From positions 124,001 to 188,000 of the forward strand of contig NZ_CP012850.1 in the NCBI RefSeq assembly GCF_000802205.1: a stretch of 64,000 nt of DNA, written 5' to 3'. Position 1 is the stretch's first letter. Every line of letters starts with the position of its first letter. Positions 1-64,000 of the stretch are shown here, in pieces. The DNA is from Candidatus Nitrosocosmicus oleophilus. Its GTDB lineage: Archaea; Thermoproteota; Nitrososphaeria; Nitrososphaerales; Nitrososphaeraceae. The position numbers and the translations under genes were made by a program. The notes beneath the pieces were generated by a model that saw nothing but the letters and a program-made list of their open reading frames with translations, did no database searches and was not told the origin of the DNA.

Positions 1-17
1 CTAAATCACTTAGTGTT

Positions 18-72
18 ATTAACTATAATAAGGTAAGTATATAAACTGGTAAGTGATTAACTTGTAAGTAGA
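18..72 (+). promoter_or_regulatory. Promoter and operator-like repeats of the HxlR gene
   Basis: A block at 18-40 (starting ATTAACTATAATAAGG) is the reverse complement, with one mismatch in 23, of 991-1013 upstream of the MFS gene. GGTAAGT-type half sites recur at about 32-38 and 48-54, with TGTAAGT at about 63-69. Shared operators upstream of regulator and exporter suggest binding by the HxlR protein itself. The arrangement is seen; the binding is inferred. Confidence 0.6.
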
Positions 73-87
73 TAGAGGATTGTTAAG

Positions 88-543
88 TTGGTAGAACTCA
101 AAACCTCAGAGCAATATCAAGAAAAGAAAGAAAATGCAAATCATAAAAAGCTAATAGAGGATATGGAATGCAAATGTTGTCCTGTATTTAATACCTTTAA
201 TATAATTGGTAAAAAATTTTCTCTCTTAATATTACGCAATATGCTTTATGATAAACAAAAACGATTTAACGAATTTTTGAATTCTATAGAGGAGATCAAC
301 CCAAAAACCTTGTCAATAAGGCTAAAAGAAATGGAAAAAGATGGTCTTATTAAACGTCATGTATACAACGAAACTCCAATTAGAATAGAATACTATCTTA
401 CTCAAAAAGGTAAAGAACTACAACCAATAATGGAACAGATGGCGTTGTTTTCGCTCAAATACTGTTGCGATCAAATATTTGACAACCCCGATCCTATTAA
501 AATTGAAAAGATAACCGCCAAATCTATAAGAAAGTATTTGTAA
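88..543 (+). CDS. HxlR-family winged-helix transcriptional regulator
   Basis: DNA-binding regulator of the HxlR/YodB/HypR type. The core begins at the Cys-rich stretch MECKCCPVF (about residue 26), which matches the conserved N-terminal Cys-Pro-Val of the family. The winged helix follows: KKFSLLILRNML, then KTLSIRLKEMEKDGLI as recognition helix, then the IEYYLTQKG wing. The start shown is TTG at 88; an in-frame ATG at about 163 would give a shorter but complete HxlR domain. Several HxlR proteins sense thiol stress or electrophiles through the N-terminal Cys; the Cys cluster here allows this but does not prove it. The MFS exporter 490 bp downstream carries the same operator-like element and is the likely target. 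Confidence 0.88.
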   Translation: MVELKTSEQYQEKKENANHKKLIEDMECKCCPVFNTFNIIGKKFSLLILRNMLYDKQKRFNEFLNSIEEINPKTLSIRLKEMEKDGLIKRHVYNETPIRIEYYLTQKGKELQPIMEQMALFSLKYCCDQIFDNPDPIKIEKITAKSIRKYL

Positions 544-956
544 ATTAACAAACCTTTTGTATTTGATTTGGAATCGTTATATCTAGATTCTAATTTGAAA
601 AGCTTATAGAAAGAGAAAAACAGAAATTATTGGCAGAATTAATAATTAGATTACTAACTATTTTCCTAAAAGATATTATATATTACATGTTTTATTTACT
701 TTCTTAGGCCCCCGTATAGCCCATCAATAAGAAGCAACAATTAAAATGAATACCTATATATTTTATTTTGGTATCTCGATTTGGTATATTTTAATAAATT
801 ATTCGGAAGTTAAAAAGAATAACTTGGGATGATAATATTTATTCATTTCGTATGACTGAGTCAAAACAATTATCCCTCTGTAATCATTACTTCGTATAGA
901 ATCTATAGGTCAACTTTTTATATCCCTTCCTAATAACTATATAATCTCACAATTTC
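544..956. other. Gene-free spacer between regulator and exporter
   Basis: AT-rich, with no ORF of convincing composition on either strand and no RNA-like GC-rich stretch. Confidence 0.5.
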
Positions 957-1026
957 TATCTACTTACCAAATCGTCACCTACTATTTTAAATACTTACTT
1001 TATTATAGTTAATGAGATAAGGTAAG
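957..1026 (+). promoter_or_regulatory. Operator-like region of the MFS exporter
   Basis: Contains CTACTTACC at about 960-968, the 23-bp element at 991-1013 (inverted relative to its copy at 18-40), and AGGTAAGT just before the start. The same half site in both orientations fits a dimeric winged-helix repressor or activator. Confidence 0.55.
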
Positions 1027-1031
1027 TTGAT

Positions 1032-2522
1032 ATGATCAAAGATAAGAGTGAAAAAAATAATATGATTAACCCAACGACGGTTGTTAGTCGCCATGCGTGG
1101 TTAACTTTAGCAATTCTTAGTAGTACCCTATTAACAGTTTTTTTCTCAGAAACCATGCTTCTTCCAGCAATACCAGAAATAATAGACGATTTGAATATAT
1201 CTTTTGGAACTGCTGCATGGATATTCAGTGCATACTTAATTGTAGCTGCAGTAATGACCCCAGTTGCTGGCAGACTATCAGATCTTTATGGGAAAAGGAA
1301 AGTGTTACTATCATTACTTGTAATATATGTAATAGGACTCGCTGCTGGCGGATTTGCAGATAACATAACATTTCTACTTATTAGTCGCATTATTCAAGGG
1401 TTTGGGCTAGCAGCTGTCCCAGCAGCATTTAGTCTTCTTCGAGATACATTTCCGCCTGCGAAATTATCTATTGCTGTAGGAGTCTTTGGTTCTGCATACT
1501 CAGCTGGTTCAGTAGTTGGACTATTAGTTGGAGCTAGCATTATCCAAGCCTTAGGTTGGCATGCTACTTTTCTGGCCATAATACCTTTTTCCGTATTGGT
1601 AACATTATTGATTGCCAAATTTGTAAAGGAATATGAAGCACCAAAGCGATCTAACGGTTCAAAGATACAAATGGAGATATCAGAGAAGAAGAAAAAGTCA
1701 TTATCTATGGATATTAAAGGTATAGTAGCTCTTTCGGTTACAATATCTTCATTTCTCATTGCACTTACAGTTATTCAAATCGGTGTAAACAATGAAAATG
1801 TATTACAAATTGCTGGAGCATTCATAATATCTGCAATTGCATTATCCATCTTTGTTATCATAGAAAGAAGGGCAAAACCTCCATTTGTTAACTTGAGACT
1901 GTTACGAGATAAAATCCTTCTACCTTCATTTATCTTACTAATAGCTACAGGAATCTCAATGTTCATGATTTATCCCACAATAGTCCAGTTAGTGAGGAGT
2001 CCAGCTCCATTAGGTTTCGGAGGTGATTCGATAGACGCTGCAAACGTTCAACTACCCTTCATGATCAGTTTCTTGGTGTTTGCAAGTATCACTCCATTTT
2101 TTATAAATAAGATTGGCAGTATAAAGCCAATAATAATTGGTGGAATCATTAGCCTACTTGGAACATTTGGATTACTAATGTTCCATGCTACCGAGTTCAT
2201 AGTTTCTGTAGACTTGGCCATAATCGCCATAGGTCTATCACTTACAATGACTACAACTTGGAATATAATAGTGTCCTCCTCTCCAAAAGAATTTACTGGG
2301 ATATCTGTAGGAATTGGTGCACTATTGTTATTCATAGGAATGGCAATAGGTCCTGCTCTGGCTGGAGTATACATGGCTGATCATGAGAATATTGGAACCT
2401 TAGTATCATATCCATCAGCTCACTCATATGATCTGGTTTTTTCAACCACTGTATTACTGTCGGCAGTATCCCTTGGATTTGGGCTTATACTAAGAAGAAA
2501 GACGATATATACTGTGGTTTAA
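1032..2522 (+). CDS. MFS drug/proton antiporter, DHA2 (14-TM, EmrB/QacA type)
   Basis: Membrane exporter of 496 residues, typical for 14-TM DHA2 transporters. The first helix is followed by ETMLLPAIPEI. The MFS loop 2-3 motif is clear (GRLSDLYGKRK, about residues 80-90), and a Gly/Ser-rich motif C-like stretch follows (GSAYSAGSVVGLLVG). Hydrophobic segments run to the C-terminus, ending LRRKTIYTVV. The start at 1032 has GGTAAGTTGAT before it; an in-frame ATG at about 1062 is an alternative. It probably exports toxic organic compounds, with the HxlR gene as regulator. Substrate cannot be read from sequence. Confidence 0.88.
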   Translation: MIKDKSEKNNMINPTTVVSRHAWLTLAILSSTLLTVFFSETMLLPAIPEIIDDLNISFGTAAWIFSAYLIVAAVMTPVAGRLSDLYGKRKVLLSLLVIYVIGLAAGGFADNITFLLISRIIQGFGLAAVPAAFSLLRDTFPPAKLSIAVGVFGSAYSAGSVVGLLVGASIIQALGWHATFLAIIPFSVLVTLLIAKFVKEYEAPKRSNGSKIQMEISEKKKKSLSMDIKGIVALSVTISSFLIALTVIQIGVNNENVLQIAGAFIISAIALSIFVIIERRAKPPFVNLRLLRDKILLPSFILLIATGISMFMIYPTIVQLVRSPAPLGFGGDSIDAANVQLPFMISFLVFASITPFFINKIGSIKPIIIGGIISLLGTFGLLMFHATEFIVSVDLAIIAIGLSLTMTTTWNIIVSSSPKEFTGISVGIGALLLFIGMAIGPALAGVYMADHENIGTLVSYPSAHSYDLVFSTTVLLSAVSLGFGLILRRKTIYTVV

Positions 2523-2828
2523 GCACCGATACCAAGATCACAACCCCAATTTTTTTAGAAACATCTTAAAACATAATAACAAGACTGTTATTGTTTTCAT
2601 GTCGTGAGATTAAGTGTCCTTAGACAGCGGAGTTCTATGAATTAGATACTATAATATCCCATTCCACAATACAACATAATTCAGTTTTTAGTCATCATAC
2701 CAACCTAAAGGTTTCTTCATCATACTATTCATAAGAACTATCTTATCTTGCGAATCGATAAGGAAATAACCATAAAGGATTTGGTGGATTGATTATAGAC
2801 AATAACAAAATTAAGGTGGTCAATGTTC
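2523..2828. other. Spacer between convergent genes
   Basis: 306 bp between the MFS gene (+) and the 259-aa gene (-). No gene and no clear terminator hairpin seen. Confidence 0.4.
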
Positions 2829-3608
2829 TTATTTACGAGGTATCATCCTAAATCGTTTGAGGAATTTTTCATCTCCTTTGGTTCTTATAATAAACTGCTC
2901 TCTATGTAATTTTAGTGGTCGGTCCTCAGGTTTTGTCAATTCAATTCTTATTCTTGATAGAGTATTAATTCTAAAAATCAATCCTTGCGATGGATCGATG
3001 TTTATTTTGTTTGGGACAATTTCTTTGGTATTGCTTTCTATATTAATTGGTATAAGGATTTTCTTCATCTTCCCAAGTTCTGGATAGTTTATAACTAATT
3101 CTGCCTTAGCACCATTTAGGGTATTTGTTATCAAATAAGTACCGGGTCTAATTACCATCGCAGAGAAAATCACTCCATCCTTTAGTTCTTTGCTATCAAA
3201 TGTTTTTATTTGTGATCCCTTTTCGAAGCGATAAATCTCTATCGAATAACCACCGGCGCCTGTAGAGACATAAAAAACCGCATAGTCCCCTTTTCTTAGT
3301 GTATAAGTGCTCATAATATTGCTTAAATCGATGTTTATCTGATTAGAAGTATCACTTACTTGCTTATTTACATCAGTGAGTTGAGAGGTCTCCTTAGAAT
3401 TTATCGTAGATAAAGACGATAACCTACTAGATGGTCTTTCATCAAGAACATTTAATTTAAATCTGCTAACTATACCTGAACCTTTCATTATTATACCCTG
3501 ATATTCTCCAGGATCTGTAAATTTACAAACAAGGGTAGAATGTGGTGTGAGGGACCCACTATCGATAGTGGTTTGACTAAACAAAAATCGGTTTATTTTA
3601 ATGTTCAT
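2829..3608 (-). CDS. Hypothetical protein, second gene of a two-gene operon
   Basis: 259 residues, family not recognised. The protein looks beta-rich with no TM helix or signal peptide. A Ser/Thr/Asn-rich linker (about residues 55-95) separates an N-terminal part (HSTLVCKFTDPGEYQGIIMKG) from a middle part (RKGDYAVFYVSTGAGGYSIEIYRFE, VIRPGTYLITNTLNGAKAELVI). The stop of the 609-aa gene is 2 bp from this start, so the two are very likely co-transcribed and may form a complex. The C-terminus is basic (KFLKRFRMIPRK). Confidence 0.6.
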   Translation of the reverse strand: MNIKINRFLFSQTTIDSGSLTPHSTLVCKFTDPGEYQGIIMKGSGIVSRFKLNVLDERPSSRLSSLSTINSKETSQLTDVNKQVSDTSNQINIDLSNIMSTYTLRKGDYAVFYVSTGAGGYSIEIYRFEKGSQIKTFDSKELKDGVIFSAMVIRPGTYLITNTLNGAKAELVINYPELGKMKKILIPINIESNTKEIVPNKINIDPSQGLIFRINTLSRIRIELTKPEDRPLKLHREQFIIRTKGDEKFLKRFRMIPRK

Positions 3609-3610
3609 AT

Positions 3611-5440
3611 CTAATTACCCACATCCCCTTCAAGGATCAACTCATTACCATTACCATCGATCCGAACATCCAAAAATTCAATTGGTAACTTTACTGGAAT
3701 TAAAGGTATGGCAGAATTTCCCTCAAGAACTTCCAAGGGATCCTTGAGTTCCAGAATCGTAAGCGCTATGAATTGAGCCAGCTTATCAATCAAATCCTGG
3801 AATAGACCAACATTACTAATCAAACTTAAAATAAATTCACCCACATCGTCTCCAATATCTAGAATGTTTCGGATTATTCCTTCTATTCCACCAAGCACGG
3901 TATCTATAAAAGATATAGCCCAATCAGGGAGTCCCAAAGAACTAAGAAGACTGACAATTGCATTTGTAATCAGATTATGAAATAAATCTCCAATTGTGTC
4001 TGCTACGTCAATTATATCCAAGTCGATTGGAAGCGTAGGGACTAAGGTAAGTTGCCATCTGTTTGGAATTCCAGAGCCAACTCCATAAAACACCTTTGGA
4101 ATTACACTCAAAGTAATTTCAGATGTTATTAGTCCACCCAAGTTCAAGGGTAAAGAAATATCAGGTGATGCTTCAAAAAGATCAATTGACGGAGCACGAA
4201 TCAAACATCCACCAAATGGATTTGGAACGAGGCAAAAGCCACCAATAGTTTGTGTTGGAATATCTATGCCTATGTTAAGCTGCAATGTGTCCCATTTCAC
4301 GTCTAATTCACTTATTAGAATAGAACCATTATTCCGCAGATCGATTGTGCCATTCTCTAAATGAGCCGAAACTGTATAACCTACTGAGAATATACCAGAG
4401 CCGCCCGTGTCTGATACTGAAAATTTAAATCCTTCAAGAAGGGCACCATATATTTTTTTAAATGTAGTTTCGGATATAGCAGCGGTTAGATCAAAGGTGC
4501 CTGTTCTTGATCGCGGCCTCACTGTTCTTGTTATTGTTCCACTGCCGCCACTACCGCCACTGCCGCCACTGCCGCCACTACCGCCACTACCGCCACTACC
4601 GCCACCATTTGGTGAGAATACGATATCCAAGTCCAAATTGTCTAAATTGATAAATGTTTTTAATTGATCATCTTCGATTGCAGGATTACTAGGAACGGTC
4701 GTAGTTCCTGAAAGCTGCAAATTTCCTGATACTTGGAAGTTACCATTGGATGGAGGAATAGTAATTATCCCAAATGTCAATTTGGAAATAATCTCAGCAA
4801 CATGGGGAAAAATTCCATGATTAAGTACAGATTTTGCATAACATTCGATTGCATTTTCCAATCCTTGGGGTTTTAAATCCACTATCTCTATCCCATCAAT
4901 TTTGAGCCCTATTTTTTGGTTTTCTGCTAATCCAGAGATTTTGCATCCACCTATAGCATACAAATCTAGACAAAAACATTCTAGTTTGGAAGTAGACGGT
5001 CTGGTATTTGGAGGCCTTCTAAGAACAGGCAAGTCCCCGAGACAATCCAAGCCGGCACAAACTTTGAAATGAGTAGCCAAACGTTGATTTGCCAATGGGA
5101 CAAGTTCTGAAGGTAAAGGAAATACATTCCCTTCATGGAAATCTATTTCAGCTTTAGAAAGTTGAATTGCAAAATTTATTGCCAAATTGTTTGAACTAGA
5201 TTGGCTTAATGGTAGACCAATGACAGGAATTGGTTCTAGTATTGTTAAAAGAGGATTCTGTTGTCTGTTTACTTCTTGCACAGCTATAATTTTTTCACAC
5301 AATAGATTTGGATTTGATGCTAAAAAGGAAGTACCAAAATTAAAAAGAGACGGGCGCTGTTGCATAAGATGTTTAACCACTCTATTAATTCCTGCATCAT
5401 GAAGAGCTGCATAAATATCACATTTTTCTGTAAGACTCAA
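3611..5440 (-). CDS. Large hypothetical protein with Gly-Gly-Ser linker
   Basis: 609 residues, family not recognised. Residues about 1-270 form an N-terminal region with several Cys (VCAGLDCLG, LECFCLDLYAIGGCK). A run of GGS repeats (about residues 278-300) is a flexible linker. The C-terminal half is rich in beta and amphipathic hydrophobic stretches and ends in SAIPLIPVKLPIEFLDVRID. No signal peptide or TM helix is evident. The alternation of hydrophobic strands faintly recalls TULIP/BPI-type lipid-binding proteins, but this is only an impression. A TATA-like ATATAC lies about 22-26 bp upstream of the start, which fits a leaderless archaeal mRNA. It shares an operon with the 259-aa gene. 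Confidence 0.6.
   Translation of the reverse strand: MSLTEKCDIYAALHDAGINRVVKHLMQQRPSLFNFGTSFLASNPNLLCEKIIAVQEVNRQQNPLLTILEPIPVIGLPLSQSSSNNLAINFAIQLSKAEIDFHEGNVFPLPSELVPLANQRLATHFKVCAGLDCLGDLPVLRRPPNTRPSTSKLECFCLDLYAIGGCKISGLAENQKIGLKIDGIEIVDLKPQGLENAIECYAKSVLNHGIFPHVAEIISKLTFGIITIPPSNGNFQVSGNLQLSGTTTVPSNPAIEDDQLKTFINLDNLDLDIVFSPNGGGSGGSGGSGGSGGSGGSGGSGTITRTVRPRSRTGTFDLTAAISETTFKKIYGALLEGFKFSVSDTGGSGIFSVGYTVSAHLENGTIDLRNNGSILISELDVKWDTLQLNIGIDIPTQTIGGFCLVPNPFGGCLIRAPSIDLFEASPDISLPLNLGGLITSEITLSVIPKVFYGVGSGIPNRWQLTLVPTLPIDLDIIDVADTIGDLFHNLITNAIVSLLSSLGLPDWAISFIDTVLGGIEGIIRNILDIGDDVGEFILSLISNVGLFQDLIDKLAQFIALTILELKDPLEVLEGNSAIPLIPVKLPIEFLDVRIDGNGNELILEGDVGN
4541..4605 (-). repeat. 9-bp microsatellite coding the GGS linker
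   Basis: About seven units of ACTRCCGCC (plus strand), differing only at one third-codon-type position. GC content is far above the surroundings. It encodes the Gly-Gly-Ser run and is expected to vary in length between strains. Confidence 0.8.
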
Positions 5441-5569
5441 TAAATCCTACAACGTAAAGATATACTTATCTTTTGCTTTAGGATTAGTCGGGAATAAGAT
5501 TTGATAATTTCAGATAAGATCTTTTGTCGAGATGTTAGCACAACATTGTAATTAATTCCAAGTGTAAGG

Positions 5570-6625
5570 CTAATTTGAGACTTCTTTTATAGCCTTGACA
5601 AAACTATCAAAGTTATTATTCAACGATATTTTGTTATCAACTGTTTTAGCCAAATTAAATGCTGGGTGTCCATTATCCAATATGTAGGACCACTGCCAAA
5701 ACATTACGCCATGCGGTAAAAACTTCTTGAATGTTTTCAAATATTTGCTATGCTGGCTTGAGCTTATTTCGATTCCATCTCCAGTACCTGAGTTATACTC
5801 ACCAGCTATGAAGGTATCAATTTTCATTAGTTTTACTATTAATCTAAAATACAACATTACTATGTAGTATGGAGGATATGGATGAATATCAAACATGATT
5901 TTATTTCCCACAGCAAGGGAGGGCTTAATTCTAGCCTGTGTCCAAGGAAAATTAAATGCACTGAGACGGCCAGCATAAGTATAACAAAATAGCAGGATCT
6001 TGTCTGTTATTTCGGCAACCTTATTTAACAAATGGTCATAATACCTTGAAACCTTTTTAAAATCACCGTGCCTAAATACCTGAGGTTCATTTAAAAGTTC
6101 AAATGCGATAGTTGATGTTTTGTTATTTACCGTCTCAATTACTTGCTGAAAGTATTCTATCTGTAAATTCCATCCATCCCTTCCATCCAAAGACTTTATC
6201 GTTTTATCCCACCAATTATTCCAAAATTTTTCTACATCTTCTCTAGACGGGGGTTTAAAGGAATTAGGTTTAGACGAGTTGTTTTGATATAGCTGAGATA
6301 CAATAGAATTTGGAAAACCTATTCCATATCCAAGAAACGAAGAGCATTCCCATTGGTGGTTATCATATAAACACGATACATTGCTATTATCAGCCTCATC
6401 TGAAATAAGATTTAGTTCTTGAATAAAACCTTCTGGATCTTTTTCATAAGACTCCCAATAAACAGGAATTCTTACAATATCTATACCATGCTCCTGGAAA
6501 ATTTTGAAGGAATCTTGTATATATCGTTGTGGGGGTATGAGTTTTGAACGATTTTGATAATCAGAGATCTTGAATCCGTCAAAATTAACTCCAATTTTCA
6601 TTGTTTGTCTAACCCCCATTGACAT
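5570..6625 (-). CDS. Glycoside hydrolase family 5 (cellulase-like) enzyme
   Basis: Retaining beta-glycosidase with a TIM-barrel fold. All expected GH5 landmarks are visible: Arg52 (IDIVRIPVYW), His90 in YDNHQW, acid/base Glu180 in FELLNEPQ, His248/Tyr250 in FDIHPYPP, nucleophile Glu276 in IAGEYNSG and a C-terminal Trp (MFWQWSYIL). Length (351 aa) suits a single catalytic domain. No signal peptide is seen, so it may be cytosolic. Start could be the first ATG or the later one giving MKIGVNFDG. TATA-like TTTATAATT lies just upstream. The substrate (glucan, mannan or an endogenous glycan) is not deducible. It is unexpected in an autotrophic lineage and may have been acquired by transfer. Confidence 0.85.
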   Translation of the reverse strand: MSMGVRQTMKIGVNFDGFKISDYQNRSKLIPPQRYIQDSFKIFQEHGIDIVRIPVYWESYEKDPEGFIQELNLISDEADNSNVSCLYDNHQWECSSFLGYGIGFPNSIVSQLYQNNSSKPNSFKPPSREDVEKFWNNWWDKTIKSLDGRDGWNLQIEYFQQVIETVNNKTSTIAFELLNEPQVFRHGDFKKVSRYYDHLLNKVAEITDKILLFCYTYAGRLSAFNFPWTQARIKPSLAVGNKIMFDIHPYPPYYIVMLYFRLIVKLMKIDTFIAGEYNSGTGDGIEISSSQHSKYLKTFKKFLPHGVMFWQWSYILDNGHPAFNLAKTVDNKISLNNNFDSFVKAIKEVSN

Positions 6626-6985
6626 TAATTATAAACATTTTTAGCTTCCAACTAGGATATCGATTACCAGACAAACTAGAGTTTAGGAGTCAATTGATGT
6701 GACTTTACTGATATCACTAAATGATGATTACGAACAATGTCTAGTTGATAACTTATTGACAATAGTTCTAATCTATTAGGATTATGTTCTCTGTGGTGGT
6801 TGGGTTCTAATACAAATATGGACTTCAATTCAAACAGAGTGGGAAGGGTTAGACTAGATGGAAAAGTACATCCTTGGCTATTATTGCAATTCTAGTTTAT
6901 CTCGCAAGTTATCTGGTACAAGATTATTGGAAAAAAGAATCAATATGCTACATAAGAACGACTCTATATGTCTGCATTACAACAT
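6626..6985. other. Spacer holding a copy of the dispersed motif
   Basis: Between the GH5 gene and the polymer-forming protein, both on the minus strand. It contains the intergenic motif copy at 6779-6821. Short plus-strand ORFs here overlap the neighbouring real gene antisense and lack support. Confidence 0.45.
6779..6821 (+). repeat. Dispersed intergenic motif, copy 1
   Basis: Begins GGATTATGTTCTCTG and ends GGGTTCTAATACAAATATGG. Matches the copies near 10.36, 36.3, 39.2, 43.6, 45.5, 47.7, 57.3 and 59.46 kb. Confidence 0.45.
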
Positions 6986-8116
6986 TCATATGCTTACCTT
7001 TTCACCAGAAACGGGAGACCGACTTTTGCGAACTGCGTAGTAAATCGCTCCAAATCCCATACTAGTTACGATCACCTGGACTATTTGACCAAAGTAGGGA
7101 ATGGGAACTGCGTACAAAAGATTAAGTATGACAAATCCAATCAAAAAAGAAGAAATATTGTGGAGATCTCCTGACGACTTTCGTCCCAATAACTCGAGGA
7201 TTTTTTTTCCGATAACAAATGATATCACCAAAGATGAGAGGATTAATCCAATAAGAAGAACTAATAAACCAAATACCGATACTGGCATCCCTACCACAGT
7301 GATTGCCGATAGTACTATTACAACCACGAACAATATGATTAAGAGAAATCCCACCACCGTGTTTTTTATTATAGATTTTTTCATAACCAATCGAACTGAA
7401 TCAAACTGTTTAGGTAGTAACTTGACAAGTATAATACCTAAGATACCAAATCCTATAACAAACAAAATACCAAAAAGACTAAGCCAACCCTCTATATCCG
7501 GCATCATTGAGTCCTGGCTTCTTATCTCTAGGTCTCCGACAGTGCCATTGTTTTGGAAGTCATCAGTCATTGCTACCAGTTGTCCTGATATGTTGCCCTC
7601 GTTGTTAATAGATCCACCTGCAACATATGCGTCTTTATTTACCACAGAGGTAGGTTCGAAATGTACGCTGTTAGCTGCTAATATCACATTTGTTGATTCT
7701 CCCCCTAAATCTATTATATTACCAGCAGCCACGATTTTTCCTGAAACATCTGCATTTACCGTTACTTGTCTTCCGGCTAAAAGAAGGTCACCCTCTATTG
7801 GTGCATTGACATCAATAGTATTGGCAAATATTATCGCTCCTCTGACAGGGGCGTCGACATATACTGTTTCTCCAAAGATTATCACTTCATCTTGTACAGG
7901 TTCTTGGATTGAAATCTGATTTCCCGAAATAACTTGAAAAGCAAAGGCGTTATCTGGAATAACTAGTGGTACTAGAACTATAGATGCCATACATAAGATG
8001 AAAAAATACTTTATTCTAGCGGTCATGTCATTTTGAAACACCTTATGAGATAACCAGTTCTGAGTCAAATTCAAATTCATAGAATAAACACATTTCATAT
8101 TTTCCATTCTATTCAC
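6986..8116 (-). CDS. Polymer-forming (bactofilin-like) membrane protein
   Basis: A signal-like hydrophobic segment (about residues 35-58, KYFFILCMASIVLVPLVIP, ending AFA) is followed by a repetitive beta-solenoid region (about 60-195) with alternating short strands (VIIFGETVYVDAPVRGAII, GDLLLAGRQVTVNADVSG). This is the pattern of polymer-forming/bactofilin-like domains. Four or five TM helices follow (about 205-360). Such proteins are thought to form surface or membrane-associated polymers. An internal ATG at 8026 would place the signal peptide at the extreme N-terminus; a TATA-like TATTAATAAAA near 8120-8130 favours the longer transcript. The exact start is uncertain. Confidence 0.75.
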   Translation of the reverse strand: MNRMENMKCVYSMNLNLTQNWLSHKVFQNDMTARIKYFFILCMASIVLVPLVIPDNAFAFQVISGNQISIQEPVQDEVIIFGETVYVDAPVRGAIIFANTIDVNAPIEGDLLLAGRQVTVNADVSGKIVAAGNIIDLGGESTNVILAANSVHFEPTSVVNKDAYVAGGSINNEGNISGQLVAMTDDFQNNGTVGDLEIRSQDSMMPDIEGWLSLFGILFVIGFGILGIILVKLLPKQFDSVRLVMKKSIIKNTVVGFLLIILFVVVIVLSAITVVGMPVSVFGLLVLLIGLILSSLVISFVIGKKILELLGRKSSGDLHNISSFLIGFVILNLLYAVPIPYFGQIVQVIVTSMGFGAIYYAVRKSRSPVSGEKVSI

Positions 8117-8348
8117 ATTTTATTAATACTTTAATTTAAGCAAGCAAGAATGTGGCCTAATGCTCATTTAATATATACAGAGGATAGTTTGGGATGCATT
8201 AACTAACAAACTGCAAGTCAAATGAGAATAAAGTAGTTAAGTAGCATTATGGACAGGTAAATTGACACTATCACAAATGCTGATCTTATTGAAGGATATT
8301 AAATCGAGTTTTTTAATCTCTTTTTATTATATACCCAAGGTTTTCCAT

Positions 8349-9299
8349 CTAGGTAATTACATTAGAAATTTCTTTAGCCCAAGGACTTTTATCAGAAAGT
8401 TTTCTCTCAATTTCTTTTATTATTACCTCTTTGTGGTATTCTATACTAATGGGAATAAAGACATCTGTCTTTCTAACACCAGGATAAGATTCTATTCTTT
8501 TGACATTTGCGTCTAAAGCAAATACATCTTTGCTAAAATAGAGCCAATAAACAACATCTTGCTGACTGAGCATAGGAGAGTAGATACAAAAAGAATCCTT
8601 AAGATCTTCATAACTTCTTTCAAGTACCTTTGCATAGGAACCTTTTTCGATATATGTTGAGACAACAGACACGATATATCCTCGTATAGCAGTAAAGTTA
8701 AATTGTAAAGTGAAATCAAGTACATGGTTTTCGATCATCTTATCGAGCCTTCTAGCGACTGTTTTTGATGACATGGAAATTTTTTCGGAAATATCTGAGA
8801 TCTCCATCCTAGGATTGTCCAAGAGACATTTAATTATTCTAAAGTCAATAAAAGTAGGATGCTCTTTAACATCCGGAAATACAGAGGTTTGGTTTTGTAG
8901 CAAAATATCTGGACCAATCATATCGACGAGTAATTTAATTTTCTCTTCGGCCTCTTTTTTGATGGCGAATTTGAAGGTGGAAATACCACCAAGAACATGT
9001 CCCGTATAAAGTATATCTCCTAACAAGCTAAGAATGCGTTTGGTGTGGTCTTGGTCGGCAGCTTTACTATTCATCCTTATCACTAATAGGCAAAACTTGC
9101 TATAACCGAGCACCAGTGGATTCACCTTGACAATAAAACTATCTATTACTCCGCAAGCTTGCATTTTCTTAACTCTAGCCTTTACACTTTTTGACGTCAA
9201 GCCTACCTCATTGCCCAATCCATTGTAAGACATCCTACAGTTTTTTGATAATGACTGGAGTATCTTTCCATCTAATTCGTCCAATGTAGTTGTTGTCAA
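8349..9299 (-). CDS. Lrp/AsnC-type regulator with two winged-helix domains
   Basis: 316 residues, twice the usual Lrp length. The first wHTH is at about residues 5-60 (LDELDGKILQSLSKNCRMSY then LTSKSVKARVKKMQ), followed by an RAM-like alpha/beta stretch. The second wHTH is at about 150-205 (IKCLLDNPRMEISDISEKIS, then SSKTVARRLDKM), with a second ligand-like region. Tandem Lrp proteins are common in ammonia-oxidising archaea. Divergent from the SDR gene, it may control both itself and that gene. Effector unknown. Confidence 0.82.
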   Translation of the reverse strand: MTTTTLDELDGKILQSLSKNCRMSYNGLGNEVGLTSKSVKARVKKMQACGVIDSFIVKVNPLVLGYSKFCLLVIRMNSKAADQDHTKRILSLLGDILYTGHVLGGISTFKFAIKKEAEEKIKLLVDMIGPDILLQNQTSVFPDVKEHPTFIDFRIIKCLLDNPRMEISDISEKISMSSKTVARRLDKMIENHVLDFTLQFNFTAIRGYIVSVVSTYIEKGSYAKVLERSYEDLKDSFCIYSPMLSQQDVVYWLYFSKDVFALDANVKRIESYPGVRKTDVFIPISIEYHKEVIIKEIERKLSDKSPWAKEISNVIT

Positions 9300-9401
9300 T
9301 ACCTTATAATACTAATATCAGACATGAATAAAAGATTAACTTCCTATATTGGGATCAATACTACCACCAAGGATAAGAATAGGAACAGCATAATATTTGC
9401 C

Positions 9402-10265
9402 ATGTCAACGAAAAAGATGACTAAAGAACATGAAAAAGTAGCTCTAGTCACTGGAAGCTCCAGCGGAATTGGATTTGAAACATCGCTATTATTAGCAAGA
9501 AATGGATTTCATACATTTGCCTCAGTAAGGAACCCCGAAAGGGCCAAAGCAATAATAGGTGTTTCTGACAAAGGTGAACTGCCAATACAAGTGGTTGAAT
9601 TGGATGTAAACAGTGACAAATCGGTAAATGCCGCCATCAATAAAATTAAGGATGAAGCTAATAGAATTGATGTAGTTGTTAACAATGCAGGGTATTCACT
9701 CATTGGTGCCTTAGAGGATCTCTCGATGGATGAAATCAAGGAGCAGTTTGAGACTAACCTGTTTGGTACCATACGGGTAATAAAGGCAGTACTACCTATT
9801 ATGAGAGAACAACATGCAGGAACAATTGTAAACGTAAGTTCTATGGCAGGCAGGGTTGGCTTTCCGCTCTTTCCAGCATATAGTAGTACTAAATTTGCTC
9901 TCGAAGGTGTATCAGAATCTTTGCGCCTTGAAACGGACCCACTAGGAATAAAAATTGTACTCATAGAACCCGGTACTATCAAGAGTAATTTTGCAAGTAA
10001 TGCCATAGTGGGAAAAAAGGCTACAGAGCCTAGCTCACCATACGCATCATCGATTGAGACATTACTAAAATCTACAACTCGTTTTATCAATCAAGGTACT
10101 CCTGCAGAAGAAGTAGCGAAAGTGATATTAAATGCGGTTACAATCGATGATCCCGAGCTAAGATATTTGGTAGGTAATGATGCAATCCAAATGATTGAAG
10201 CAAGAAAAGCAATGCCCGATCAAGAATTTGGTACCCTTGTTAAGAAACATCTTCTTTCTCAATAA
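9402..10265 (+). CDS. Short-chain dehydrogenase/reductase (SDR)
   Basis: Classical SDR: the Rossmann motif VALVTGSSSGIG lies near the N-terminus, followed by VVNNAGYS, a catalytic Ser in VNVSSMAG, the YSSTKFALEG Tyr-x-x-x-Lys pair and IEPGTIKSNF. It should use NAD(P)H to reduce or oxidise a carbonyl/alcohol substrate; the substrate is unknown. I prefer the ATG at 9402 because the upstream ATG at 9324 adds 26 residues absent from typical SDRs and lies about where a TATA at 9302-9316 would place the transcription start. An ATG at 9417 is also possible. Confidence 0.85.
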   Translation: MSTKKMTKEHEKVALVTGSSSGIGFETSLLLARNGFHTFASVRNPERAKAIIGVSDKGELPIQVVELDVNSDKSVNAAINKIKDEANRIDVVVNNAGYSLIGALEDLSMDEIKEQFETNLFGTIRVIKAVLPIMREQHAGTIVNVSSMAGRVGFPLFPAYSSTKFALEGVSESLRLETDPLGIKIVLIEPGTIKSNFASNAIVGKKATEPSSPYASSIETLLKSTTRFINQGTPAEEVAKVILNAVTIDDPELRYLVGNDAIQMIEARKAMPDQEFGTLVKKHLLSQ

Positions 10266-11179
10266 ATAAAAGGACTTATAGATTTCATTCTTTTTTTATA
10301 CAAATTTAAAGTAAGCGAATGGTTTCAAAAATCTACAGTTGATTCCTCATGGGAGAGGATTAAGTTCCAAGTAGTAGTTCCTAATAAAAGTAGTTGATAC
10401 TCACTCGTCGTACTCATGCCAAATCTTTTTTAATTAGGTTTATCATGCGCTAAAGATTTTTAATTATGTGGTCAAAATCAAACGGTCATTTTTATCTCAG
10501 TATGATACAGAACCCAAACTCATAATATCGCAATGATAATGTAAAATGAATTTAACTGAAAAACTCTCCACTATCTCTTATGAAATCTATCAGATAAAGA
10601 ACTTGAGGAATTTATTAAGGAATATTTTAATCTAAAATATTGATGACTGGAGTCTTATAATTCGATGTGAATAAACTCTAGATTGGCTCATTAACTTTGA
10701 AATCATATTCCCAATCTTGATGAGTATCACAGGAAATTGTGGTAGGGATGAAGAATTCACTAACTAATATCCGTTTAAGCTTTTCATTTTTTTAATAGTT
10801 CTCGACTTCTTACCAATCAAAATGTTAGCCCTGAAAATAGTGACCATGGATTCAATGGATTTAACCTTTTCAAAATGATAATCTGACCATAATATCAAGA
10901 TTTATTAAAAAAAGGGTCAAATATATGCTAAATCTTTATAAAAAAATCTATAAAAAGGGATAGGAATGCTCGAAAAATAGATTATTCCATTGGTGGCCAT
11001 TGTCGAGCAGCGAATGCGTAAGAATACAAACTTAAGTGGGGTGCAGCTCAGTATCGAAATCAAATGAACTCGAACTTGGTTAAAATATCTAAGTCCATAG
11101 GCCATGGTTTGTACTTATACTTTCTAGGTTAATCTTATATGAAAACATCTAATCCCAGTGTTATAATCAACTGCTCTCT
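10266..11179. other. 914-bp gene-free spacer
   Basis: AT-rich. It contains the partial dispersed motif at 10357-10394. No ORF with protein-like composition and no RNA-like GC-rich block was seen. Confidence 0.4.
10357..10394 (+). repeat. Dispersed intergenic motif, copy 2 (partial)
   Basis: GGATTAAGTTCCAAGTAGT matches the 5' half of the motif; the 3' half (CTAATAAAAG) is diverged. Confidence 0.35.
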
Positions 11180-12388
11180 CTAATTTTCTGCCAAAGTATT
11201 CTTAAATGATTTTTTCAACCAGATAGGAGTAATTATAGTAGTAGTAGCCACCATAATAATTATTGAGGTATAGATATCTGTAGAGAGTACTCCCGATGTC
11301 ACCCCTACACCGGCCACAATCAATCCAACTTCGCCACGAGATATCATCCCTATCCCCACTCTCATCGAGCTCGTTTTGTCCTTAAGAAATATTAGAGATG
11401 GTAACCCACACCCGACTAACTTTGTGGAAATTGCTATTGCTATGATTATTCCAGAAATTACCAAAACATCCATATTAATACCTCTCAGGTCAACCTGAGC
11501 ACCTATTATTGCAAAAAATAATGGTGCAAAAATAAATTGCAACTTTTGAGCATATTCTTCAACTTGTTTGACTAACTTGGTGCTGGCCACGGCCATTCCT
11601 GCAGCAAATGCACCTACAATTGGAGATAGACCTACATAGGCTGCAACACCTGCAATACCAAAGAAAATAGCTGTGGTAATTCCCTCTATACTACCTTTTG
11701 ACTTCCACAATTTTTCTCTATGTAATATTCTTGGAACAAGAAAGATAGCACCAATGAGTAACACTGCGAATAATCCAAGGATTTTGAGAATAATAAATAA
11801 TATATCCATTATTTGAGGTGCGGTGTCACCTGATTGCACCATAGTAACAACAACCGATAGTACGGCTATCGCAAGTATATCATCGACTATTGCTGCTCCA
11901 AGTATAAGTCGTGCCTCTTTTGATTGCATCTTTCCTAATTCAGTTAATACCTGAATAGAAATTGCTATACTTGTAGCTGTTAATGCTGTGGCTATGAGTA
12001 GTGTTTCAAATGAACCGAGTCCATATATTGAAAGAACTGCGAACCCAACAGAGAATGGCACGATTACGCCGATTGCGCCAACTGTAAATGATGCTATTCC
12101 ACCTCTCAGAAATTCTCTTGGTGTAATCTCAAGTCCAGCAATAAATAAGATTATGATGGCGGCTAATTCTCCGATATATTTGACTGTTTCATCAAGAACC
12201 ACCAAAGGTTCACCACCAAATAGTGGGAGTCCACCCAAAGCATAAGGACCGACGATTATGCCTGCCAATAATTCACCTAATACCACCGGTTGTTTTATCC
12301 GTTGGAATATTTCTGCTAATATTTTGGCAGAAAATAGAAGAATAGAAAGTGAAATGATAATATGAATAAAGACAGATTCGGAAGCCAT
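11180..12388 (-). CDS. Cation:proton antiporter, CPA2 (KefB/Nha type)
   Basis: 402 residues with about 12 hydrophobic segments and no cytosolic TrkA domain. CPA2 marks: QPVVLGELLAGIIVGP near the N-terminus, LFIAGLEI, TALTATSIAISIQVL and ILGAAIVDDILAI, where the Asp pair is the usual ion-binding position; ISRGEVGLIVAGVG comes near the end. It exchanges Na+ or K+ for H+ across the cytoplasmic membrane. A TATA-like TTATACTATTATAATG lies upstream on the minus strand. The 145-aa gene 115 bp upstream has the same orientation. Confidence 0.88.
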   Translation of the reverse strand: MASESVFIHIIISLSILLFSAKILAEIFQRIKQPVVLGELLAGIIVGPYALGGLPLFGGEPLVVLDETVKYIGELAAIIILFIAGLEITPREFLRGGIASFTVGAIGVIVPFSVGFAVLSIYGLGSFETLLIATALTATSIAISIQVLTELGKMQSKEARLILGAAIVDDILAIAVLSVVVTMVQSGDTAPQIMDILFIILKILGLFAVLLIGAIFLVPRILHREKLWKSKGSIEGITTAIFFGIAGVAAYVGLSPIVGAFAAGMAVASTKLVKQVEEYAQKLQFIFAPLFFAIIGAQVDLRGINMDVLVISGIIIAIAISTKLVGCGLPSLIFLKDKTSSMRVGIGMISRGEVGLIVAGVGVTSGVLSTDIYTSIIIMVATTTIITPIWLKKSFKNTLAEN

Positions 12389-12503
12389 AGACTACAAGTT
12401 TCCTTCAATATTTTCATTATAATAGTATAACAGTAGAGTAGATTGTTTTTTTTTTTTGATTGTACCCAACGAGCAAATTCTACATACACTATGCTTAACA
12501 ATC

Positions 12504-12941
12504 TTAGAACAAACTTTTTGGTACGTCATCTAATTCGTAGTAGTAACCTAATATATTATCAACTGTGTGTTCTAGTTGAGTATTACTGTTTATTAGAACG
12601 AATACAGTTTTCTCAAATTCATAGATTTTTAGTATTCGCAAGTTTTCATATTCTAAAACTACCCATTTTAATCTTCCAAGAGTACTATTATTTACCATTG
12701 TTGTATGCATTACTTTATCTGTTTGATATTTTTTATCATTTCGGATATGGTTCATGTTCAGACCTAAAGCTGGGACTATTATAGAATCAACATAGTTTTT
12801 ATCGATGTTGGAGTTCTTTGCAACATACAGTTCTTTCATTTGGGAGGATACCAAAATAAAAACAGCTAAAATGTCATCATCAACTTCTACTAGATGCCTT
12901 ATTTTATCATAGTTTTTATTTTCTGCATTATGTTCATTCAC
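12504..12941 (-). CDS. Hypothetical protein, Roadblock/LC7-like fold possible
   Basis: 145 residues, soluble. The pattern (N-terminal helix, then VDDDILAVFILVSSQMKELYVAK, later LKWVVLEYENLRILKIYEFEKTVFVLI) resembles the small alpha/beta Roadblock/LC7 or profilin-like proteins common in these archaea. This is a structural impression, not a firm family call. It lies upstream of the antiporter in the same orientation but probably has its own transcript. Confidence 0.5.
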   Translation of the reverse strand: MNEHNAENKNYDKIRHLVEVDDDILAVFILVSSQMKELYVAKNSNIDKNYVDSIIVPALGLNMNHIRNDKKYQTDKVMHTTMVNNSTLGRLKWVVLEYENLRILKIYEFEKTVFVLINSNTQLEHTVDNILGYYYELDDVPKSLF

Positions 12942-13294
12942 TCTAATTTAGTATGAATTTAGACGGATAAATCGTTTTAATTTAAATTCCCGAAATCGTA
13001 GTAGGAAATAAAAATTCTTGTAGGAGTATAAACTTAGTTTAAAACTTATGAATTTCCTTAATCTAACTTAATTCTTATACTTGTATTTTTTTCAAGCTGA
13101 ATAGATTAATTTACATATGTATGAGAGAAAAAACTACAAATTTTTGAAGCAAGCTGATTCCTAGTTTAGGAAGTATTTAGATTTGCTTGCAAATAAAATG
13201 AAAGAATTATCATGATATAAAAACACTCAGAAAAAAATCGTCTTTGAAAACCAAAAAGATTTCTGGCTATATAACCAGTGGAGGTTTATATCTC
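12942..13294. other. Spacer without recognised content
   Basis: AT-rich region between two minus-strand genes; no gene seen. Confidence 0.4.
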
Positions 13295-13663
13295 TTATTC
13301 TGGTTTCTTTGCGTAGTCCCCCATACCAGTAAAGTCAATAGAAACACATGGTTCATCCCCAATCACCCAAGCATCGTGCCCTGGCGGGATTATGGCAGAA
13401 TCTCCTGGTCCCCCTTCAATTTCCGTTCCATCATCCATCCTTACTTTCATTCTTCCTGAGATTATTACTGAAGTATGTGGAGCCTGACAACTGTTTGTTT
13501 TAACTAGTGGTTTGACACATTCCCCCCAACTCCAACCGGGCTCGAGAGTTGCTCGACCAATTATGACATTGCCCAGGTTTACAATTTCAACCTTTCCCTT
13601 TGCAAAGGTTCTTACTTCATCAGGAGAGTCGAAACTTTTTGCTAGTATTTTTGTTGATGACAT
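13295..13663 (-). CDS. Small cupin-domain protein
   Basis: A single beta-barrel cupin: RATLEPGWSWGECVKPL, then HTSVIISGRMKVRMDDG, then GPGDSAIIPPGHDAWVIGDEP. The Gly-Asp-x(4)-Pro-x-Gly-His motif 2 is clear; motif 1 keeps only part of the metal ligands. I set the start at ATG 13663 (MSSTKILAKS) because the longer reading from 13726 would run through the tandem promoter repeat at 13707-13739. Enzymatic function unknown. The promoter repeat links it to the neighbouring redox genes. Confidence 0.78.
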   Translation of the reverse strand: MSSTKILAKSFDSPDEVRTFAKGKVEIVNLGNVIIGRATLEPGWSWGECVKPLVKTNSCQAPHTSVIISGRMKVRMDDGTEIEGGPGDSAIIPPGHDAWVIGDEPCVSIDFTGMGDYAKKPE

Positions 13664-13706
13664 CTTTATTATCAAAAGTAGGTTTGTATTACTTTGATTA
13701 TAAGCA

Positions 13707-13739
13707 TTATTCCATATCTGTTCCAAATTCGTTCCAGAT
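13707..13739 (-). promoter_or_regulatory. Three tandem 11-bp repeats upstream of cupin gene
   Basis: Read on the minus strand the units are ATCTGGAACGA, ATTTGGAACAG and ATATGGAATAA, directly contiguous, followed at once by the TATA-like GCTTATAATC. The same arrangement occurs at 14604-14636, 16914-16946 and 17386-17407. Confidence 0.75.
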
Positions 13740-13941
13740 TTTTGAATTACTCCGACTATTTGTATTTCACAGAATGATTTCCTGTTATATCATGAAGTAT
13801 CGATGTACGATCTTACCTTTAATTTAAACAAGAATGAAGATGATATGAGTAAAATTTTTCACAGATTATTACTATTAATCACAGTAAGGTGGATCGACTG
13901 ATTTCTTCCAATTTCTTTGTCATTAAACTTTTAGTTCAGCA

Positions 13942-14571
13942 CTACCAAATAGAACTGAAAAATGCCTTACACCATATTAGAGCGGTATCGTACTTTGATA
14001 AATCAGTACCAGGAGGTATATCGTAATTTTGATTTCCATTATTAGCTTTTAGTCTCCCAAGATTCACAAAATCTACTGCACTTTTATCTGTTGATAAATA
14101 AACATACAAATCAGGTCCATTTGTTACTTTTAGATTTTCTAATCTCAGTACATTTGTATTGTCCTGGAGGGGAATAATTTTTGCTGTACCTTCTGCATTG
14201 TGAATTCCATCATTAACACCGACAAATGCACCTGAAATTAGTGGTTGATTTGATTCAAATGAAATAAAAGTTTTATTCATAACTTCATCAATCTTGCGGC
14301 TGTTGTCATTATTTGAATTTGCATATTGAATCATCAGCTGGTTTTTCTGAGAATTGCTCATGTTCTCTGCGACTCTGACCCTCTCATCCTCACTCATCTT
14401 GTTATATTTCTCAAATGAAATTGAAGAAGCCGAATTGGAAGGAAACTGCTCATTTATTTCTGTTGATATGAACAATGGCGAGGCTAGATAAAGTGCTATC
14501 ATCAAGCCGACGATACCAAGTGTTGGATAAGCAATTTTCTTAAATAGGGAGTAATGTCCATTACTTTTCAT
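13942..14571 (-). CDS. Membrane-anchored DM13-domain protein
   Basis: An N-terminal TM/signal anchor (about residues 14-31) is followed by a charged helical linker and a DM13 domain (about 105-209): ISGAFVGVNDGIHNAEGTAK, LENLKVTNGPDLYVYLS, YDTALIWCKAF. The near-C-terminal Cys in WCKAF is the conserved Cys of DM13. The family is proposed to take part in extracytoplasmic redox reactions. Its promoter repeat is shared with the CcdA/DipZ operon, supporting a role in the same process on the outer face of the membrane. Confidence 0.85.
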   Translation of the reverse strand: MKSNGHYSLFKKIAYPTLGIVGLMIALYLASPLFISTEINEQFPSNSASSISFEKYNKMSEDERVRVAENMSNSQKNQLMIQYANSNNDNSRKIDEVMNKTFISFESNQPLISGAFVGVNDGIHNAEGTAKIIPLQDNTNVLRLENLKVTNGPDLYVYLSTDKSAVDFVNLGRLKANNGNQNYDIPPGTDLSKYDTALIWCKAFFSSIW

Positions 14572-14603
14572 AATGAACAGATTAGATTGAAAGGTAATAA
14601 GGG

Positions 14604-14636
14604 ATCTTCCCTATTAGACCCAAATCTATTCCAAAT
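14604..14636 (-). promoter_or_regulatory. Three tandem 11-bp repeats upstream of DM13 gene
   Basis: Minus-strand units ATTTGGAATAG, ATTTGGGTCTA and ATAGGGAAGAT, contiguous, ending about 33 bp before the start codon with a TATA-like CCTTATTACC in between. Confidence 0.65.
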
Positions 14637-14757
14637 ATTGGTTTTGGTTTTGGAATATTTTTTTGCAAAGTACAGTTAGTTGTAATCATGCAAAATAAGA
14701 TCCTAAAATTGAATTAAATGGTTTGATATATGTATCGAATTTCAGATCGTTCCGGTC

Positions 14758-15972
14758 TTATCCGAATGTAAAAGTATATATCTGAAATCCCTTGCCTTTA
14801 ACATCAATGATTATAGATCTTGGTTCATAGTCGTCGTAAAGTCCTACATTGTATAGCCGTTGTTTGTCCACCGTAACGTTTCCATCCTTTCCGATATCAA
14901 TAGCGTGATTATCAGTGTCTATTTTTGACCTGTTGTTCTCCGAAATAGACACTTGCTGACCATTACCTGATGCAACAATGTTGATCGCTTTTGCGTAATA
15001 GGTCAGAATGATTTTACCATCATCACTAATTAATTCCATATTATCTTTATTGTTCTTCCAAATTCCGTCAAAGTATACGATATTAGGTTCCAATGACGTT
15101 TTATTTGGATCAAATTTGTAGTCTACTGATTCATCCGGTTGGAAGCTCTCTATATTACCCAACGGGGATCTGGCCGTAGAATATCCAAGATATATTTCAG
15201 GCGAGAGATTTTGACTAAGGTTTGTATAATCAAGACTATCTGATGTCATATTAGTCAGCATTGATTTGTTTAGGTTAAATGTTATTTCGGTCTGGTTTTC
15301 TAATGAGGCCCTTTCTGCAAGTAGTGTTTGAATAGTTTTTTCGGATTCATTGTATCCACCTTCTCCAATGTGATCGTCTCTAATATATCCCTGAGAATCT
15401 ATAAGATAATGTCTTGGCCAGTAATTGTTGCTATAAGCATCCCATGTCTTGTGTTCGCTGTCGAGGACTACAGGATATTTGATACCAAATTCTTTAACAG
15501 CATCCTGTACATTCACCAGATTTTTTTCAAAATCAAACTCTGGTGAATGTACCCCGACAATAACAAAACCCTGGTCTGAATATCTATCATACCAATCGTT
15601 AAGATATGGAATAGTTCTGATACAGTTTATACAGGTATATGTCCAAAAATCCAAAAGTACTACCTTGCCTTTTATATCTGACAGTTTTACAGGTTGGTTG
15701 TTTGCTGTATTTATGTAAGAATCAATTCCAGTCAATTCAGGAGCCTTTACAAACCCACTTTTATCTATGCTAGTAAACGCTGTTTTATTTAACTTTACGG
15801 TTATCAGATCACCACTCTTAATTAATGACTTGTCGACCATGTCTTCTAATTGCTTTTGTTGTAAATAGCTTTGAGAGGTATTTACATAAAAGTTAAAGTA
15901 AATCCCAAATCCAGTAATTAACGAGATTACCGCAACGGCAGTAAGAATTGCACTGATATTATCTTTGTTCAT
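14758..15972 (-). CDS. DipZ-type membrane-anchored thioredoxin with C-terminal beta domain
   Basis: Extracytoplasmic thiol-disulfide protein. An N-terminal TM helix (about residues 8-30) is followed by a TlpA/DipZ-like thioredoxin domain (about 70-225) with redox motif Cys-Ile-Asn-Cys in FWTYTCINCIRT, typical for DipZ. The remaining 170 residues match the CBM-like C-terminal domain of mycobacterial DipZ (SPEIYLGYSTARS, VDKQRLYNVG, IYTFTFG end). In DipZ the CcdA membrane part is fused in front; here CcdA is the separate gene 26 bp upstream, making a split DipZ operon. CcdA should keep it reduced with electrons from cytosolic thioredoxin. Confidence 0.88.
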   Translation of the reverse strand: MNKDNISAILTAVAVISLITGFGIYFNFYVNTSQSYLQQKQLEDMVDKSLIKSGDLITVKLNKTAFTSIDKSGFVKAPELTGIDSYINTANNQPVKLSDIKGKVVLLDFWTYTCINCIRTIPYLNDWYDRYSDQGFVIVGVHSPEFDFEKNLVNVQDAVKEFGIKYPVVLDSEHKTWDAYSNNYWPRHYLIDSQGYIRDDHIGEGGYNESEKTIQTLLAERASLENQTEITFNLNKSMLTNMTSDSLDYTNLSQNLSPEIYLGYSTARSPLGNIESFQPDESVDYKFDPNKTSLEPNIVYFDGIWKNNKDNMELISDDGKIILTYYAKAINIVASGNGQQVSISENNRSKIDTDNHAIDIGKDGNVTVDKQRLYNVGLYDDYEPRSIIIDVKGKGFQIYTFTFG

Positions 15973-15998
15973 AATTTAATCATCTCATCTCCTAATCG

Positions 15999-16838
15999 TC
16001 AATTGCCAATCAGCGGTCCAATGAATGGAATATTAACGAAAAGGGTTAATTGGTTGAAAAATATTAACAATCCTATTACTATTAGAATACTCCCCATTAT
16101 GAGATTGAAATATTTTAAATGTTTTGTCAGCTTCTTGATTACTCCGGTTGCTTGTGAAAAAAACGCTCCTGTAATTAAGAACGGTATTCCCAAACCTAAT
16201 GAATATGCCAATAACAAGTTGTAAGCCGTTCCAGGGTTTGTGGCAGCTAATGTAAAAGTACTGCCCAAGATGGGTCCTACACAAGGGGTCCATCCTGCGG
16301 CAAAAGCTATGCCAAATACAAAGGAAGTGATATAACTTGTCTTGAATTTAGGAATTTTAGTAAACTTTCTTTCCATATTAAGTCGACTTATTTTTAAAGA
16401 TAAAATCAAATTTGTACCAAATGCGATAATAACAATCCCTCCTATGTAGGACAAATATTGTTGAAAATTATTTCCAATGGAAGTAGCAAAAATACTATTC
16501 AGAATGACACCCAATACTGAAAATACGAGTGAAAATCCCAGTACGAAATAAACTGTGTTGATAAAAATATTTAGTCGTGCCTTTTTTGAAATAAATACTA
16601 TTTGATTACTATTTTGATTTTTATTTTCTTGGTGGTTACCTTGGACATTTTGAATGTAATCATTTGTTGCCTCTCTAATTGATGAGCTGGACAGATAGGA
16701 CAAAAATCCAGGAATAATGGGCAGAATACATGGAGAAAGAAATGAGCCAAGACCTGCAAGACCTGAGAGTAAAACGCTAGTTTCTAATGCCAATATAACA
16801 TCACCAACCTCCTTTCTTTGTAAGGTCCGTGGTTGCAA
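15999..16838 (-). CDS. CcdA/DsbD-type cytochrome c biogenesis membrane protein
   Basis: Polytopic membrane protein that carries reducing equivalents outward. The two reactive Cys are visible in SFLSPCILPIIPG and AGWTPCVGPILG, each in the family Pro-Cys context; about six TM helices. Length is slightly above the norm because of a hydrophilic insert (about residues 55-90, Asn/Gln-rich) between helices 1 and 2. The TTG at 16838 gives a long N-terminus. A strong AAAGGAGG ribosome site lies inside that reading, about 14 nt before another TTG, giving LETSVLLSGLAGLGSF, so the shorter start is plausible. First gene of an operon with the DipZ-like thioredoxin. Confidence 0.86.
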   Translation of the reverse strand: MQPRTLQRKEVGDVILALETSVLLSGLAGLGSFLSPCILPIIPGFLSYLSSSSIREATNDYIQNVQGNHQENKNQNSNQIVFISKKARLNIFINTVYFVLGFSLVFSVLGVILNSIFATSIGNNFQQYLSYIGGIVIIAFGTNLILSLKISRLNMERKFTKIPKFKTSYITSFVFGIAFAAGWTPCVGPILGSTFTLAATNPGTAYNLLLAYSLGLGIPFLITGAFFSQATGVIKKLTKHLKYFNLIMGSILIVIGLLIFFNQLTLFVNIPFIGPLIGN

Positions 16839-16913
16839 TTACAATTGTCAATGCAATACAAATCAAAAGGTTTTTGTTCATGGAAACATTAATCATAAAA
16901 ATGCATTAATAGT

Positions 16914-16946
16914 TATTTCCAGATCTATACCAAATCTATACCAGAT
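16914..16946 (-). promoter_or_regulatory. Three tandem 11-bp repeats upstream of ccdA-like gene
   Basis: Minus-strand units ATCTGGTATAG, ATTTGGTATAG and ATCTGGAAATA, contiguous and nearly perfect. A TATA-like element follows within about 15 bp. This is the clearest example of the four. Confidence 0.75.
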
Positions 16947-17054
16947 CTTAATTGACAAAAAGGATATTTGATTTTATTTAAAGGACCGGTGAGTCATACA
17001 CTGCTCCTAAAAAACAACAATTCGAAAACGAGAATAGATGATTGACTCTGGATT

Positions 17055-17342
17055 TTATTCCAGAGTTATCTTTAGGAATATGATAAAGCCCGCCATTTCA
17101 GCAATGGAAATGGTTAGCAGATAAGGTACAAGTACATCCGAAAACAGCATGGACATGATAATATATGAATAAACAGATATTATGCTGTTTATCATAAGTA
17201 AGCTGCAAAAGAAGATCAAGCCTAAAGTAAAGTTGGCCCTGCTGTTTCGGTAAATTTTTGCAAATGTAAAAACCAAAGCACCTAGTAATCCCAAATTCAC
17301 CAAATTGATAAGTGCATTGATTGTACCCATCCAAACATCCAT
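17055..17342 (-). CDS. Small three-helix membrane protein
   Basis: 95 residues with three strongly hydrophobic segments (about 8-25, 38-60, 68-92), no conserved Cys, family not certain. Small three-helix membrane proteins next to wHTH genes are common in archaea (the DUF7521-like type in haloarchaea), which fits the neighbour here. Its promoter carries the redox-cluster repeat, so it probably belongs to that regulon. Confidence 0.65.
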   Translation of the reverse strand: MDVWMGTINALINLVNLGLLGALVFTFAKIYRNSRANFTLGLIFFCSLLMINSIISVYSYIIMSMLFSDVLVPYLLTISIAEMAGFIIFLKITLE

Positions 17343-17385
17343 TTAACTAAATCGTATGTAATTGCAGTGTATGTATTTATTTATT

Positions 17386-17407
17386 TATTTCCAGATCTGT
17401 TCCATAT
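17386..17407 (-). promoter_or_regulatory. Two tandem 11-bp repeats upstream of small membrane gene
   Basis: Minus-strand units ATATGGAACAG and ATCTGGAAATA, followed by AAATAAATA as TATA-like sequence. A third unit would overlap the end of the wHTH gene and is not convincing. Confidence 0.65.
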
Positions 17408-17413
17408 TCTAAT

Positions 17414-17725
17414 CTAGGTTTTGTTTAGTCTGGATTTTTGGATTTTATCTCTTACTTCTTTAAATGCCTCCATGTTTACCTCTAAATAAGTTGATATAAA
17501 GTACAAAATACCATATTTTTCTCCTTCTTTTGTAATTAAATTATTTTTTTCCAACACGTGTATATGGTGTTGTATAGCCTTATAGTCAATTTTGATAATA
17601 TCAGATAATTGATTGATATTGTATGGTTGCTCAAATAGCAGTTCTATTATAGAGATTCGATTCATGCCGCCCCTTGACCCTGCAAATAAAAACCAAAACA
17701 GTTTCTTAGCGTTAGGGTCGGCCAT
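17414..17725 (-). CDS. ArsR-like winged-helix regulator
   Basis: 103 residues with a single wHTH (about 22-80): RISIIELLFEQPYNINQLSD, then YKAIQHHIHVLEKNNLITKEG. No metal-binding Cys motif is present, so it is probably not a classical metal sensor. It sits at the upstream end of the redox cluster in the same orientation and is the nearest candidate for the protein that binds the 11-bp repeats. The repeat is missing from its own promoter, which speaks against simple autoregulation through that site. Confidence 0.82.
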   Translation of the reverse strand: MADPNAKKLFWFLFAGSRGGMNRISIIELLFEQPYNINQLSDIIKIDYKAIQHHIHVLEKNNLITKEGEKYGILYFISTYLEVNMEAFKEVRDKIQKSRLNKT

Positions 17726-18431
17726 TATCCATCTTATTTTTGTTTAACCATTTAATAGATACTCTATATAATAAGTTTGACATATTTGGTATTGAATTAT
17801 CAAGATCCAGATTAAGCAGTTCTCATTTATGGGGCTTAAGTTCCTTGTGATAAAAAGTCGTGATGCAATTTAAAACAGGATAAATATTTGATATTGCTCA
17901 TTTAATTTTTCGAGTCTGAACTGGTTCCATTCACGTTTTGTCAAAAAATGTCTCCAGGGGATTTAAACTGTAATATACTGAATTTTTGAAGTAATGTTTA
18001 GTTTTACTAACCTATCATTCTCTGATGTTCTGTTAATTTATCAGTTTCACCAATTATAGGATATTGGGGTTTTCGATATGCTTTTCTTGTAAGATATTTA
18101 ATCTGATAAACCATGAATCGTGACCTTAGTTATCGGTCGATTTAGTTTGGATAACTTCTTGATAGTTGCAATTACTTTAATACCATACAAGGCTGTTCGA
18201 ATCAAATCCTTACTACATACAGATGGATCACAGTTTTGTAGCCGTAGTTGTTATTTTCCAGTAGACAGCATGAATACAATTAGATAATCAATTTGTCTTA
18301 AAATGTAAATCTATTGAAGGTATTTTGTCATGGTATGATGACTATGTAGCAGGTATCAACTCAAAAAAAAATTTGATTTGACGCCAAAAGTTTACATTTT
18401 AGTATGATATATACAAAATCGTGAAATTAAT
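17726..18431. other. 706-bp spacer with an 11-bp inverted repeat
   Basis: No gene seen. TAAAATGTAAA near 18300-18309 and its perfect inverse TTTACATTTTA at 18391-18401 lie about 80 bp apart, upstream of the 217-aa gene. A TATA-like GATATATAC at about 18406-18414 ends about 18 bp before its ATG. Confidence 0.5.
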
Positions 18432-19085
18432 ATGAAGTATCTATACGTTTCTGAAACTAAAATAGATATGCTTTATCCTCAAATACTAAAAACCATCTTG
18501 GACAACATTGATGATGAATCGAATATTAATACTGGATTTGGTTCTACTTTAACAGCAATTCCGGATAGTGGAAAAACGCTCTATGACAAATTAGATTTAG
18601 TTTCTAGTTATATAGAAAAGGAAGGTACTGTCGGGACAGTAGATTCCCCCCTACAATATTTCAAGGGAATGCTTCCTATGCGTTGGGGCTCTTATGGTAG
18701 GGATGAAAAGTCACAATTGGTTTATTTTGGCGGTATTACCGATACTGGAACAGTATTGGGCCTCGGTGGATCAATGCATCATGTTTTAGAAAAAGAAAGA
18801 GGAGGTTCTCATGCTCAATCGCATTCATTATCTTTTGCGTTAGCAAACAAATTAAGTGTGGAATTAAATATTCCTTTGACTCCTGGAGATAAGTATGAGA
18901 TAGAGGGACAGAGTAGAGCATTTGCTCTCAACGATGAATCTTATCTAGAGGCTGTATCGCTTGCAACACATCAAATGGAGGGGCCTTTACAAGATCTGGA
19001 ATTTCTGGCCCAAAGACTAGTTGCAGGTGGTGAAGACAGAAAAGTTGTATTAGGAACTCCCATCTATGTTGCAGTCGCAGGATAA
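18432..19085 (+). CDS. DUF7019-like protein of unknown function
   Basis: 217 residues, soluble. Begins MKYLYVSETKIDMLYPQI; contains MRWGSYG, LVYFGGITDTGTVLGLGGS and a His-rich stretch (HHVLEKERGGSHAQSHS). I recall this layout from bacterial proteins grouped as DUF7019 / SAVMC3_10250; the name is from memory and should be confirmed. No catalytic role known. The transcript is probably leaderless (TATA at about 18406-18414). Confidence 0.7.
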   Translation: MKYLYVSETKIDMLYPQILKTILDNIDDESNINTGFGSTLTAIPDSGKTLYDKLDLVSSYIEKEGTVGTVDSPLQYFKGMLPMRWGSYGRDEKSQLVYFGGITDTGTVLGLGGSMHHVLEKERGGSHAQSHSLSFALANKLSVELNIPLTPGDKYEIEGQSRAFALNDESYLEAVSLATHQMEGPLQDLEFLAQRLVAGGEDRKVVLGTPIYVAVAG

Positions 19086-19636
19086 ACTTTATCATTATAA
19101 TTTATTAACCAAACGGGATTGCACTAGGTATGTGAAAATGCTATTGATTATTTACTTTGATTATCAAAAGAAAGATTTTACTACCTTCTTTAATGAAATC
19201 GGGTTCAAATAAAGCGATTCAGACGATCCTACCATAAATCGGACTCTTTAGTAGTATCCCGGGTAACAAATGCAATGGGCTGCTCTCCCCTAGCTTGTCG
19301 TGCTGATACTTGTTCTATAAGTTGTGACTGTGATCATAGATATTGCACTCAACCACTAAACAATGCAAATGAAGTTAATACAAAAACGATTTTATTCATC
19401 TTTGTATTGATTTGGGAGTATGTATTGAATCTTCTCAGACTTGAAAAAGTAAAGTTGTTCCTATTTAACTTGACACTATATACCAATGCCATGTAAATGA
19501 AAAACTGGATACAGAATCCGTTAATTGATCTCTATAATGATACTTACTGACAAATATATCTACAATGGGAAACTACTGGTATCATTGTGCTGAGGATTGT
19601 GATGGGTATATGCCTTGATTGGCTGTGTTGCCAACA
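19086..19636. other. Spacer with a doubtful Cys-rich reading frame
   Basis: A plus-strand frame at 19275-19496 would encode six Cys within its first 24 residues (start MGCSPLACRADTCS), then a hydrophobic tail. No promoter or homologue known to me; coding status unproven. Confidence 0.3.
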
Positions 19637-20890
19637 CTATCTACCGCCTTTTTGTGCTGCTGCGTTGTTTCCAGTGTTTGTTTGACTTTGTATGTTTGCG
19701 TTGTTTCCAGAACCAGCAGTATTGCCACCAGATACTACATCACTACCTTGGTTAGAGGATTGTGATTGGCCTATGCCTTGATTGGCTGAATTGCCACCAC
19801 TACCACTACCATCTTGTTGTGCCAGTGCATTGTTTCCGCTATTTTGTTGGTTTTGTGCATTGAAATTGTTACAAGAATCAAAAGTTCCCGAACCTGATAC
19901 ACATAGAGCATTTTGGTCAGAAGATTGTGCTTGATCTATTCCTTGGTTAGCTGTGTTGTCATCATCGTCATCGTCATCGCTGCCACCACTTTGTGCTGCT
20001 GCGTTGTTTCCAGTGTTTGTTTGACTTTGGTCACTTAGATTGTTACATGAAAAAAAGGTGCCGTCACCTGATACACAAACACCGAGTTGGGTTGATATTT
20101 GTGATTGGCGTATTCCTTGAGATGCTTCGTTACTATCATCATTGGAACTAGAACTAGAACTATCGTCGTTACTACTGTCACTATTACTACTGTCACTATT
20201 ACTACTGTCACTATTACTACTGTCACTATTACTACTGTCACTATTACTATTGCCATTGTTATTATCGAATACAATATTCTCGGCGGATTGGAGATTAGTT
20301 ACACATACAGCTTCCAACTCACCATTATCGTTAAATTGTGGTGCCAGTTTAAAAGACACTACGTCTTTAACGCTGGTTCCAGGTTTTATTGTCAGGTCAG
20401 CTCCACTCAAGGCATCTGTGCCTGAGAATGAAGATGGAAGTTTTGTCAGGTCAGCATTGTCATCTCTAATATCGACCTCTCCGGGGGATTCAAAAGTTAT
20501 AGATTCTACCTTTGAATCATTTCCGCAATTATCAGAATCTTGGCTCAATGTTACATAGTGATTATGCCATACTGGATCACTGGCATTTGATTGTTCTTCA
20601 CTATCTTGAACTCCTGCATGAGTTGTACTAACTACCACAGCATCTAATCCCTAGTCAGTTAATACACCATATCCAAAGGCACCTCCATCACCATTCGTTG
20701 GGATGTGTCCATGAGTTTCAAGAAATGCACTCATTTCGTCTGAATCTGCACCTATCGTTGCTTCTCTGATATTGAGAAAGTCATTCTTATCTCCAGCTGA
20801 ATTAGAAGACGTAGATGAAAATGCTAGACTTGAAGGTGATATCGCTAATACTAAAAGCATAAAAATAACAGGAATGAATTGATAATTCAC
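19637..20890 (-). pseudogene. Secreted repeat protein interrupted by an in-frame TAG
   Basis: Reading from 20890 gives a signal peptide (FIPVIFMLLVLAISPSSLAF) and a mature start, then TAG at 20653-20651 after GYGVLTD. The same frame continues without shift as GLDAVVVSTTHAGVQDSEEQ to the stop at 19637, so one 417-codon gene is cut by a single nonsense codon. The second half has a Ser-Asn-Asp low-complexity run and three copies of a repeat of about 50 residues (QGI-Q-Q-S--Q, CVSGSGTF-SCNN, QTNTGNNAAAQ) that resembles curlin-like beta-solenoid repeats. The C-terminal part alone lacks a signal. Alternatives: assembly error, phase-variable allele, or readthrough. Confidence 0.7.
20170..20249 (-). 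repeat. 15-bp tandem repeat coding Ser-Asn-Asp run
   Basis: Five or so near-exact units of ACTACTGTCACTATT on the plus strand, coding SSNSD repeats on the minus strand inside the interrupted secreted gene. Confidence 0.8.
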
Positions 20891-21326
20891 TATTCAATGC
20901 AATATAGCGAAATATTTATACATTTTGTATTGTTATAACAAATTTTACAACTATTTCGAATTTTATGTAAAATACAACAATACAATATGATTTAGCAAAA
21001 GCAATCAGGTACACTAAGAGAGCCTGAGAGTTTGCTACGTAATTATGAAGTTAAACAAGCATGGATTCGAATTAGAAAAAATATTAAAAAATATCTCCCA
21101 ATTAAAGATAAAGAAACCAAGCGAGAATGACCTTGATTAGAATGTGTTTTAATAAACTGAAGTGACTAGCGACAATACCCAATTTACTTGGTGAAATTAG
21201 ATAACCGGTCCAATCTATTTGTGGTTATTATGATCGTGAATTGAAAAGGCTTGAGTGCACTGTGCCTAATCAATAAATAACAATAACAATACTTATATAA
21301 TTATTCTTACCAAGTTAAAATATTTT
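20891..21326. other. Spacer with two divergent promoters
   Basis: Divergent region between the secreted repeat gene (-) and the coiled-coil gene (+). TATA-like ACTTATATAATT at about 21290-21301 serves the latter. Nothing else seen. Confidence 0.4.
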
Positions 21327-21776
21327 ATGACTGAAAATGAAAAATTTAAAAACATATATGAAAATGCATATAATCAGCAAAAACAAACCATGGAACTAAA
21401 TTATACTCAATTCAAAAACATGATTGAAAATGCATATCTTCAACATATACAATCCATTGAACTTTATTATACTCAATTGAAAAACATGATTGAAAATGCA
21501 TATAATCAGCATATACAAATGATCAAAACGAATGCATCTATAATGAAAAGCTATTCTAGCATGTTTGGAAATAACGAAATAGGGAAAAATATTGAAAAGA
21601 TGGAATCAGATTTTTTAACTCTAAATGAGGAATCAAAAAAATCAATGATCGGTCAATTAGACCTCATTAAAGATAATTACCTATCTAATGCTGCTAAAAT
21701 AAATGAAGGATATCATAAGATGCAAAGCATTGATAAGTTTGTTCCCAATCCTGATGGCTCAGTGGGATCCAAATAG
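21327..21776 (+). CDS. Coiled-coil protein with three 21-residue repeats
   Basis: 149 residues, hydrophilic and alpha-helical, no TM. Residues about 9-72 are three near-identical 21-residue units (pattern NMIENAYNQHIQSIEL-YTQLK), conserved also at DNA level, suggesting recent amplification. The rest is helical with charged residues and ends PNPDGSVGSK. Function unknown; a filament or scaffold role is only a guess. The promoter is close enough to the ATG for a leaderless mRNA. Confidence 0.65.
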   Translation: MTENEKFKNIYENAYNQQKQTMELNYTQFKNMIENAYLQHIQSIELYYTQLKNMIENAYNQHIQMIKTNASIMKSYSSMFGNNEIGKNIEKMESDFLTLNEESKKSMIGQLDLIKDNYLSNAAKINEGYHKMQSIDKFVPNPDGSVGSK

Positions 21777-22038
21777 AAATTTAAAGAAATAATTTTAGTT
21801 GAATAGTTTATTTCACTATTCAATCATGGGTTTTTAGCAGGTTACGGGTAAAAAGAATGAAACTTTTTTTGTAGAAGTAGTCTTTCACTTTATGACGGCT
21901 ACATAATATGCCAAGTTCATCCAATTTTCATTTGTATCCAAATTTCAGATAGAGGTTTTGGCATTTACTACATAGACATCGAAGAACGATGTATCAAAAA
22001 TTCATGATTCTGAAAGTGCATTCTGAAACGCATGCAAA

Positions 22039-23130
22039 TTAGTGAATTAAGGTTACTAAACCTTCCGTCCCAGTGAGCGTACCCGTTACGTAAGTCCCAT
22101 TGTTTGAAGGATTATACGTCAGTGCTAATGGCACATTATTAATATTTACTGTTTCTGATATATCATTACTAATACTGTCTATAATAGAAACAGAATTTGA
22201 TACCACGTTAGCTACGTAAATGTTGTTGTTAGCTGGATTAAATTCCAATGCAACAGGTTCGGTACCGACCACAGTATTGCCAAGTAATGTTTGATTTGAT
22301 CCTCCAATTACCGAAACAGTTCCGGAACCGTAATTTGCTACATAGGTATTTTCGTTAGAAGGATTAAATACTATTGCTTGCGGTAACAGGCCCATCTCAA
22401 GATTGTTGATTACAGTATTATTAGTACTTTCAATAATGGAAACTGTTCCTGAATCACGATTAGCTACGTAAATGTTGTTGTTAGCTGGATTAAATTCCAA
22501 TGCAACAGGTTCGGTACCGACCACAGTATTGCCAAGTAATGTTTGATTTGATCCTCCAATTACCGAAACAGTTCCGGAACCGGAATTTGCTACGTAAATG
22601 TTGTTGTTAGCTGGATTAAATTCCAATGCAACTGGATCACGGCCAACATCAACTTCCGTTATAACAGTATTAGTATTACTGTCAATTATTGAAATAGAGT
22701 TAGAAATCTTATTTACTACGTAAATGTTGTTGTTAGCTGGATTAAATTCCAATGCAACTGGATCACGGCCAACATCAACTTCCGTTATAACAGTATTAGT
22801 ATTACTGTCAATTATTGAAATAGAGTTAGAAATCTTATTTACTACGTAAATGTTGTTGTTAGCTGGATTAAATACTATTGCTTGTGGTGACATACCCACC
22901 TCAATGTTTTTAATTACAGTATTATTAGTACTTTCAATAATGGAAACTGTTCCTGAATCACGATTAGCTACGTAAATGTTGTTGTTAGCTGGATTAAATA
23001 CTATTGCTTGGGGAAATTTTTCTACCGAAATGGTCGAAATCACACTGTCTCCAAAGACATGGTCCACTCCTTTTGATGAAATTAGAATCATAAGCGTAAA
23101 AATTAATCCTGCAAAAACTATTGAGAACAT
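22039..23130 (-). CDS. Secreted YVTN-family beta-propeller protein
   Basis: A signal peptide (SIVFAGLIFTLMILISS) is followed by about eight 42-residue repeats with the signature PANNNIYVAN, SGTVSIIESTNNTVI and P-AIVFNP, the YVTN/NHL-like propeller pattern. Such proteins are surface or secreted, with binding roles largely unknown. Two adjacent blades are identical at DNA level over 126 bp, showing very recent duplication. Confidence 0.85.
   Translation of the reverse strand: MFSIVFAGLIFTLMILISSKGVDHVFGDSVISTISVEKFPQAIVFNPANNNIYVANRDSGTVSIIESTNNTVIKNIEVGMSPQAIVFNPANNNIYVVNKISNSISIIDSNTNTVITEVDVGRDPVALEFNPANNNIYVVNKISNSISIIDSNTNTVITEVDVGRDPVALEFNPANNNIYVANSGSGTVSVIGGSNQTLLGNTVVGTEPVALEFNPANNNIYVANRDSGTVSIIESTNNTVINNLEMGLLPQAIVFNPSNENTYVANYGSGTVSVIGGSNQTLLGNTVVGTEPVALEFNPANNNIYVANVVSNSVSIIDSISNDISETVNINNVPLALTYNPSNNGTYVTGTLTGTEGLVTLIH
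22591..22842 (-). repeat. Exact 126-bp tandem duplication inside the propeller gene
   Basis: 22591-22716 and 22717-22842 are identical base for base by my reading. Each unit codes one 42-residue blade. Confidence 0.85.
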
Positions 23131-23369
23131 GTTTTATATTGTGTTATTACAGGTGATATATATAACAATTTCATAAATGTTTATGGCTCTGATGAATTGA
23201 CTTAATCCCTGAACCAATAAGTTTGTGTCATATGTGGACTTTTTATTTTGATTTCTCGGTGAGGATGTCAACTTACTAAAGCATTCAAAATGGTTCGACG
23301 GGGCGCTAGAGATTTGATTATTAAACATGGTTCAACGAATAAGAATACTTATGACAGAAAAATGGACTG

Positions 23370-23376
23370 TATAAAT
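23370..23376 (+). promoter_or_regulatory. TATA box for the putative structured RNA
   Basis: TATAAAT preceded by a purine-containing BRE-like stretch. Archaeal spacing would place transcription start near 23398, just before the GC-rich block. Confidence 0.5.
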
Positions 23377-23397
23377 TGGGTATTATGGTGTTGGAAG

Positions 23398-23760
23398 TAG
23401 TAGAACTTTCCATTACCCCGATTGAACGGTCTCCCTAGGGCTACCGGCTGAACGTCAGCGGTTCCGGCTTCGTACCAAATCGAACGGTGTATTGGCGGTT
23501 AGGGGGGTGAGGACCATGGGTCTGAAGATTTTATCAGCGCTCCTAGTGGCGGCTGAGTAGTCGGTCCAGACGAGATGTTCTTCTTCACTGATACCGCTAC
23601 TGGCGCAAACTTGAATGAGGACTGTAGAGGCCAAGACGAGACCTTTGCCGACGCATACTATACTTATCCTGGAGCATCTCACCGCAAGTCCAACACGATC
23701 AAACGCAACTTCTGAATTCCGATTGCGGCAGCGATGACTGAATAAAGCATCCATAAATTC
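23398..23760 (+). ncRNA. GC-rich structured putative non-coding RNA
   Basis: About 360 bp with roughly 50% GC inside a 33-35% GC neighbourhood, without an intact protein frame. Two helices can be drawn: 23537-23541 plus 23545-23552 pair with 23594-23606 (13 bp, 3-nt bulge), and 23443-23451 pairs with 23455-23462 around loop ACG (8 bp, one bulge). The long helix has two G-U pairs that work only for a plus-strand RNA, matching the upstream TATA box. I could not find RNase P (GAGGAAAGTCC, ACAGAA) or SRP helix 8 (GGAAAGGAGCA-type) signatures, so the family is unknown. A decayed foreign gene is the main alternative. The ends are approximate. Confidence 0.5.
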
Positions 23761-23864
23761 GAAATCCGAGCGTTTGGCAATGAGTTAAGCTTTGACAAAT
23801 AAGAGGAATTTATCTATTAAGATAAGTTACAACATCGGAGTTTTTCAGAGGACTAAATATTTTT

Positions 23865-24308
23865 TTATTTTGACATTACGACTAGATATTTGATGCCTCC
23901 TTCTTGTGGTGTTGTAGATACGTCAATTATTTGAAACTCATCTACATTTTTTATCAAATCTGCAAGCCTAAAAATGTGATAATTATTGAATGATTCTAGA
24001 GCTAGGGTATTGGCACTTTCAAAAACAACTTCAACTATTCTTCCACACTCTCCATTATCATTACAAAAAACATTAGCAGGTTCGTTTAACAAAGTTTGAT
24101 TCCAACTAGTATATTGTGGAATCGTAACTTGATTTGATGTACTGGTTGAGGATGGATTCTGTGATTGGAGATCAGTTTGATTTACCTCTGAAGTGGCAGG
24201 AGGAGTTGGTTGAGAATAACTGTAATTTATTCCTGCAATCCCAAGGGTTATAAATAATGCAGTTGTCAAATAGAATAATTTTGAGTATTTTTGAGTAAAG
24301 ATTTTCAT
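23865..24308 (-). CDS. Small secreted hypothetical protein
   Basis: 147 residues. An N-terminal signal peptide (LFYLTTALFITLGIAGINYSYS) is followed by a Pro/Ser/Thr/Gln linker and a globular C-terminal part with two Cys close together (VFCNDNGECGRIV) that could form a disulfide. Ends in GGIKYLVVMSK. Family not recognised. Probably exported. Confidence 0.6.
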   Translation of the reverse strand: MKIFTQKYSKLFYLTTALFITLGIAGINYSYSQPTPPATSEVNQTDLQSQNPSSTSTSNQVTIPQYTSWNQTLLNEPANVFCNDNGECGRIVEVVFESANTLALESFNNYHIFRLADLIKNVDEFQIIDVSTTPQEGGIKYLVVMSK

Positions 24309-24749
24309 TTATAAAATTGAATCTTCTCCCCTTATTATTTTTTGATTTTCTAGACTTAGATATCTACAAACTATTTTTTGATATTGATATTTTATTTATA
24401 ACTCTTCTAAGGAATGTGTAACCAAAATAAATTTTGAAAACAAATAACAGAAATAATTCAATTTGATAATTTTATAAACTATTATGCACAATGAATGACA
24501 AATGCAATTGTCTTTTTGATTTTTTTATAATTTGGTATATGTCGAATACAAAAATAGTTTCAATTAATGAACAGAACCTTCTATCAGTGTCACAAGTTTA
24601 AATCTAGACTTTTGCTTTATTTTTCAAAATTGGAGTAAAGTATAATTTCCACTGTATTTCACCTCTCCTAACCTCGTAAACGTAGTAGGTTGATTGATAA
24701 TTATATTTAATCTAAAATACTTAATATTTGGTAATCATATTGAGCAATT
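24309..24749. other. AT-rich spacer
   Basis: No gene seen. A TATA-like stretch near 24716 serves the following gene. Confidence 0.4.
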
Positions 24750-25046
24750 ATGAGAACAAAACTCAAAGAATTCATTGACAAAACACCAGATACTTATCAT
24801 ACCTTTGAAAGTGCTCACTATAATCTGCATATAAATTCAGGTAGAGAATATCTTTCATTATATGGTCAAAACGCTACTAGGCCTGATGTAATTATATCAA
24901 AAGATAATCAGGTTGATGATTTAGAGATAAAACACGAACCCAATAAAAAACAAGTCATCATATATAGAAAGGGGATTGAATTCATAAATTTTGAGTATCT
25001 AAGTCATTTCACTGTTAACTTTGAATTATCCAAAAATTATAGATGA
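24750..25046 (+). CDS. Small hypothetical protein
   Basis: 98 residues, soluble, mixed charge (TPDTYHTFESAHYNLHINS, KHEPNKKQVIIYRKGIEF). Family not recognised. Its stop overlaps the ATG of a 37-codon membrane peptide (ATGA), suggesting translational coupling. Confidence 0.5.
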   Translation: MRTKLKEFIDKTPDTYHTFESAHYNLHINSGREYLSLYGQNATRPDVIISKDNQVDDLEIKHEPNKKQVIIYRKGIEFINFEYLSHFTVNFELSKNYR

Positions 25047-25156
25047 GAAATGATATTATGGTAAAAACCATTCCTACCCAATCCCATGTTGACAAATGGC
25101 ATGGTTATCTCTATATCTTATTAGCTGGTATTCCCCTATTAGGATTGATTATATAG
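25043..25156 (+). CDS. Candidate 37-residue membrane peptide
   Basis: Starts in the ATGA overlap with the preceding gene. A short hydrophilic N-terminus (MRNDIMVKTIPTQ) leads to one hydrophobic segment, YLYILLAGIPLLGLII, at the end. A second in-frame ATG at 25058 is possible. The overlap and the helix make it credible; no family known. Confidence 0.4.
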   Translation: MRNDIMVKTIPTQSHVDKWHGYLYILLAGIPLLGLII

Positions 25157-25445
25157 TATGATACAGAGAGATGGATTCAATTATTAAAAATCTCTTGATA
25201 AGTTATTTTAATAAAATATTAAATCCATTGTTTGATGTTGATACTAAAGAAAAGAATGAAAGCTAAATCTCTGTGATTGTTAAATATCTTGATTTTTTTC
25301 TACGTATTCCCTTAAAATCTGTATTCCTTGGTCCCCCCTATTTTTAAAAATCTGTTTCTTGGTCTGGGGGTCTTTCATGTTTATTCTTATGATTAAAGCT
25401 AATTATACATAATGTTCTAATCCAGCGAGTTTTAACGATGGCAAT

Positions 25446-26474
25446 CTATCCTCTAACCACCAAAGCCCAAGGATGTTGTAAACAATATTCCCTAGACCAA
25501 GGAATATCCAATACATTCCACGATATTCCAGAATCTACTGAGCTGTATATTCCCCTGTTATTCAAACAATAGAATTCATCCTTGATCTTGGGATTAGCTT
25601 GAAGAATAGAAATTACTGTTCCCTTGGATTCAGGTAAACCATTATTAGACAACGTCCATTCTTGATTTTCTCCGTTAGAATCACGTCTATATACAAAGGT
25701 CTCTAGATCTTGAATAGCATGTGACTTCCAAGCATTACTAGCTGCTGATACTACTATATTTGAAGGATCATCTGAATTTACCGCAACACCATAAAGATAA
25801 GTATGATTTCCTAATCCCTTATTTTCTCTATACCATGTATTTCCATAATCTCTGCTTTCAAAATATCCATCGCCTGCTGCAGAGTAAAGTCTTTGTGGAA
25901 CCTTCTTATGAGTTCTTAACGTGTGAGTATCATATGGTCCGTCTTTTACTTTGTCTTTCCACGACTTACCTCCATCAGTACTCTTGATTAGTGCTCCTGC
26001 CTCAATTGCAACGAAAATATAGTCTTTATTATTTACATCAGGTTCTATCCAACGAACGTGATGAGTCCATGGTCTGGGAGGAAATGACCATGCCGAAGAT
26101 GAAGGTAATTTGTTAAATTCATCGATTTTTTCCCATATGCTACTTCCATCAATTGACGAATAAATTATACTTGGTTCCATTCCTACAAATAACTTGTCAA
26201 ACTCCTTTTCACCTTTTTCCATAGGGCTTGTAGCAAGAGACATAATGTTACAACCAGAGGTATTTAACGAGGTTTTCTCCCATGTATCACCGCCATCATC
26301 AGTTTTCCAAAGTCCATTATCAAAAGTACCACAATACGCTCTCTTAGAGTTTTGAGAATCCAATGCCAGGCTGCTCGGACTCAACCCTTTTAAGTGTTCT
26401 CGAACTCTCCACCCATCTTTTGAAGAATCCACTACCAAAAGTGAGTTTTGTAGTGAAGCTAAGATAGTAGTCAA
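25446..26474 (-). CDS. BNR/Asp-box (sortilin-like) beta-propeller protein
   Basis: 342 residues with at least four Asp-box motifs: DDGGDTW, TDGGKSW, RDYGNTW and VDSGISW, spaced as in WD40/YVTN/BNR-like propellers of the sialidase/VPS10 superfamily. No signal peptide is evident. No sialidase Arg triad or FRIP motif was found, so a glycosidase activity is not supported. It resembles the cytosolic exo-alpha-sialidase-like proteins of unknown function found in many archaea. Confidence 0.8.
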   Translation of the reverse strand: MTTILASLQNSLLVVDSSKDGWRVREHLKGLSPSSLALDSQNSKRAYCGTFDNGLWKTDDGGDTWEKTSLNTSGCNIMSLATSPMEKGEKEFDKLFVGMEPSIIYSSIDGSSIWEKIDEFNKLPSSSAWSFPPRPWTHHVRWIEPDVNNKDYIFVAIEAGALIKSTDGGKSWKDKVKDGPYDTHTLRTHKKVPQRLYSAAGDGYFESRDYGNTWYRENKGLGNHTYLYGVAVNSDDPSNIVVSAASNAWKSHAIQDLETFVYRRDSNGENQEWTLSNNGLPESKGTVISILQANPKIKDEFYCLNNRGIYSSVDSGISWNVLDIPWSREYCLQHPWALVVRG

Positions 26475-27013
26475 CTATAATAATCATTTTTACTCCTAGA
26501 TAACATTATTTGAGAATTAATTTAGAAGGTATATGAAATGCCAACCTGACGACGAGTAGATACCCAGGACAATCATCCTCACAACTCTGTTAGTTCGCAT
26601 CCATTGGAAATAGTAACAAACTTGATTATAAAGGTAGGTTGAAATAAAATGCCGATAAAGTAACAATTTAGGATTGTCACGAACATACCAAATAAAGAAT
26701 TTTCACTATCAAGCCAATGGTAAAATATCGATTCAACCTAAAATTAAGAGTGATCGAAACTCCATCTATCAGTCAATACAATACGTATTTTTTTAGTTGT
26801 CTTGTTAATACCTTTTATTTGAGAAAGACAAGGAATGCATTTCCAACATTAAATACAATTAAGAAGATTCCGATAATCCGGATTGGATAGGATGAATGTC
26901 AATATTGGAACAAAGAGTGGTTTTGTCTATGATTTGAAAACATAGTTCAAAGAGCAACATCTACCTCATACATCCCATAGATTCATTACTTTTCCTTTGA
27001 GTTCTTCTATTTA
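26475..27013. other. Spacer without recognised content
   Basis: 539 bp between divergent genes; no ORF, repeat or structured RNA seen. Confidence 0.4.
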
Positions 27014-27586
27014 TTGATACATTCTCACGATGGGAGAGCCAAGAACAAGCGAAAAACCTTAAATAATTCTTCTCAAACAACTGACCCATTAATGGAAATT
27101 ATCTTCGATGAGTATGACATGAGAAAATTGCCACCTAGAGAGCGACTAGACAAAATTACATATATTTTAAGAAACGAAAGAGACGAATCCATTCGATGGG
27201 ATTCTGTTTGGCTTGCAGGAGAGATTACTGAAGTGATTGACACAAGTGATCCTATTTTTGCTGAAATAGCCGACCTGATGGTTTGGGTCTTGCTTAATGA
27301 CGATAATGGGATTGTAAAACATGAGGCTGCTTTTCAAATTGGCGTGCGAAACATGAGAGCGAAGATTCCTTACCTAGTTAACTCTGCTCTAAATGATAAA
27401 AATGAACTTGTAAGACACGAAGCTATAGAAGCTTTGGGTTTGATGCGAGCCCACGAATGTAAGGAGGATTTGAGAAAGATGTTAGATGATCCTAGCGATG
27501 CAGTTAAAGAAACTGCTGTTTTTGTACTAAAAAGACTTGATAGGCTGACAAATAGAAGAGGCTATAAAGTAGAGGCGATACTGTAA
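27014..27586 (+). CDS. HEAT-repeat protein
   Basis: About 190 residues; helical pairs with HEAT logic: ESIRWDSVWLAGEITEVID, DNGIVKHEAAFQIGV, NELVRHEAIEALGLM and DAVKETAVFVLKRL. Such repeats form a protein-binding solenoid; related PBS-lyase HEAT repeats serve phycobilin enzymes elsewhere, but no enzyme domain is here. The start shown is TTG; an internal ATG at 27092 (MEIIFDEYD) would remove a low-complexity leader and may be the real start. Confidence 0.75.
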   Translation: MIHSHDGRAKNKRKTLNNSSQTTDPLMEIIFDEYDMRKLPPRERLDKITYILRNERDESIRWDSVWLAGEITEVIDTSDPIFAEIADLMVWVLLNDDNGIVKHEAAFQIGVRNMRAKIPYLVNSALNDKNELVRHEAIEALGLMRAHECKEDLRKMLDDPSDAVKETAVFVLKRLDRLTNRRGYKVEAIL

Positions 27587-27652
27587 TAGATCTAATCATC
27601 AATATTATCAAGTTTGGCTTATGACATTTCTTTATGCTATAGTTACTAAGAA

Positions 27653-28116
27653 TTGGTGAAAAAGACTTTGACATGGAAGAAGCTATATGTTGGGAAAACG
27701 AGTGGCACAGGTGAAGGGCTTTTTACAAAGGTAAACTTTAAGAAAGGAGATCATATTTTCACCTGGGAAGGAACATTGAAAAAGGGTAGATATCCTTACT
27801 ATGTAGGCTCCAGGTGGTTACAAATAGAAAAATACCAGTGGATCGCTCCGCTTAGAAGTAATCCTGGCTGTACATAAATCATTCTTGCAATCCAAACTCT
27901 GGGATCAGAAATTCCGTAAATATTGTTGCAATGAAAAATATCGAAGAAGGTGAAGAAGTGACTTTTGATTATTCGACTTCGGAAAGTGAAAATGGATGGT
28001 ATTTGAAGTGTCATTGTAAAAATAAGAATTGCAGACGCATCGTTAGATCTTACATGCATTTATCTGCAGAATTAAAACTAAAGTATAGAGACTTTATTTC
28101 TGAATACCTCAAATGA
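27653..28116 (+). pseudogene. SET-domain protein broken by a one-base frameshift
   Basis: Frame 1 from 27653 gives GTGEGLFTKVNFKKGDHIFTWEG and ends at a stop after SNPGCT (27877). A shift near 27866 restores LYINHSCNPNSGIRN and then EEGEEVTFDYSTSE, CHCKNKNCRR and the end at 28116. INHSCNPN and GEEVTFDY are the catalytic/SAM-binding SET signatures, and the trailing Cys pair fits a post-SET. The intact protein would be a small lysine methyltransferase of about 153 residues. Start TTG 27653 or GTG 27656. Recent mutation or assembly error are both possible; a programmed shift is less likely. Confidence 0.8.
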
Positions 28117-28150
28117 TCTAGTATACTTGCTAATCTAGAGGAGAATAATG

Positions 28151-29165
28151 GGAAGATTCTGCTTTGTTGCATAATTCCTTATTCTCCGGTTATCATCATG
28201 ATCATCATGTTATATTCTTCTAAAAATGTTATACAATGATACTTTTATCATGATCTCCTTTACCATGTTTTGAAACCTGTTTGCTGATGTGTATTCACCA
28301 AACATTCTCTTTATAGCTGAGAACACAGTTTCAGATATCCATCTCTGTCCGTATTTTCTTTTTGTCTTCCATTTCAACAGATCCTTTGCTTGTAACTTTA
28401 CTTCGTTGTTCCTTAACCTATTGTTTTTAGGAGAAACAATAGAGTTCCTTCTTACCTTTATACCTGGATTGATCTTTTTGTCCTCAAGATACACAAAGTT
28501 TGGATTTGAATCATAGGCTCCATCAGCTAGTACCGATTTTATCTTTACAGTGTTTGGTTCTCTCGAATCCAAAACATGATTGACTAGTTTCTTTAGCATT
28601 TTCCCATCATGTACCTTCTCATCTGTCACTTCCAAAGCAATGATTTTCCTGGTCTTTATGTCTACAGCAACGTGGATCTTGAGATATCCTTTTCTATTTT
28701 GTGTATTCCATTTCTCATCCATCCACTGACCTCTGTTAGTAATCTTGATACCTGTACTGTCTATTGATATTATTAGGTCATCATCGTCATCCATCTTGTC
28801 TCTTTTAATATCGATGTTTAGCTTGTTGATTCGTTTACAGATGTGACCATAACTTGGTGGATTAGCAGGTAACCTTTTTCCTGTGGCCTTAATTATACCT
28901 TGGGTTTGTCTGTATGGTAGGTGAAATAAATAGCGAATGTAACCAATGGCCAAGATGAAAGAATCTGGAAATACAAATGGTTTACCCTTTTTGTTTATAT
29001 TCATATTCTCTATCTCTGAACCCCAACCATCAAGGAAATCATACGAGAAGAGGATCTCACCGCGTTGAACTAATGAGCGATTGTAAGAGGGCCAGTCTAT
29101 CACAAATAATCAATCTGTTCATTCCAGCTAAATATGTTGAGTTAGGCGACAAAGCAGAAGATTCC
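28151..29165 (-). mobile_element. IS5-type insertion sequence, about 1015 bp
   Basis: Imperfect terminal inverted repeats at 28151-28174 and 29142-29165 share TTCTGCTTTGTYGC in their core (about 20 of 24 match). One transposase gene fills the element. I could not see a convincing target duplication beside the ends, so the insertion may be old or the ends a few bases off. Confidence 0.75.
28210..29103 (-). CDS. IS5-family DDE transposase
   Basis: 297 residues. Catalytic triad candidates: first Asp in ISIDSTGIK, second Asp in VLADGAYDS, Glu in RWISETVFSAIKRMFGE with the family Y-x2-R/K-like spacing. N-terminal part FILAIGYIRYLFHLPYRQTQGI is the DUF4096-like/IS5 DNA-binding segment. GTG start. 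Full length, so possibly active. Confidence 0.88.
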   Translation of the reverse strand: MIDWPSYNRSLVQRGEILFSYDFLDGWGSEIENMNINKKGKPFVFPDSFILAIGYIRYLFHLPYRQTQGIIKATGKRLPANPPSYGHICKRINKLNIDIKRDKMDDDDDLIISIDSTGIKITNRGQWMDEKWNTQNRKGYLKIHVAVDIKTRKIIALEVTDEKVHDGKMLKKLVNHVLDSREPNTVKIKSVLADGAYDSNPNFVYLEDKKINPGIKVRRNSIVSPKNNRLRNNEVKLQAKDLLKWKTKRKYGQRWISETVFSAIKRMFGEYTSANRFQNMVKEIMIKVSLYNIFRRI

Positions 29166-29657
29166 TTCAATATTCCCATGTAAGATGAAAAATATCGCAA
29201 AGGATGATCACAGTGAAATTAAATCCAGTTAGGAGAGACACACGGAAATTTACAAGATAGAAATGTGAAGATGTGAAGATATATGAGATAGGAACTCGTA
29301 CTCAGAATAACGACGGCCTCGTTTTATTTGTGTAATACTCATGGTTATCTTTGATTGGGCTGGACTTTTAGAATGTTTTTGATATTACTGCTGTAAAATC
29401 ATTCTATATTTGTATTAATATAGATACATAATACCTTGAAATTTTTTTAATACCATTACGAAAAAAACTAAACTACCAACCCTGTAGATGAGCATTGTGC
29501 TAAGGAAATCATACGAACACTAGAGTCAAACTAATATCGGCAAGAGACAAAATGAAAATGATATGACAGTACAAAGGATCAGGACACATCAAATTAAACT
29601 GCATTGTACAATAAATTGTCGATGAATTTAAATAATTTGTAGAAGATTGACATTCAA
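29166..29657. other. Spacer without recognised content
   Basis: 492 bp between the insertion element and the sensor-like gene; no gene seen. Confidence 0.35.
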
Positions 29658-31051
29658 TTGAGCAGAGCAAAAAATATTGAATCTGCTTTTCAAATCAAGT
29701 ATAAAACGAAGTATTTGCTCTTCGGATTTATTATTGCAATAGCTGCAGCTATCGTAATTATACATATAATACTATATAATACTAACGATGATAGATACAT
29801 AGGCACAACTTCAGCAGTTTTGTTGGGATCATCCACCTGTATGGCACTGTTTATAATACTTTCAAATCCCAGAAATATAGAAGTTCAGAAATTTAAACTC
29901 GTTTTCGTAGGAGTATCCCTCTGGTTCCTTGGTGAATTCTCCTACACGTATTATCAAATTGTCTTGGGTATAGATGCTCCATACCCGGGTATCGGAGAAA
30001 TTTTCTATGTTGCAGGATATGTGCCTCTAATTCTTTTTACCTACAGATCATTTAAGACTATAAACAGAAACGGCATTATAAAACATAGTTCGATAGTAAT
30101 TGTAGTAACACTAGCATCTATTTTGCCTGTAATATCAACTATCCAAATTTTTAGTCAAGAAGTAAATTTTCAAATCCAATTGCCCGACATAGTGATTAGT
30201 ACCATAACTAACTATGGTGATATCGTTTTACTCTCTCTTTCAATACTCATTCTAACCAAGTTACCCAGAAGTAACCCATATATCTATCATTGGATATTAT
30301 TTACCTCTTTCCTGATATTAGCAACCATCACAGATCTCATCTACTTAACCGCAGCGATTGTTGATGAAGAATTTCTTTCAAAGACTGAATGGACATGGAA
30401 AGCGATGTGGGCGTTGGCCTATCTATGCATTCTAGCTTCATTATTTTGGTATTATAAACTGATTCAAATATTAAGCGAAAACTCTGCAGAGTACTACAGC
30501 CGATTGCTGGAAATGTCAGGCTATGCAGCAAAATATGATAACAATATTTCAGTTGAAACCAAAGGAGAACTTCTCAAGGAGGATCAATTGCATACTGATA
30601 ATATGCAAGATTTCAAATTGGTTGAAAATCGTATTAATGAAATAATAAAAGGTGCAAAATACGAGATCGCTATTTTATTTTGTAATTTAACCTCTTTGAG
30701 AATAAGCGAAACCCATAGTATCCTAGAATTTCTAAAGGAAAAAACAAGGTCGAATATTTAGTAAGGATTCTTTTTCCGTCAGGTGTCGACGACAGAATTA
30801 TTGATAGTTATAGCGAGATTGCCAATGTACGGATCTTTGAAAGAAAAATAGATGATGATAATATTATCATAGTACCTGACTATAATAAAGTATTACTGAC
30901 TTCGACTTCTACCGCAGATCCTATCAAAGACGACAAGGAACCAGCATATTTTGTATCATATTCGGATAACGAAAGAATAGCCTATGCATACATAACAACG
31001 TTTGAAAAATTATGGTTACTTCAAACCGTAACGAAATTGGAGGTAAGATGA
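29658..31051 (+). pseudogene. Frameshifted multi-TM sensor-like protein
   Basis: The first frame (29658-30761) codes eight TM helices (about residues 18-270) and then IKGAKYEIAILFCNLTSLRI, stopping in KTRSNI. A one-base shift near 30750 continues as EYLVRILFPSGVDDRII, NIIIVPDYNKVLLTSTS and TTFEKLWLLQTVTKLEV to a stop at 31051. The cytosolic part resembles the PLD-like/TrmB-type effector region of archaeal sensor kinases. No HisKA or HATPase domain follows, so even the repaired gene is a truncated kinase relative or a stand-alone sensor. Confidence 0.7.
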
Positions 31052-31356
31052 AATCATTTACTACTTGAATTTTAACTATCATACTAGTCCCTCTGTGGAG
31101 AAAAAGATTGATCTCCCCCTTGATGCAATTCCTCCATCTAAATATTTCCTGTTTTATCACAGAAGTTTTGAGAATCTTGTGTACAAACTAAAATCCCAAA
31201 TCTACATAGGCACAATATATAAACCTCACATATATTGAAGACTTTTGAAAAATCAGAATTCAATTATCTTGATCTGTTTTTCTTTACGAATTCATAAATA
31301 TCTAAAAAGAAACTGAAATTTCTTAAATATGTATGATTCTTAATATATTTCAGAGT

Positions 31357-31872
31357 ATGAATACTATAGATTGTATTGCCACAAAACTGGATATAAGAGA
31401 ATTTAATGATGAGAATGTCTCGTCAAGCATAATATCTACAATTCTTGATTCTGCCAGGTATAGTGGCAGTGGCCTAAATACTCAACATTAGAGATTCATA
31501 GTAACAAAGGAAAAAAATAACCTAAAGAAATTGTCTGAAGATAGTATTAGCGGGCAATGGATAATTGGAGCAAATTTTGCTATCATAATATTAACAGATC
31601 CAAAATACGGTTTTCATGTACTGGATGCAGGAAGAGTTATACAAAATATACAATTATCTGCCTGGGACAACGCTGTTGGTTCAGGATTATATACTGGGAT
31701 AAGAGAAGATAAAATGAGAAACGATTTCAATATCCCATCTAGTTTGAGCATCTCTGCGGTGGTAGGTTTTGGGTATCCTAAAAAGTCCATTACAGGGAAG
31801 AGGAAAAATCGCAAACCATTAAACGAATTGGCTTACAAAGAAGTTTTTGGAAATTCTGATAATTTGCTGTAA
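31357..31872 (+). pseudogene. Nitroreductase-family gene with Trp codon changed to TAG
   Basis: One continuous frame from ATG 31357: NTIDCIATKLDIREF, SARYSGSGLNTQH, TAG at 31489-31491, then RFIVTKEKNNL and on to 31872. In nitroreductases the motif is N-T-Q-P/H-W-R-F, so the stop replaces the conserved Trp (TGG to TAG). The downstream part retains FMN-fold marks (LDAGRVIQNIQLSA, AVVGFGYPKK). Without this codon the product would be 171 residues. Pseudogene most likely. Confidence 0.8.
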
Positions 31873-32186
31873 TCGGTCACAGAAAAGAATCAACAAAATT
31901 TATTCTGATATGACATCCGATGAGGAGTGTGCGGGTTTCCGTTGCAATTTTCCGCATAAAGGAGGTCCAAACAGGATATTTCAAGATTTATTTACACTTT
32001 TCAAATACTGAATATTCAAAATGAATTATTATGAGATACCGTTTATGTAAACAATCTGGTCAATATTATTGATTTAGACCTGTCCTCTATTTTTAATATT
32101 TGATATTAGATGTTTAACAACGCGTTTCGTATGATTAGATTCTATGTACAAATTTAGATAGTATCAGACTGTATTCCTTAACCAAA
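31873..32186. other. Spacer without recognised content
   Basis: 314 bp; one slightly GC-richer patch near 31920-31980, not enough to call an RNA. Confidence 0.35.
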
Positions 32187-32663
32187 TTAGTTGCACATTT
32201 TTGAAAATGCTTCTTCAGCTGCCTTTTTCATTTCCTCTTTTGTTAGATCCTTGATGTGTGTCGCTATTGACCAGATATGTCCAAACGGATCCTGGATAGT
32301 TCCATGTCTATCACCATAGAACCGATCTTGAACCGGGAATAACGATTTTCCCCCTTCAGTTACTGCAAGATTAAATGTTTTGTCCACATCTTCAACATAT
32401 AGATACAGCGATACTGGACTTCCACCAATGGTTGTAGGCGATAAACTTTTCATTTCTGGAAATTCATCTGATAGCATAATCTTTGAATCACCGATCAGTA
32501 ATTCTGCATGAGCTACGGATTTGTTATCCGGCATCATCATGGTTCCCTTGTCAATTGCTCCAAACACTTTTTTATAATATTCAATTGCCTTTAGTCCATC
32601 CTTTACTATTAACATAGGTGTGATGGAATGATACCCATCTGGAATTTTTTTCACTTCGTTCAT
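32187..32663 (-). CDS. VOC-family (PhnB/glyoxalase-like) protein
   Basis: 158 residues with the VOC beta-alpha-beta-beta-beta halves: YHSITPMLIVKDGLKAIEYYKKVFGA, then SLYLYVEDVDKTFNLAVTEGG and GTIQDPFGHIWSIATH. The last motif (DPFGHIW) is typical of PhnB/YdhR-like proteins that bind small ligands. A metal-dependent enzyme or resistance role is possible; substrate not deducible. Confidence 0.85.
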   Translation of the reverse strand: MNEVKKIPDGYHSITPMLIVKDGLKAIEYYKKVFGAIDKGTMMMPDNKSVAHAELLIGDSKIMLSDEFPEMKSLSPTTIGGSPVSLYLYVEDVDKTFNLAVTEGGKSLFPVQDRFYGDRHGTIQDPFGHIWSIATHIKDLTKEEMKKAAEEAFSKMCN

Positions 32664-32925
32664 TGATTATTTTATAAATTGCTTAAATTTATGATAGCTT
32701 GTTTAAGTTTGTTGACAGTTTGTTAACTATTGTGATTAAATGTGTATAGCAGTAATACTCAGTGTAAGTTTTTAGTTGTTAGGTGTCCCAACATATTATT
32801 AAAATGTTTTAAAATACATTGGATACAAAGATCTGAAATTTTCAAACATAAATAGAAAGGTTAATCAGGATATTAGATATAAGCAACAACTAATGCTTCC
32901 ATTTATTTTCCCAATCCTTTTGGTT

Positions 32926-33519
32926 TTAATTTCTCTTTACTTCATAGTGGAGCAAAACTGTCCCAGAGTCAAATGCTATTGATTCAACAAGGGATAGTTT
33001 ACGAACCTCTTTCAAGTCCCCAAATATGGTCTTTCCATTCCCAATTGCAACAGGATTGATAAACAAATAATACTCATCAATCAAGTTTTCTTTAATCAAG
33101 GAAGAATCAAATGAAGCACCACCATAAACTATGATATCGCCACCTTCTTGGCTCTTTAAGTTTGTAATTTCTTCCTTTAGATCGCCAGTTGCTATTTCAG
33201 TATTTGGCCACTCAGATTTGGTTAGTGATTTAGTAAAAACAATCTTTGGTGTTTCTATCATTTTTTTAGCAAATGGATACCAGGGGTCATCGGGTTTTTT
33301 CACAAAATTAGACCAAGTTGTTATAAAGTCATCAGTCATTTTCCTTCCCAAGAGAATGGTATCAACTGGTTCGTGTAACCTGTCTTCATATTCTCGGAAT
33401 TTTTCATCCCAAGTAAAGTCTATCCAGTCCATTTCATTATTGGGTCCTGCAATACAGCCATCAATGGACATTCCTACATGTAGTTTTAATTTTCTCATAG
33501 CCTTGTTATTATCACTCAT
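32926..33519 (-). CDS. Dihydrofolate-reductase/RibD C-terminal family protein, copy A
   Basis: 197 residues. N-terminus KLKLHVGMSIDGCIAGPNNE, then TILLGRKMTDDF, DIIVYGGASFDSSLI and INPVAIGNGKTIF are the RibD_C/DHFR-like NADPH-binding hallmarks. Such stand-alone proteins reduce unknown small substrates. A close paralogue lies at 61514-62104, and the similarity extends about 150 bp upstream, so the pair arose by duplication of gene plus promoter. Confidence 0.87.
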   Translation of the reverse strand: MSDNNKAMRKLKLHVGMSIDGCIAGPNNEMDWIDFTWDEKFREYEDRLHEPVDTILLGRKMTDDFITTWSNFVKKPDDPWYPFAKKMIETPKIVFTKSLTKSEWPNTEIATGDLKEEITNLKSQEGGDIIVYGGASFDSSLIKENLIDEYYLFINPVAIGNGKTIFGDLKEVRKLSLVESIAFDSGTVLLHYEVKRN

Positions 33520-33575
33520 CTATATTCCCCCAAAATTTTTAATTTGAAGATGCTGTATTGTACGTGTCAAATTTC

Positions 33576-33668
33576 ATTGACTCAAAATATTCTTGCAAAT
33601 TAGGATTAACCATTGGTATTAGGACATGAAGGGCCCTAATAACTATAGAAGGGATCAAAAGTATAGTT
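33576..33668. repeat. Duplicated upstream block of DHFR-like gene A
   Basis: Matches 62161-62253 and starts the same distance (57 bp) before both genes; shared pieces include TTCTTGCAAAT and GGGATCAAAAGTATA. Confidence 0.7.
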
Positions 33669-33669
33669 G

Positions 33670-33984
33670 AAATTCATCTCGCTCTGTCAGTGAATAACGA
33701 TCATGGGCATAGTCTTTCCAATTGGAGATAGATTCACAATTAAAGGAATTTTCTTTTTGACAGATACCACAATTAAAGTTCATCATTCAAAGAAAATTTC
33801 ATACTTGTCTCATACAAAAAGATTATTTCTTGTTGTTGATTCTAGTATGAGTTACGGTATTGATATCGATTCGATAGTAAATAGTTTGAATTATTATGTT
33901 ATCTTCAAATAGAGTTGCATTTCAACTTTAATGAATGAAAGTACATTCATGGATCTTCCCTATCTATAAAAAAATATAATTACT
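33670..33984. other. Spacer; weak 69-codon frame only
   Basis: A plus-strand frame at 33703-33912 has no family likeness and no clear promoter; I do not call it a gene. Confidence 0.3.
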
Positions 33985-35748
33985 TTATAGTTGGCCATGT
34001 GTTTCAGAAACTAAGTTAACAATGTCTCTTCCAGGATTTAACAATATCTCCTTACATTCGACTGGTAAATCCTTGGCTAAAATCTTTTCTTTGTATTTAT
34101 TGTAAGCATGAACTACCTCATCTTTTTTCATTCTATAGAGTAATTGTTCAGTTGTAATAACTTCTCTAGCTTCATTAATGATCTCATCGCCTTCTTCCAT
34201 GGACATAATACCTTCTGAAATTAAATCTTCTATTCCAAATATTAGTTCCATCCTGTCAATTGAAATCCGGGCATCAAATTGACCTGCTTGTATCAATTTT
34301 CTAACACTATTTGGAGTAAAGTCTGTAACTTTGCCAAATGTTGCCTCAGGAGTTTCAAGCCTATCAATTCTCCATACCTTGGATATTCTAGGTTTTCCCA
34401 AAAAGAGATCTCTGTTAGTTGTGAATTTGTATTCACCTATTCGTGCAATCGTTTTTGCTTTTTTGTTTAAGATCTCATCAATTTCGGTAGAGAGACCTTT
34501 GGACCTTGCAAGGTTTATAAGATCTCGTGTCATGTTGACAAAGTCTGTAAAAGCATATGCTACCTGCTCATCATATGCAGTTCTATCGTGGAAGAAAATA
34601 TCGTTCTCCCTATCATCTACTAGATCCTTGTCTGTGGGAATATCTCTAGGTGTAAGAGGATGCAAGTTGACTATAAATACTTCGAGTTCTGGAATGCGGG
34701 CTATCAAGGCGGTGCAGCTCTCCTTGGCTTCTATCTTATTTTGATTAATTTTTGTATATTCCATCCAATAATTTCGATGTGCTGATAAAAGTTCTCTTAA
34801 TGGAGTGTTACTAAGATAACCCCCATCCCAAAGTTGTCGTGTAGTTCCAGTATGAGAATCTTCAATATGAGAATGATTCATGGCGTATTTACCCAGAGCA
34901 CTGGCTAGTACCTGATCTACTCCTATACCGTCATAGAAAATCAAGTGTCTATTCTCAGAGTTTCCGTATTCAGAATACCATCTACCTTTTTTGATATTCT
35001 TGCTACTATTTTCATTATTGTCTAATTCGGAGTCATAACCAAGAGTACTATTATCTATACCTTTATCATCCAATCTATGATCATTTTTTTCAGGTGCATC
35101 ATGTAATTTCTCATAGCTATCGAACACTACAGTAGAACTAAAATCTTGAATATCAACGCTAGTAAGTAATAGTCTTGGTTGTCCATCTTCTAATCGAGTC
35201 TTTATAGGAAAATCTACAAACTTTGATAAGTAATCTTTTAATGGGGTAAAATCATATTTCCACCATGGTAAGAAATCGGTAAACGGATTTAGAAATTTTG
35301 AACCTAAATGAGGAATAGATTTAAACATATTTGGAACTCCACGCGGACTAAAAGCAAATTCAAAAATGGACCAAAACCTTCTAGCATTTTCTGCATCAGC
35401 CAAATCCTGATTGAGTATTTTCATATTATCCCAGTAGATTCGAACTAATGAATTCCTGTGAAATAAGCTGTCTGCTATTGATGAACACATAAGTCCTTCC
35501 CAAAATTCTAAAAGTTTCTCATCTGAGCCATCCCAACTATTATTTTCTAGATAGTGCCCAATCAAAACAGTTGAGTTTATCGCACCTATCGAAGTGCCTG
35601 CTACTATATCAAACAATCTTCCATCCAAGCTTTCCTTTCTCGCTTTCCTATAGATTTGTTGATAAGTACCCGCTTCATAAGCGCCTAATGCTCCTCCACC
35701 CTGAAAAACAAGAGCTCTCTGAAAATAATTATCTCCACCTATGGACAT
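33985..35748 (-). CDS. Patatin-like phospholipase
   Basis: 587 residues. The oxyanion loop FQGGGALGAYEAG (about 15-27), nucleophile motif GTSIGA (about 50-55) and catalytic Asp in LWDGGYLSNTPLREL form the Ser-Asp dyad of bacterial patatins. An acidic insertion (about residues 215-260, Asn/Asp/Ser-rich) separates the dyad elements. The C-terminal 150 residues are helical and charged, of unknown role. No signal or TM: cytosolic acyl hydrolase acting on lipids or acyl esters. Odd for an organism with ether lipids, so bacterial origin is possible. Confidence 0.87.
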   Translation of the reverse strand: MSIGGDNYFQRALVFQGGGALGAYEAGTYQQIYRKARKESLDGRLFDIVAGTSIGAINSTVLIGHYLENNSWDGSDEKLLEFWEGLMCSSIADSLFHRNSLVRIYWDNMKILNQDLADAENARRFWSIFEFAFSPRGVPNMFKSIPHLGSKFLNPFTDFLPWWKYDFTPLKDYLSKFVDFPIKTRLEDGQPRLLLTSVDIQDFSSTVVFDSYEKLHDAPEKNDHRLDDKGIDNSTLGYDSELDNNENSSKNIKKGRWYSEYGNSENRHLIFYDGIGVDQVLASALGKYAMNHSHIEDSHTGTTRQLWDGGYLSNTPLRELLSAHRNYWMEYTKINQNKIEAKESCTALIARIPELEVFIVNLHPLTPRDIPTDKDLVDDRENDIFFHDRTAYDEQVAYAFTDFVNMTRDLINLARSKGLSTEIDEILNKKAKTIARIGEYKFTTNRDLFLGKPRISKVWRIDRLETPEATFGKVTDFTPNSVRKLIQAGQFDARISIDRMELIFGIEDLISEGIMSMEEGDEIINEAREVITTEQLLYRMKKDEVVHAYNKYKEKILAKDLPVECKEILLNPGRDIVNLVSETHGQL

Positions 35749-36415
35749 TTAAGATATTCTCCAAACCTTTTTTTGTTGAATATTAGTACTCCAAATTCCA
35801 GCTTATTCATAGAATAGGTATCCATGTATTCAAATTTAATCTTTTGAATAGATTTATTATCAATGATTAATTTGAGATAGAGAAAAGAAAATAATTTTCT
35901 ATAACGGTTTGCGTAAACATGATTCAAGATTGAATACATTATCTATTAATAGTAACGCATCACTATATAGCAACATGGTAGATACGACTGAACAAATCAC
36001 TTTTTCAAAAAAATAAAGCTAATGGAATTAATGTAAGGTATTTTAGAAAAAGCTCAACAGAATAGAGAATATGGAGAAAAAACCAGATATTCCTATGTTG
36101 GCAACGGGCGGGGATGTAGCTAGAGGCAATTATACTGCAATAACACTTCAATTAGTTGCAAACAGCGTTACAGGCATAACGTTACCAAATATAGTTCATG
36201 TTAACACCCCTTGAGGAGACCCAAACTTTCATATCAAACAAATACATTAATTTTTTAAATAATATTATTTTTTAGACTTGGATCGTTTTGTGTATTAGCA
36301 ACAGCTTCCATCGGTGGTAATTAAGTTCCTAGTAGCAATTGGATTTATATTATTACAGTTTACTGATAAATTAGAGTTTTTAACACACACCTATGCTCCC
36401 GCTCATGTTTGTGTG
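35749..36415. other. Spacer with a short gene remnant and a dispersed motif
   Basis: A plus frame at 36071-36214 (47 codons, with ATGGDVARGNYTAITLQLVA) has protein-like composition but no full domain; it may be the start of a decayed gene. The dispersed motif lies at 36316-36357. Confidence 0.35.
36316..36357 (+). repeat. Dispersed intergenic motif, copy 3
   Basis: Core TTAAGTTCCTAGTAGCAATT followed by GGATTTATATTATTACA. Confidence 0.5.
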
Positions 36416-36796
36416 TCATCTTTCATTAACAATACTTAGAATATTGCCATCGGGATCTCTAAACCAGGCAAGCTTCATCTTACCATCAATATGAATATCC
36501 CCTTCTATTGTTACGTTCTGGCGGCTATAGTGTTCGAAGGTGACATTCTTTGATTTCAGTGTTGGTACAATATCTTCTATATTCTCACCTACATACCAAG
36601 TTACTGCTGTAGCCTGATTGGTTCCAGCATATTGTGACTGATAAATGAGGAGGTCAGTAGTACCGCTCCTGAGCAATATCGAGCTCAATCCTTCGGCCCC
36701 AACCTGTTTCAGACCCAGTATTTCTTCATAAAATTTTTTGGCTATACTCAGATCCTTAGCAGCAATATTTACTGTAAGGTTTTTGTCTCCCAACAT
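36416..36796 (-). CDS. VOC-family (glyoxalase-like) protein
   Basis: 126 residues: LTVNIAAKDLSIAKKFYEEILGL at the N-terminus and LAWFRDPDGNILSIVN at the C-terminus are the two VOC half motifs. Single-domain, probably a dimer; ligand unknown. Not closely similar to the VOC protein at 32187-32663. Confidence 0.85.
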   Translation of the reverse strand: MLGDKNLTVNIAAKDLSIAKKFYEEILGLKQVGAEGLSSILLRSGTTDLLIYQSQYAGTNQATAVTWYVGENIEDIVPTLKSKNVTFEHYSRQNVTIEGDIHIDGKMKLAWFRDPDGNILSIVNER

Positions 36797-37094
36797 TTCG
36801 ATGCATTAAATGCTATGATATATTAAATAATCATTGCGGGCAATACACTCCATAATTCAAAAGATTAGCAAATTTTGATTGCCTAGGAACAACGAAATTG
36901 TTGATTAAGATCATGTAAAGCATTTCCGATTCTACATTTTTGCCTAGATGTAAGTCAAACGATAATTTATCGATTAAACTAGTAATCCCTAGTCTCGTTT
37001 TTATATAGTATCTTCGAGCTTTGAATTCAATAAATGAGACACATCACGTGAATATGTACTTTTTAAATATGATAATTAACAATAATACATCTAA

Positions 37095-38945
37095 ATGCTA
37101 TTTGATAAAATAACAAATGATAGAAGGAAAGTTCTATCTTTTTCTACCATAGTTGTAGCATTGTCTTTAGGTTTCTATCTAGTACCGAATACAATTGATA
37201 CGATGGTTACGAGCGGTCAGATCTTTGTTAGCGCTTTTGCTCAACAAGTATCGCCAGATATGCCTAATACTGATGACAGTTTTACAAATGTAGATATAAA
37301 TAATAATACTCTATCGTCAAGTAATAGTTCGGGTCAACCTGCAGAAGAGGATTTAATTAAACTGTACGATAAGGTGGATCAGTCTGTAGTTCAAGTGACA
37401 CAAAAATCAGATATACCGGGCAAGTCTAGGCTTGGTTCGGGTTTTGTATATGATAAGGAAGGACACATAGTTACCAATTACCACGTCGTGGCGGGAGACA
37501 ATATTAGTAAAGAGTTTGACATAACGTTGACTGATGGTTCCACATATAAAGCAAAAGTTGTAGGTACGGACCCTTACTCCGAGATAGCTGTTTTAAAGAT
37601 CCCAGTAGAAAATAATACCCAAGTGAGTGAGAAGCTAGTACCATTACAGGTAGGAAACTTTTCTGATGTTAGTGTAGGACAAAGGGTAGCCGCTGTTGGT
37701 AATCCATTTGGATTGTCAGCATCTATTACTGAAGGAATTGTAAGTGGCTTGGGAAGACTACTTCCTGCTTTATCTCCTGAAATGGATCAAATACCCCTAG
37801 TTGAAGATTCACCTGCTTTTTCAATTCCAAATATTATACAAACAGATGCTGCAATAAACCCTGGAAATTCCGGTGGACCGCTACTAAATATGAATGGTGA
37901 AGTAATAGGAATCAATACAGCTATATTCTCTGCTACAGGTGTGTACTCTGGAGTAGGTTTTGCAATTCCTTCTTACCTAATACAGAAGGTAGTACCATCC
38001 CTTATTACTACAGGGGAATATCAACACCCCTATTTAGGGATATCGGGAACAGACATTGATGCAGACATTGCGGAAATAATGGACCTTAAGAATACTACCG
38101 GGTTTCTCGTTATACAGGTTACCGCTGGTAGTCCTGCGGATAAGGCCAGCATACATGGAGGATCGATATTAACAAAAATAGACGGAAGAGATGTAGAGCT
38201 TGGAGGAGATGTAATAGTAGGAATTGATGACAAGCCTATTAGAAAAATAGATGATCTACTTTCTTATCTAGATAAAGAAAAGAAGGTTGGAGAAAATGTC
38301 ACTCTTTCAATTGTAAGAAACGGGCAAATAGAAGAAAAAGTTTTAACCTTGGCAGATAGACCTGCATCTACAGTTTTAGGCAGCGAACTTGTACAAGAAA
38401 CACAAGAGGATAGACCAGCCCTTGGTATTAATGGTATTAACGTTACACCTGAAGTAGCCTTACAGATGAACGTACCTTCTAATATTACTAATGGAGGTAA
38501 AGGATTCTTAGTAATTGACGTCCTTAGGAATAGTTCAGCAGAGAGCGCGGGGGTTAGGGGAGGATATATCGCCTCAAATATTGATGGCAACCAAGTAGAG
38601 CTTGGAGGAGACATAATAATTGGAATTGATAATACCACTGTAGGATCGGTAGATGATATTAAAAAAGCACTTTCTACAAAACAGATAGGAGATAGTGCAC
38701 AACTCACTATTTATCGAGATAACAGTACACTAAATGTTCCGGTAGTATTAAAGAAGGAATCACATCAGGATTTGGTAAAAAATACCACGCCTCTACTCCC
38801 TCCTTATACTTTACCACAGAATCCTGGAGATTCTTCTCCATTACAACCTTTCAATCCATTTAATGATTTTGGTGATGAGGGCATCTATAATCAATGTGTC
38901 GAGATAATGGGCAAGAATAATTGTGACAGATTATTTGGGAGGTAA
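37095..38945 (+). CDS. HtrA/DegP-like S1C protease homologue with two PDZ domains
   Basis: An N-terminal anchor (about residues 14-32) is followed by a Ser/Asn linker, a trypsin-like domain (about 85-310) and two PDZ domains (about 315-425, 440-555) that are similar to each other (ELGGDVIVGID, ELGGDIIIGID). His130 (TNYHVVAG) and Ser259 (NPGNSGGP) are intact. The usual Asp in the D-P-x-S-D-x-A-V-L motif is Glu163 here (codon GAG at 37581-37583). It should act outside the membrane in protein quality control, but the acidic residue change may lower or abolish proteolysis. Pro-rich C-terminal tail ends with two Cys. Confidence 0.88.
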   Translation: MLFDKITNDRRKVLSFSTIVVALSLGFYLVPNTIDTMVTSGQIFVSAFAQQVSPDMPNTDDSFTNVDINNNTLSSSNSSGQPAEEDLIKLYDKVDQSVVQVTQKSDIPGKSRLGSGFVYDKEGHIVTNYHVVAGDNISKEFDITLTDGSTYKAKVVGTDPYSEIAVLKIPVENNTQVSEKLVPLQVGNFSDVSVGQRVAAVGNPFGLSASITEGIVSGLGRLLPALSPEMDQIPLVEDSPAFSIPNIIQTDAAINPGNSGGPLLNMNGEVIGINTAIFSATGVYSGVGFAIPSYLIQKVVPSLITTGEYQHPYLGISGTDIDADIAEIMDLKNTTGFLVIQVTAGSPADKASIHGGSILTKIDGRDVELGGDVIVGIDDKPIRKIDDLLSYLDKEKKVGENVTLSIVRNGQIEEKVLTLADRPASTVLGSELVQETQEDRPALGINGINVTPEVALQMNVPSNITNGGKGFLVIDVLRNSSAESAGVRGGYIASNIDGNQVELGGDIIIGIDNTTVGSVDDIKKALSTKQIGDSAQLTIYRDNSTLNVPVVLKKESHQDLVKNTTPLLPPYTLPQNPGDSSPLQPFNPFNDFGDEGIYNQCVEIMGKNNCDRLFGR

Positions 38946-39669
38946 GAAACAAAGTATTATTTTTTAGTCCCACAATTTTGCTTTGACAATTAGTCAATAT
39001 CTTATAGTTGGCTAACAGTATTTTTACTATTTTTTTATTTTTCTTTAATACTTTTCTTAATAGTATTCTAAATCTTTTTTATATATAATCAATCTTCTCA
39101 AATATTTTGTTTCTTTTTGCACTAACCAATCATTCAATGACTACTTATAAGTAACAATTCTCAGTCATAGGGATAAAGTTTCCTGCGATAATTGGGGTTC
39201 TAATATTACAAATAGTAATCAGAGTTGTAAATTATATACTATTCTGCATGAAAATAATCATTGTTTGAAATCTTGAATTTAATATAAATATTATCTCGAG
39301 AATGAGATAAAGCATATATCTCAAAACAAGAACATATAGGCATAATATTATTTCTAAAAATGATAATTGGTATAGTAATAACTTAAATTCTCTACCAAGG
39401 GTAATTGCAGGCATAATTAGGTTTAGAGTTTGAAAGTATTCAAACTAGACAAATCTTGATCATTGTCCATGGATGTCGATAAATATCCTTAGTTTTATTT
39501 TATCTAACTTTATCGTCATAGATTAAGGGATTTGTTAATTCTTAATTTGTTATCTAAACTTTTAGTTTCAACCATTATGTTATATTAAAAACTTTTGCTA
39601 CTACTCATTGAATATAGTTTGCATTAAATTCATAATATTTGTTAAATATCTTTATCATAAAACACAATT
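38946..39669. other. AT-rich spacer with a dispersed motif
   Basis: 724 bp. No gene seen apart from the motif copy at 39171-39220. Confidence 0.4.
39171..39220 (+). repeat. Dispersed intergenic motif, copy 4
   Basis: GGATAAAGTTTCCTGCGATA then ATTGGGGTTCTAATATTACA; the 3' flank AAATAGTAATCAGAG also resembles copy 6. Confidence 0.5.
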
Positions 39670-41487
39670 ATGATTGAAAATAATGGTAGTAAGACTAATT
39701 ATTTTTATGATGTCATAGTTATTGGTGGTGGTTCTGCCGGTTTAAGAGCTGCGATTGAGGCTCACGACAATGGATCAGTTGTTCTTCTAATTAGCAAGAG
39801 TAAACAAGGTGATCCTCATACGGTACTTGCAAGAGGAGGAATCAATGCTGCACTTGGTATTATGGACCCCAAAGATAACTGGATGATACATGCCTCTGAT
39901 ACCTTAATAGAAGGCGAACATATTGCGGATTATGAGAGAGTTGAAATTCTTTGCAAGAGTGCTCCTGAAGCTGTCTCTGAATTAGTTAACTGGGGTGCTA
40001 GATTTCATATGGAGGAAGATGGTAGACTAACACAACGTTTCTTTGGAGCTCATACATACAGAAGAACTGTTTTTTATGAAGATTGGACTGGCGATGAGAT
40101 AATCCGTGTACTAATGCAACAAGTCAAGGAAAGAAAAATCGATCTCATGGATAATGTCTATATTACAAAGTTGCTATTTAAAGACAACATAGAAAACGTG
40201 GATGGACATCCAAATTCTTCATCATCCAAAATAAAAGGAGCAATCGGCATGGACATCAAAGACAAACAACTTGTAAAGTTTAATTGCAAATCTTTAATAC
40301 TTGCTTCAGGTGGATATACAAGAGTTTATTCGATAAGTAGTTCTAGAAATTATGAACACTATGGTGAAGGAATTGATCTGGCATATGAAGCAGGAGTAGA
40401 CTTGGTAGATATGGAAATGGTTCAATTTCACCCTACGGGTATGGTATGGCCTGAAAATTCATTAGGTACACTTGCTACTGAAGCTATCCGAGGAGAAGGA
40501 GGTATTTTACTGAATTCAAAAAATGAACGGTTTATGAAAGAATATTATCCAGAAAGGATGGAACTGGGTCCTCGAGATGTAGTTGCACGAGCTATTTACA
40601 ACGAGATAGCAGAAGGAAGAGGTACTGTCCATAAAGGAGTTTGGTTAGACGTCACTCATCTTCCCTTAAAAAAAATTTTGGACAGATTGCCCACGATGTA
40701 TAAACAATTCAAGGACATAGCCGGAGTCGATATTTCTAGAGAGAAAATGGAAGTTGGTCCTACTGCACATTATTCTATGGGCGGATTATCAGTAGACATA
40801 AATTGCAAAACAAAAGTTGAGGGTTTATTCGCAGCAGGCGAGGTAATAAGTCAGATTCATGGTGCCAACAGGTTAGGTGGTAACAGTCTACTAGATACCT
40901 TGGTTTTTGGAAAAATAGCTGGGAGGGAAGCCTCGATTTTTGCAAAGCAGTTACCGACCCCACAAGAAGATAATCCTTCAGAGTCGGAAGCATATAATGA
41001 CATACAAAAGTTTGAAAAAGATCTTTTTGTTGTATTGGATAACCCATTAAGTTTTCGCAAAGAAATACAAGATATAATGGATCAAGTTGCAGGAATAGTA
41101 AGAAGTGCATCAAGTCTTCAAAAAGGGTTAGAAAAAATTCTAGCTTTAAAGGATAGGTTTTATTCTCAGATTCGGATATTTCAAAAAAATGAATTAAATA
41201 ATGAAAACCTCATCAAGAATTTCATTATGACTTTGGAAGTCAGATCATCTTTGGTCGTATGCGAGTCGATAATAAGGAGTGCTTTTATGCGAAAAGAAAG
41301 CAGAGGTGCGCACTTTCGTTCTGATTTTCCAAATATCGATAACGATGTATGGCATGTTAATATCTATTGTACCAAAGTAGGTGGAAAAATGATACTATAT
41401 AAACAGAATGTTAAAGAAGTAAAAGGTATCCTGAAAGAAGTAATAAGAGATCATTCAAAACCCATTCATAATAATGAGTCCGAATAA
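39670..41487 (+). CDS. SdhA/FrdA-like flavoprotein (fumarate reductase/succinate dehydrogenase family)
   Basis: 605 residues. FAD-binding VIVIGGGSAGLRAA; DPHTVLARGG with the His used for covalent FAD in SdhA/FrdA; active-site marks MVQFHPTGM, HYSMGGLSV and QIHGANRLGGNSLLDTLVFG; C-terminal flavoprotein domain with VRSSLVVCESIIRSA. Length fits SdhA/FrdA; L-aspartate oxidase is shorter. No SdhB/C/D gene is nearby, so it is either a second, orphan flavoprotein subunit or a soluble dicarboxylate oxidoreductase. Core family is certain, exact substrate not. Confidence 0.85.
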   Translation: MIENNGSKTNYFYDVIVIGGGSAGLRAAIEAHDNGSVVLLISKSKQGDPHTVLARGGINAALGIMDPKDNWMIHASDTLIEGEHIADYERVEILCKSAPEAVSELVNWGARFHMEEDGRLTQRFFGAHTYRRTVFYEDWTGDEIIRVLMQQVKERKIDLMDNVYITKLLFKDNIENVDGHPNSSSSKIKGAIGMDIKDKQLVKFNCKSLILASGGYTRVYSISSSRNYEHYGEGIDLAYEAGVDLVDMEMVQFHPTGMVWPENSLGTLATEAIRGEGGILLNSKNERFMKEYYPERMELGPRDVVARAIYNEIAEGRGTVHKGVWLDVTHLPLKKILDRLPTMYKQFKDIAGVDISREKMEVGPTAHYSMGGLSVDINCKTKVEGLFAAGEVISQIHGANRLGGNSLLDTLVFGKIAGREASIFAKQLPTPQEDNPSESEAYNDIQKFEKDLFVVLDNPLSFRKEIQDIMDQVAGIVRSASSLQKGLEKILALKDRFYSQIRIFQKNELNNENLIKNFIMTLEVRSSLVVCESIIRSAFMRKESRGAHFRSDFPNIDNDVWHVNIYCTKVGGKMILYKQNVKEVKGILKEVIRDHSKPIHNNESE

Positions 41488-41680
41488 GGAGTAACAAACA
41501 TCATTACGTAGTATTAGGACTTATCAATTTTGTTACTGTTGTAGTCTACCTCTTAATAATGATAGGCTGGATTACAATTAGCATTTCTATTGTGGACATT
41601 ATGCTAAAAACCACCTCCTCTTCCTCCCTTGACCATGAAAGAGATAATTACAGTGTTGCAATTCCGTGACCCGGCGCGAT

Positions 41681-42235
41681 TCAATTGGTCACGTTGAATG
41701 AGTTATTAGATGTACTTTCGGGAAGTTTTTCTAAAGTCCACTGTTGACCCAAGCCATTATTTTGTGTCCAAGTTTGTATAAAAGCACCGGGAAGAGGGTT
41801 TGATGCTCGAATTTCAAGAACCATGCCATTAAGTTTACTCTTTATGAAACCATCACCGGTAATTGTCCACTGCTGACCCAAGCCATTATTTTGTGGCCAG
41901 GTTTGTATATAAGCACCTGGACGTGGATCTGATGCACGAATTTCAAGAACCAAGCCATTAAGTTTACTCTTTATGAAACCATCACCGGTAATTGTCCACT
42001 GCTGACCCAAGCCATTATTTTGTGTCCAAGTTTGTATAAAAGCACCGGGACGTGGATCTGATCCTGGAATATCAAGAACCAAGCCATTAAGTTTACTCTT
42101 TATGAAATAAGTTGTTTCACTGTATGCATAGTTTAAATGATTTGAAGATAACAAGAGTATGCTGACTATTCCTAAACCTAAAGATATTGCTGTAATTAAA
42201 TGATAGTTGTGTGTATTTCCCTTATTTTTTGTCAT
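41681..42235 (-). CDS. Secreted ricin-type (beta-trefoil) lectin-like protein
   Basis: A signal peptide (HLITAISLGLGIVSILLLSS) precedes three tandem repeats of about 43 residues (FIKSKLNGLVLEI, ASDPRPGAFIQTW, NGLGQQWTI). The Q-x-W motif in each unit is the mark of ricin B/CBM13 trefoils, and three units make one trefoil. The units are nearly identical at DNA level (period about 129 bp), so the protein is young or under concerted evolution. Likely binds sugars at or outside the cell surface. A 7-bp hairpin (CGTGACC/GGTCACG) spans the stop codon. Confidence 0.85.
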   Translation of the reverse strand: MTKNKGNTHNYHLITAISLGLGIVSILLLSSNHLNYAYSETTYFIKSKLNGLVLDIPGSDPRPGAFIQTWTQNNGLGQQWTITGDGFIKSKLNGLVLEIRASDPRPGAYIQTWPQNNGLGQQWTITGDGFIKSKLNGMVLEIRASNPLPGAFIQTWTQNNGLGQQWTLEKLPESTSNNSFNVTN

Positions 42236-42602
42236 GGTGATTGATGTACTGTGTGATCCTGGAAATATATAAACAAATTAATCTTAGGGATCATATTAAT
42301 AATGTTTAACCACTATAACGTATTTCTAACTAAATCCTTTGATTCAATTATGAAGTTTGATTATTATTAAAAAGTCATTATTTCCTTTAAATTAATACTT
42401 GGTATCCAGTTCATATCATCATGATCTAAAATTAGTGTTAAACAATCTCTATTTTACAATAATGCAAATTAATCCATAATAAATATCTAAAATCTGGAGA
42501 ATATAAACTGGTGGAGATTTTGATGTATAAATGAAACGAAAGTCCTTTCCCTTCGATTTAACTTTAAATCCTACAAGAGGGAATATATAAAGGTCATAAA
42601 AT
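42236..42602. other. Divergent promoter region
   Basis: 367 bp between the lectin (-) and the secreted gene (+). A TATA-like TTTATATATTTCC (minus) sits near 42265. No other content. Confidence 0.45.
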
Positions 42603-43607
42603 ATGCGAAAGAGTAGTACCTATTGCACCATGCTTATTTTCGTGTCAATTTCTTGTATGATTTTTGTAATATATGCGGATGCACAATCGTCAACTAATAA
42701 TAGCATAGACATCAGTGGTATTTACTTGTCAGACAAGCAGACAATTTATGATGTTAAACAAGCAAATAATACGGTTTGGATATTAGGTACTGCAGCTCCA
42801 AATGTTAAGCCAAGTACCATTGCAGACATTTTTAGTGGAACGTTAGCAAATAACAATAGTAAAATAATCGGAAAATGGATAGACTCTCCATTATCAAATA
42901 AATCTAATGGTGGTAATGTTGATTTTGATCTTTTGATTGACGATTCGAATAATAATAATATGACTTTAACTAAGAACCTGTCAACATCAGGATCAAACAA
43001 CGTTTATCCAGCAAATATATTGACCAAATATGACCCCAGTCTTCATGGTCCTTTAACAATTTATGTGTCAATGGAAAATTTATTGGTCAATGAAGCACGT
43101 GCTCCTACTTCCGATATTTTATACGTTGGCATAAGTGGTCAAAAGAATAATGACAATCCTTTAACCGCAACTAAATATTTAGGAGCTAGAGGAGATGGTT
43201 CAAACATAACAACAAATCTAAGAATTGGACCTTTTATAATGAATAATGAAAATGATTCCCTTAAAGTAGAAATATTGGGACTAAATAAGGCAGACAGTAC
43301 AATATCATTTACAATAATCAATCTTAGAGATACGCTTAATCAACTAATGGAACCATCATACAATATTTCTGATTTGGTTCAGGCGACAAACGTCATTAGG
43401 TCCCTATCACCAGGATTAATTCCAGGAGGATGTAATGGTTTGGTATTCATAGATGAGATACCTTTATCGTCGGAATTTTTAAGAAATTCAACTGCCTTTA
43501 ACGAACAACACAATATAGAAAAAACCTATCCTGGAACGACAAGTCCACCTGGATGCGGACCACCATCAGAGTATGTCGTTAAACTATCCATAATGGCTCA
43601 GAAATAA
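42603..43607 (+). CDS. Secreted hypothetical protein
   Basis: 334 residues. A signal peptide (MLIFVSISCMIFVIYADAQ) is followed by Asn/Ser-rich mature sequence with beta character (GTAAPNVKPSTIADIFSGTL, TKYDPSLHGPLTIYVSMEN). The C-terminus holds GGCNGLVFIDE and PPGCGPPSEY, two Cys that could pair. Family not recognised; similar Asn-rich exported proteins abound in soil ammonia oxidisers. AATATATAAAG just upstream is the likely TATA. Confidence 0.6.
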   Translation: MRKSSTYCTMLIFVSISCMIFVIYADAQSSTNNSIDISGIYLSDKQTIYDVKQANNTVWILGTAAPNVKPSTIADIFSGTLANNNSKIIGKWIDSPLSNKSNGGNVDFDLLIDDSNNNNMTLTKNLSTSGSNNVYPANILTKYDPSLHGPLTIYVSMENLLVNEARAPTSDILYVGISGQKNNDNPLTATKYLGARGDGSNITTNLRIGPFIMNNENDSLKVEILGLNKADSTISFTIINLRDTLNQLMEPSYNISDLVQATNVIRSLSPGLIPGGCNGLVFIDEIPLSSEFLRNSTAFNEQHNIEKTYPGTTSPPGCGPPSEYVVKLSIMAQK

Positions 43608-43628
43608 TTCTACAAACTCTCATCCATT

Positions 43629-43665
43629 GAGATCATGTTTATTGTGATAACAGGGTTCCATTACA
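43629..43665 (+). repeat. Dispersed intergenic motif, copy 5
   Basis: GTGATAACAGGGTTCCATTAC aligns with the second half of copy 6 (GATGATAACAGGATTC). Diverged. Confidence 0.3.
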
Positions 43666-43795
43666 ACCGATATAAAGACGTCATTCGATTAAAGTTTCAT
43701 TGAATTGTAAGGAATGCAGTATTACTAAATATTTTCCATTGGAAGACTAAACTACTGATTCAATTCTATCTTAATTAGATAGAAGGATACGTAAT

Positions 43796-44682
43796 ATGGT
43801 CGATACTATTCTAGTTACTGGTGCTATCGGAACTGTTGGAAGCGAAGTTGTAAGACAACTTTCCAAAGTCACGAAAGGTATTGTTAGAGCTGCAATTTAC
43901 TCTCCAAATAAAATTGATACTCTCAAACAAATTGTTAATCAAAGTATCGAATTTGTAAATTTAGACTATTTGGGATGAAAAACAGTTCAAGCTCTTGCTA
44001 ACGTTCAAAAGATTTTTCTAGTAACAACACCTTTGCCTAATTCCGTAGATATAGTATCTAAATTAGTAAAAGAAGCCAAGAATAATGGAATAAAGTATAT
44101 AGTAAAATTATCAGTAATGAATTCTGATGCTCAACCTGGGTATGCAATGGGAAAATTACACAGACAAGAAAAAAAGATTATAGAAGAATCAAAAAAACCA
44201 CACACCTTTTTACGTCCAACTTCATTCATGCAGAATTTTGTAAATTATTTGGTCAAACCAAAAGAAATCAAAATGTTTTCTACTTTCACTGATATGACGT
44301 AAAAATTGGTTTTGTAAATGCTTGAGACATTGCGACTGTGGCAGTAAAGATACTTACTTTCGACTAGGACCAATATACTTATGATTATAAATCATTTAAT
44401 GTTACTAGTCAAGATATGCTTTCTTATAGTCAAGCTGCAGAAATCTTGTCCAAAGAAATTGGAAGGAAAATATCTTACATAGATATCACTGGAGATACGC
44501 CCGCAACGGAATGAAGCAGAATGGTGTGAGCGATTGGCTGATTGATGTTATCATGGATAGTTTGAACTTTATTATTAGAGGTGTATATGGGTCACAAACT
44601 AGCGATGTGATTGAACAGATTACAGGACGAAAACATATCTTTTGACCAATTTGTCAGAGATTATTATCGTCACTTCAGATAA
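43796..44682 (+). pseudogene. Decayed NmrA-like NAD(P)-binding protein gene
   Basis: The N-terminus ILVTGAIGTVGSEVVRQL is an NmrA/atypical SDR Rossmann motif. The frame is cut by TGA at 43976-43978, continues in frame (VQKIFLVTTPLPNSVDIV, FLRPTSFMQNFVNY), then needs shifts near 44300 (VKIGFVNA, stop, DIATVAVKILT) and again near 44510 and 44632 to read MLSYSQAAEILSKEIGRK, NGVSDWLIDVIMDSL and FDQFVRDYYRHF, ending at 44682. Several independent lesions make this a true pseudogene. The intact homologue is about 290 residues. Confidence 0.88.
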
Positions 44683-44826
44683 AAAAAGAAGTGAGAAGAC
44701 GTGTATTGAAACAGGGTGGCTAAACTCTAATCAGTTTGAATTGGAGAACATTTCCATAAATTTTGTCAATGTAACATGATATACCAGAGACTATACCAGA
44801 GATGGGCATTAGAATGGTATTATTGG

Positions 44827-45297
44827 TTATGATTTGGTTTTGCCAAAATCCCATGTAGAGAAGAACTTGGGATTTATTTCGATGACTACACCTTCTTCGC
44901 TCTTTGAACGATCCATAATAATTTTTGCTACCGGATGATCTAATGATCCTAAATATTTCAAAATTATCATTTCTACTGTAGGTATGATGATCTTGGGGTC
45001 TTCGAAAATGGTAGCTACACCTTTGCCTTTTACACCTTTATATGGACTGTTTCCATCTTCAACACAAAAATAAATATTGGGTCTTTCTCGGACATTCCGA
45101 CTCTTATTAGTTGATTTACCTGTCATAATGAATAGTTTTTTCTCATCTTTATTGTAGTAGAACCATACAGGTTGAATGTTGGGATCGCCCTTATCATCAA
45201 TGGTAGCAAACTGTAAGTTTAATTTGCTTTCGAGGAATCGATCAGCCTCCTCCTTAGTCATGCCAGGAATCTCAGGACTTGCATTAAGGATCTTCAC
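44827..45297 (-). CDS. Pyridoxamine 5'-phosphate oxidase-like (PPOX) flavin/F420 protein
   Basis: 156 residues in a split-barrel fold: LQFATIDDKGDPNIQPVWFYYN, LFIMTGKSTNKSRNVRERPNIYF, GVKGKGVATIFEDP. This is the PPOX class that includes F420-dependent enzymes, many of them small reductases in archaea. Cofactor (FMN or F420) cannot be decided by eye. Confidence 0.85.
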   Translation of the reverse strand: MKILNASPEIPGMTKEEADRFLESKLNLQFATIDDKGDPNIQPVWFYYNKDEKKLFIMTGKSTNKSRNVRERPNIYFCVEDGNSPYKGVKGKGVATIFEDPKIIIPTVEMIILKYLGSLDHPVAKIIMDRSKSEEGVVIEINPKFFSTWDFGKTKS

Positions 45298-45477
45298 AAT
45301 ATTTGAGATCTTGCCAACATAATAAAAACATCGTATGATCTATGTTGAGAGAGTTAGTTCTATGATCATTTTTGGGTTGATTAGTCATAATGATATACAT
45401 CGTAACTCTACGGATCTATGACTAATTTGTTAGACATTAAAAGAAACCTTACTTATCGGTTAGTTCTCATCTATATG

Positions 45478-45530
45478 GATTAAGTTCCTGATGATAACAG
45501 GATTCTTATATTAAATATCGTAATTAGCTG
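45478..45530 (+). repeat. Dispersed intergenic motif, copy 6
   Basis: GGATTAAGTTCCTGATGATA then ACAGGATTCTTATATTA, ending just before the ATG of the binding-protein gene at 45538. This position raises the chance that some copies act in expression. Confidence 0.5.
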
Positions 45531-45537
45531 TTTAGTT

Positions 45538-46536
45538 ATGGACAAGAAGCAGAATAGTCTATCCTTAATACTCTTTGTTATCATTGGATTATATTCGGCA
45601 CATTTACTAGGTGAATTTTCAAGTGCAAAAGGAACTGTAGTTGGCAATAATCAAGATAAAGTTCTTGTGATGTATGCTGGGTCGCTTGTAAAGATATTTG
45701 AAGACGTAATTGGACCTGCGTTTCAAAGTGAATCTGGATATCCATACATCGGAGAAGGAAAAGGCTCTGTTCAAGTTTCAAATTTGATTAAGGATGGATT
45801 CAGGGCACCTGATGTATTTGTTAGTGCTGGAACGGTACCAATGACAAGGCTAATGAACACTACTCCCCCCTTAGTAGATTGGCTTTTAAAGTTTGGATCA
45901 GCTGAAATTGTAATTGCTTACTCGCCCAATAGTCCACACTTTGGTGACTTAGAGAGAGCAAGAATGGGTGAAATCCCTTGGTACGAAGTTGTTTCTCAAG
46001 ATGGTTTCAAATTTGGCAGAACAGATCCTGAGTTAGATCCAAAAGGATACTATGGAATAATTACCGCTGAATTAGCAAATTCCTATTACAATGATTCATC
46101 TATCAAGAATAGAACATTTGGAGAGGATAGAAACCCCAAACAGATATTTCCAGAAGAAACACTCAAGACTGTGTTAGAAACTGGTTCATTGGATGCAGTC
46201 ATAGCATACAAGCATGAGGCTATATCAAGAGATCTTCCCTACATCACTTTACCTAAGGAAATTAATCTAGGTGATCCCACATATTCTGATTTGTATAAAC
46301 TTGCAAATTATACACTGCAATCCGATCAAAAAACAATTTACGGTGAACCAGTCGAGTTCTCAATCACCATACCAGAGACGGTGAAGAATATGGACGGTGC
46401 AATCTCTTTTGTAGACTTTATGCTTTCTAAGAATGGTTCACAGAAACTTAAAAGTCAAGGCCTTAATCCGATTAACATAACATCTGAAGGAAATACCAAT
46501 GAGATTCCTTTGCCTATAAAAGAGGCAATTCCATAA
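45538..46536 (+). CDS. Tungstate/molybdate-type ABC substrate-binding protein (WtpA/ModA-like)
   Basis: Extracytoplasmic binding protein. The hydrophobic N-terminus (LILFVIIGLYSAHLLG) serves as signal/anchor; then VLVMYAGSLVKIFEDVIGP, EGKGSVQVSNLI, PDVFVSAGT, FGSAEIVIAYSP, FKFGRTDPELDPKGYYG and DAVIAYKHEA, the usual WtpA layout for oxyanion binding. 332 residues is normal. No permease (WtpB) or ATPase (WtpC) gene follows, so the partner transporter must lie elsewhere. Confidence 0.87.
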   Translation: MDKKQNSLSLILFVIIGLYSAHLLGEFSSAKGTVVGNNQDKVLVMYAGSLVKIFEDVIGPAFQSESGYPYIGEGKGSVQVSNLIKDGFRAPDVFVSAGTVPMTRLMNTTPPLVDWLLKFGSAEIVIAYSPNSPHFGDLERARMGEIPWYEVVSQDGFKFGRTDPELDPKGYYGIITAELANSYYNDSSIKNRTFGEDRNPKQIFPEETLKTVLETGSLDAVIAYKHEAISRDLPYITLPKEINLGDPTYSDLYKLANYTLQSDQKTIYGEPVEFSITIPETVKNMDGAISFVDFMLSKNGSQKLKSQGLNPINITSEGNTNEIPLPIKEAIP

Positions 46537-46705
46537 TAAGGCAGGCAGTCTTGTAGTCTTGTCCATTGTTGAACAAATTGTATGACCAGGTAGCCTTGCT
46601 CATCCTGTGGGGAAAGTCCCTCCCTCGTGATAATATGGTTCCAATGTAACTTACTATCAAATCTCACCCTTCCTCATTCGCTAACAAGGTGAAATGACGG
46701 TCTAA

Positions 46706-46727
46706 TTCTCATTCTCTAGAATGAGAG
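46706..46727 (+). promoter_or_regulatory. Short perfect hairpin before the cupredoxin-like gene
   Basis: CTCATTC (46708-46714), loop TCTA, GAATGAG (46719-46725), extended by one A-T pair each side. About 36 bp before the ATG; operator or mRNA hairpin. Confidence 0.4.
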
Positions 46728-46762
46728 TAGCTTTTATGTAACTTCAAGCTCCCTTCTTACTA

Positions 46763-47581
46763 ATGGATAATAAAAATAATTTATCGAATATACGTCTACT
46801 TTTAGCTATTGCCGGCATGTTGGTTTTATCGGGACCCATCTTGTATGTTTTCTCTAATAATGTATTTGCGCAAACAAATTCTACTGGTAGTATTGATTTG
46901 CAGCCAAATATTAATGCAGAAAACATTTTTAACACCAAAACAATGACGCTAGGTAATAATATAAAAAATCTTGTTATCCTTATTCCTGATGAAGGTCATC
47001 ATGCTGCTGGCGAAGATAACGAAGCCAGATTTTTGGATCAACACTTTGTACCAGAAAATGCTGTAATTAACACCGGTACTACCGTACAATGGTTTAATGG
47101 TGATGTAGGTCATGAACGTACAATAGAAGTTAAGGACACTGATGGGAGCACTACATTTTTTAATACTGGAGAGATAGTCGATAGTCAAGCATCAAATCAT
47201 ATTACATTTAGTAATCCAGGTGCGTATAACTATGAAGCAGAAGGTGACCCCGGTGTAACAATGACCGGTTCCGTAACAGTTGGAAATATTCAATCATCAG
47301 TAACACCGTCTAGTACAGCCATCTCCTCAAGTTCAAACTCTAGCAATATTGACACAGTAGGAATTTTGATGGTACCAACACAAAATATTGATGACTACAT
47401 CCAACAGATAACAGGTGCAGGAATTACTGTTGACAATACGTATGACTTTAAAGACTTGAGAGGTGGGCAAGAAGGAACAGGCGATACGCAAACATTAATT
47501 GTATGGACTACAGGTGGCAAAGATTTAGGTGAAACACTTTCATTCTTCAGTGGACTTTCCTCTGAATTACCTTATAGTTAA
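46763..47581 (+). CDS. Secreted cupredoxin-like protein lacking copper ligands
   Basis: An N-terminal signal/anchor (LLLAIAGMLVLSGPILYVFS) is followed by a cupredoxin fold at about residues 75-175: VINTGTTVQWFNGDVGHERTI and FSNPGAYNYEAEGDPGVTMTGSVTVG. One His (VGHE) remains, but the usual C-x-x-H-x-x-M loop reads YEAEGDPGVTM, with no Cys or second His, so a type 1 copper site is unlikely. A Ser-rich linker leads to a C-terminal domain of about 75 residues (VGILMVPTQNIDDYIQQI, TLIVWTTGGKDLGE) that I cannot assign. Confidence 0.75.
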   Translation: MDNKNNLSNIRLLLAIAGMLVLSGPILYVFSNNVFAQTNSTGSIDLQPNINAENIFNTKTMTLGNNIKNLVILIPDEGHHAAGEDNEARFLDQHFVPENAVINTGTTVQWFNGDVGHERTIEVKDTDGSTTFFNTGEIVDSQASNHITFSNPGAYNYEAEGDPGVTMTGSVTVGNIQSSVTPSSTAISSSSNSSNIDTVGILMVPTQNIDDYIQQITGAGITVDNTYDFKDLRGGQEGTGDTQTLIVWTTGGKDLGETLSFFSGLSSELPYS

Positions 47582-48537
47582 TAATTAACTATTTTTTTGT
47601 CATTACTTTTTATACCTTGAATTATTTTACCATTCATGAAATCATAATACATCAATATGATCAAGTCGTCATGCATTGTTAAAGTTCCTAGTGGTGCTAG
47701 GGTTTTAGATTGGTCTAATCATCCCGTGTGAAGACAAGGATATTCTATGAGGATTAGTACATACACCAACATGTTTAATAACAAAATCCTAGTTGAGAAG
47801 TATTAAAGGCATCAATATGATATGGCGCCGTCAACACCATGATTAGAGTTTTCAAGTCTCATGCTTTTGTGCCTATGACCAATGGAACAAGTAGTTGCGA
47901 ATCTATTGTTTTTGACGATAGATACTTATCACATGAATGTAGCCTTCAATACTATTTCTCTAGGACATGGTAAGAAATTGGTAACTAAAGTTAATAAATG
48001 ATATACTTAATTCATTTGAGAATTATGAAATAATCATTTAATCAATTATTCAAGAATATATCATCTTTTTTGATAATAATGATACTTAATTTATATAACA
48101 AACAGAATGGCTCAAATAGGTTTGTCTTTTCATACATATCATTCTAATTCGGCTGGTGAAACAATTATCAAGATTGAAAATGCAGATAATAAGTCTCATT
48201 TGTACGGTTGGGTACCCAGTCGGTCTACAAAAAACTAAACAATGCTTAAAGAAATACAAAACGTATCAATTAGTTAGATCTTTTAGTTTACTGTCTCTAC
48301 TGTACTTAGTGTATCTTGTATACTATTATGCTTGTGCTTCCGATGTTTCTTGTAACAATATAATATCATATAGAAAGAAAAAAGATCGTCGTTTTCCTAT
48401 ATCATTTACTTAGAGTACGCTTCCATTTTACATACATATTTTCTTATACAGATATTGACGAGCTTCCTATCTCTATTCTCAATAAACTTTGGAATTTAAT
48501 CTGAAATTCAAAAATTAGTGGTATTTACAATCAAAAA
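47582..48537. other. 956-bp spacer with short frames only
   Basis: Holds the dispersed motif at 47676-47715 and two short plus frames (47839-47973, 44 codons; 48107-48238, 43 codons) whose composition is not clearly non-random. No gene called. Confidence 0.35.
47676..47715 (+). repeat. Dispersed intergenic motif, copy 7
   Basis: TTGTTAAAGTTCCTAGTGGT then GCTAGGGTTTTAGATTGG. Confidence 0.45.
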
Positions 48538-49086
48538 TTATTTTGTTAGATGTGAATCGATCTGCTTTTGTTGATAAAGAATCAGAGCCATAATAAACGC
48601 AAAATGTCTGGAAGGAATGGAATCTGAATTCTCTTTGATACTTGAATTGATTGATTTATGGTAGCGGTCATAGCAATTACTTATCATTTTTATGAAAATA
48701 AATTCATCATCTTCATTAAGACATTCAATGAATTTATTCCAATCCTGTATTATCTTGTTAAATCCAATTTGTATTTCAATTTCTGATTCTTTGCTTGACT
48801 GACAGACTTGAAAATCTTCATCTTTGATATTGTTGTTTTCGATTTGTATCGATGTAGTCAATGTGCCATGAACTATCTTGAAATTGTTGAAAATAAGACT
48901 TAGAATAATTGGTTCAATAGTTGTTGGATTAGATAAATTAGATGACGCATAATGATATAGTTTAGGGACTGAAAACAATCTATCAAATCGTTGTCTGTCT
49001 GCTTTACAGAGTTCTTTTTTAAAATCTATCCATTCTGATCTTTCAAGGTCTATTAACATTCTAAATGAGGAGACAGGACCACCCAT
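48538..49086 (-). CDS. Hypothetical partner of the RadA-like protein
   Basis: 182 residues, soluble, family not recognised. Begins MGGPVSSFRMLIDLERSEW; helical with an acidic centre, ends YQQKQIDSHLTK. Its ATG overlaps the stop of the upstream RadA-like gene by one base, so it is translationally coupled and probably acts with it. No other clue. Confidence 0.6.
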   Translation of the reverse strand: MGGPVSSFRMLIDLERSEWIDFKKELCKADRQRFDRLFSVPKLYHYASSNLSNPTTIEPIILSLIFNNFKIVHGTLTTSIQIENNNIKDEDFQVCQSSKESEIEIQIGFNKIIQDWNKFIECLNEDDEFIFIKMISNCYDRYHKSINSSIKENSDSIPSRHFAFIMALILYQQKQIDSHLTK

Positions 49087-49985
49087 CAGGCTTCACTCAA
49101 ATTAACTAATCTTGTTGGTGGGAAGACTTTATCCCTGTCTAGATATGCCAATTGTTTGGTATTAACTATATTTATAGAATTGTTGTTCTGGCATGCTACT
49201 ATTTGTTCTATTTTAAAAATCTGTTCAGTTTTATTTTTATTTTTATTTTTATCGGTAGAGCACTTTATGTTGATAGCGTTATTGAATTTGAATGTTATAG
49301 AATTGTCCTTAATATTCCCACAATCATCGCAAGTTAGAATTACGAAATATTTTACTGAAAGACCGATCAAAACATCAATCATTTCATTGATTATGTTTAT
49401 ATTCTCTTGAATAGCATTTCTTGGTGTTTCTGAATAACCATTATTCTCAAATTTTTTCATTCTACTTTTTACATTTGAAGAAACCAAAGTATCGAACAGA
49501 TCCAATACAATGATCTGTAATTTGTTACCTATTTCTTTTACTATCTTGGGAAGTTCATAAATTAACATATTAGCCAATTGCGAAAATGTGAAGGCTCTCG
49601 CAATGATAATCCCATCAAGGATACTGTTAAGGTCTGTTTCCTTCTTTATTGTTTGATTAACTAAATTGATATAGAAACTTCCTAGATTATTACCGCTTCC
49701 TGCATCTATTAGAATGGTTCTTTTCTTTTCAACCTTATTATCTTTATCACTTGTTTTACATGAATGATAATCAATGCAAATTCTTGCAATAACACGATTC
49801 AAAAAATTACTGCTTTGACGGGATTGATTTTGGATACAAATGTTTTTCTTATCTGAAAAAGATAAGAGTTTATCGATCTCAGGTACACCAAATAATTTCC
49901 TGTTTATATCATTAAATTCATCAAAGGCAGTACAAAAATTATTATCTACATTGTAATTGTTCTCTAGACAATGGGACGCTTGCAT
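49086..49985 (-). CDS. Degenerate RadA/Rad51-like (RecA-superfamily) paralogue
   Basis: 299 residues with the RadA core order: VPEIDKLLSF at the domain start, TILIDAGSGNNLGSFYINLV (RadA: D-T/A-E-G-x-F), NSILDGIIIARAFTFSQLANML and a hydrophobic Walker B strand LQIIVLDLFDTLV. The Walker A position reads KKNICIQNQSRQSSNFLNRV, lacking the G-x(4)-G-K-T loop, so ATP binding is probably lost. Probably a regulatory recombinase paralogue, comparable in idea to Rad51 paralogues or archaeal RadB/RadC-type proteins. Co-expressed with the 182-aa gene. Confidence 0.65.
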   Translation of the reverse strand: MQASHCLENNYNVDNNFCTAFDEFNDINRKLFGVPEIDKLLSFSDKKNICIQNQSRQSSNFLNRVIARICIDYHSCKTSDKDNKVEKKRTILIDAGSGNNLGSFYINLVNQTIKKETDLNSILDGIIIARAFTFSQLANMLIYELPKIVKEIGNKLQIIVLDLFDTLVSSNVKSRMKKFENNGYSETPRNAIQENINIINEMIDVLIGLSVKYFVILTCDDCGNIKDNSITFKFNNAINIKCSTDKNKNKNKTEQIFKIEQIVACQNNNSINIVNTKQLAYLDRDKVFPPTRLVNLSEA

Positions 49986-50530
49986 ATTAACCTTTTACAC
50001 CTACGTAAAGTTATTTCAGATAGTTTCTGCACTAGACGATGAGCGCTTGAAGATTTTTCGAATTGGCTTTGTTGTACAAACTATGGGCAATTTTATTATT
50101 TTTTTTGAATTTGTCATACTACTATATGTTATAACATGTTAATATATATTACGCAGCGTAATACAAGTATCCATTATGTAATAATTATCATAAAACTAAA
50201 CATCATGCTATCATATTATACCACCTAAAAGGCATCGAACAAATGGTGTAGAATTAGTTACCTTACAGGCAATTGCCGTAAAGCGCAAAGAGAAAAATGA
50301 AAAAGAGAGAAAGGTAAAAGAATCCATGGCTTTAACATGTTTAAGACTTGATTTACGGAACCCGAAATTGCACTATCCGCACCACACATATTCTTTCATT
50401 CATATTTAAAAGTAAATTATTTATTAAAATTAATTTTAAGGTTCTGCTAAAGGTAAAAGACAATAAACAAATAAGAAATTTGAATTCTTTGATATTAACA
50501 TAATCATAAATACTCTCATTACCATATATT
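49986..50530. other. Spacer with palindrome and coding-like scrap
   Basis: Contains the palindrome GGCAATTGCC at 50268-50277 flanked by TTAC and GTAA, and an open plus frame without a start codon (includes VELVTLQAIAVKRKEKNEKE, about 50250-50310), possibly a gene remnant. Confidence 0.35.
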
Positions 50531-51145
50531 TTGGAAATGTATGATCAAATGCAATTCAAAAAAATTTTTGGTCCCTCTTTAGCTCTTATTTTTATTATCT
50601 TTTCTACAATTCCAATAAAAGCTTATTCGTATGATGGATTTTCAGTCACAAAAAATGATACAGTTCATGATGTCTCCAACTCCTCCAAAGTTTTAGTCAA
50701 TATAACTTTTGATTCCCTTTTTATTAACAATGATAAGAATCTATTCGGAAAAGGTTTATGGAATTTTTCAGTTGATATAAATGATAAATCAATAGATCTA
50801 CTTGTTAACGAAAAGGTAGACGAGGGACAAACAATCAGGTTTAACGGAAAAAATATCTCATTAGTAATACCAATATCAGATACCCTTTATTTGTTTTCTC
50901 AGCCTTATTATGTTCAAAAAACAGGAAAAATAGGTATTCTTGATTGGATATCTGAAAAGTATAATCAAACTAATAATTTTGGAAATGGAAGTCATATTGC
51001 AATTACCGATGATGGTAAAGAGGATACTGTTAATATTAATTTGGTGATTTACAAATACACTGCAATTATAAACAAAGATCCTGATTATGTTTTAAAATAT
51101 CACATAAAAGCAACTCCAATAAGCAATAACAACCTGGCATACTAA
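50531..51145 (+). CDS. Secreted hypothetical protein
   Basis: 204 residues from TTG 50531 (ATG at 50537 more likely, giving MYDQMQFKK). A signal peptide (IFGPSLALIFIIFSTIPIKAYS) is followed by a beta-rich mature domain with many Asn/Lys (LVNITFDSLFINNDKNLFG, KNISLVIPISDTLYLFSQP). Family not recognised. Confidence 0.6.
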   Translation: MEMYDQMQFKKIFGPSLALIFIIFSTIPIKAYSYDGFSVTKNDTVHDVSNSSKVLVNITFDSLFINNDKNLFGKGLWNFSVDINDKSIDLLVNEKVDEGQTIRFNGKNISLVIPISDTLYLFSQPYYVQKTGKIGILDWISEKYNQTNNFGNGSHIAITDDGKEDTVNINLVIYKYTAIINKDPDYVLKYHIKATPISNNNLAY

Positions 51146-51438
51146 CTAACCTCCTCCTCCTCCTCTTTTATAATCATGTTATCTAGGACAATACATGATT
51201 CATAATTACTTTGTACTATCGTCAATATGTTTAATATTACAGGTGGAAATATACCATCATACTAACGTATTTTTTCATCTCTAATATATTTAAAATAAGT
51301 TCAAAATTGCATCATTAGTTAATGACAGTTTACGTCTGTTAGGAATAGTTCTGGTATTGATATTTTAAATAGGATTCTCAAATCAATAGTAGAAAAAAAT
51401 ACTTTCGCTTTCCATAGATAAACCAGAATTATGATTGA

Positions 51439-51777
51439 CTAATTCTTTTTTGCAAAACCTGATACTTGACATCCCGGTAAACAATTTTGTACCGTAATAT
51501 TAATGGTAATGTAATCATCAATATGCCTGTGATTTTCATGACCTATGATGGTTATAACATCATTAGATGAAATACTCGACGTAGTTCCCAATAAACATAC
51601 ATAATTCTTTGACTGATCTTTATTTAGAAATTTTTTGTATTCATCAAATTCAACAATAAGAAAAGGATCTCCGTTTAAAATCAAAGTGCCTTCGTTATTT
51701 TCATAAAGTGAAAGTTTCCCACTAAATTTCTTAATTCTTCCAGAAAAACACCAATTAGTAAATTCATGGCAATCCAA
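51439..51777 (-). CDS. Small hypothetical protein
   Basis: 112 residues, beta-rich, cytosolic by lack of signal. Has Cys near both ends (MDCHEFTNWCFSG; QNCLPGCQVSG), a spacing that could bind a metal or form disulfides. FSGKLSLYENNEGTLILNGDPFLIVE and VCLLGTTSS suggest a small barrel. Family not recognised. Confidence 0.5.
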   Translation of the reverse strand: MDCHEFTNWCFSGRIKKFSGKLSLYENNEGTLILNGDPFLIVEFDEYKKFLNKDQSKNYVCLLGTTSSISSNDVITIIGHENHRHIDDYITINITVQNCLPGCQVSGFAKKN

Positions 51778-51982
51778 TATATAATTACTCTACCGCTAAC
51801 ATATTAATGGTATCACTAGGATTTTGGGATTATTAATCCTGAAAAACTTGAAAATATTCAAACAAATAATAATGTAGTGTCAAAAGGCAAGATTGATTGC
51901 GAGCTAAAAATATTGATCATGTTCGCCCGTCAAATTTCTTACTAAATGCATATCTATCATCTATGACATTTGAAATAGAAAG

Positions 51983-53923
51983 ATGGCTGAATTCATTAGC
52001 AGTAAGCAGCATAAACCTAACCACCAGCTCCCATTTGAAAGATTTGCATCAAGTATTAGATACACTGATTTTGACTTCTTCAAGAAAGATAATGATTGGA
52101 TAATGTATATTTCAGACATCAATGGGCAGTTTAACTTATGGAGATATAACTCTAGTTTGACTTATGAGGGACAATGCTCTCCTTATCCATTAACTAATTT
52201 TATTGATCATTCTTTAAGACATTTTTTTTCTTCTCCGATAGATAACAGTTTAATCTTTTTCGCGGATCATCAAGGGGATGAAAATTTCCAGATATATAAA
52301 ATTGATGATATTTTCAATTCATGGTATGAACCCATAACATCGGATCCAACGATAAGACATGAGTGGGGTTCAGAATGTTTTAGTCATGATGGAAAATACA
52401 TTACTTATGGTTCGAATCGAAAGAATCCCTCAGACATGCTTATATATATAAGAAATATGAATCGTGAAAAAGATTTTTGCATTACGGATAATGAGGGTTG
52501 GTATATTCCTGGCTACTGGTCTCCCAATAATAAAAAACTAAACTGTTCTCAATTAATAACTTTAACTGATTATGCTATATGGATTCTCGATGTAGAAAAT
52601 AGAAGTATGGAAAAAATTAATTTAGAGTATGAACAAAAAAGCAAATTTATTGTTGGACCCTGGTCCGTTAATCAAAATGGCTTTTACCTTTTATCCGATT
52701 TAAATAGAGAGTTCATGGGTCTTGCATTCTACAATATTGATACCTCAAAACTGGAATGGATATTAACCTCTCCTTACGATATAGAATTAATAGACATTAG
52801 TTTAGATGGAAAACTGCTCCTATGGACAGAAAATGTGGATGGTTATAGTAAATTGTACAAGAAAGACATGGTGAATCAAGAAATTATGGAAATTACTCCA
52901 ACCATTAAGAAAAATAACAAGAGTATTCCTTTGAACGGCGTTATTGAAGATCTCAAATTATCTACAAACGGAAAAAGAATCGGCATCATGATGGATATGC
53001 CTACGTCTCCAACCAATATTTATTTGATAGATCTCGAAAAGAATGAGGAGGATAACAATTGTACGCGCGTTACTACATCTTTATATGGTAATTTATCTGA
53101 TGATATACTAGTCAAGCCACAATTAATAAGATACAAAAGTTTTGATGAATTAGAGGTTTCTGCATTCTTATATGTTCCCAATAATACTAATTTCAAAAAA
53201 ATAAATGAAAAGGATAAGGTAAAATATGGTGCTATTTTGTCAATTCATGGTGGTCCTACAGCTCAAGAAAGGCCATACTATGATTATTCCGGGTTATATC
53301 AATATCTTTCTAACAATGGATTAACAGTGATTGCACCCAACTTTAGAGGAAGTACCGGGTATGGTAAAAGTTTTGAAAAAAAAATATATCATGACTGGGG
53401 TGGCAATGAACTAAAGGATCTAGAATATGCAATTAAATGGCTCATGTCTCAGGATTGGATCGATCCTAAAAGGATAGGGTTATTTGGTGCTAGTTATGGA
53501 GGATTTGCAGCATTAAGTTGTATAACTCGTCTACCCCAATATGGATTCAGAGCAGCAGTGGATATTGTTGGTCCAAGCAATCTTGTAACATTTGTCAACA
53601 CAGTACCTGAACATTGGAAAAGTCTCACTAATGAGCTGGTAGGAGATCCAGTCAAAGAGGAAATTTTTCTTAGGGAGAGGTCCCCTATTACTTTTGTAGA
53701 TAATATCAATCCACTGACTAGTCTGTTGGTGATACAAGGAGCTAATGATCCCCGAGTAGTTAAAAGCGAATCTGATCAGATAGTTGAAAGAATAAGAGAA
53801 AAGGGAATGGACGTAGAATATATGATTTTTGAAGACGAAGGACACGGCTTTACCAAATACAATAATCAAATAAAGGCATTAAAGAAATCTGCAGAATTTC
53901 TCTTGGAAAAAATATCATCATAA
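51983..53923 (+). CDS. S9 prolyl oligopeptidase-family peptidase
   Basis: 646 residues: an N-terminal seven-bladed propeller (about 20-380; repeated D-G-K/R-x-strand patterns such as FSHDGKYITYGSNRKN) and a C-terminal alpha/beta-hydrolase. Catalytic triad: Ser504 in GASYGGF, Asp589 in GANDPRV, His621 in GHGF. SIHGGPTAQERPYYD and FRGSTGYGKSF are standard for acylaminoacyl/dipeptidyl peptidases of S9C. Cytosolic, cleaving short peptides. Divergent from the 112-aa gene. Confidence 0.92.
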   Translation: MAEFISSKQHKPNHQLPFERFASSIRYTDFDFFKKDNDWIMYISDINGQFNLWRYNSSLTYEGQCSPYPLTNFIDHSLRHFFSSPIDNSLIFFADHQGDENFQIYKIDDIFNSWYEPITSDPTIRHEWGSECFSHDGKYITYGSNRKNPSDMLIYIRNMNREKDFCITDNEGWYIPGYWSPNNKKLNCSQLITLTDYAIWILDVENRSMEKINLEYEQKSKFIVGPWSVNQNGFYLLSDLNREFMGLAFYNIDTSKLEWILTSPYDIELIDISLDGKLLLWTENVDGYSKLYKKDMVNQEIMEITPTIKKNNKSIPLNGVIEDLKLSTNGKRIGIMMDMPTSPTNIYLIDLEKNEEDNNCTRVTTSLYGNLSDDILVKPQLIRYKSFDELEVSAFLYVPNNTNFKKINEKDKVKYGAILSIHGGPTAQERPYYDYSGLYQYLSNNGLTVIAPNFRGSTGYGKSFEKKIYHDWGGNELKDLEYAIKWLMSQDWIDPKRIGLFGASYGGFAALSCITRLPQYGFRAAVDIVGPSNLVTFVNTVPEHWKSLTNELVGDPVKEEIFLRERSPITFVDNINPLTSLLVIQGANDPRVVKSESDQIVERIREKGMDVEYMIFEDEGHGFTKYNNQIKALKKSAEFLLEKISS

Positions 53924-54074
53924 ATATTTCAAAATTTTCTGAGCCATTTCTGGGATACCATTAAACTGGTCAAAACTATTACGAATTCGATTAGAAGCTA
54001 GATGTTTTTCATATTTGATAATAATATTTGGTGATCAATTTTAATAAATGAAATAGTATCTACCATCATCACTA

Positions 54075-55277
54075 ATGATTTCTAACGAGATTTCTTACAA
54101 AATTACAAGCGAGGAGTTTGGATTAGAAATAATGCCTATCAAGATGGAGCATCAACTTAAAAAAATATTCGTATCTGACAATCTGACAAACAAAGAGTAT
54201 GGGACTGTGTCATTTCATATAGAAGAAGGATTTCCACTAGCACTTTTCACAGAGAGTTTTCTTATTTTTCCTATAAGATGCAAGCATAATGTCATAAATA
54301 TGATCAAAATTCCCATAGAGTCGACCTATGAATGGAGGATTATGGATGGAATTACGATAGGTGCTATTAAGCATAACAGCGGGATGGATACAAAATACTC
54401 AGATAGTTATATTGGTAGCAATTGTGCTATTTATTTTCCTCAAAGAGGCAAGATGAAGAATCCAATTGGAACACGCAAAATTCAGATAGGTCTAAAAATT
54501 GAACCTGTATTTTTAGAGAACAAAACGAAGAATCCAATAAAAACCGAGTCAACAAGACCAGACGATATTTCTAACATGATCATTCTAGATTCTGAACAGG
54601 AGCGCAAATATCTTTTGGAAATGTTTCTTGAAAAATTGTGTGGATTTCGAAACAGAAATTCGTATGAAGTAAAGCTGCAATGCAAAAGTATGGTTAATGA
54701 GGGACAGTTTGAAAATAGCGAGATTTCTGTCTACTCACAAACGGAACCTGAGACCTGTATCGATCATTACCCTTATATGAAGGTATTAGATGAGAACACT
54801 CTCTGCTTTACGTGTAATGATATCACCAAAAGCTGTATCATGTGCAATATTAAGCTAAATCTCAAGTTATGGCATAACGCGAGTCTTGATAAAGTTAGAA
54901 TAAACTTAGATAGTGATCGATTCTTTACATCAGAGTACGTTAATCTCTCTACCAATTTATTTGATATCATGAAAGTTTATGAAATTGCTTTTTTTGAGAT
55001 TGAAAACAACGGTAAATCAACTTTAAAGTTTAGAATATTGAACTGTCCCATTCTAAAGATTCTTGACACTATTTGGAGCGCCACTGGTGGTTCATTTCCT
55101 TGCGGGAATAAGGGAAATTCAGTAATATTTCAATCACCTCAAGAAAAGGAGTTGCGTAAGTCTCCAATAACTCTTTCAATATCCTGTATTTTTCCATCAT
55201 CAACTTCTTATATATCTCCGAAATTAGTGGACCATAGAAAAATATTACTAATGAGAAAAATGGTATTTGGAGGATAA
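54075..55277 (+). CDS. Hypothetical protein
   Basis: 400 residues, no TM or signal, family not recognised. Mixed alpha/beta with eight or more Cys, including the pairs LCFTCND and SCIMCNI (about 260-275) that look like possible metal ligands. ILDTIWSATGGSFPCGN near the end is distinctive. A TATA-like TTTTAATAAATG (about 54039-54050) lies about 25 bp before the ATG, so the mRNA is probably leaderless. Confidence 0.55.
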   Translation: MISNEISYKITSEEFGLEIMPIKMEHQLKKIFVSDNLTNKEYGTVSFHIEEGFPLALFTESFLIFPIRCKHNVINMIKIPIESTYEWRIMDGITIGAIKHNSGMDTKYSDSYIGSNCAIYFPQRGKMKNPIGTRKIQIGLKIEPVFLENKTKNPIKTESTRPDDISNMIILDSEQERKYLLEMFLEKLCGFRNRNSYEVKLQCKSMVNEGQFENSEISVYSQTEPETCIDHYPYMKVLDENTLCFTCNDITKSCIMCNIKLNLKLWHNASLDKVRINLDSDRFFTSEYVNLSTNLFDIMKVYEIAFFEIENNGKSTLKFRILNCPILKILDTIWSATGGSFPCGNKGNSVIFQSPQEKELRKSPITLSISCIFPSSTSYISPKLVDHRKILLMRKMVFGG

Positions 55278-55969
55278 GATAATATCTGTGACACACCTCA
55301 CATATGAAATCGTAAACTAGTTTCAATTACCTTGACATTAACTTTGACTTTTATACTTACGGAACCGATCTGGAGTTTGAAAGGTTACTAGAAGAACTTT
55401 AAATTTTTTTATCTAAAGTAGCATAATCAACTGGGTTAACACAGGAATGTAAAGGTCCAGAATGAACCTAAAGCCATGCATATATAGATTTGTTAGAATA
55501 TGTTGTGGAATTGGTCCTAAACTGGTAAACCATTGAGATGTAGGAAAGGAGACAGGACCCAAACCAGGAAGAGTTATCAACAATATGATCTTGGCGATTT
55601 ACATTATTCAGTCGTTTTGCAAGAGAATAAATTGTTCAACAAGAATCTGAGAATCAGTTTTTCGTTGAGGATCAATATTCCTGTAGACTGGACTTAGACG
55701 TTAACAATTATGTTTAGAGTGGGTATCAATCTAAATATGAAAGAAAACATATAGGACATTGTTCTAGGCTGCATCCATTCGAACTAAAAGAAGTGTGATT
55801 TTAATGTCTCTATTAGGATGGACCTAAATTATTTCTCAATACTTTTGAAATTATTAGTACCCTCCGTCTAGATATAGATAGCCAGGATTCTTTACCATGA
55901 ATCTTAAATTGATATCGACGATGTAAGGAATTGAGATATTTTGACATCTTGGTCTAAATCAATTGCTAT
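55278..55969. other. Gene-free spacer
   Basis: About 690 bp; no credible ORF or RNA seen. Confidence 0.4.
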
Positions 55970-56024
55970 AGATTATATTACATGTTAGAGTTGAGATAGA
56001 CTATATTACATAGTAGAGTTGATA
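55970..56024 (+). promoter_or_regulatory. 28-bp tandem duplication carrying two TATA-like boxes
   Basis: Two copies with period 28 bp (55970-55996 and 55998-56024), each with YTATATTACAT and TAGAGTTGA. The second TATA is about 30 bp before the ATG of the hydrolase gene, so a duplicated promoter is likely. Confidence 0.6.
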
Positions 56025-56034
56025 ATGTATAAAA

Positions 56035-57210
56035 ATGGTAAACAAATCAAATCCTGACAATAACAATCTAAGAACCTGGAGTCACATCAACCTAAGAAAG
56101 CATGCACAAAATTACGAGAGACGTGTATTATTCTCAATTATTTCTGTATTTGTTTTATCTACAGTTTTCGTTTTAACAAATGCCTATCCTACAGGTAATG
56201 CACATGCACAATTATATCCTTTTATCGCATCTACTCGTGGATCATTTGATGTATCCAATGGGAATGATACTCAAAAAGTAGAATTGCCTTCGGTCCTTTC
56301 AATTTTAGATAGAAACGATTGTCCAGGAGAACTAGCAATCTATGTTCACGGCATATGGGCCAATGATTCGCAAGCAGAAGAGCAAACGGACAGAGTATCC
56401 CTATCATTACAGAATTCGGGTTATAGTATTCCACTGATAGGATTTAGTTGGGATTCAAATACGGCTTTCTCTCTTGATAACGTAACATTATCTTATCATG
56501 GATGGATGATAGCAAAAAAAATAGCTAATGAAAATGGTCCAATATTAGGAAAATTTATTTCTGATTATAAGACAGAGTGTCCCGAAGATAAGATAAGGAT
56601 TATTGCGCATTCACTTGGATCAAGAGTAACTCTATCGGCTCTCCAATGGATTCATGAGAACATCAAAGATCAAAATAATAACAATGTTTCGAGGGAAATA
56701 ACATCAGTACATCTGATGGGTGCTGCAGTTAACAATGACCAAATCTCAACAAACCCAAATGATTGTATTTCTTACACGCCTTATCTTCCCTGTTCCGGAG
56801 TGGCCATTCAGTCCGAAGTAGGATATTTTTCTAATTTGTTTAATCCCGAAGATAACACGTTAGCAGGTGAAATAAATCCATTCTGTTGGATATGTGGTTT
56901 AGTAAAAAGCCCTTATGAATTAAGTGAAGGTCATAATGCCCTTGGAGCTTACGGAGCTGCATCTACCATAGGTGTACCCTCTAATTTTGATGAAACGGAT
57001 GTATCAAATCTAATCATTGTTGATACCGATTCAAATAAAGATGGCGAATGTGATATACTATATCCTGTTACTCATATCTGTACAATTTCTAAAAACGGGG
57101 ATAATTATATGGGATACATAGGATATAGGGATGATATCGACAGGCAAACTGTGTATGATAGCGGGGCAATAAAACAAATAGTTAATGATTGGCAAAGTGA
57201 GAACAACTAA
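56035..57210 (+). CDS. Membrane-anchored or secreted alpha/beta hydrolase
   Basis: 391 residues. An N-terminal hydrophobic segment (about 31-50) is a signal or anchor. LAIYVHGIWAND supplies the His-Gly oxyanion motif, nucleophile Ser193 sits in IIAHSLGSRV, and GYSIPLIGFSWDS is typical for lipase/esterase folds. The Asp/His of the triad lie in the less conserved C-terminal half (a His is present in LSEGHNALG). Several Cys (DCISYTPYLPCSG, CWICG) suggest disulfides outside the cell. Likely an esterase or lipase. Confidence 0.8.
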   Translation: MVNKSNPDNNNLRTWSHINLRKHAQNYERRVLFSIISVFVLSTVFVLTNAYPTGNAHAQLYPFIASTRGSFDVSNGNDTQKVELPSVLSILDRNDCPGELAIYVHGIWANDSQAEEQTDRVSLSLQNSGYSIPLIGFSWDSNTAFSLDNVTLSYHGWMIAKKIANENGPILGKFISDYKTECPEDKIRIIAHSLGSRVTLSALQWIHENIKDQNNNNVSREITSVHLMGAAVNNDQISTNPNDCISYTPYLPCSGVAIQSEVGYFSNLFNPEDNTLAGEINPFCWICGLVKSPYELSEGHNALGAYGAASTIGVPSNFDETDVSNLIIVDTDSNKDGECDILYPVTHICTISKNGDNYMGYIGYRDDIDRQTVYDSGAIKQIVNDWQSENN

Positions 57211-57680
57211 ACTAATCAGATATTATTATATGATAGGAACAAACGTTGGAAATTAAAATACAAACCAAGTCGCTCTCGGTCGAGATTAAACTCCTATGGG
57301 CAGCAGGATTTGATAAATATCAAATGAATTAAGTTTACGTATTAATCTCTGTAAATGACGAAATAGGTTATGCAACATAATTATTTGTACTTCTAATCAC
57401 ACTAACCATTTAAATTGACTTTTGCAACTCTCATTCGAACACAATGGAGTGTTATTAAAATTATGAAAGAGATATGAGCTAGAACTTCCAGCTCCCTATT
57501 AGAGAAAAGTCTTACAACCTTTAGGTTCATTTTGACTTTTGAGTCTATTATTCAGATACTCTATTCAAGTCATTTTGGAAATTCATCACATTCTTTATAA
57601 GCGATTTTATAAATTTGATATTACATGGTAATCAAACCCAATAACATAAATATTAAATAATAGTACGTTATTGTAATCTT
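57211..57680. other. Spacer with a dispersed motif and a leaderless promoter
   Basis: Dispersed motif at 57283-57320; TATA-like AAATATTAAATAA near 57646 serves the 75-aa gene. Confidence 0.4.
57283..57320 (+). repeat. Dispersed intergenic motif, copy 8
   Basis: AGATTAAACTCCTATGGGCA then GCAGGATTTGATAAATAT; diverged from the consensus. Confidence 0.35.
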
Positions 57681-57908
57681 ATGCATAACATATACAAAAT
57701 TAGCTTGATAGCAATAACTATTCTCTCAGTAATTATAGCCTCAACAGCTATAGTGGCTGAATCATTCGCAGACCACCCTGCTTCAAAAAAATTAAATGAT
57801 CGCTCCAAAGCTTTAGATAAGGAAGCAGAACAGGCAAAAAAGGATGGTAACGACGTAAAGTCATTTGCAAAGAGTCTGACAGCTAAAAAATTGAGAGAGA
57901 AAGCCTAA
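57681..57908 (+). CDS. Small secreted lysine-rich protein
   Basis: 75 residues: signal peptide (LIAITILSVIIASTAIVAESFA) and a short mature helix, highly charged (ASKKLNDRSKALDKEAEQ, KSLTAKKLREKA). Function unknown; export and helical charge are all that can be seen. Confidence 0.6.
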   Translation: MHNIYKISLIAITILSVIIASTAIVAESFADHPASKKLNDRSKALDKEAEQAKKDGNDVKSFAKSLTAKKLREKA

Positions 57909-58226
57909 TTTTCCCTATCATCATATTTTTCTTTAAGACAAATACGATCTTCCATTGGTTCAAGTACAGCTGAATTAATAAATTTGAGTTCCAAAGTGGA
58001 TTATTTGGATCAAGATAGTTTTATATGGTTACAGACAGGCCCAAGTAGAACGAAGAATTTTTAGTTACCATACATATACTCTTATTATATCCCAATCAGT
58101 CATAAATTTGATATAATTATTATTTTCTTTTATTTCTGGTTTGAATGCGAGGAGTGCATAATCAACTGATGGAGTTTATGCTCATGCCATCTTCTTATAA
58201 GGTAGTAATTTTCAATACTATCTGTA
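57909..58226. other. Spacer without recognised content
   Basis: 318 bp, AT-rich; no gene seen. Confidence 0.35.
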
Positions 58227-58598
58227 ATGGTTAAAATGATGGATTTGGACCCAAATGTAAATATTAAAACACAGTTAGAGGAAGGCAATACCAACCCAGT
58301 GATCCTATTAAACAAATTCATTGTAAGACCCGAGGATATAGAAATATTTCTTAAAGTATTTGAGAACACTACTAAAATAATGAAACAACAACCCGGATTT
58401 ATATCAGCACAATTACATCAGGGTATTGCTGGAAGTCATACGTTCTTTAACTACGGAGTTTGGGAGTCTGCTGCACATTTTAAGCGGGCCTTTAATAGTC
58501 CTGAATTCCAAAAAGCCATGTATGAACTGCCAGAAGACACTGTGATGTCGCCTCATTTGTTTAAAAAGGTGGCAATATCTGACATATGTGTAGACTAG
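58227..58598 (+). CDS. Antibiotic biosynthesis monooxygenase (ABM) domain protein
   Basis: 123 residues with a dimeric alpha/beta-barrel ABM fold: VILLNKFIVRPEDIEIFLKV, KQQPGFISAQLHQ, FFNYGVWESAAHFKRAF. Members range from quinone monooxygenases to haem-degrading enzymes. No haem-degrading Asn/Trp pattern is obvious. The next gene (-) is convergent 26 bp away. Confidence 0.85.
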   Translation: MVKMMDLDPNVNIKTQLEEGNTNPVILLNKFIVRPEDIEIFLKVFENTTKIMKQQPGFISAQLHQGIAGSHTFFNYGVWESAAHFKRAFNSPEFQKAMYELPEDTVMSPHLFKKVAISDICVD

Positions 58599-58624
58599 AG
58601 GCATATTTTTTTAATTCGGAATTT

Positions 58625-59248
58625 TTACTTTGAAATTACAACAAAAAGTGCTTTGGGTAATGGATTTAATGTGCCCTGATAAACGGTTTCCCTAATGCTT
58701 TGTACTTTGAATCCATTATTCTCAAATGTTTTTTTTATCATATCATATGAAAATCTGTAAGGTCCAGTATCTCTCATTGGTTCTTTTTCGCTAAAGCACT
58801 TTAAGAATAATAACCCTCCATCTTTTAAAATTCGGTGTACTTCCTCTGTATATTTTAATCTTTTTTCTGGTGAAATTACGTGAAAACATCCCCTATCAAA
58901 AATAAAGTCAAATTCGTTACTACATAGATGAGAATTTATAATATCATCAACTATAAACTTGATTTTATTGTTCTTTTTGCTATTATAACGAAATGATGCT
59001 TTACGGATTGATGTAGGTGACAGATCAGATGCAGTAACATCAAAACCTCTTTCAAAAAGTTTTATTGCTTGTGTCCCGGGTCCAGTCCCAAGATCTAGGA
59101 AGGAGCCTTTTTTGATTTTCATTTTACTCAATTCCAATTCTAAATCAGGATCAAGAGATTCATTATACCACGGCATGGATTTTACCTCTTGGTTCTTATA
59201 TAGAGTTTCCCAGTCAGGAAATGACCTTGTATTTTCTGTCATAAACAA
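58625..59248 (-). CDS. Class I SAM-dependent methyltransferase
   Basis: 207 residues. SAM-binding motif I is SFLDLGTGPGTQAIKL (about 49-64); the acidic residue of motif II is in VTASDLSPTSI; motif post I/IV is FDFIFDRGCFHVI; motif VI is LKDGGLLFLKCFS. MPWYNESLDPDLE near the start is typical of thiopurine/tellurite-like methyltransferases that act on small molecules. Substrate unknown. Confidence 0.88.
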   Translation of the reverse strand: MFMTENTRSFPDWETLYKNQEVKSMPWYNESLDPDLELELSKMKIKKGSFLDLGTGPGTQAIKLFERGFDVTASDLSPTSIRKASFRYNSKKNNKIKFIVDDIINSHLCSNEFDFIFDRGCFHVISPEKRLKYTEEVHRILKDGGLLFLKCFSEKEPMRDTGPYRFSYDMIKKTFENNGFKVQSIRETVYQGTLNPLPKALFVVISK

Positions 59249-60759
59249 CTTCTATGTAACAGGGAATAATATTAACAAAGTCTTTCTTTGGGATATTATC
59301 TTTTAGTTTCTGAAGCCATTAGGACATTGACAATCATAAATTCAGAGAATCGAACTTGGGACCAAAATTCCCTGAACGATAAGATTGTTGTTGCATCTCT
59401 GATATAATATACTTCACAATGGGTTAAAAAAAGATGCAATTATGAAGTGGACTGGTAGAGGTCAAGGTCTCAGTGGTAGTGGGGTTCTAATGCAATGGGA
59501 TAATGAATGCGAAGATAGGTGTTAATGAAACCGCCAGTAGAGATACAAAAAAGGGTTAAAGTAAGGGTGCTACTTGAATCCTGAATCAAAGTCTCAGGCA
59601 TAGGTTCCACCAACAAAGGATTAATCTAAACAAAAATTTGTAGAATTTAAGTGGAATATATAATGGACATATCTAATTTATCAGGTATTCGGGTCATCAA
59701 GTATTCGGTGCATCTCACACCAGAGACACCATCTTTTCTATCTGATTTACTATAAGCCAATTTTTTGAATATGGCTCTAGTATTAAATTCTATTGTAAGA
59801 CGATTTTGAAACAATATCTGCTGCTAATTGGAAAGCTCAAATAGACATTAAATATCTCATTTTTGAATAAAAATGACCAGTATGGGGATTTTGTGACTAG
59901 GTGTAAAAGCAAATCTGGTCTTTAGGTGACTCTAAGGAGTTATTTGATGCAAAGTAAATTGCCCTACTAATAGAAATAAATCATCAAATGTGAATGGTCT
60001 TTTATATTAATTCATTGCATATTGTAGCATAACTGAAGGAGCGTCTTTTGACGATTGGGGGTTGTGATCACCATCCAGCACGTTATCTAAACTTTGAAGA
60101 ACTATGGGCTATTGTCTTTGAGTGGTAATGAGATTATTTGCTATAAATATCATAAAGACATCAAAACCATAAACCCATTAAACCTCCTACTTTCTCTGCC
60201 TCTTACTCGAATTAAACGCAAGCAGTGCTGAAGAAGTACTAATGGTTTGTAAAATCTTTTACTTTAGCTTTGGCTTTGGTGATGGTGCCAATGTATTGTG
60301 GTGTAGTGTGTGACAGAGTAAGTATAAGAATCAGGTGTTATTATACGTCCATCAAGACAATAATTTGCATCTGGTTTGCTTCCCCGTTCTATGGAGCAAC
60401 GAGGCTCTAGGACTTTCTTCGGCGGATGGGCCCTAGGCAATGGAGATGTTTCAATAATAACCCCCGACTAATGGATTTGGAAAATAAAATGTATCTATTC
60501 CTTTTCTGAATTGGTGATAGAGTGAGCTGTTTGAACATATCCCACTTCACCTCCACCAATTGGATAGCGAAATGCAAGTTGGGGCTAAAATCGATCCACC
60601 TGTAATCCATCCGATCTGACCATGCAAGTTTTGGTGGAAATACAAAAATTCACTCAGAAAGATGTGAATCACAGCACGGATGAAAGTCGTCCTCATCATG
60701 ATAATCAAGGTACTTGGAATATGCTTTTATTCAAAGCAAACAGATTTTACAATATTTAG
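59249..60759. other. 1.5-kb stretch without an intact gene
   Basis: Holds the dispersed motif at 59456-59500 and protein-like scraps on the minus strand near 60080-60150 (for example SLDNVLDGDHNPQSSKD, preceded in frame by a TAG), suggesting old decayed genes. A GC-richer patch near 60380-60450 was considered as an RNA and not accepted. Confidence 0.4.
59456..59500 (+). repeat. Dispersed intergenic motif, copy 9
   Basis: GTAGAGGTCAAGGTCTCAGT then GGTAGTGGGGTTCTAATGCA; shares the GGGGTTCTAAT core with copy 4. Confidence 0.4.
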
Positions 60760-61065
60760 TTATTGTCTAGGAGCATAAAATATTATAAAGGCGCCTATAA
60801 GAACTATAAAACCTCCAAATATTTCAAATCTGTCGGGTCTTTTTTTGTCTATTGTTAAACCCCAAATGATTGCCATAACAACAAATATTCTTCCGTAAGC
60901 AGCATATACCCTACCAAAATTTGATGGCTGAAGAGTTGGAATCACTCCATATACGAATAGTATAATACCTCCAACAAGTCCGATGTTTATTTTTTTTCTC
61001 TCCCTTAGCCATTGCCATACAAGATATCCCCCTCCTATTTCAGCAATTGCAGCAACCAAAAACAA
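60760..61065 (-). CDS. YnfA/UPF0060 family small membrane protein
   Basis: 101 residues and four TM helices: [55 protein letters not shown]. These are the conserved YnfA blocks; the family is related to small multidrug resistance-like transporters, transport role uncertain. The start shown is TTG; the open frame extends upstream (DLIFIISIFG) without an ATG, so the true N-terminus may be longer by 10-15 residues. A tandem paralogue directly upstream is a pseudogene. Confidence 0.85.
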   Translation of the reverse strand: MFLVAAIAEIGGGYLVWQWLRERKKINIGLVGGIILFVYGVIPTLQPSNFGRVYAAYGRIFVVMAIIWGLTIDKKRPDRFEIFGGFIVLIGAFIIFYAPRQ

Positions 61066-61099
61066 TCCAAAAATTGAAATGATAAAGATCAGGTCATAA

Positions 61100-61497
61100 T
61101 TATTCGGAAGTATTAATTCTAATTTTTTCTCCCTCTTTACGTGGATAGTAAAAAATAATGATGACGCCTATGCCAATAACAATAGTTCCAACTATATCAT
61201 AAATATCTGGGGCCACTTCTTCAAAGAGATAACCCTAGGCCAAAGCCATTATTATGAAAATTCCCCTGTATGCGGCATATGTTCGATGGAAATGAGTTTT
61301 TTGAAATGTAGGAATTATTCCATATAAAAACAAAACAAAACCACCTAATACTCCAAATATCCAACTATAGCTTTCCCTTAACCATAACCATACAAGGTAA
61401 CCGCCTCCTATCTCGCATATACCTGCAATAAAAAAGAAAAATAACGATATAAAAATGATAGAAAGTAAATCGGGTGGCAGAAGGATGGATTCATTTA
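61100..61497 (-). pseudogene. YnfA/UPF0060 paralogue with Trp codon changed to TAG
   Basis: A continuous frame gives [38 protein letters not shown] and IFIIMALA, then TAG at 61237-61235, then GYLFEEVAPDIYDIVG and the stop at 61102-61100. The intact neighbour reads VVMAIIWGLTIDKK here, so the stop replaces the conserved Trp (TGG to TAG). No ATG in this frame; the nearest ATG is out of frame by one base, a possible second lesion. Lies 16 bp after the DHFR-like gene in the same direction. Confidence 0.8.
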
Positions 61498-61513
61498 TTT
61501 GTATATGTTACTT

Positions 61514-62104
61514 TTAATTTTTCTTTACCTCATAATGAAGCAAAACCAGACCGCAGTCAAACACCTTTGATTCGATCAATGTAAGTTTTTGGATCTCTTT
61601 CAAGTCCCTAAAGATAGTCTTTCCGTTTCCAATTACAATAGGGACAACTAATAGATAAAATTCATCAATTAGCTTTTCTTTAATCAAGGAAGAATCGAAT
61701 GAGGCACCACCATAAACAAGTACGTCCTCCCCATCTTGGTTTTTTAACTTGTTGATTTCGTCTTTGAGATCACCTTTTGCAATTTCAGTATTTGGCCATT
61801 CTGATTTGTTTAATGTTTTCGTAAAAACAATCTTTGGAATCTCGATCATTTTTTTAGCGAATGTATTCCAAGGATCATCAGGTTTGTTCATCCTGCTAGA
61901 CCAATGTGAAATAAATTCATCGGCCATTTTTCGTCCCATGATAATGGTATCAACTGATTCTACTATATCATCAATATATTTCATACATTCATCATCACAA
62001 ATTAACCAGTCCATTTCATTGTTGGGGCCTGTTATACAACCATCTACAGAAATTTCCACCTGTAGTTTTAATTTTCTCATTTCATCATTATTACTGTTAT
62101 TCAT
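61514..62104 (-). CDS. Dihydrofolate-reductase/RibD C-terminal family protein, copy B
   Basis: 196 residues, close paralogue of the protein at 32926-33519: KLKLQVEISVDGCITGPNNE, TIIMGRKMADEFI, DVLVYGGASFDSSLI, VVPIVIGNGKTIF. NADPH-dependent reductase of unknown substrate. First gene of a probable operon with the two YnfA genes (one dead), which copy A does not have. Confidence 0.87.
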   Translation of the reverse strand: MNNSNNDEMRKLKLQVEISVDGCITGPNNEMDWLICDDECMKYIDDIVESVDTIIMGRKMADEFISHWSSRMNKPDDPWNTFAKKMIEIPKIVFTKTLNKSEWPNTEIAKGDLKDEINKLKNQDGEDVLVYGGASFDSSLIKEKLIDEFYLLVVPIVIGNGKTIFRDLKEIQKLTLIESKVFDCGLVLLHYEVKKN

Positions 62105-62160
62105 GCATGATTCTTCACCATTTTCATTTGGATGATCATACAGTCTCTTCTAATTAATTC

Positions 62161-62253
62161 AATTGATTCAAAAAGACATTCTTGCAAATAAGGATTAGTC
62201 ATAAGAAATAGAACATGCATATACCTAATAAGTATACAAGGGATCAAAAGTAT
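62161..62253. repeat. Duplicated upstream block of DHFR-like gene B
   Basis: Counterpart of 33576-33668, same 57-bp distance to the start codon. Confidence 0.7.
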
Positions 62254-62583
62254 ATTATAATTGTATAAAGCTCCTTAATTTTATTTATACACATTGTTAC
62301 CTTTTGATTTTCTTTTTTTGGTTTTCTAAATCCTAATATGTTGATATTACAAAATACATTGGATTTATAATCTCTACTTGACTAAATGGAAGCAATGCAA
62401 CCCTCACCTATCACTAAGTAATTTATTTCCGATTGTATACAGCCGTTGGGTTCAGGTTAGCTGTGGGTTCAGGTTCGCTGTGGTAGTAGAGTTCAACCAG
62501 CACTGAGAGAATATTTCAATCACAGTATCATTTCTTTATGGAGATTTCTTGTTTTCATGGGAATCATAAAATAATACAATTTT
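62254..62583. other. Spacer with a short tandem repeat
   Basis: TGGGTTCAGGTTAGCTG and TGGGTTCAGGTTCGCTG are tandem near 62447-62480. No gene. Confidence 0.4.
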
Positions 62584-63966
62584 CTAAACCCCATAAAGAA
62601 TATAAAAAGCCAAAAATAAATAATATACAGTAATATTTAGTACCGTTATTATGGACCCTATTTTGAAGAATTCTACAAATGAGAACACCTTCATTCCTCT
62701 AGATTCGGCAGTTTGCATTATGATGATATTACTTGCAGCTCCAAATATGGTAAGATTACCAGCAATAGTACTTGCTGACGCTAACATTAGCCAAGCAGAT
62801 ACATCATCTTTATCAAAGCCATGCTCAATCATGAAATGATTGTAGATAACGACAAAAGGTACATTGCTAAGTATTTGACTCATAGTTATGCTTACTACAG
62901 AAATAATTGCGTTATTACGAAGCATGTTATAAGTTTCATTATAAGTATTATCTAGGTTAAATGGGGGAAAATAATCCATTATACTGGGAATTAGTCCGGA
63001 TGTCCATAATGCGGACGTGAAAATGAACATACCAACAAAAAAGATCAAGACAGAATAATTTACATCTTTCAGTATACAAATTCTTTCTTTACATAATATG
63101 TATAATATAGCTGCACCAATAAGGGATATTATGCCAATATCAACATGAACCTCAAATAAAAGATGTGTTACCTCTGATAATATCATGGCTCCAATAGTAG
63201 ATAAGAAAACCAATACAGAAATTTTAGCAAATCTATTGGTAAATGAAAATTGGATTGGTTTTAACTTATTTGAAACTTCACAGTTATCTTGATTTTCATT
63301 ACTTAAATCCTTACTATCATTTTTTACATATAGCTCTTCTAAATGAGGAGATTTTGTAATCAAAGTCTTCTTATAATAAAGATGCAAAACTAAACCACTT
63401 AAAAATAGATTTATGATAGTAGGAGGTCCCAATATTGAAAGAAATGTCATAAAAGGTAAAGCCATACCGCTCTGACTAGCAATAAGTAGGTTTTGAGGAC
63501 TTCCAATGGGTGTCATCGTACTCCCAATATTTATCCCAATAGCGATAGAAATTAACACTATCGATGGTTTAATTTTTAATTGGTTTGAAATGGATATAGC
63601 AAAGGGGATTAAAAGAATGGCTGCGGTATCGTTTACCACGAAAGCTGCCAAAAAGCCTGACAAAAATACAATTACTATGATAATATGATTCGCCTTTTTG
63701 ATCCTAAGTAAGACTGTTCCAACTACGTAATTAAGTACACCAGATCTTTCGAGAGCAGAAGTAATACTAAACATTCCAAAAAGAAATATTATGACTTGAA
63801 AATTAATTGATTCTAAAGCAGATTCTATAGGAATTATTCCAAATCCTAAAACAAGAATAGATCCAATTGACATTATTATCCAGAATGGAAGATTGTTTAG
63901 TCTTATCCTTGCAATCAGCAGGAAGTAAACCAATAAAAAAATGCCTAATGTAATAATTTCATTCAA
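62584..63966 (-). CDS. ArsB/NhaD/SLC13-superfamily permease
   Basis: 460 residues, about 11-12 TM helices. FVVNDTAAILLIPFA and GSTMTPIGSPQNLLIA are the two re-entrant ion-transporter signatures, repeated in the second half as SNVPFVVIYNHF and AGNLTIFGAASNIIIMQ. Members export arsenite or exchange Na+/H+ or carry dicarboxylates; sequence alone does not separate these here, and no ars gene is adjacent. A hydrophilic Asn/Asp/Ser loop (about 208-235) splits the halves. The whole gene is inside the window, starting 34 bp from its end. Confidence 0.87.
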   Translation of the reverse strand: MNEIITLGIFLLVYFLLIARIRLNNLPFWIIMSIGSILVLGFGIIPIESALESINFQVIIFLFGMFSITSALERSGVLNYVVGTVLLRIKKANHIIIVIVFLSGFLAAFVVNDTAAILLIPFAISISNQLKIKPSIVLISIAIGINIGSTMTPIGSPQNLLIASQSGMALPFMTFLSILGPPTIINLFLSGLVLHLYYKKTLITKSPHLEELYVKNDSKDLSNENQDNCEVSNKLKPIQFSFTNRFAKISVLVFLSTIGAMILSEVTHLLFEVHVDIGIISLIGAAILYILCKERICILKDVNYSVLIFFVGMFIFTSALWTSGLIPSIMDYFPPFNLDNTYNETYNMLRNNAIISVVSITMSQILSNVPFVVIYNHFMIEHGFDKDDVSAWLMLASASTIAGNLTIFGAASNIIIMQTAESRGMKVFSFVEFFKIGSIITVLNITVYYLFLAFYILYGV

Positions 63967-64000
63967 ATCTGATGTACTTCCAAGTTATATCCATTTAATG

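Follow-up and report, generated by a model that had tools for sequence, protein, structure and literature searches.

Winged-helix regulators of the ArsR/SmtB type are known to bind inverted repeats as dimers, not direct repeats. Direct repeats with an 11-bp period are bound by winged helices of the OmpR/PhoB type, such as PhoB at the pho box and PhoP of M. tuberculosis, which sit head-to-tail, cooperatively and in a spacing-dependent manner on arrays extendable to three or four units (PMC4832192). In M. tuberculosis PhoP sites, a 7-bp word is followed by a 4-bp spacer, and three or four units are bound more tightly than two (PMC4832192). In archaea, CopR of Pyrococcus, of the Lrp type (PMC7830388), and OxsR of Haloferax, of the TrmB type (PMC9426492), activate from directly upstream of the BRE. 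In Nitrososphaera viennensis, a copper-limitation promoter motif, TTCSGSMTTTGWACYANT, is located at positions -35 to -70 (PMC7785015).

The redox cluster described here lies in a 64-kb stretch of the genome of Candidatus Nitrosocosmicus oleophilus (hereafter the window). Candidatus Nitrosocosmicus (genus g1 in our sample) belongs to the family Nitrososphaeraceae. Ammonia-oxidising archaea (AOA) are major soil nitrifiers and, to our knowledge, hardly any of their transcription factors has a known operator. Four promoters of the cluster, those of the TM95, CcdA, DM13 and cupin genes, carry arrays of 11-bp units. As in OmpR/PhoB systems, the units follow one another as direct repeats with a period of about one helical turn and lie upstream of the core promoter. 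The putative binder, a winged-helix protein (wHTH), would likewise occupy them head-to-tail, cooperatively and with a dependence on spacing, on arrays extendable to three or four units. Unlike those systems, the arrays stand at archaeal BRE/TATA promoters, wHTH is a single-domain protein of 103 aa with an ArsR-like fold and no receiver domain, and its partner is a 95-aa protein with three predicted transmembrane helices (TM95), not a cognate histidine kinase. By analogy, the arrays most likely work like PhoB/PhoP direct repeats, with wHTH lying outside that family.

The N. viennensis copper motif also comes from a soil AOA, with an ArsR gene and one for a DsbD protein among the genes concerned (PMC7785015). 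It differs in sequence, in the genes that it precedes (NVIE_014xxx) and in having no 11-bp tandem array. Identity of the two was ruled out, the array unit YAGATYTGGAA being a different word. We found neither an archaeal direct-repeat operator of such form nor an ArsR/small-membrane-protein pair in the open-access papers searched, in line with the initial annotation, which knew of no such operator.

Arrays at the promoters of the redox cluster

The cluster is transcribed from the minus strand in the order wHTH, TM95, CcdA-like, TlpA/ResA-like, DM13, cupin. The wHTH gene (17414-17725) is followed by that of its constant partner TM95 (17055-17342). The CcdA-like membrane electron carrier (15999-16838; DsbD_TM) probably starts at a TTG near 16793, with homologues starting near LETS. 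Domain search identified the next protein (14758-15972) as a TlpA/ResA-like thiol-disulfide oxidoreductase with a C-terminal Thioredoxin_10 domain. The DM13-domain protein (13942-14571; PF10517) is probably exported. The cupin protein (13295-13663; Cupin_2/Cupin_3) starts at the ATG at 13663; a TTG start at 13726 is unlikely because it would lie inside the array. The cluster had been described as CcdA/DipZ/DM13/cupin. The "DipZ" corresponds to separate CcdA and TlpA/ResA-like Thioredoxin_10 proteins. Downstream of the cupin gene, a minus-strand gene (12504-12941) encodes a 145-aa protein without Pfam match; in the sister genome G016, a frameshift splits the corresponding gene. Elsewhere in the window, a perfect 15-bp tandem repeat of 5.4 copies (20169-20249) is found in the gene of a Ser/Asn/Asp-rich protein.

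Read on the gene strand, the unit is YAGATYTGGAA, with its GGAA end facing the TATA box. The three-unit array 5' of the cupin gene (ATCTGGAACGA.ATTTGGAACAG.ATATGGAATAA, minus strand, 13707-13739) is directly followed by the TATA-like element CTTATAAT (13697-13704), an arrangement found likewise in relatives. Its end lies 46 nt from the ATG, and it is kept at cupin orthologues of other Nitrosocosmicus. The DM13 array (ATTTGGAATAG.ATTTGGGTCTA.ATAGGGAAGAT, minus strand, 14604-14636), next to the TATA-like element CTTATTA (14595-14601), is the weakest of the four. It includes two GGG units and appears in a GGA version in the sister genome. The CcdA array (ATCTGGTATAG.ATTTGGTATAG.ATCTGGAAATA, minus strand, 16914-16946) is the most widely conserved, as is its neighbouring TATA-like element CTATTAAT (16905-16912) conserved. 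TM95 is itself under an array, a conserved two-unit one (ATATGGAACAG.ATCTGGAAATA, minus strand, 17386-17407) located in the wHTH/TM95 gap, with a TATA-like AT-rich element at 17376-17388 where relatives show ATAAGTAAATAAA.

The four arrays thus lie where the initial annotation had placed them, each ending at a TATA-like element on the minus strand, and the 11-bp register is exact at all four sites. The consensus ATYTGGAAYAG proved looser than announced: it is exact in 13718-13728 and 14626-14636 only, and the other units carry from one to several mismatches. In the scoring matrix, unit letters vary, the TGG core and the preceding AT being most strictly conserved. Hidden inverted repeats were considered and rejected, as the palindrome AGATCT arises only with the right variable base and is not conserved. 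In the proximal unit, GGAA stops 4-5 bp short of the TATA box, overlapping the BRE expected there. The arrays are located immediately upstream of BRE/TATA, as are archaeal activator-type sites.

A 26-codon ORF on the minus strand (16801-16881, MNKNLLICIALTIVIATTDLTKKGGW) separates CcdA from its array. Leader-like ORFs of about 25-36 codons occupy the equal position in relatives (L095-L098, L100). This ORF may possibly be a leader peptide or a start-coupled ORF.

Conservation of the arrays in Nitrososphaeraceae

The matrix used to score arrays in the window was built from other species, with neither this genome nor its sister G016 in the training set, and the scores were compared with those of 60 dinucleotide-shuffled versions of the window. 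The three top 33-mers are the triple arrays, with scores of 42.2 (16917), 39.3 (13710) and 19.6 (14607), all above the shuffle maximum of 14.8. The pair at 17389 is among the best 22-mers (26.3, versus a shuffle maximum of 20.2). The whole genome (3.43 Mb) was scanned by pattern, mismatches being allowed. With up to two of them, matches to the pair pattern are restricted to this cluster; occurrence at random places, which would have spoken against the initial annotation, was not observed. The count in this genome (G000), 3, equals that of the reversed-pattern control, 3, so location and conservation carry the case, not the count. In cluster loci selected for their gene content, the spacing between same-strand units is 11 bp in 33 cases and 22 bp in 12, every other spacing being seen once or twice. 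No inverted arrangement of units was found in these loci, opposite-strand pairs corresponding to the trivial AGATCT overlap.

A CcdA match is present in 49 of the 70 genomes of the family. Arrays are found 5' of CcdA in genera g1, g2, g3, g5, g6, g7, g9 and g12 with identical register. The contact between TATA box and gene is also the same, except in g12, where the gene start is further off. Throughout the family, the orthologous genes preceded by arrays are TM95, CcdA-TlpA, DM13 and cupin; further array-bearing promoters belong to DUF7482 proteins, additional DM13 proteins and one TlpA paralogue. For the DUF7482 genes of C. N. oleophilus itself, the pattern search found no array. In a census of 78 arrays, nearly all are ordered GGAA-TATA-gene. 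Most lie 34-37 or 42-47 nt from the ATG, a distance that fits archaeal transcripts with a short leader or none. That the repeats are direct, helically phased, adjacent to BRE/TATA and confined to promoters is borne out. Their presence in orthologous clusters across Nitrososphaeraceae answers, in favour of the initial annotation, the question of whether relatives lack them. Some TM95 promoters of g6 show just one clear unit.

Nitrosocosmicus sp. SS has its DM13 and cupin genes some 80-90 kb away from CcdA, and each is preceded by a triple array of its own. These distant arrays favour a regulon over local duplication. A functionless origin of the arrays, by chance or by local sequence duplication, could draw on the AT-rich genome and on the number of pair matches, no greater here than in the reversed control; it is at odds with scores above those of the shuffles, with a geometry kept over genera and with arrays that precede the same genes at distant places. 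Chance is ruled out by the shuffle scores and the 11/22-bp spacing. The chance or duplication reading, which sequence conservation already refutes, is vanishingly improbable. The arrays are real and conserved, in one orientation and register, fixed beside BRE/TATA and linked to the wHTH-TM95 pair.

In genome G018 (L075, 5678), CcdA and TlpA are absent and a CcdA-type array with its TATA box remains in the TM95/DM13 gap, apparently a promoter left after deletion.

The wHTH-TM95 pair and its paralogue

wHTH matches PF01022 (HTH_5) with 33.8 bits, against a cut-off of 22, and HTH_metalloreg with 30.9 bits, below its cut-off of 55. Its model (mean pLDDT 94.8) shows an N-terminal helix, a winged helix and a long C-terminal helix, in an ArsR-like arrangement. 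Foldseek top matches are HlyU, CzrA and SmtB. wHTH thus shares fold and HTH_5 domain with ArsR/SmtB proteins (HlyU, CzrA, SmtB, Phr). It departs from them in having no recognisable metal- or thiol-sensing site (Cys/His ligands) and no cysteine in its 103 aa, in being paired with a membrane protein, and in the direct-repeat character of the proposed operator, with same-strand spacings of 11/22 bp only. The wHTH and TM95 genes are a neighbouring pair throughout the order, Nitrosopumilaceae included. Pfam and PDB searches gave no family for TM95.

A paralogous pair, wHTH2-TM2 (+TlpA2), is accompanied by arrays of the same geometry in which TGGG replaces TGGA. In C. N. oleophilus, it lies at about C1:959.6-960.3 kb (wHTH2 itself at C1:959954-960253), near the TlpA paralogue (L242, C1:956000-964000). 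A divergent 371-aa gene of this locus is also under a TGGG array. In genome G006, one such TGGG array reads AATCTGGTGTA.ATTTTGGTGTA.ATTTGGGAATT, then CGCTTAAATAA; the wHTH2 locus of this genome (L243) also contains a CHRD-domain gene and a Met-rich 83-aa gene. In the 70 genomes, the TGGG-type pattern has 32 matches versus 2 for the reversed control, and 19 of the 32 are no more than 0.83 kb away from a wHTH2 gene. Two further matches are 5' of CcdA, in genera g8 and g10.

The recognition helix opens, in its first turn, with DYKT in nearly all wHTH2 and in the cluster wHTH of g10. wHTH proteins beside TGGA arrays mostly have DYKA, with a few DYKL or DYKS. In a tree of about 100 columns, the g10 protein falls within the cluster clade, apart from wHTH2. 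Because g10 (DYKT, TGGG) groups in this way, a change of operator type seems to have gone along with a change of regulator type twice, on separate branches. At many further positions, too, the two DYKT cases depart from the DYKA proteins. The arrays of the wHTH2 module and the association of DYKT with TGGG lend support to the ArsR-like gene at 17414-17725, proposed from the start as the nearest candidate regulator.

The main difficulties for wHTH as the binder are arrays lacking an orthologue of the cluster wHTH. The cluster wHTH, CcdA and TlpA have disappeared from G006, which has kept the TM95 and DM13 arrays; its cupin gene is frameshifted, with the spacing of the array lost, and it has three wHTH2. 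G013 and G014 retain an array before a TlpA paralogue while lacking a good orthologue of wHTH. These persisting arrays are what another binder would explain, be it a different wHTH or an alternative TFB that recognises an extended BRE, the wHTH gene being a mere neighbour. A TFB would also fit the proximal unit, which is the most constant and adjoins the BRE, and the array found upstream of a TFB-like gene in genus g5 (L184, L188). It would, however, have no use for the same word repeated upstream at 11-bp steps. Moreover, TGGG arrays adjoin wHTH2-TM2 pairs and operator type tracks wHTH type on two branches. We consider a different binder quite unlikely. From these sequence comparisons, the cluster-encoded wHTH is the likely binder of the arrays. 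Taken as predictions, a real and conserved operator with its regulon, and wHTH as candidate regulator, are well supported.

Probable activation, possible repression and a proposed membrane partner

Our preferred reading, which we hold to be somewhat probable, is that the arrays are the operator of a small extracytoplasmic thiol/electron-transfer regulon, bound cooperatively by wHTH and activating transcription. wHTH would bind one unit per helical turn, with all units on one DNA face, and its head-to-tail placement would make binding cooperative. One unit per turn in a single orientation fits such binding on one face. With the proximal unit 4-5 bp from the TATA box, bound wHTH could touch and recruit TFB/TBP. 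Activation is our first choice because the array sits directly upstream of BRE/TATA, where CopR and OxsR activate. The resemblance to these two activators lies in the site and in their targets, which are metal or redox genes; their sites are semi-palindromic or CG-rich and the proteins belong to other families.

The same operator and the same protein could also serve repression, the bound wHTH blocking TFB until a signal releases it. In favour of this, GGAA comes within 4-5 bp of the TATA box, over the expected BRE, and ArsR-family proteins mainly repress. Among the closest solved folds, CzrA and SmtB are repressors, whereas HlyU is an activator. The array runs away from the start site and leaves TATA box and TSS uncovered, additional upstream units would be of little use in occlusion, and CopR and OxsR activate from the equivalent position. 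Repression is rather unlikely, though the main alternative to activation by wHTH.

With less confidence, we propose that TM95 is the membrane partner of wHTH, sensing the state of the envelope or holding the regulator back. Being the most constant partner of wHTH and also a putative target, TM95 is plausible as a membrane sensor or antagonist, a purely inferred role.

The present analysis predicts an operator together with its regulon and a candidate regulator, and carries a built-in specificity contrast of TGGA/DYKA versus TGGG/DYKT. If the prediction is true, an ArsR-type fold is able to read helically phased direct repeats, as PhoB-type regulators do. More tentatively, and with confidence somewhat short of even, we envisage an AOA family of paired ArsR-fold wHTH/3-TM genes, duplicated as a unit. 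The wHTH would stack head-to-tail on tandem 11-bp repeats next to BRE/TATA, which would make the arrays the pho box of these archaea, the membrane protein would relay the redox state of the envelope, and the recognition helix would set the choice between TGGA and TGGG.

The wHTH-TM95 pair points to a membrane-coupled regulatory pair common to soil and marine lineages. wHTH with the same recognition helix occurs in Nitrosopumilaceae, where the pattern search gave no arrays above noise near the pair. In one Nitrosopumilus MAG (L287, 5725-7089), a DM13 gene, a divergent wHTH gene and the gene of a 3-TM protein follow in succession, and the DM13 promoter carries two imperfect units 11 bp apart.
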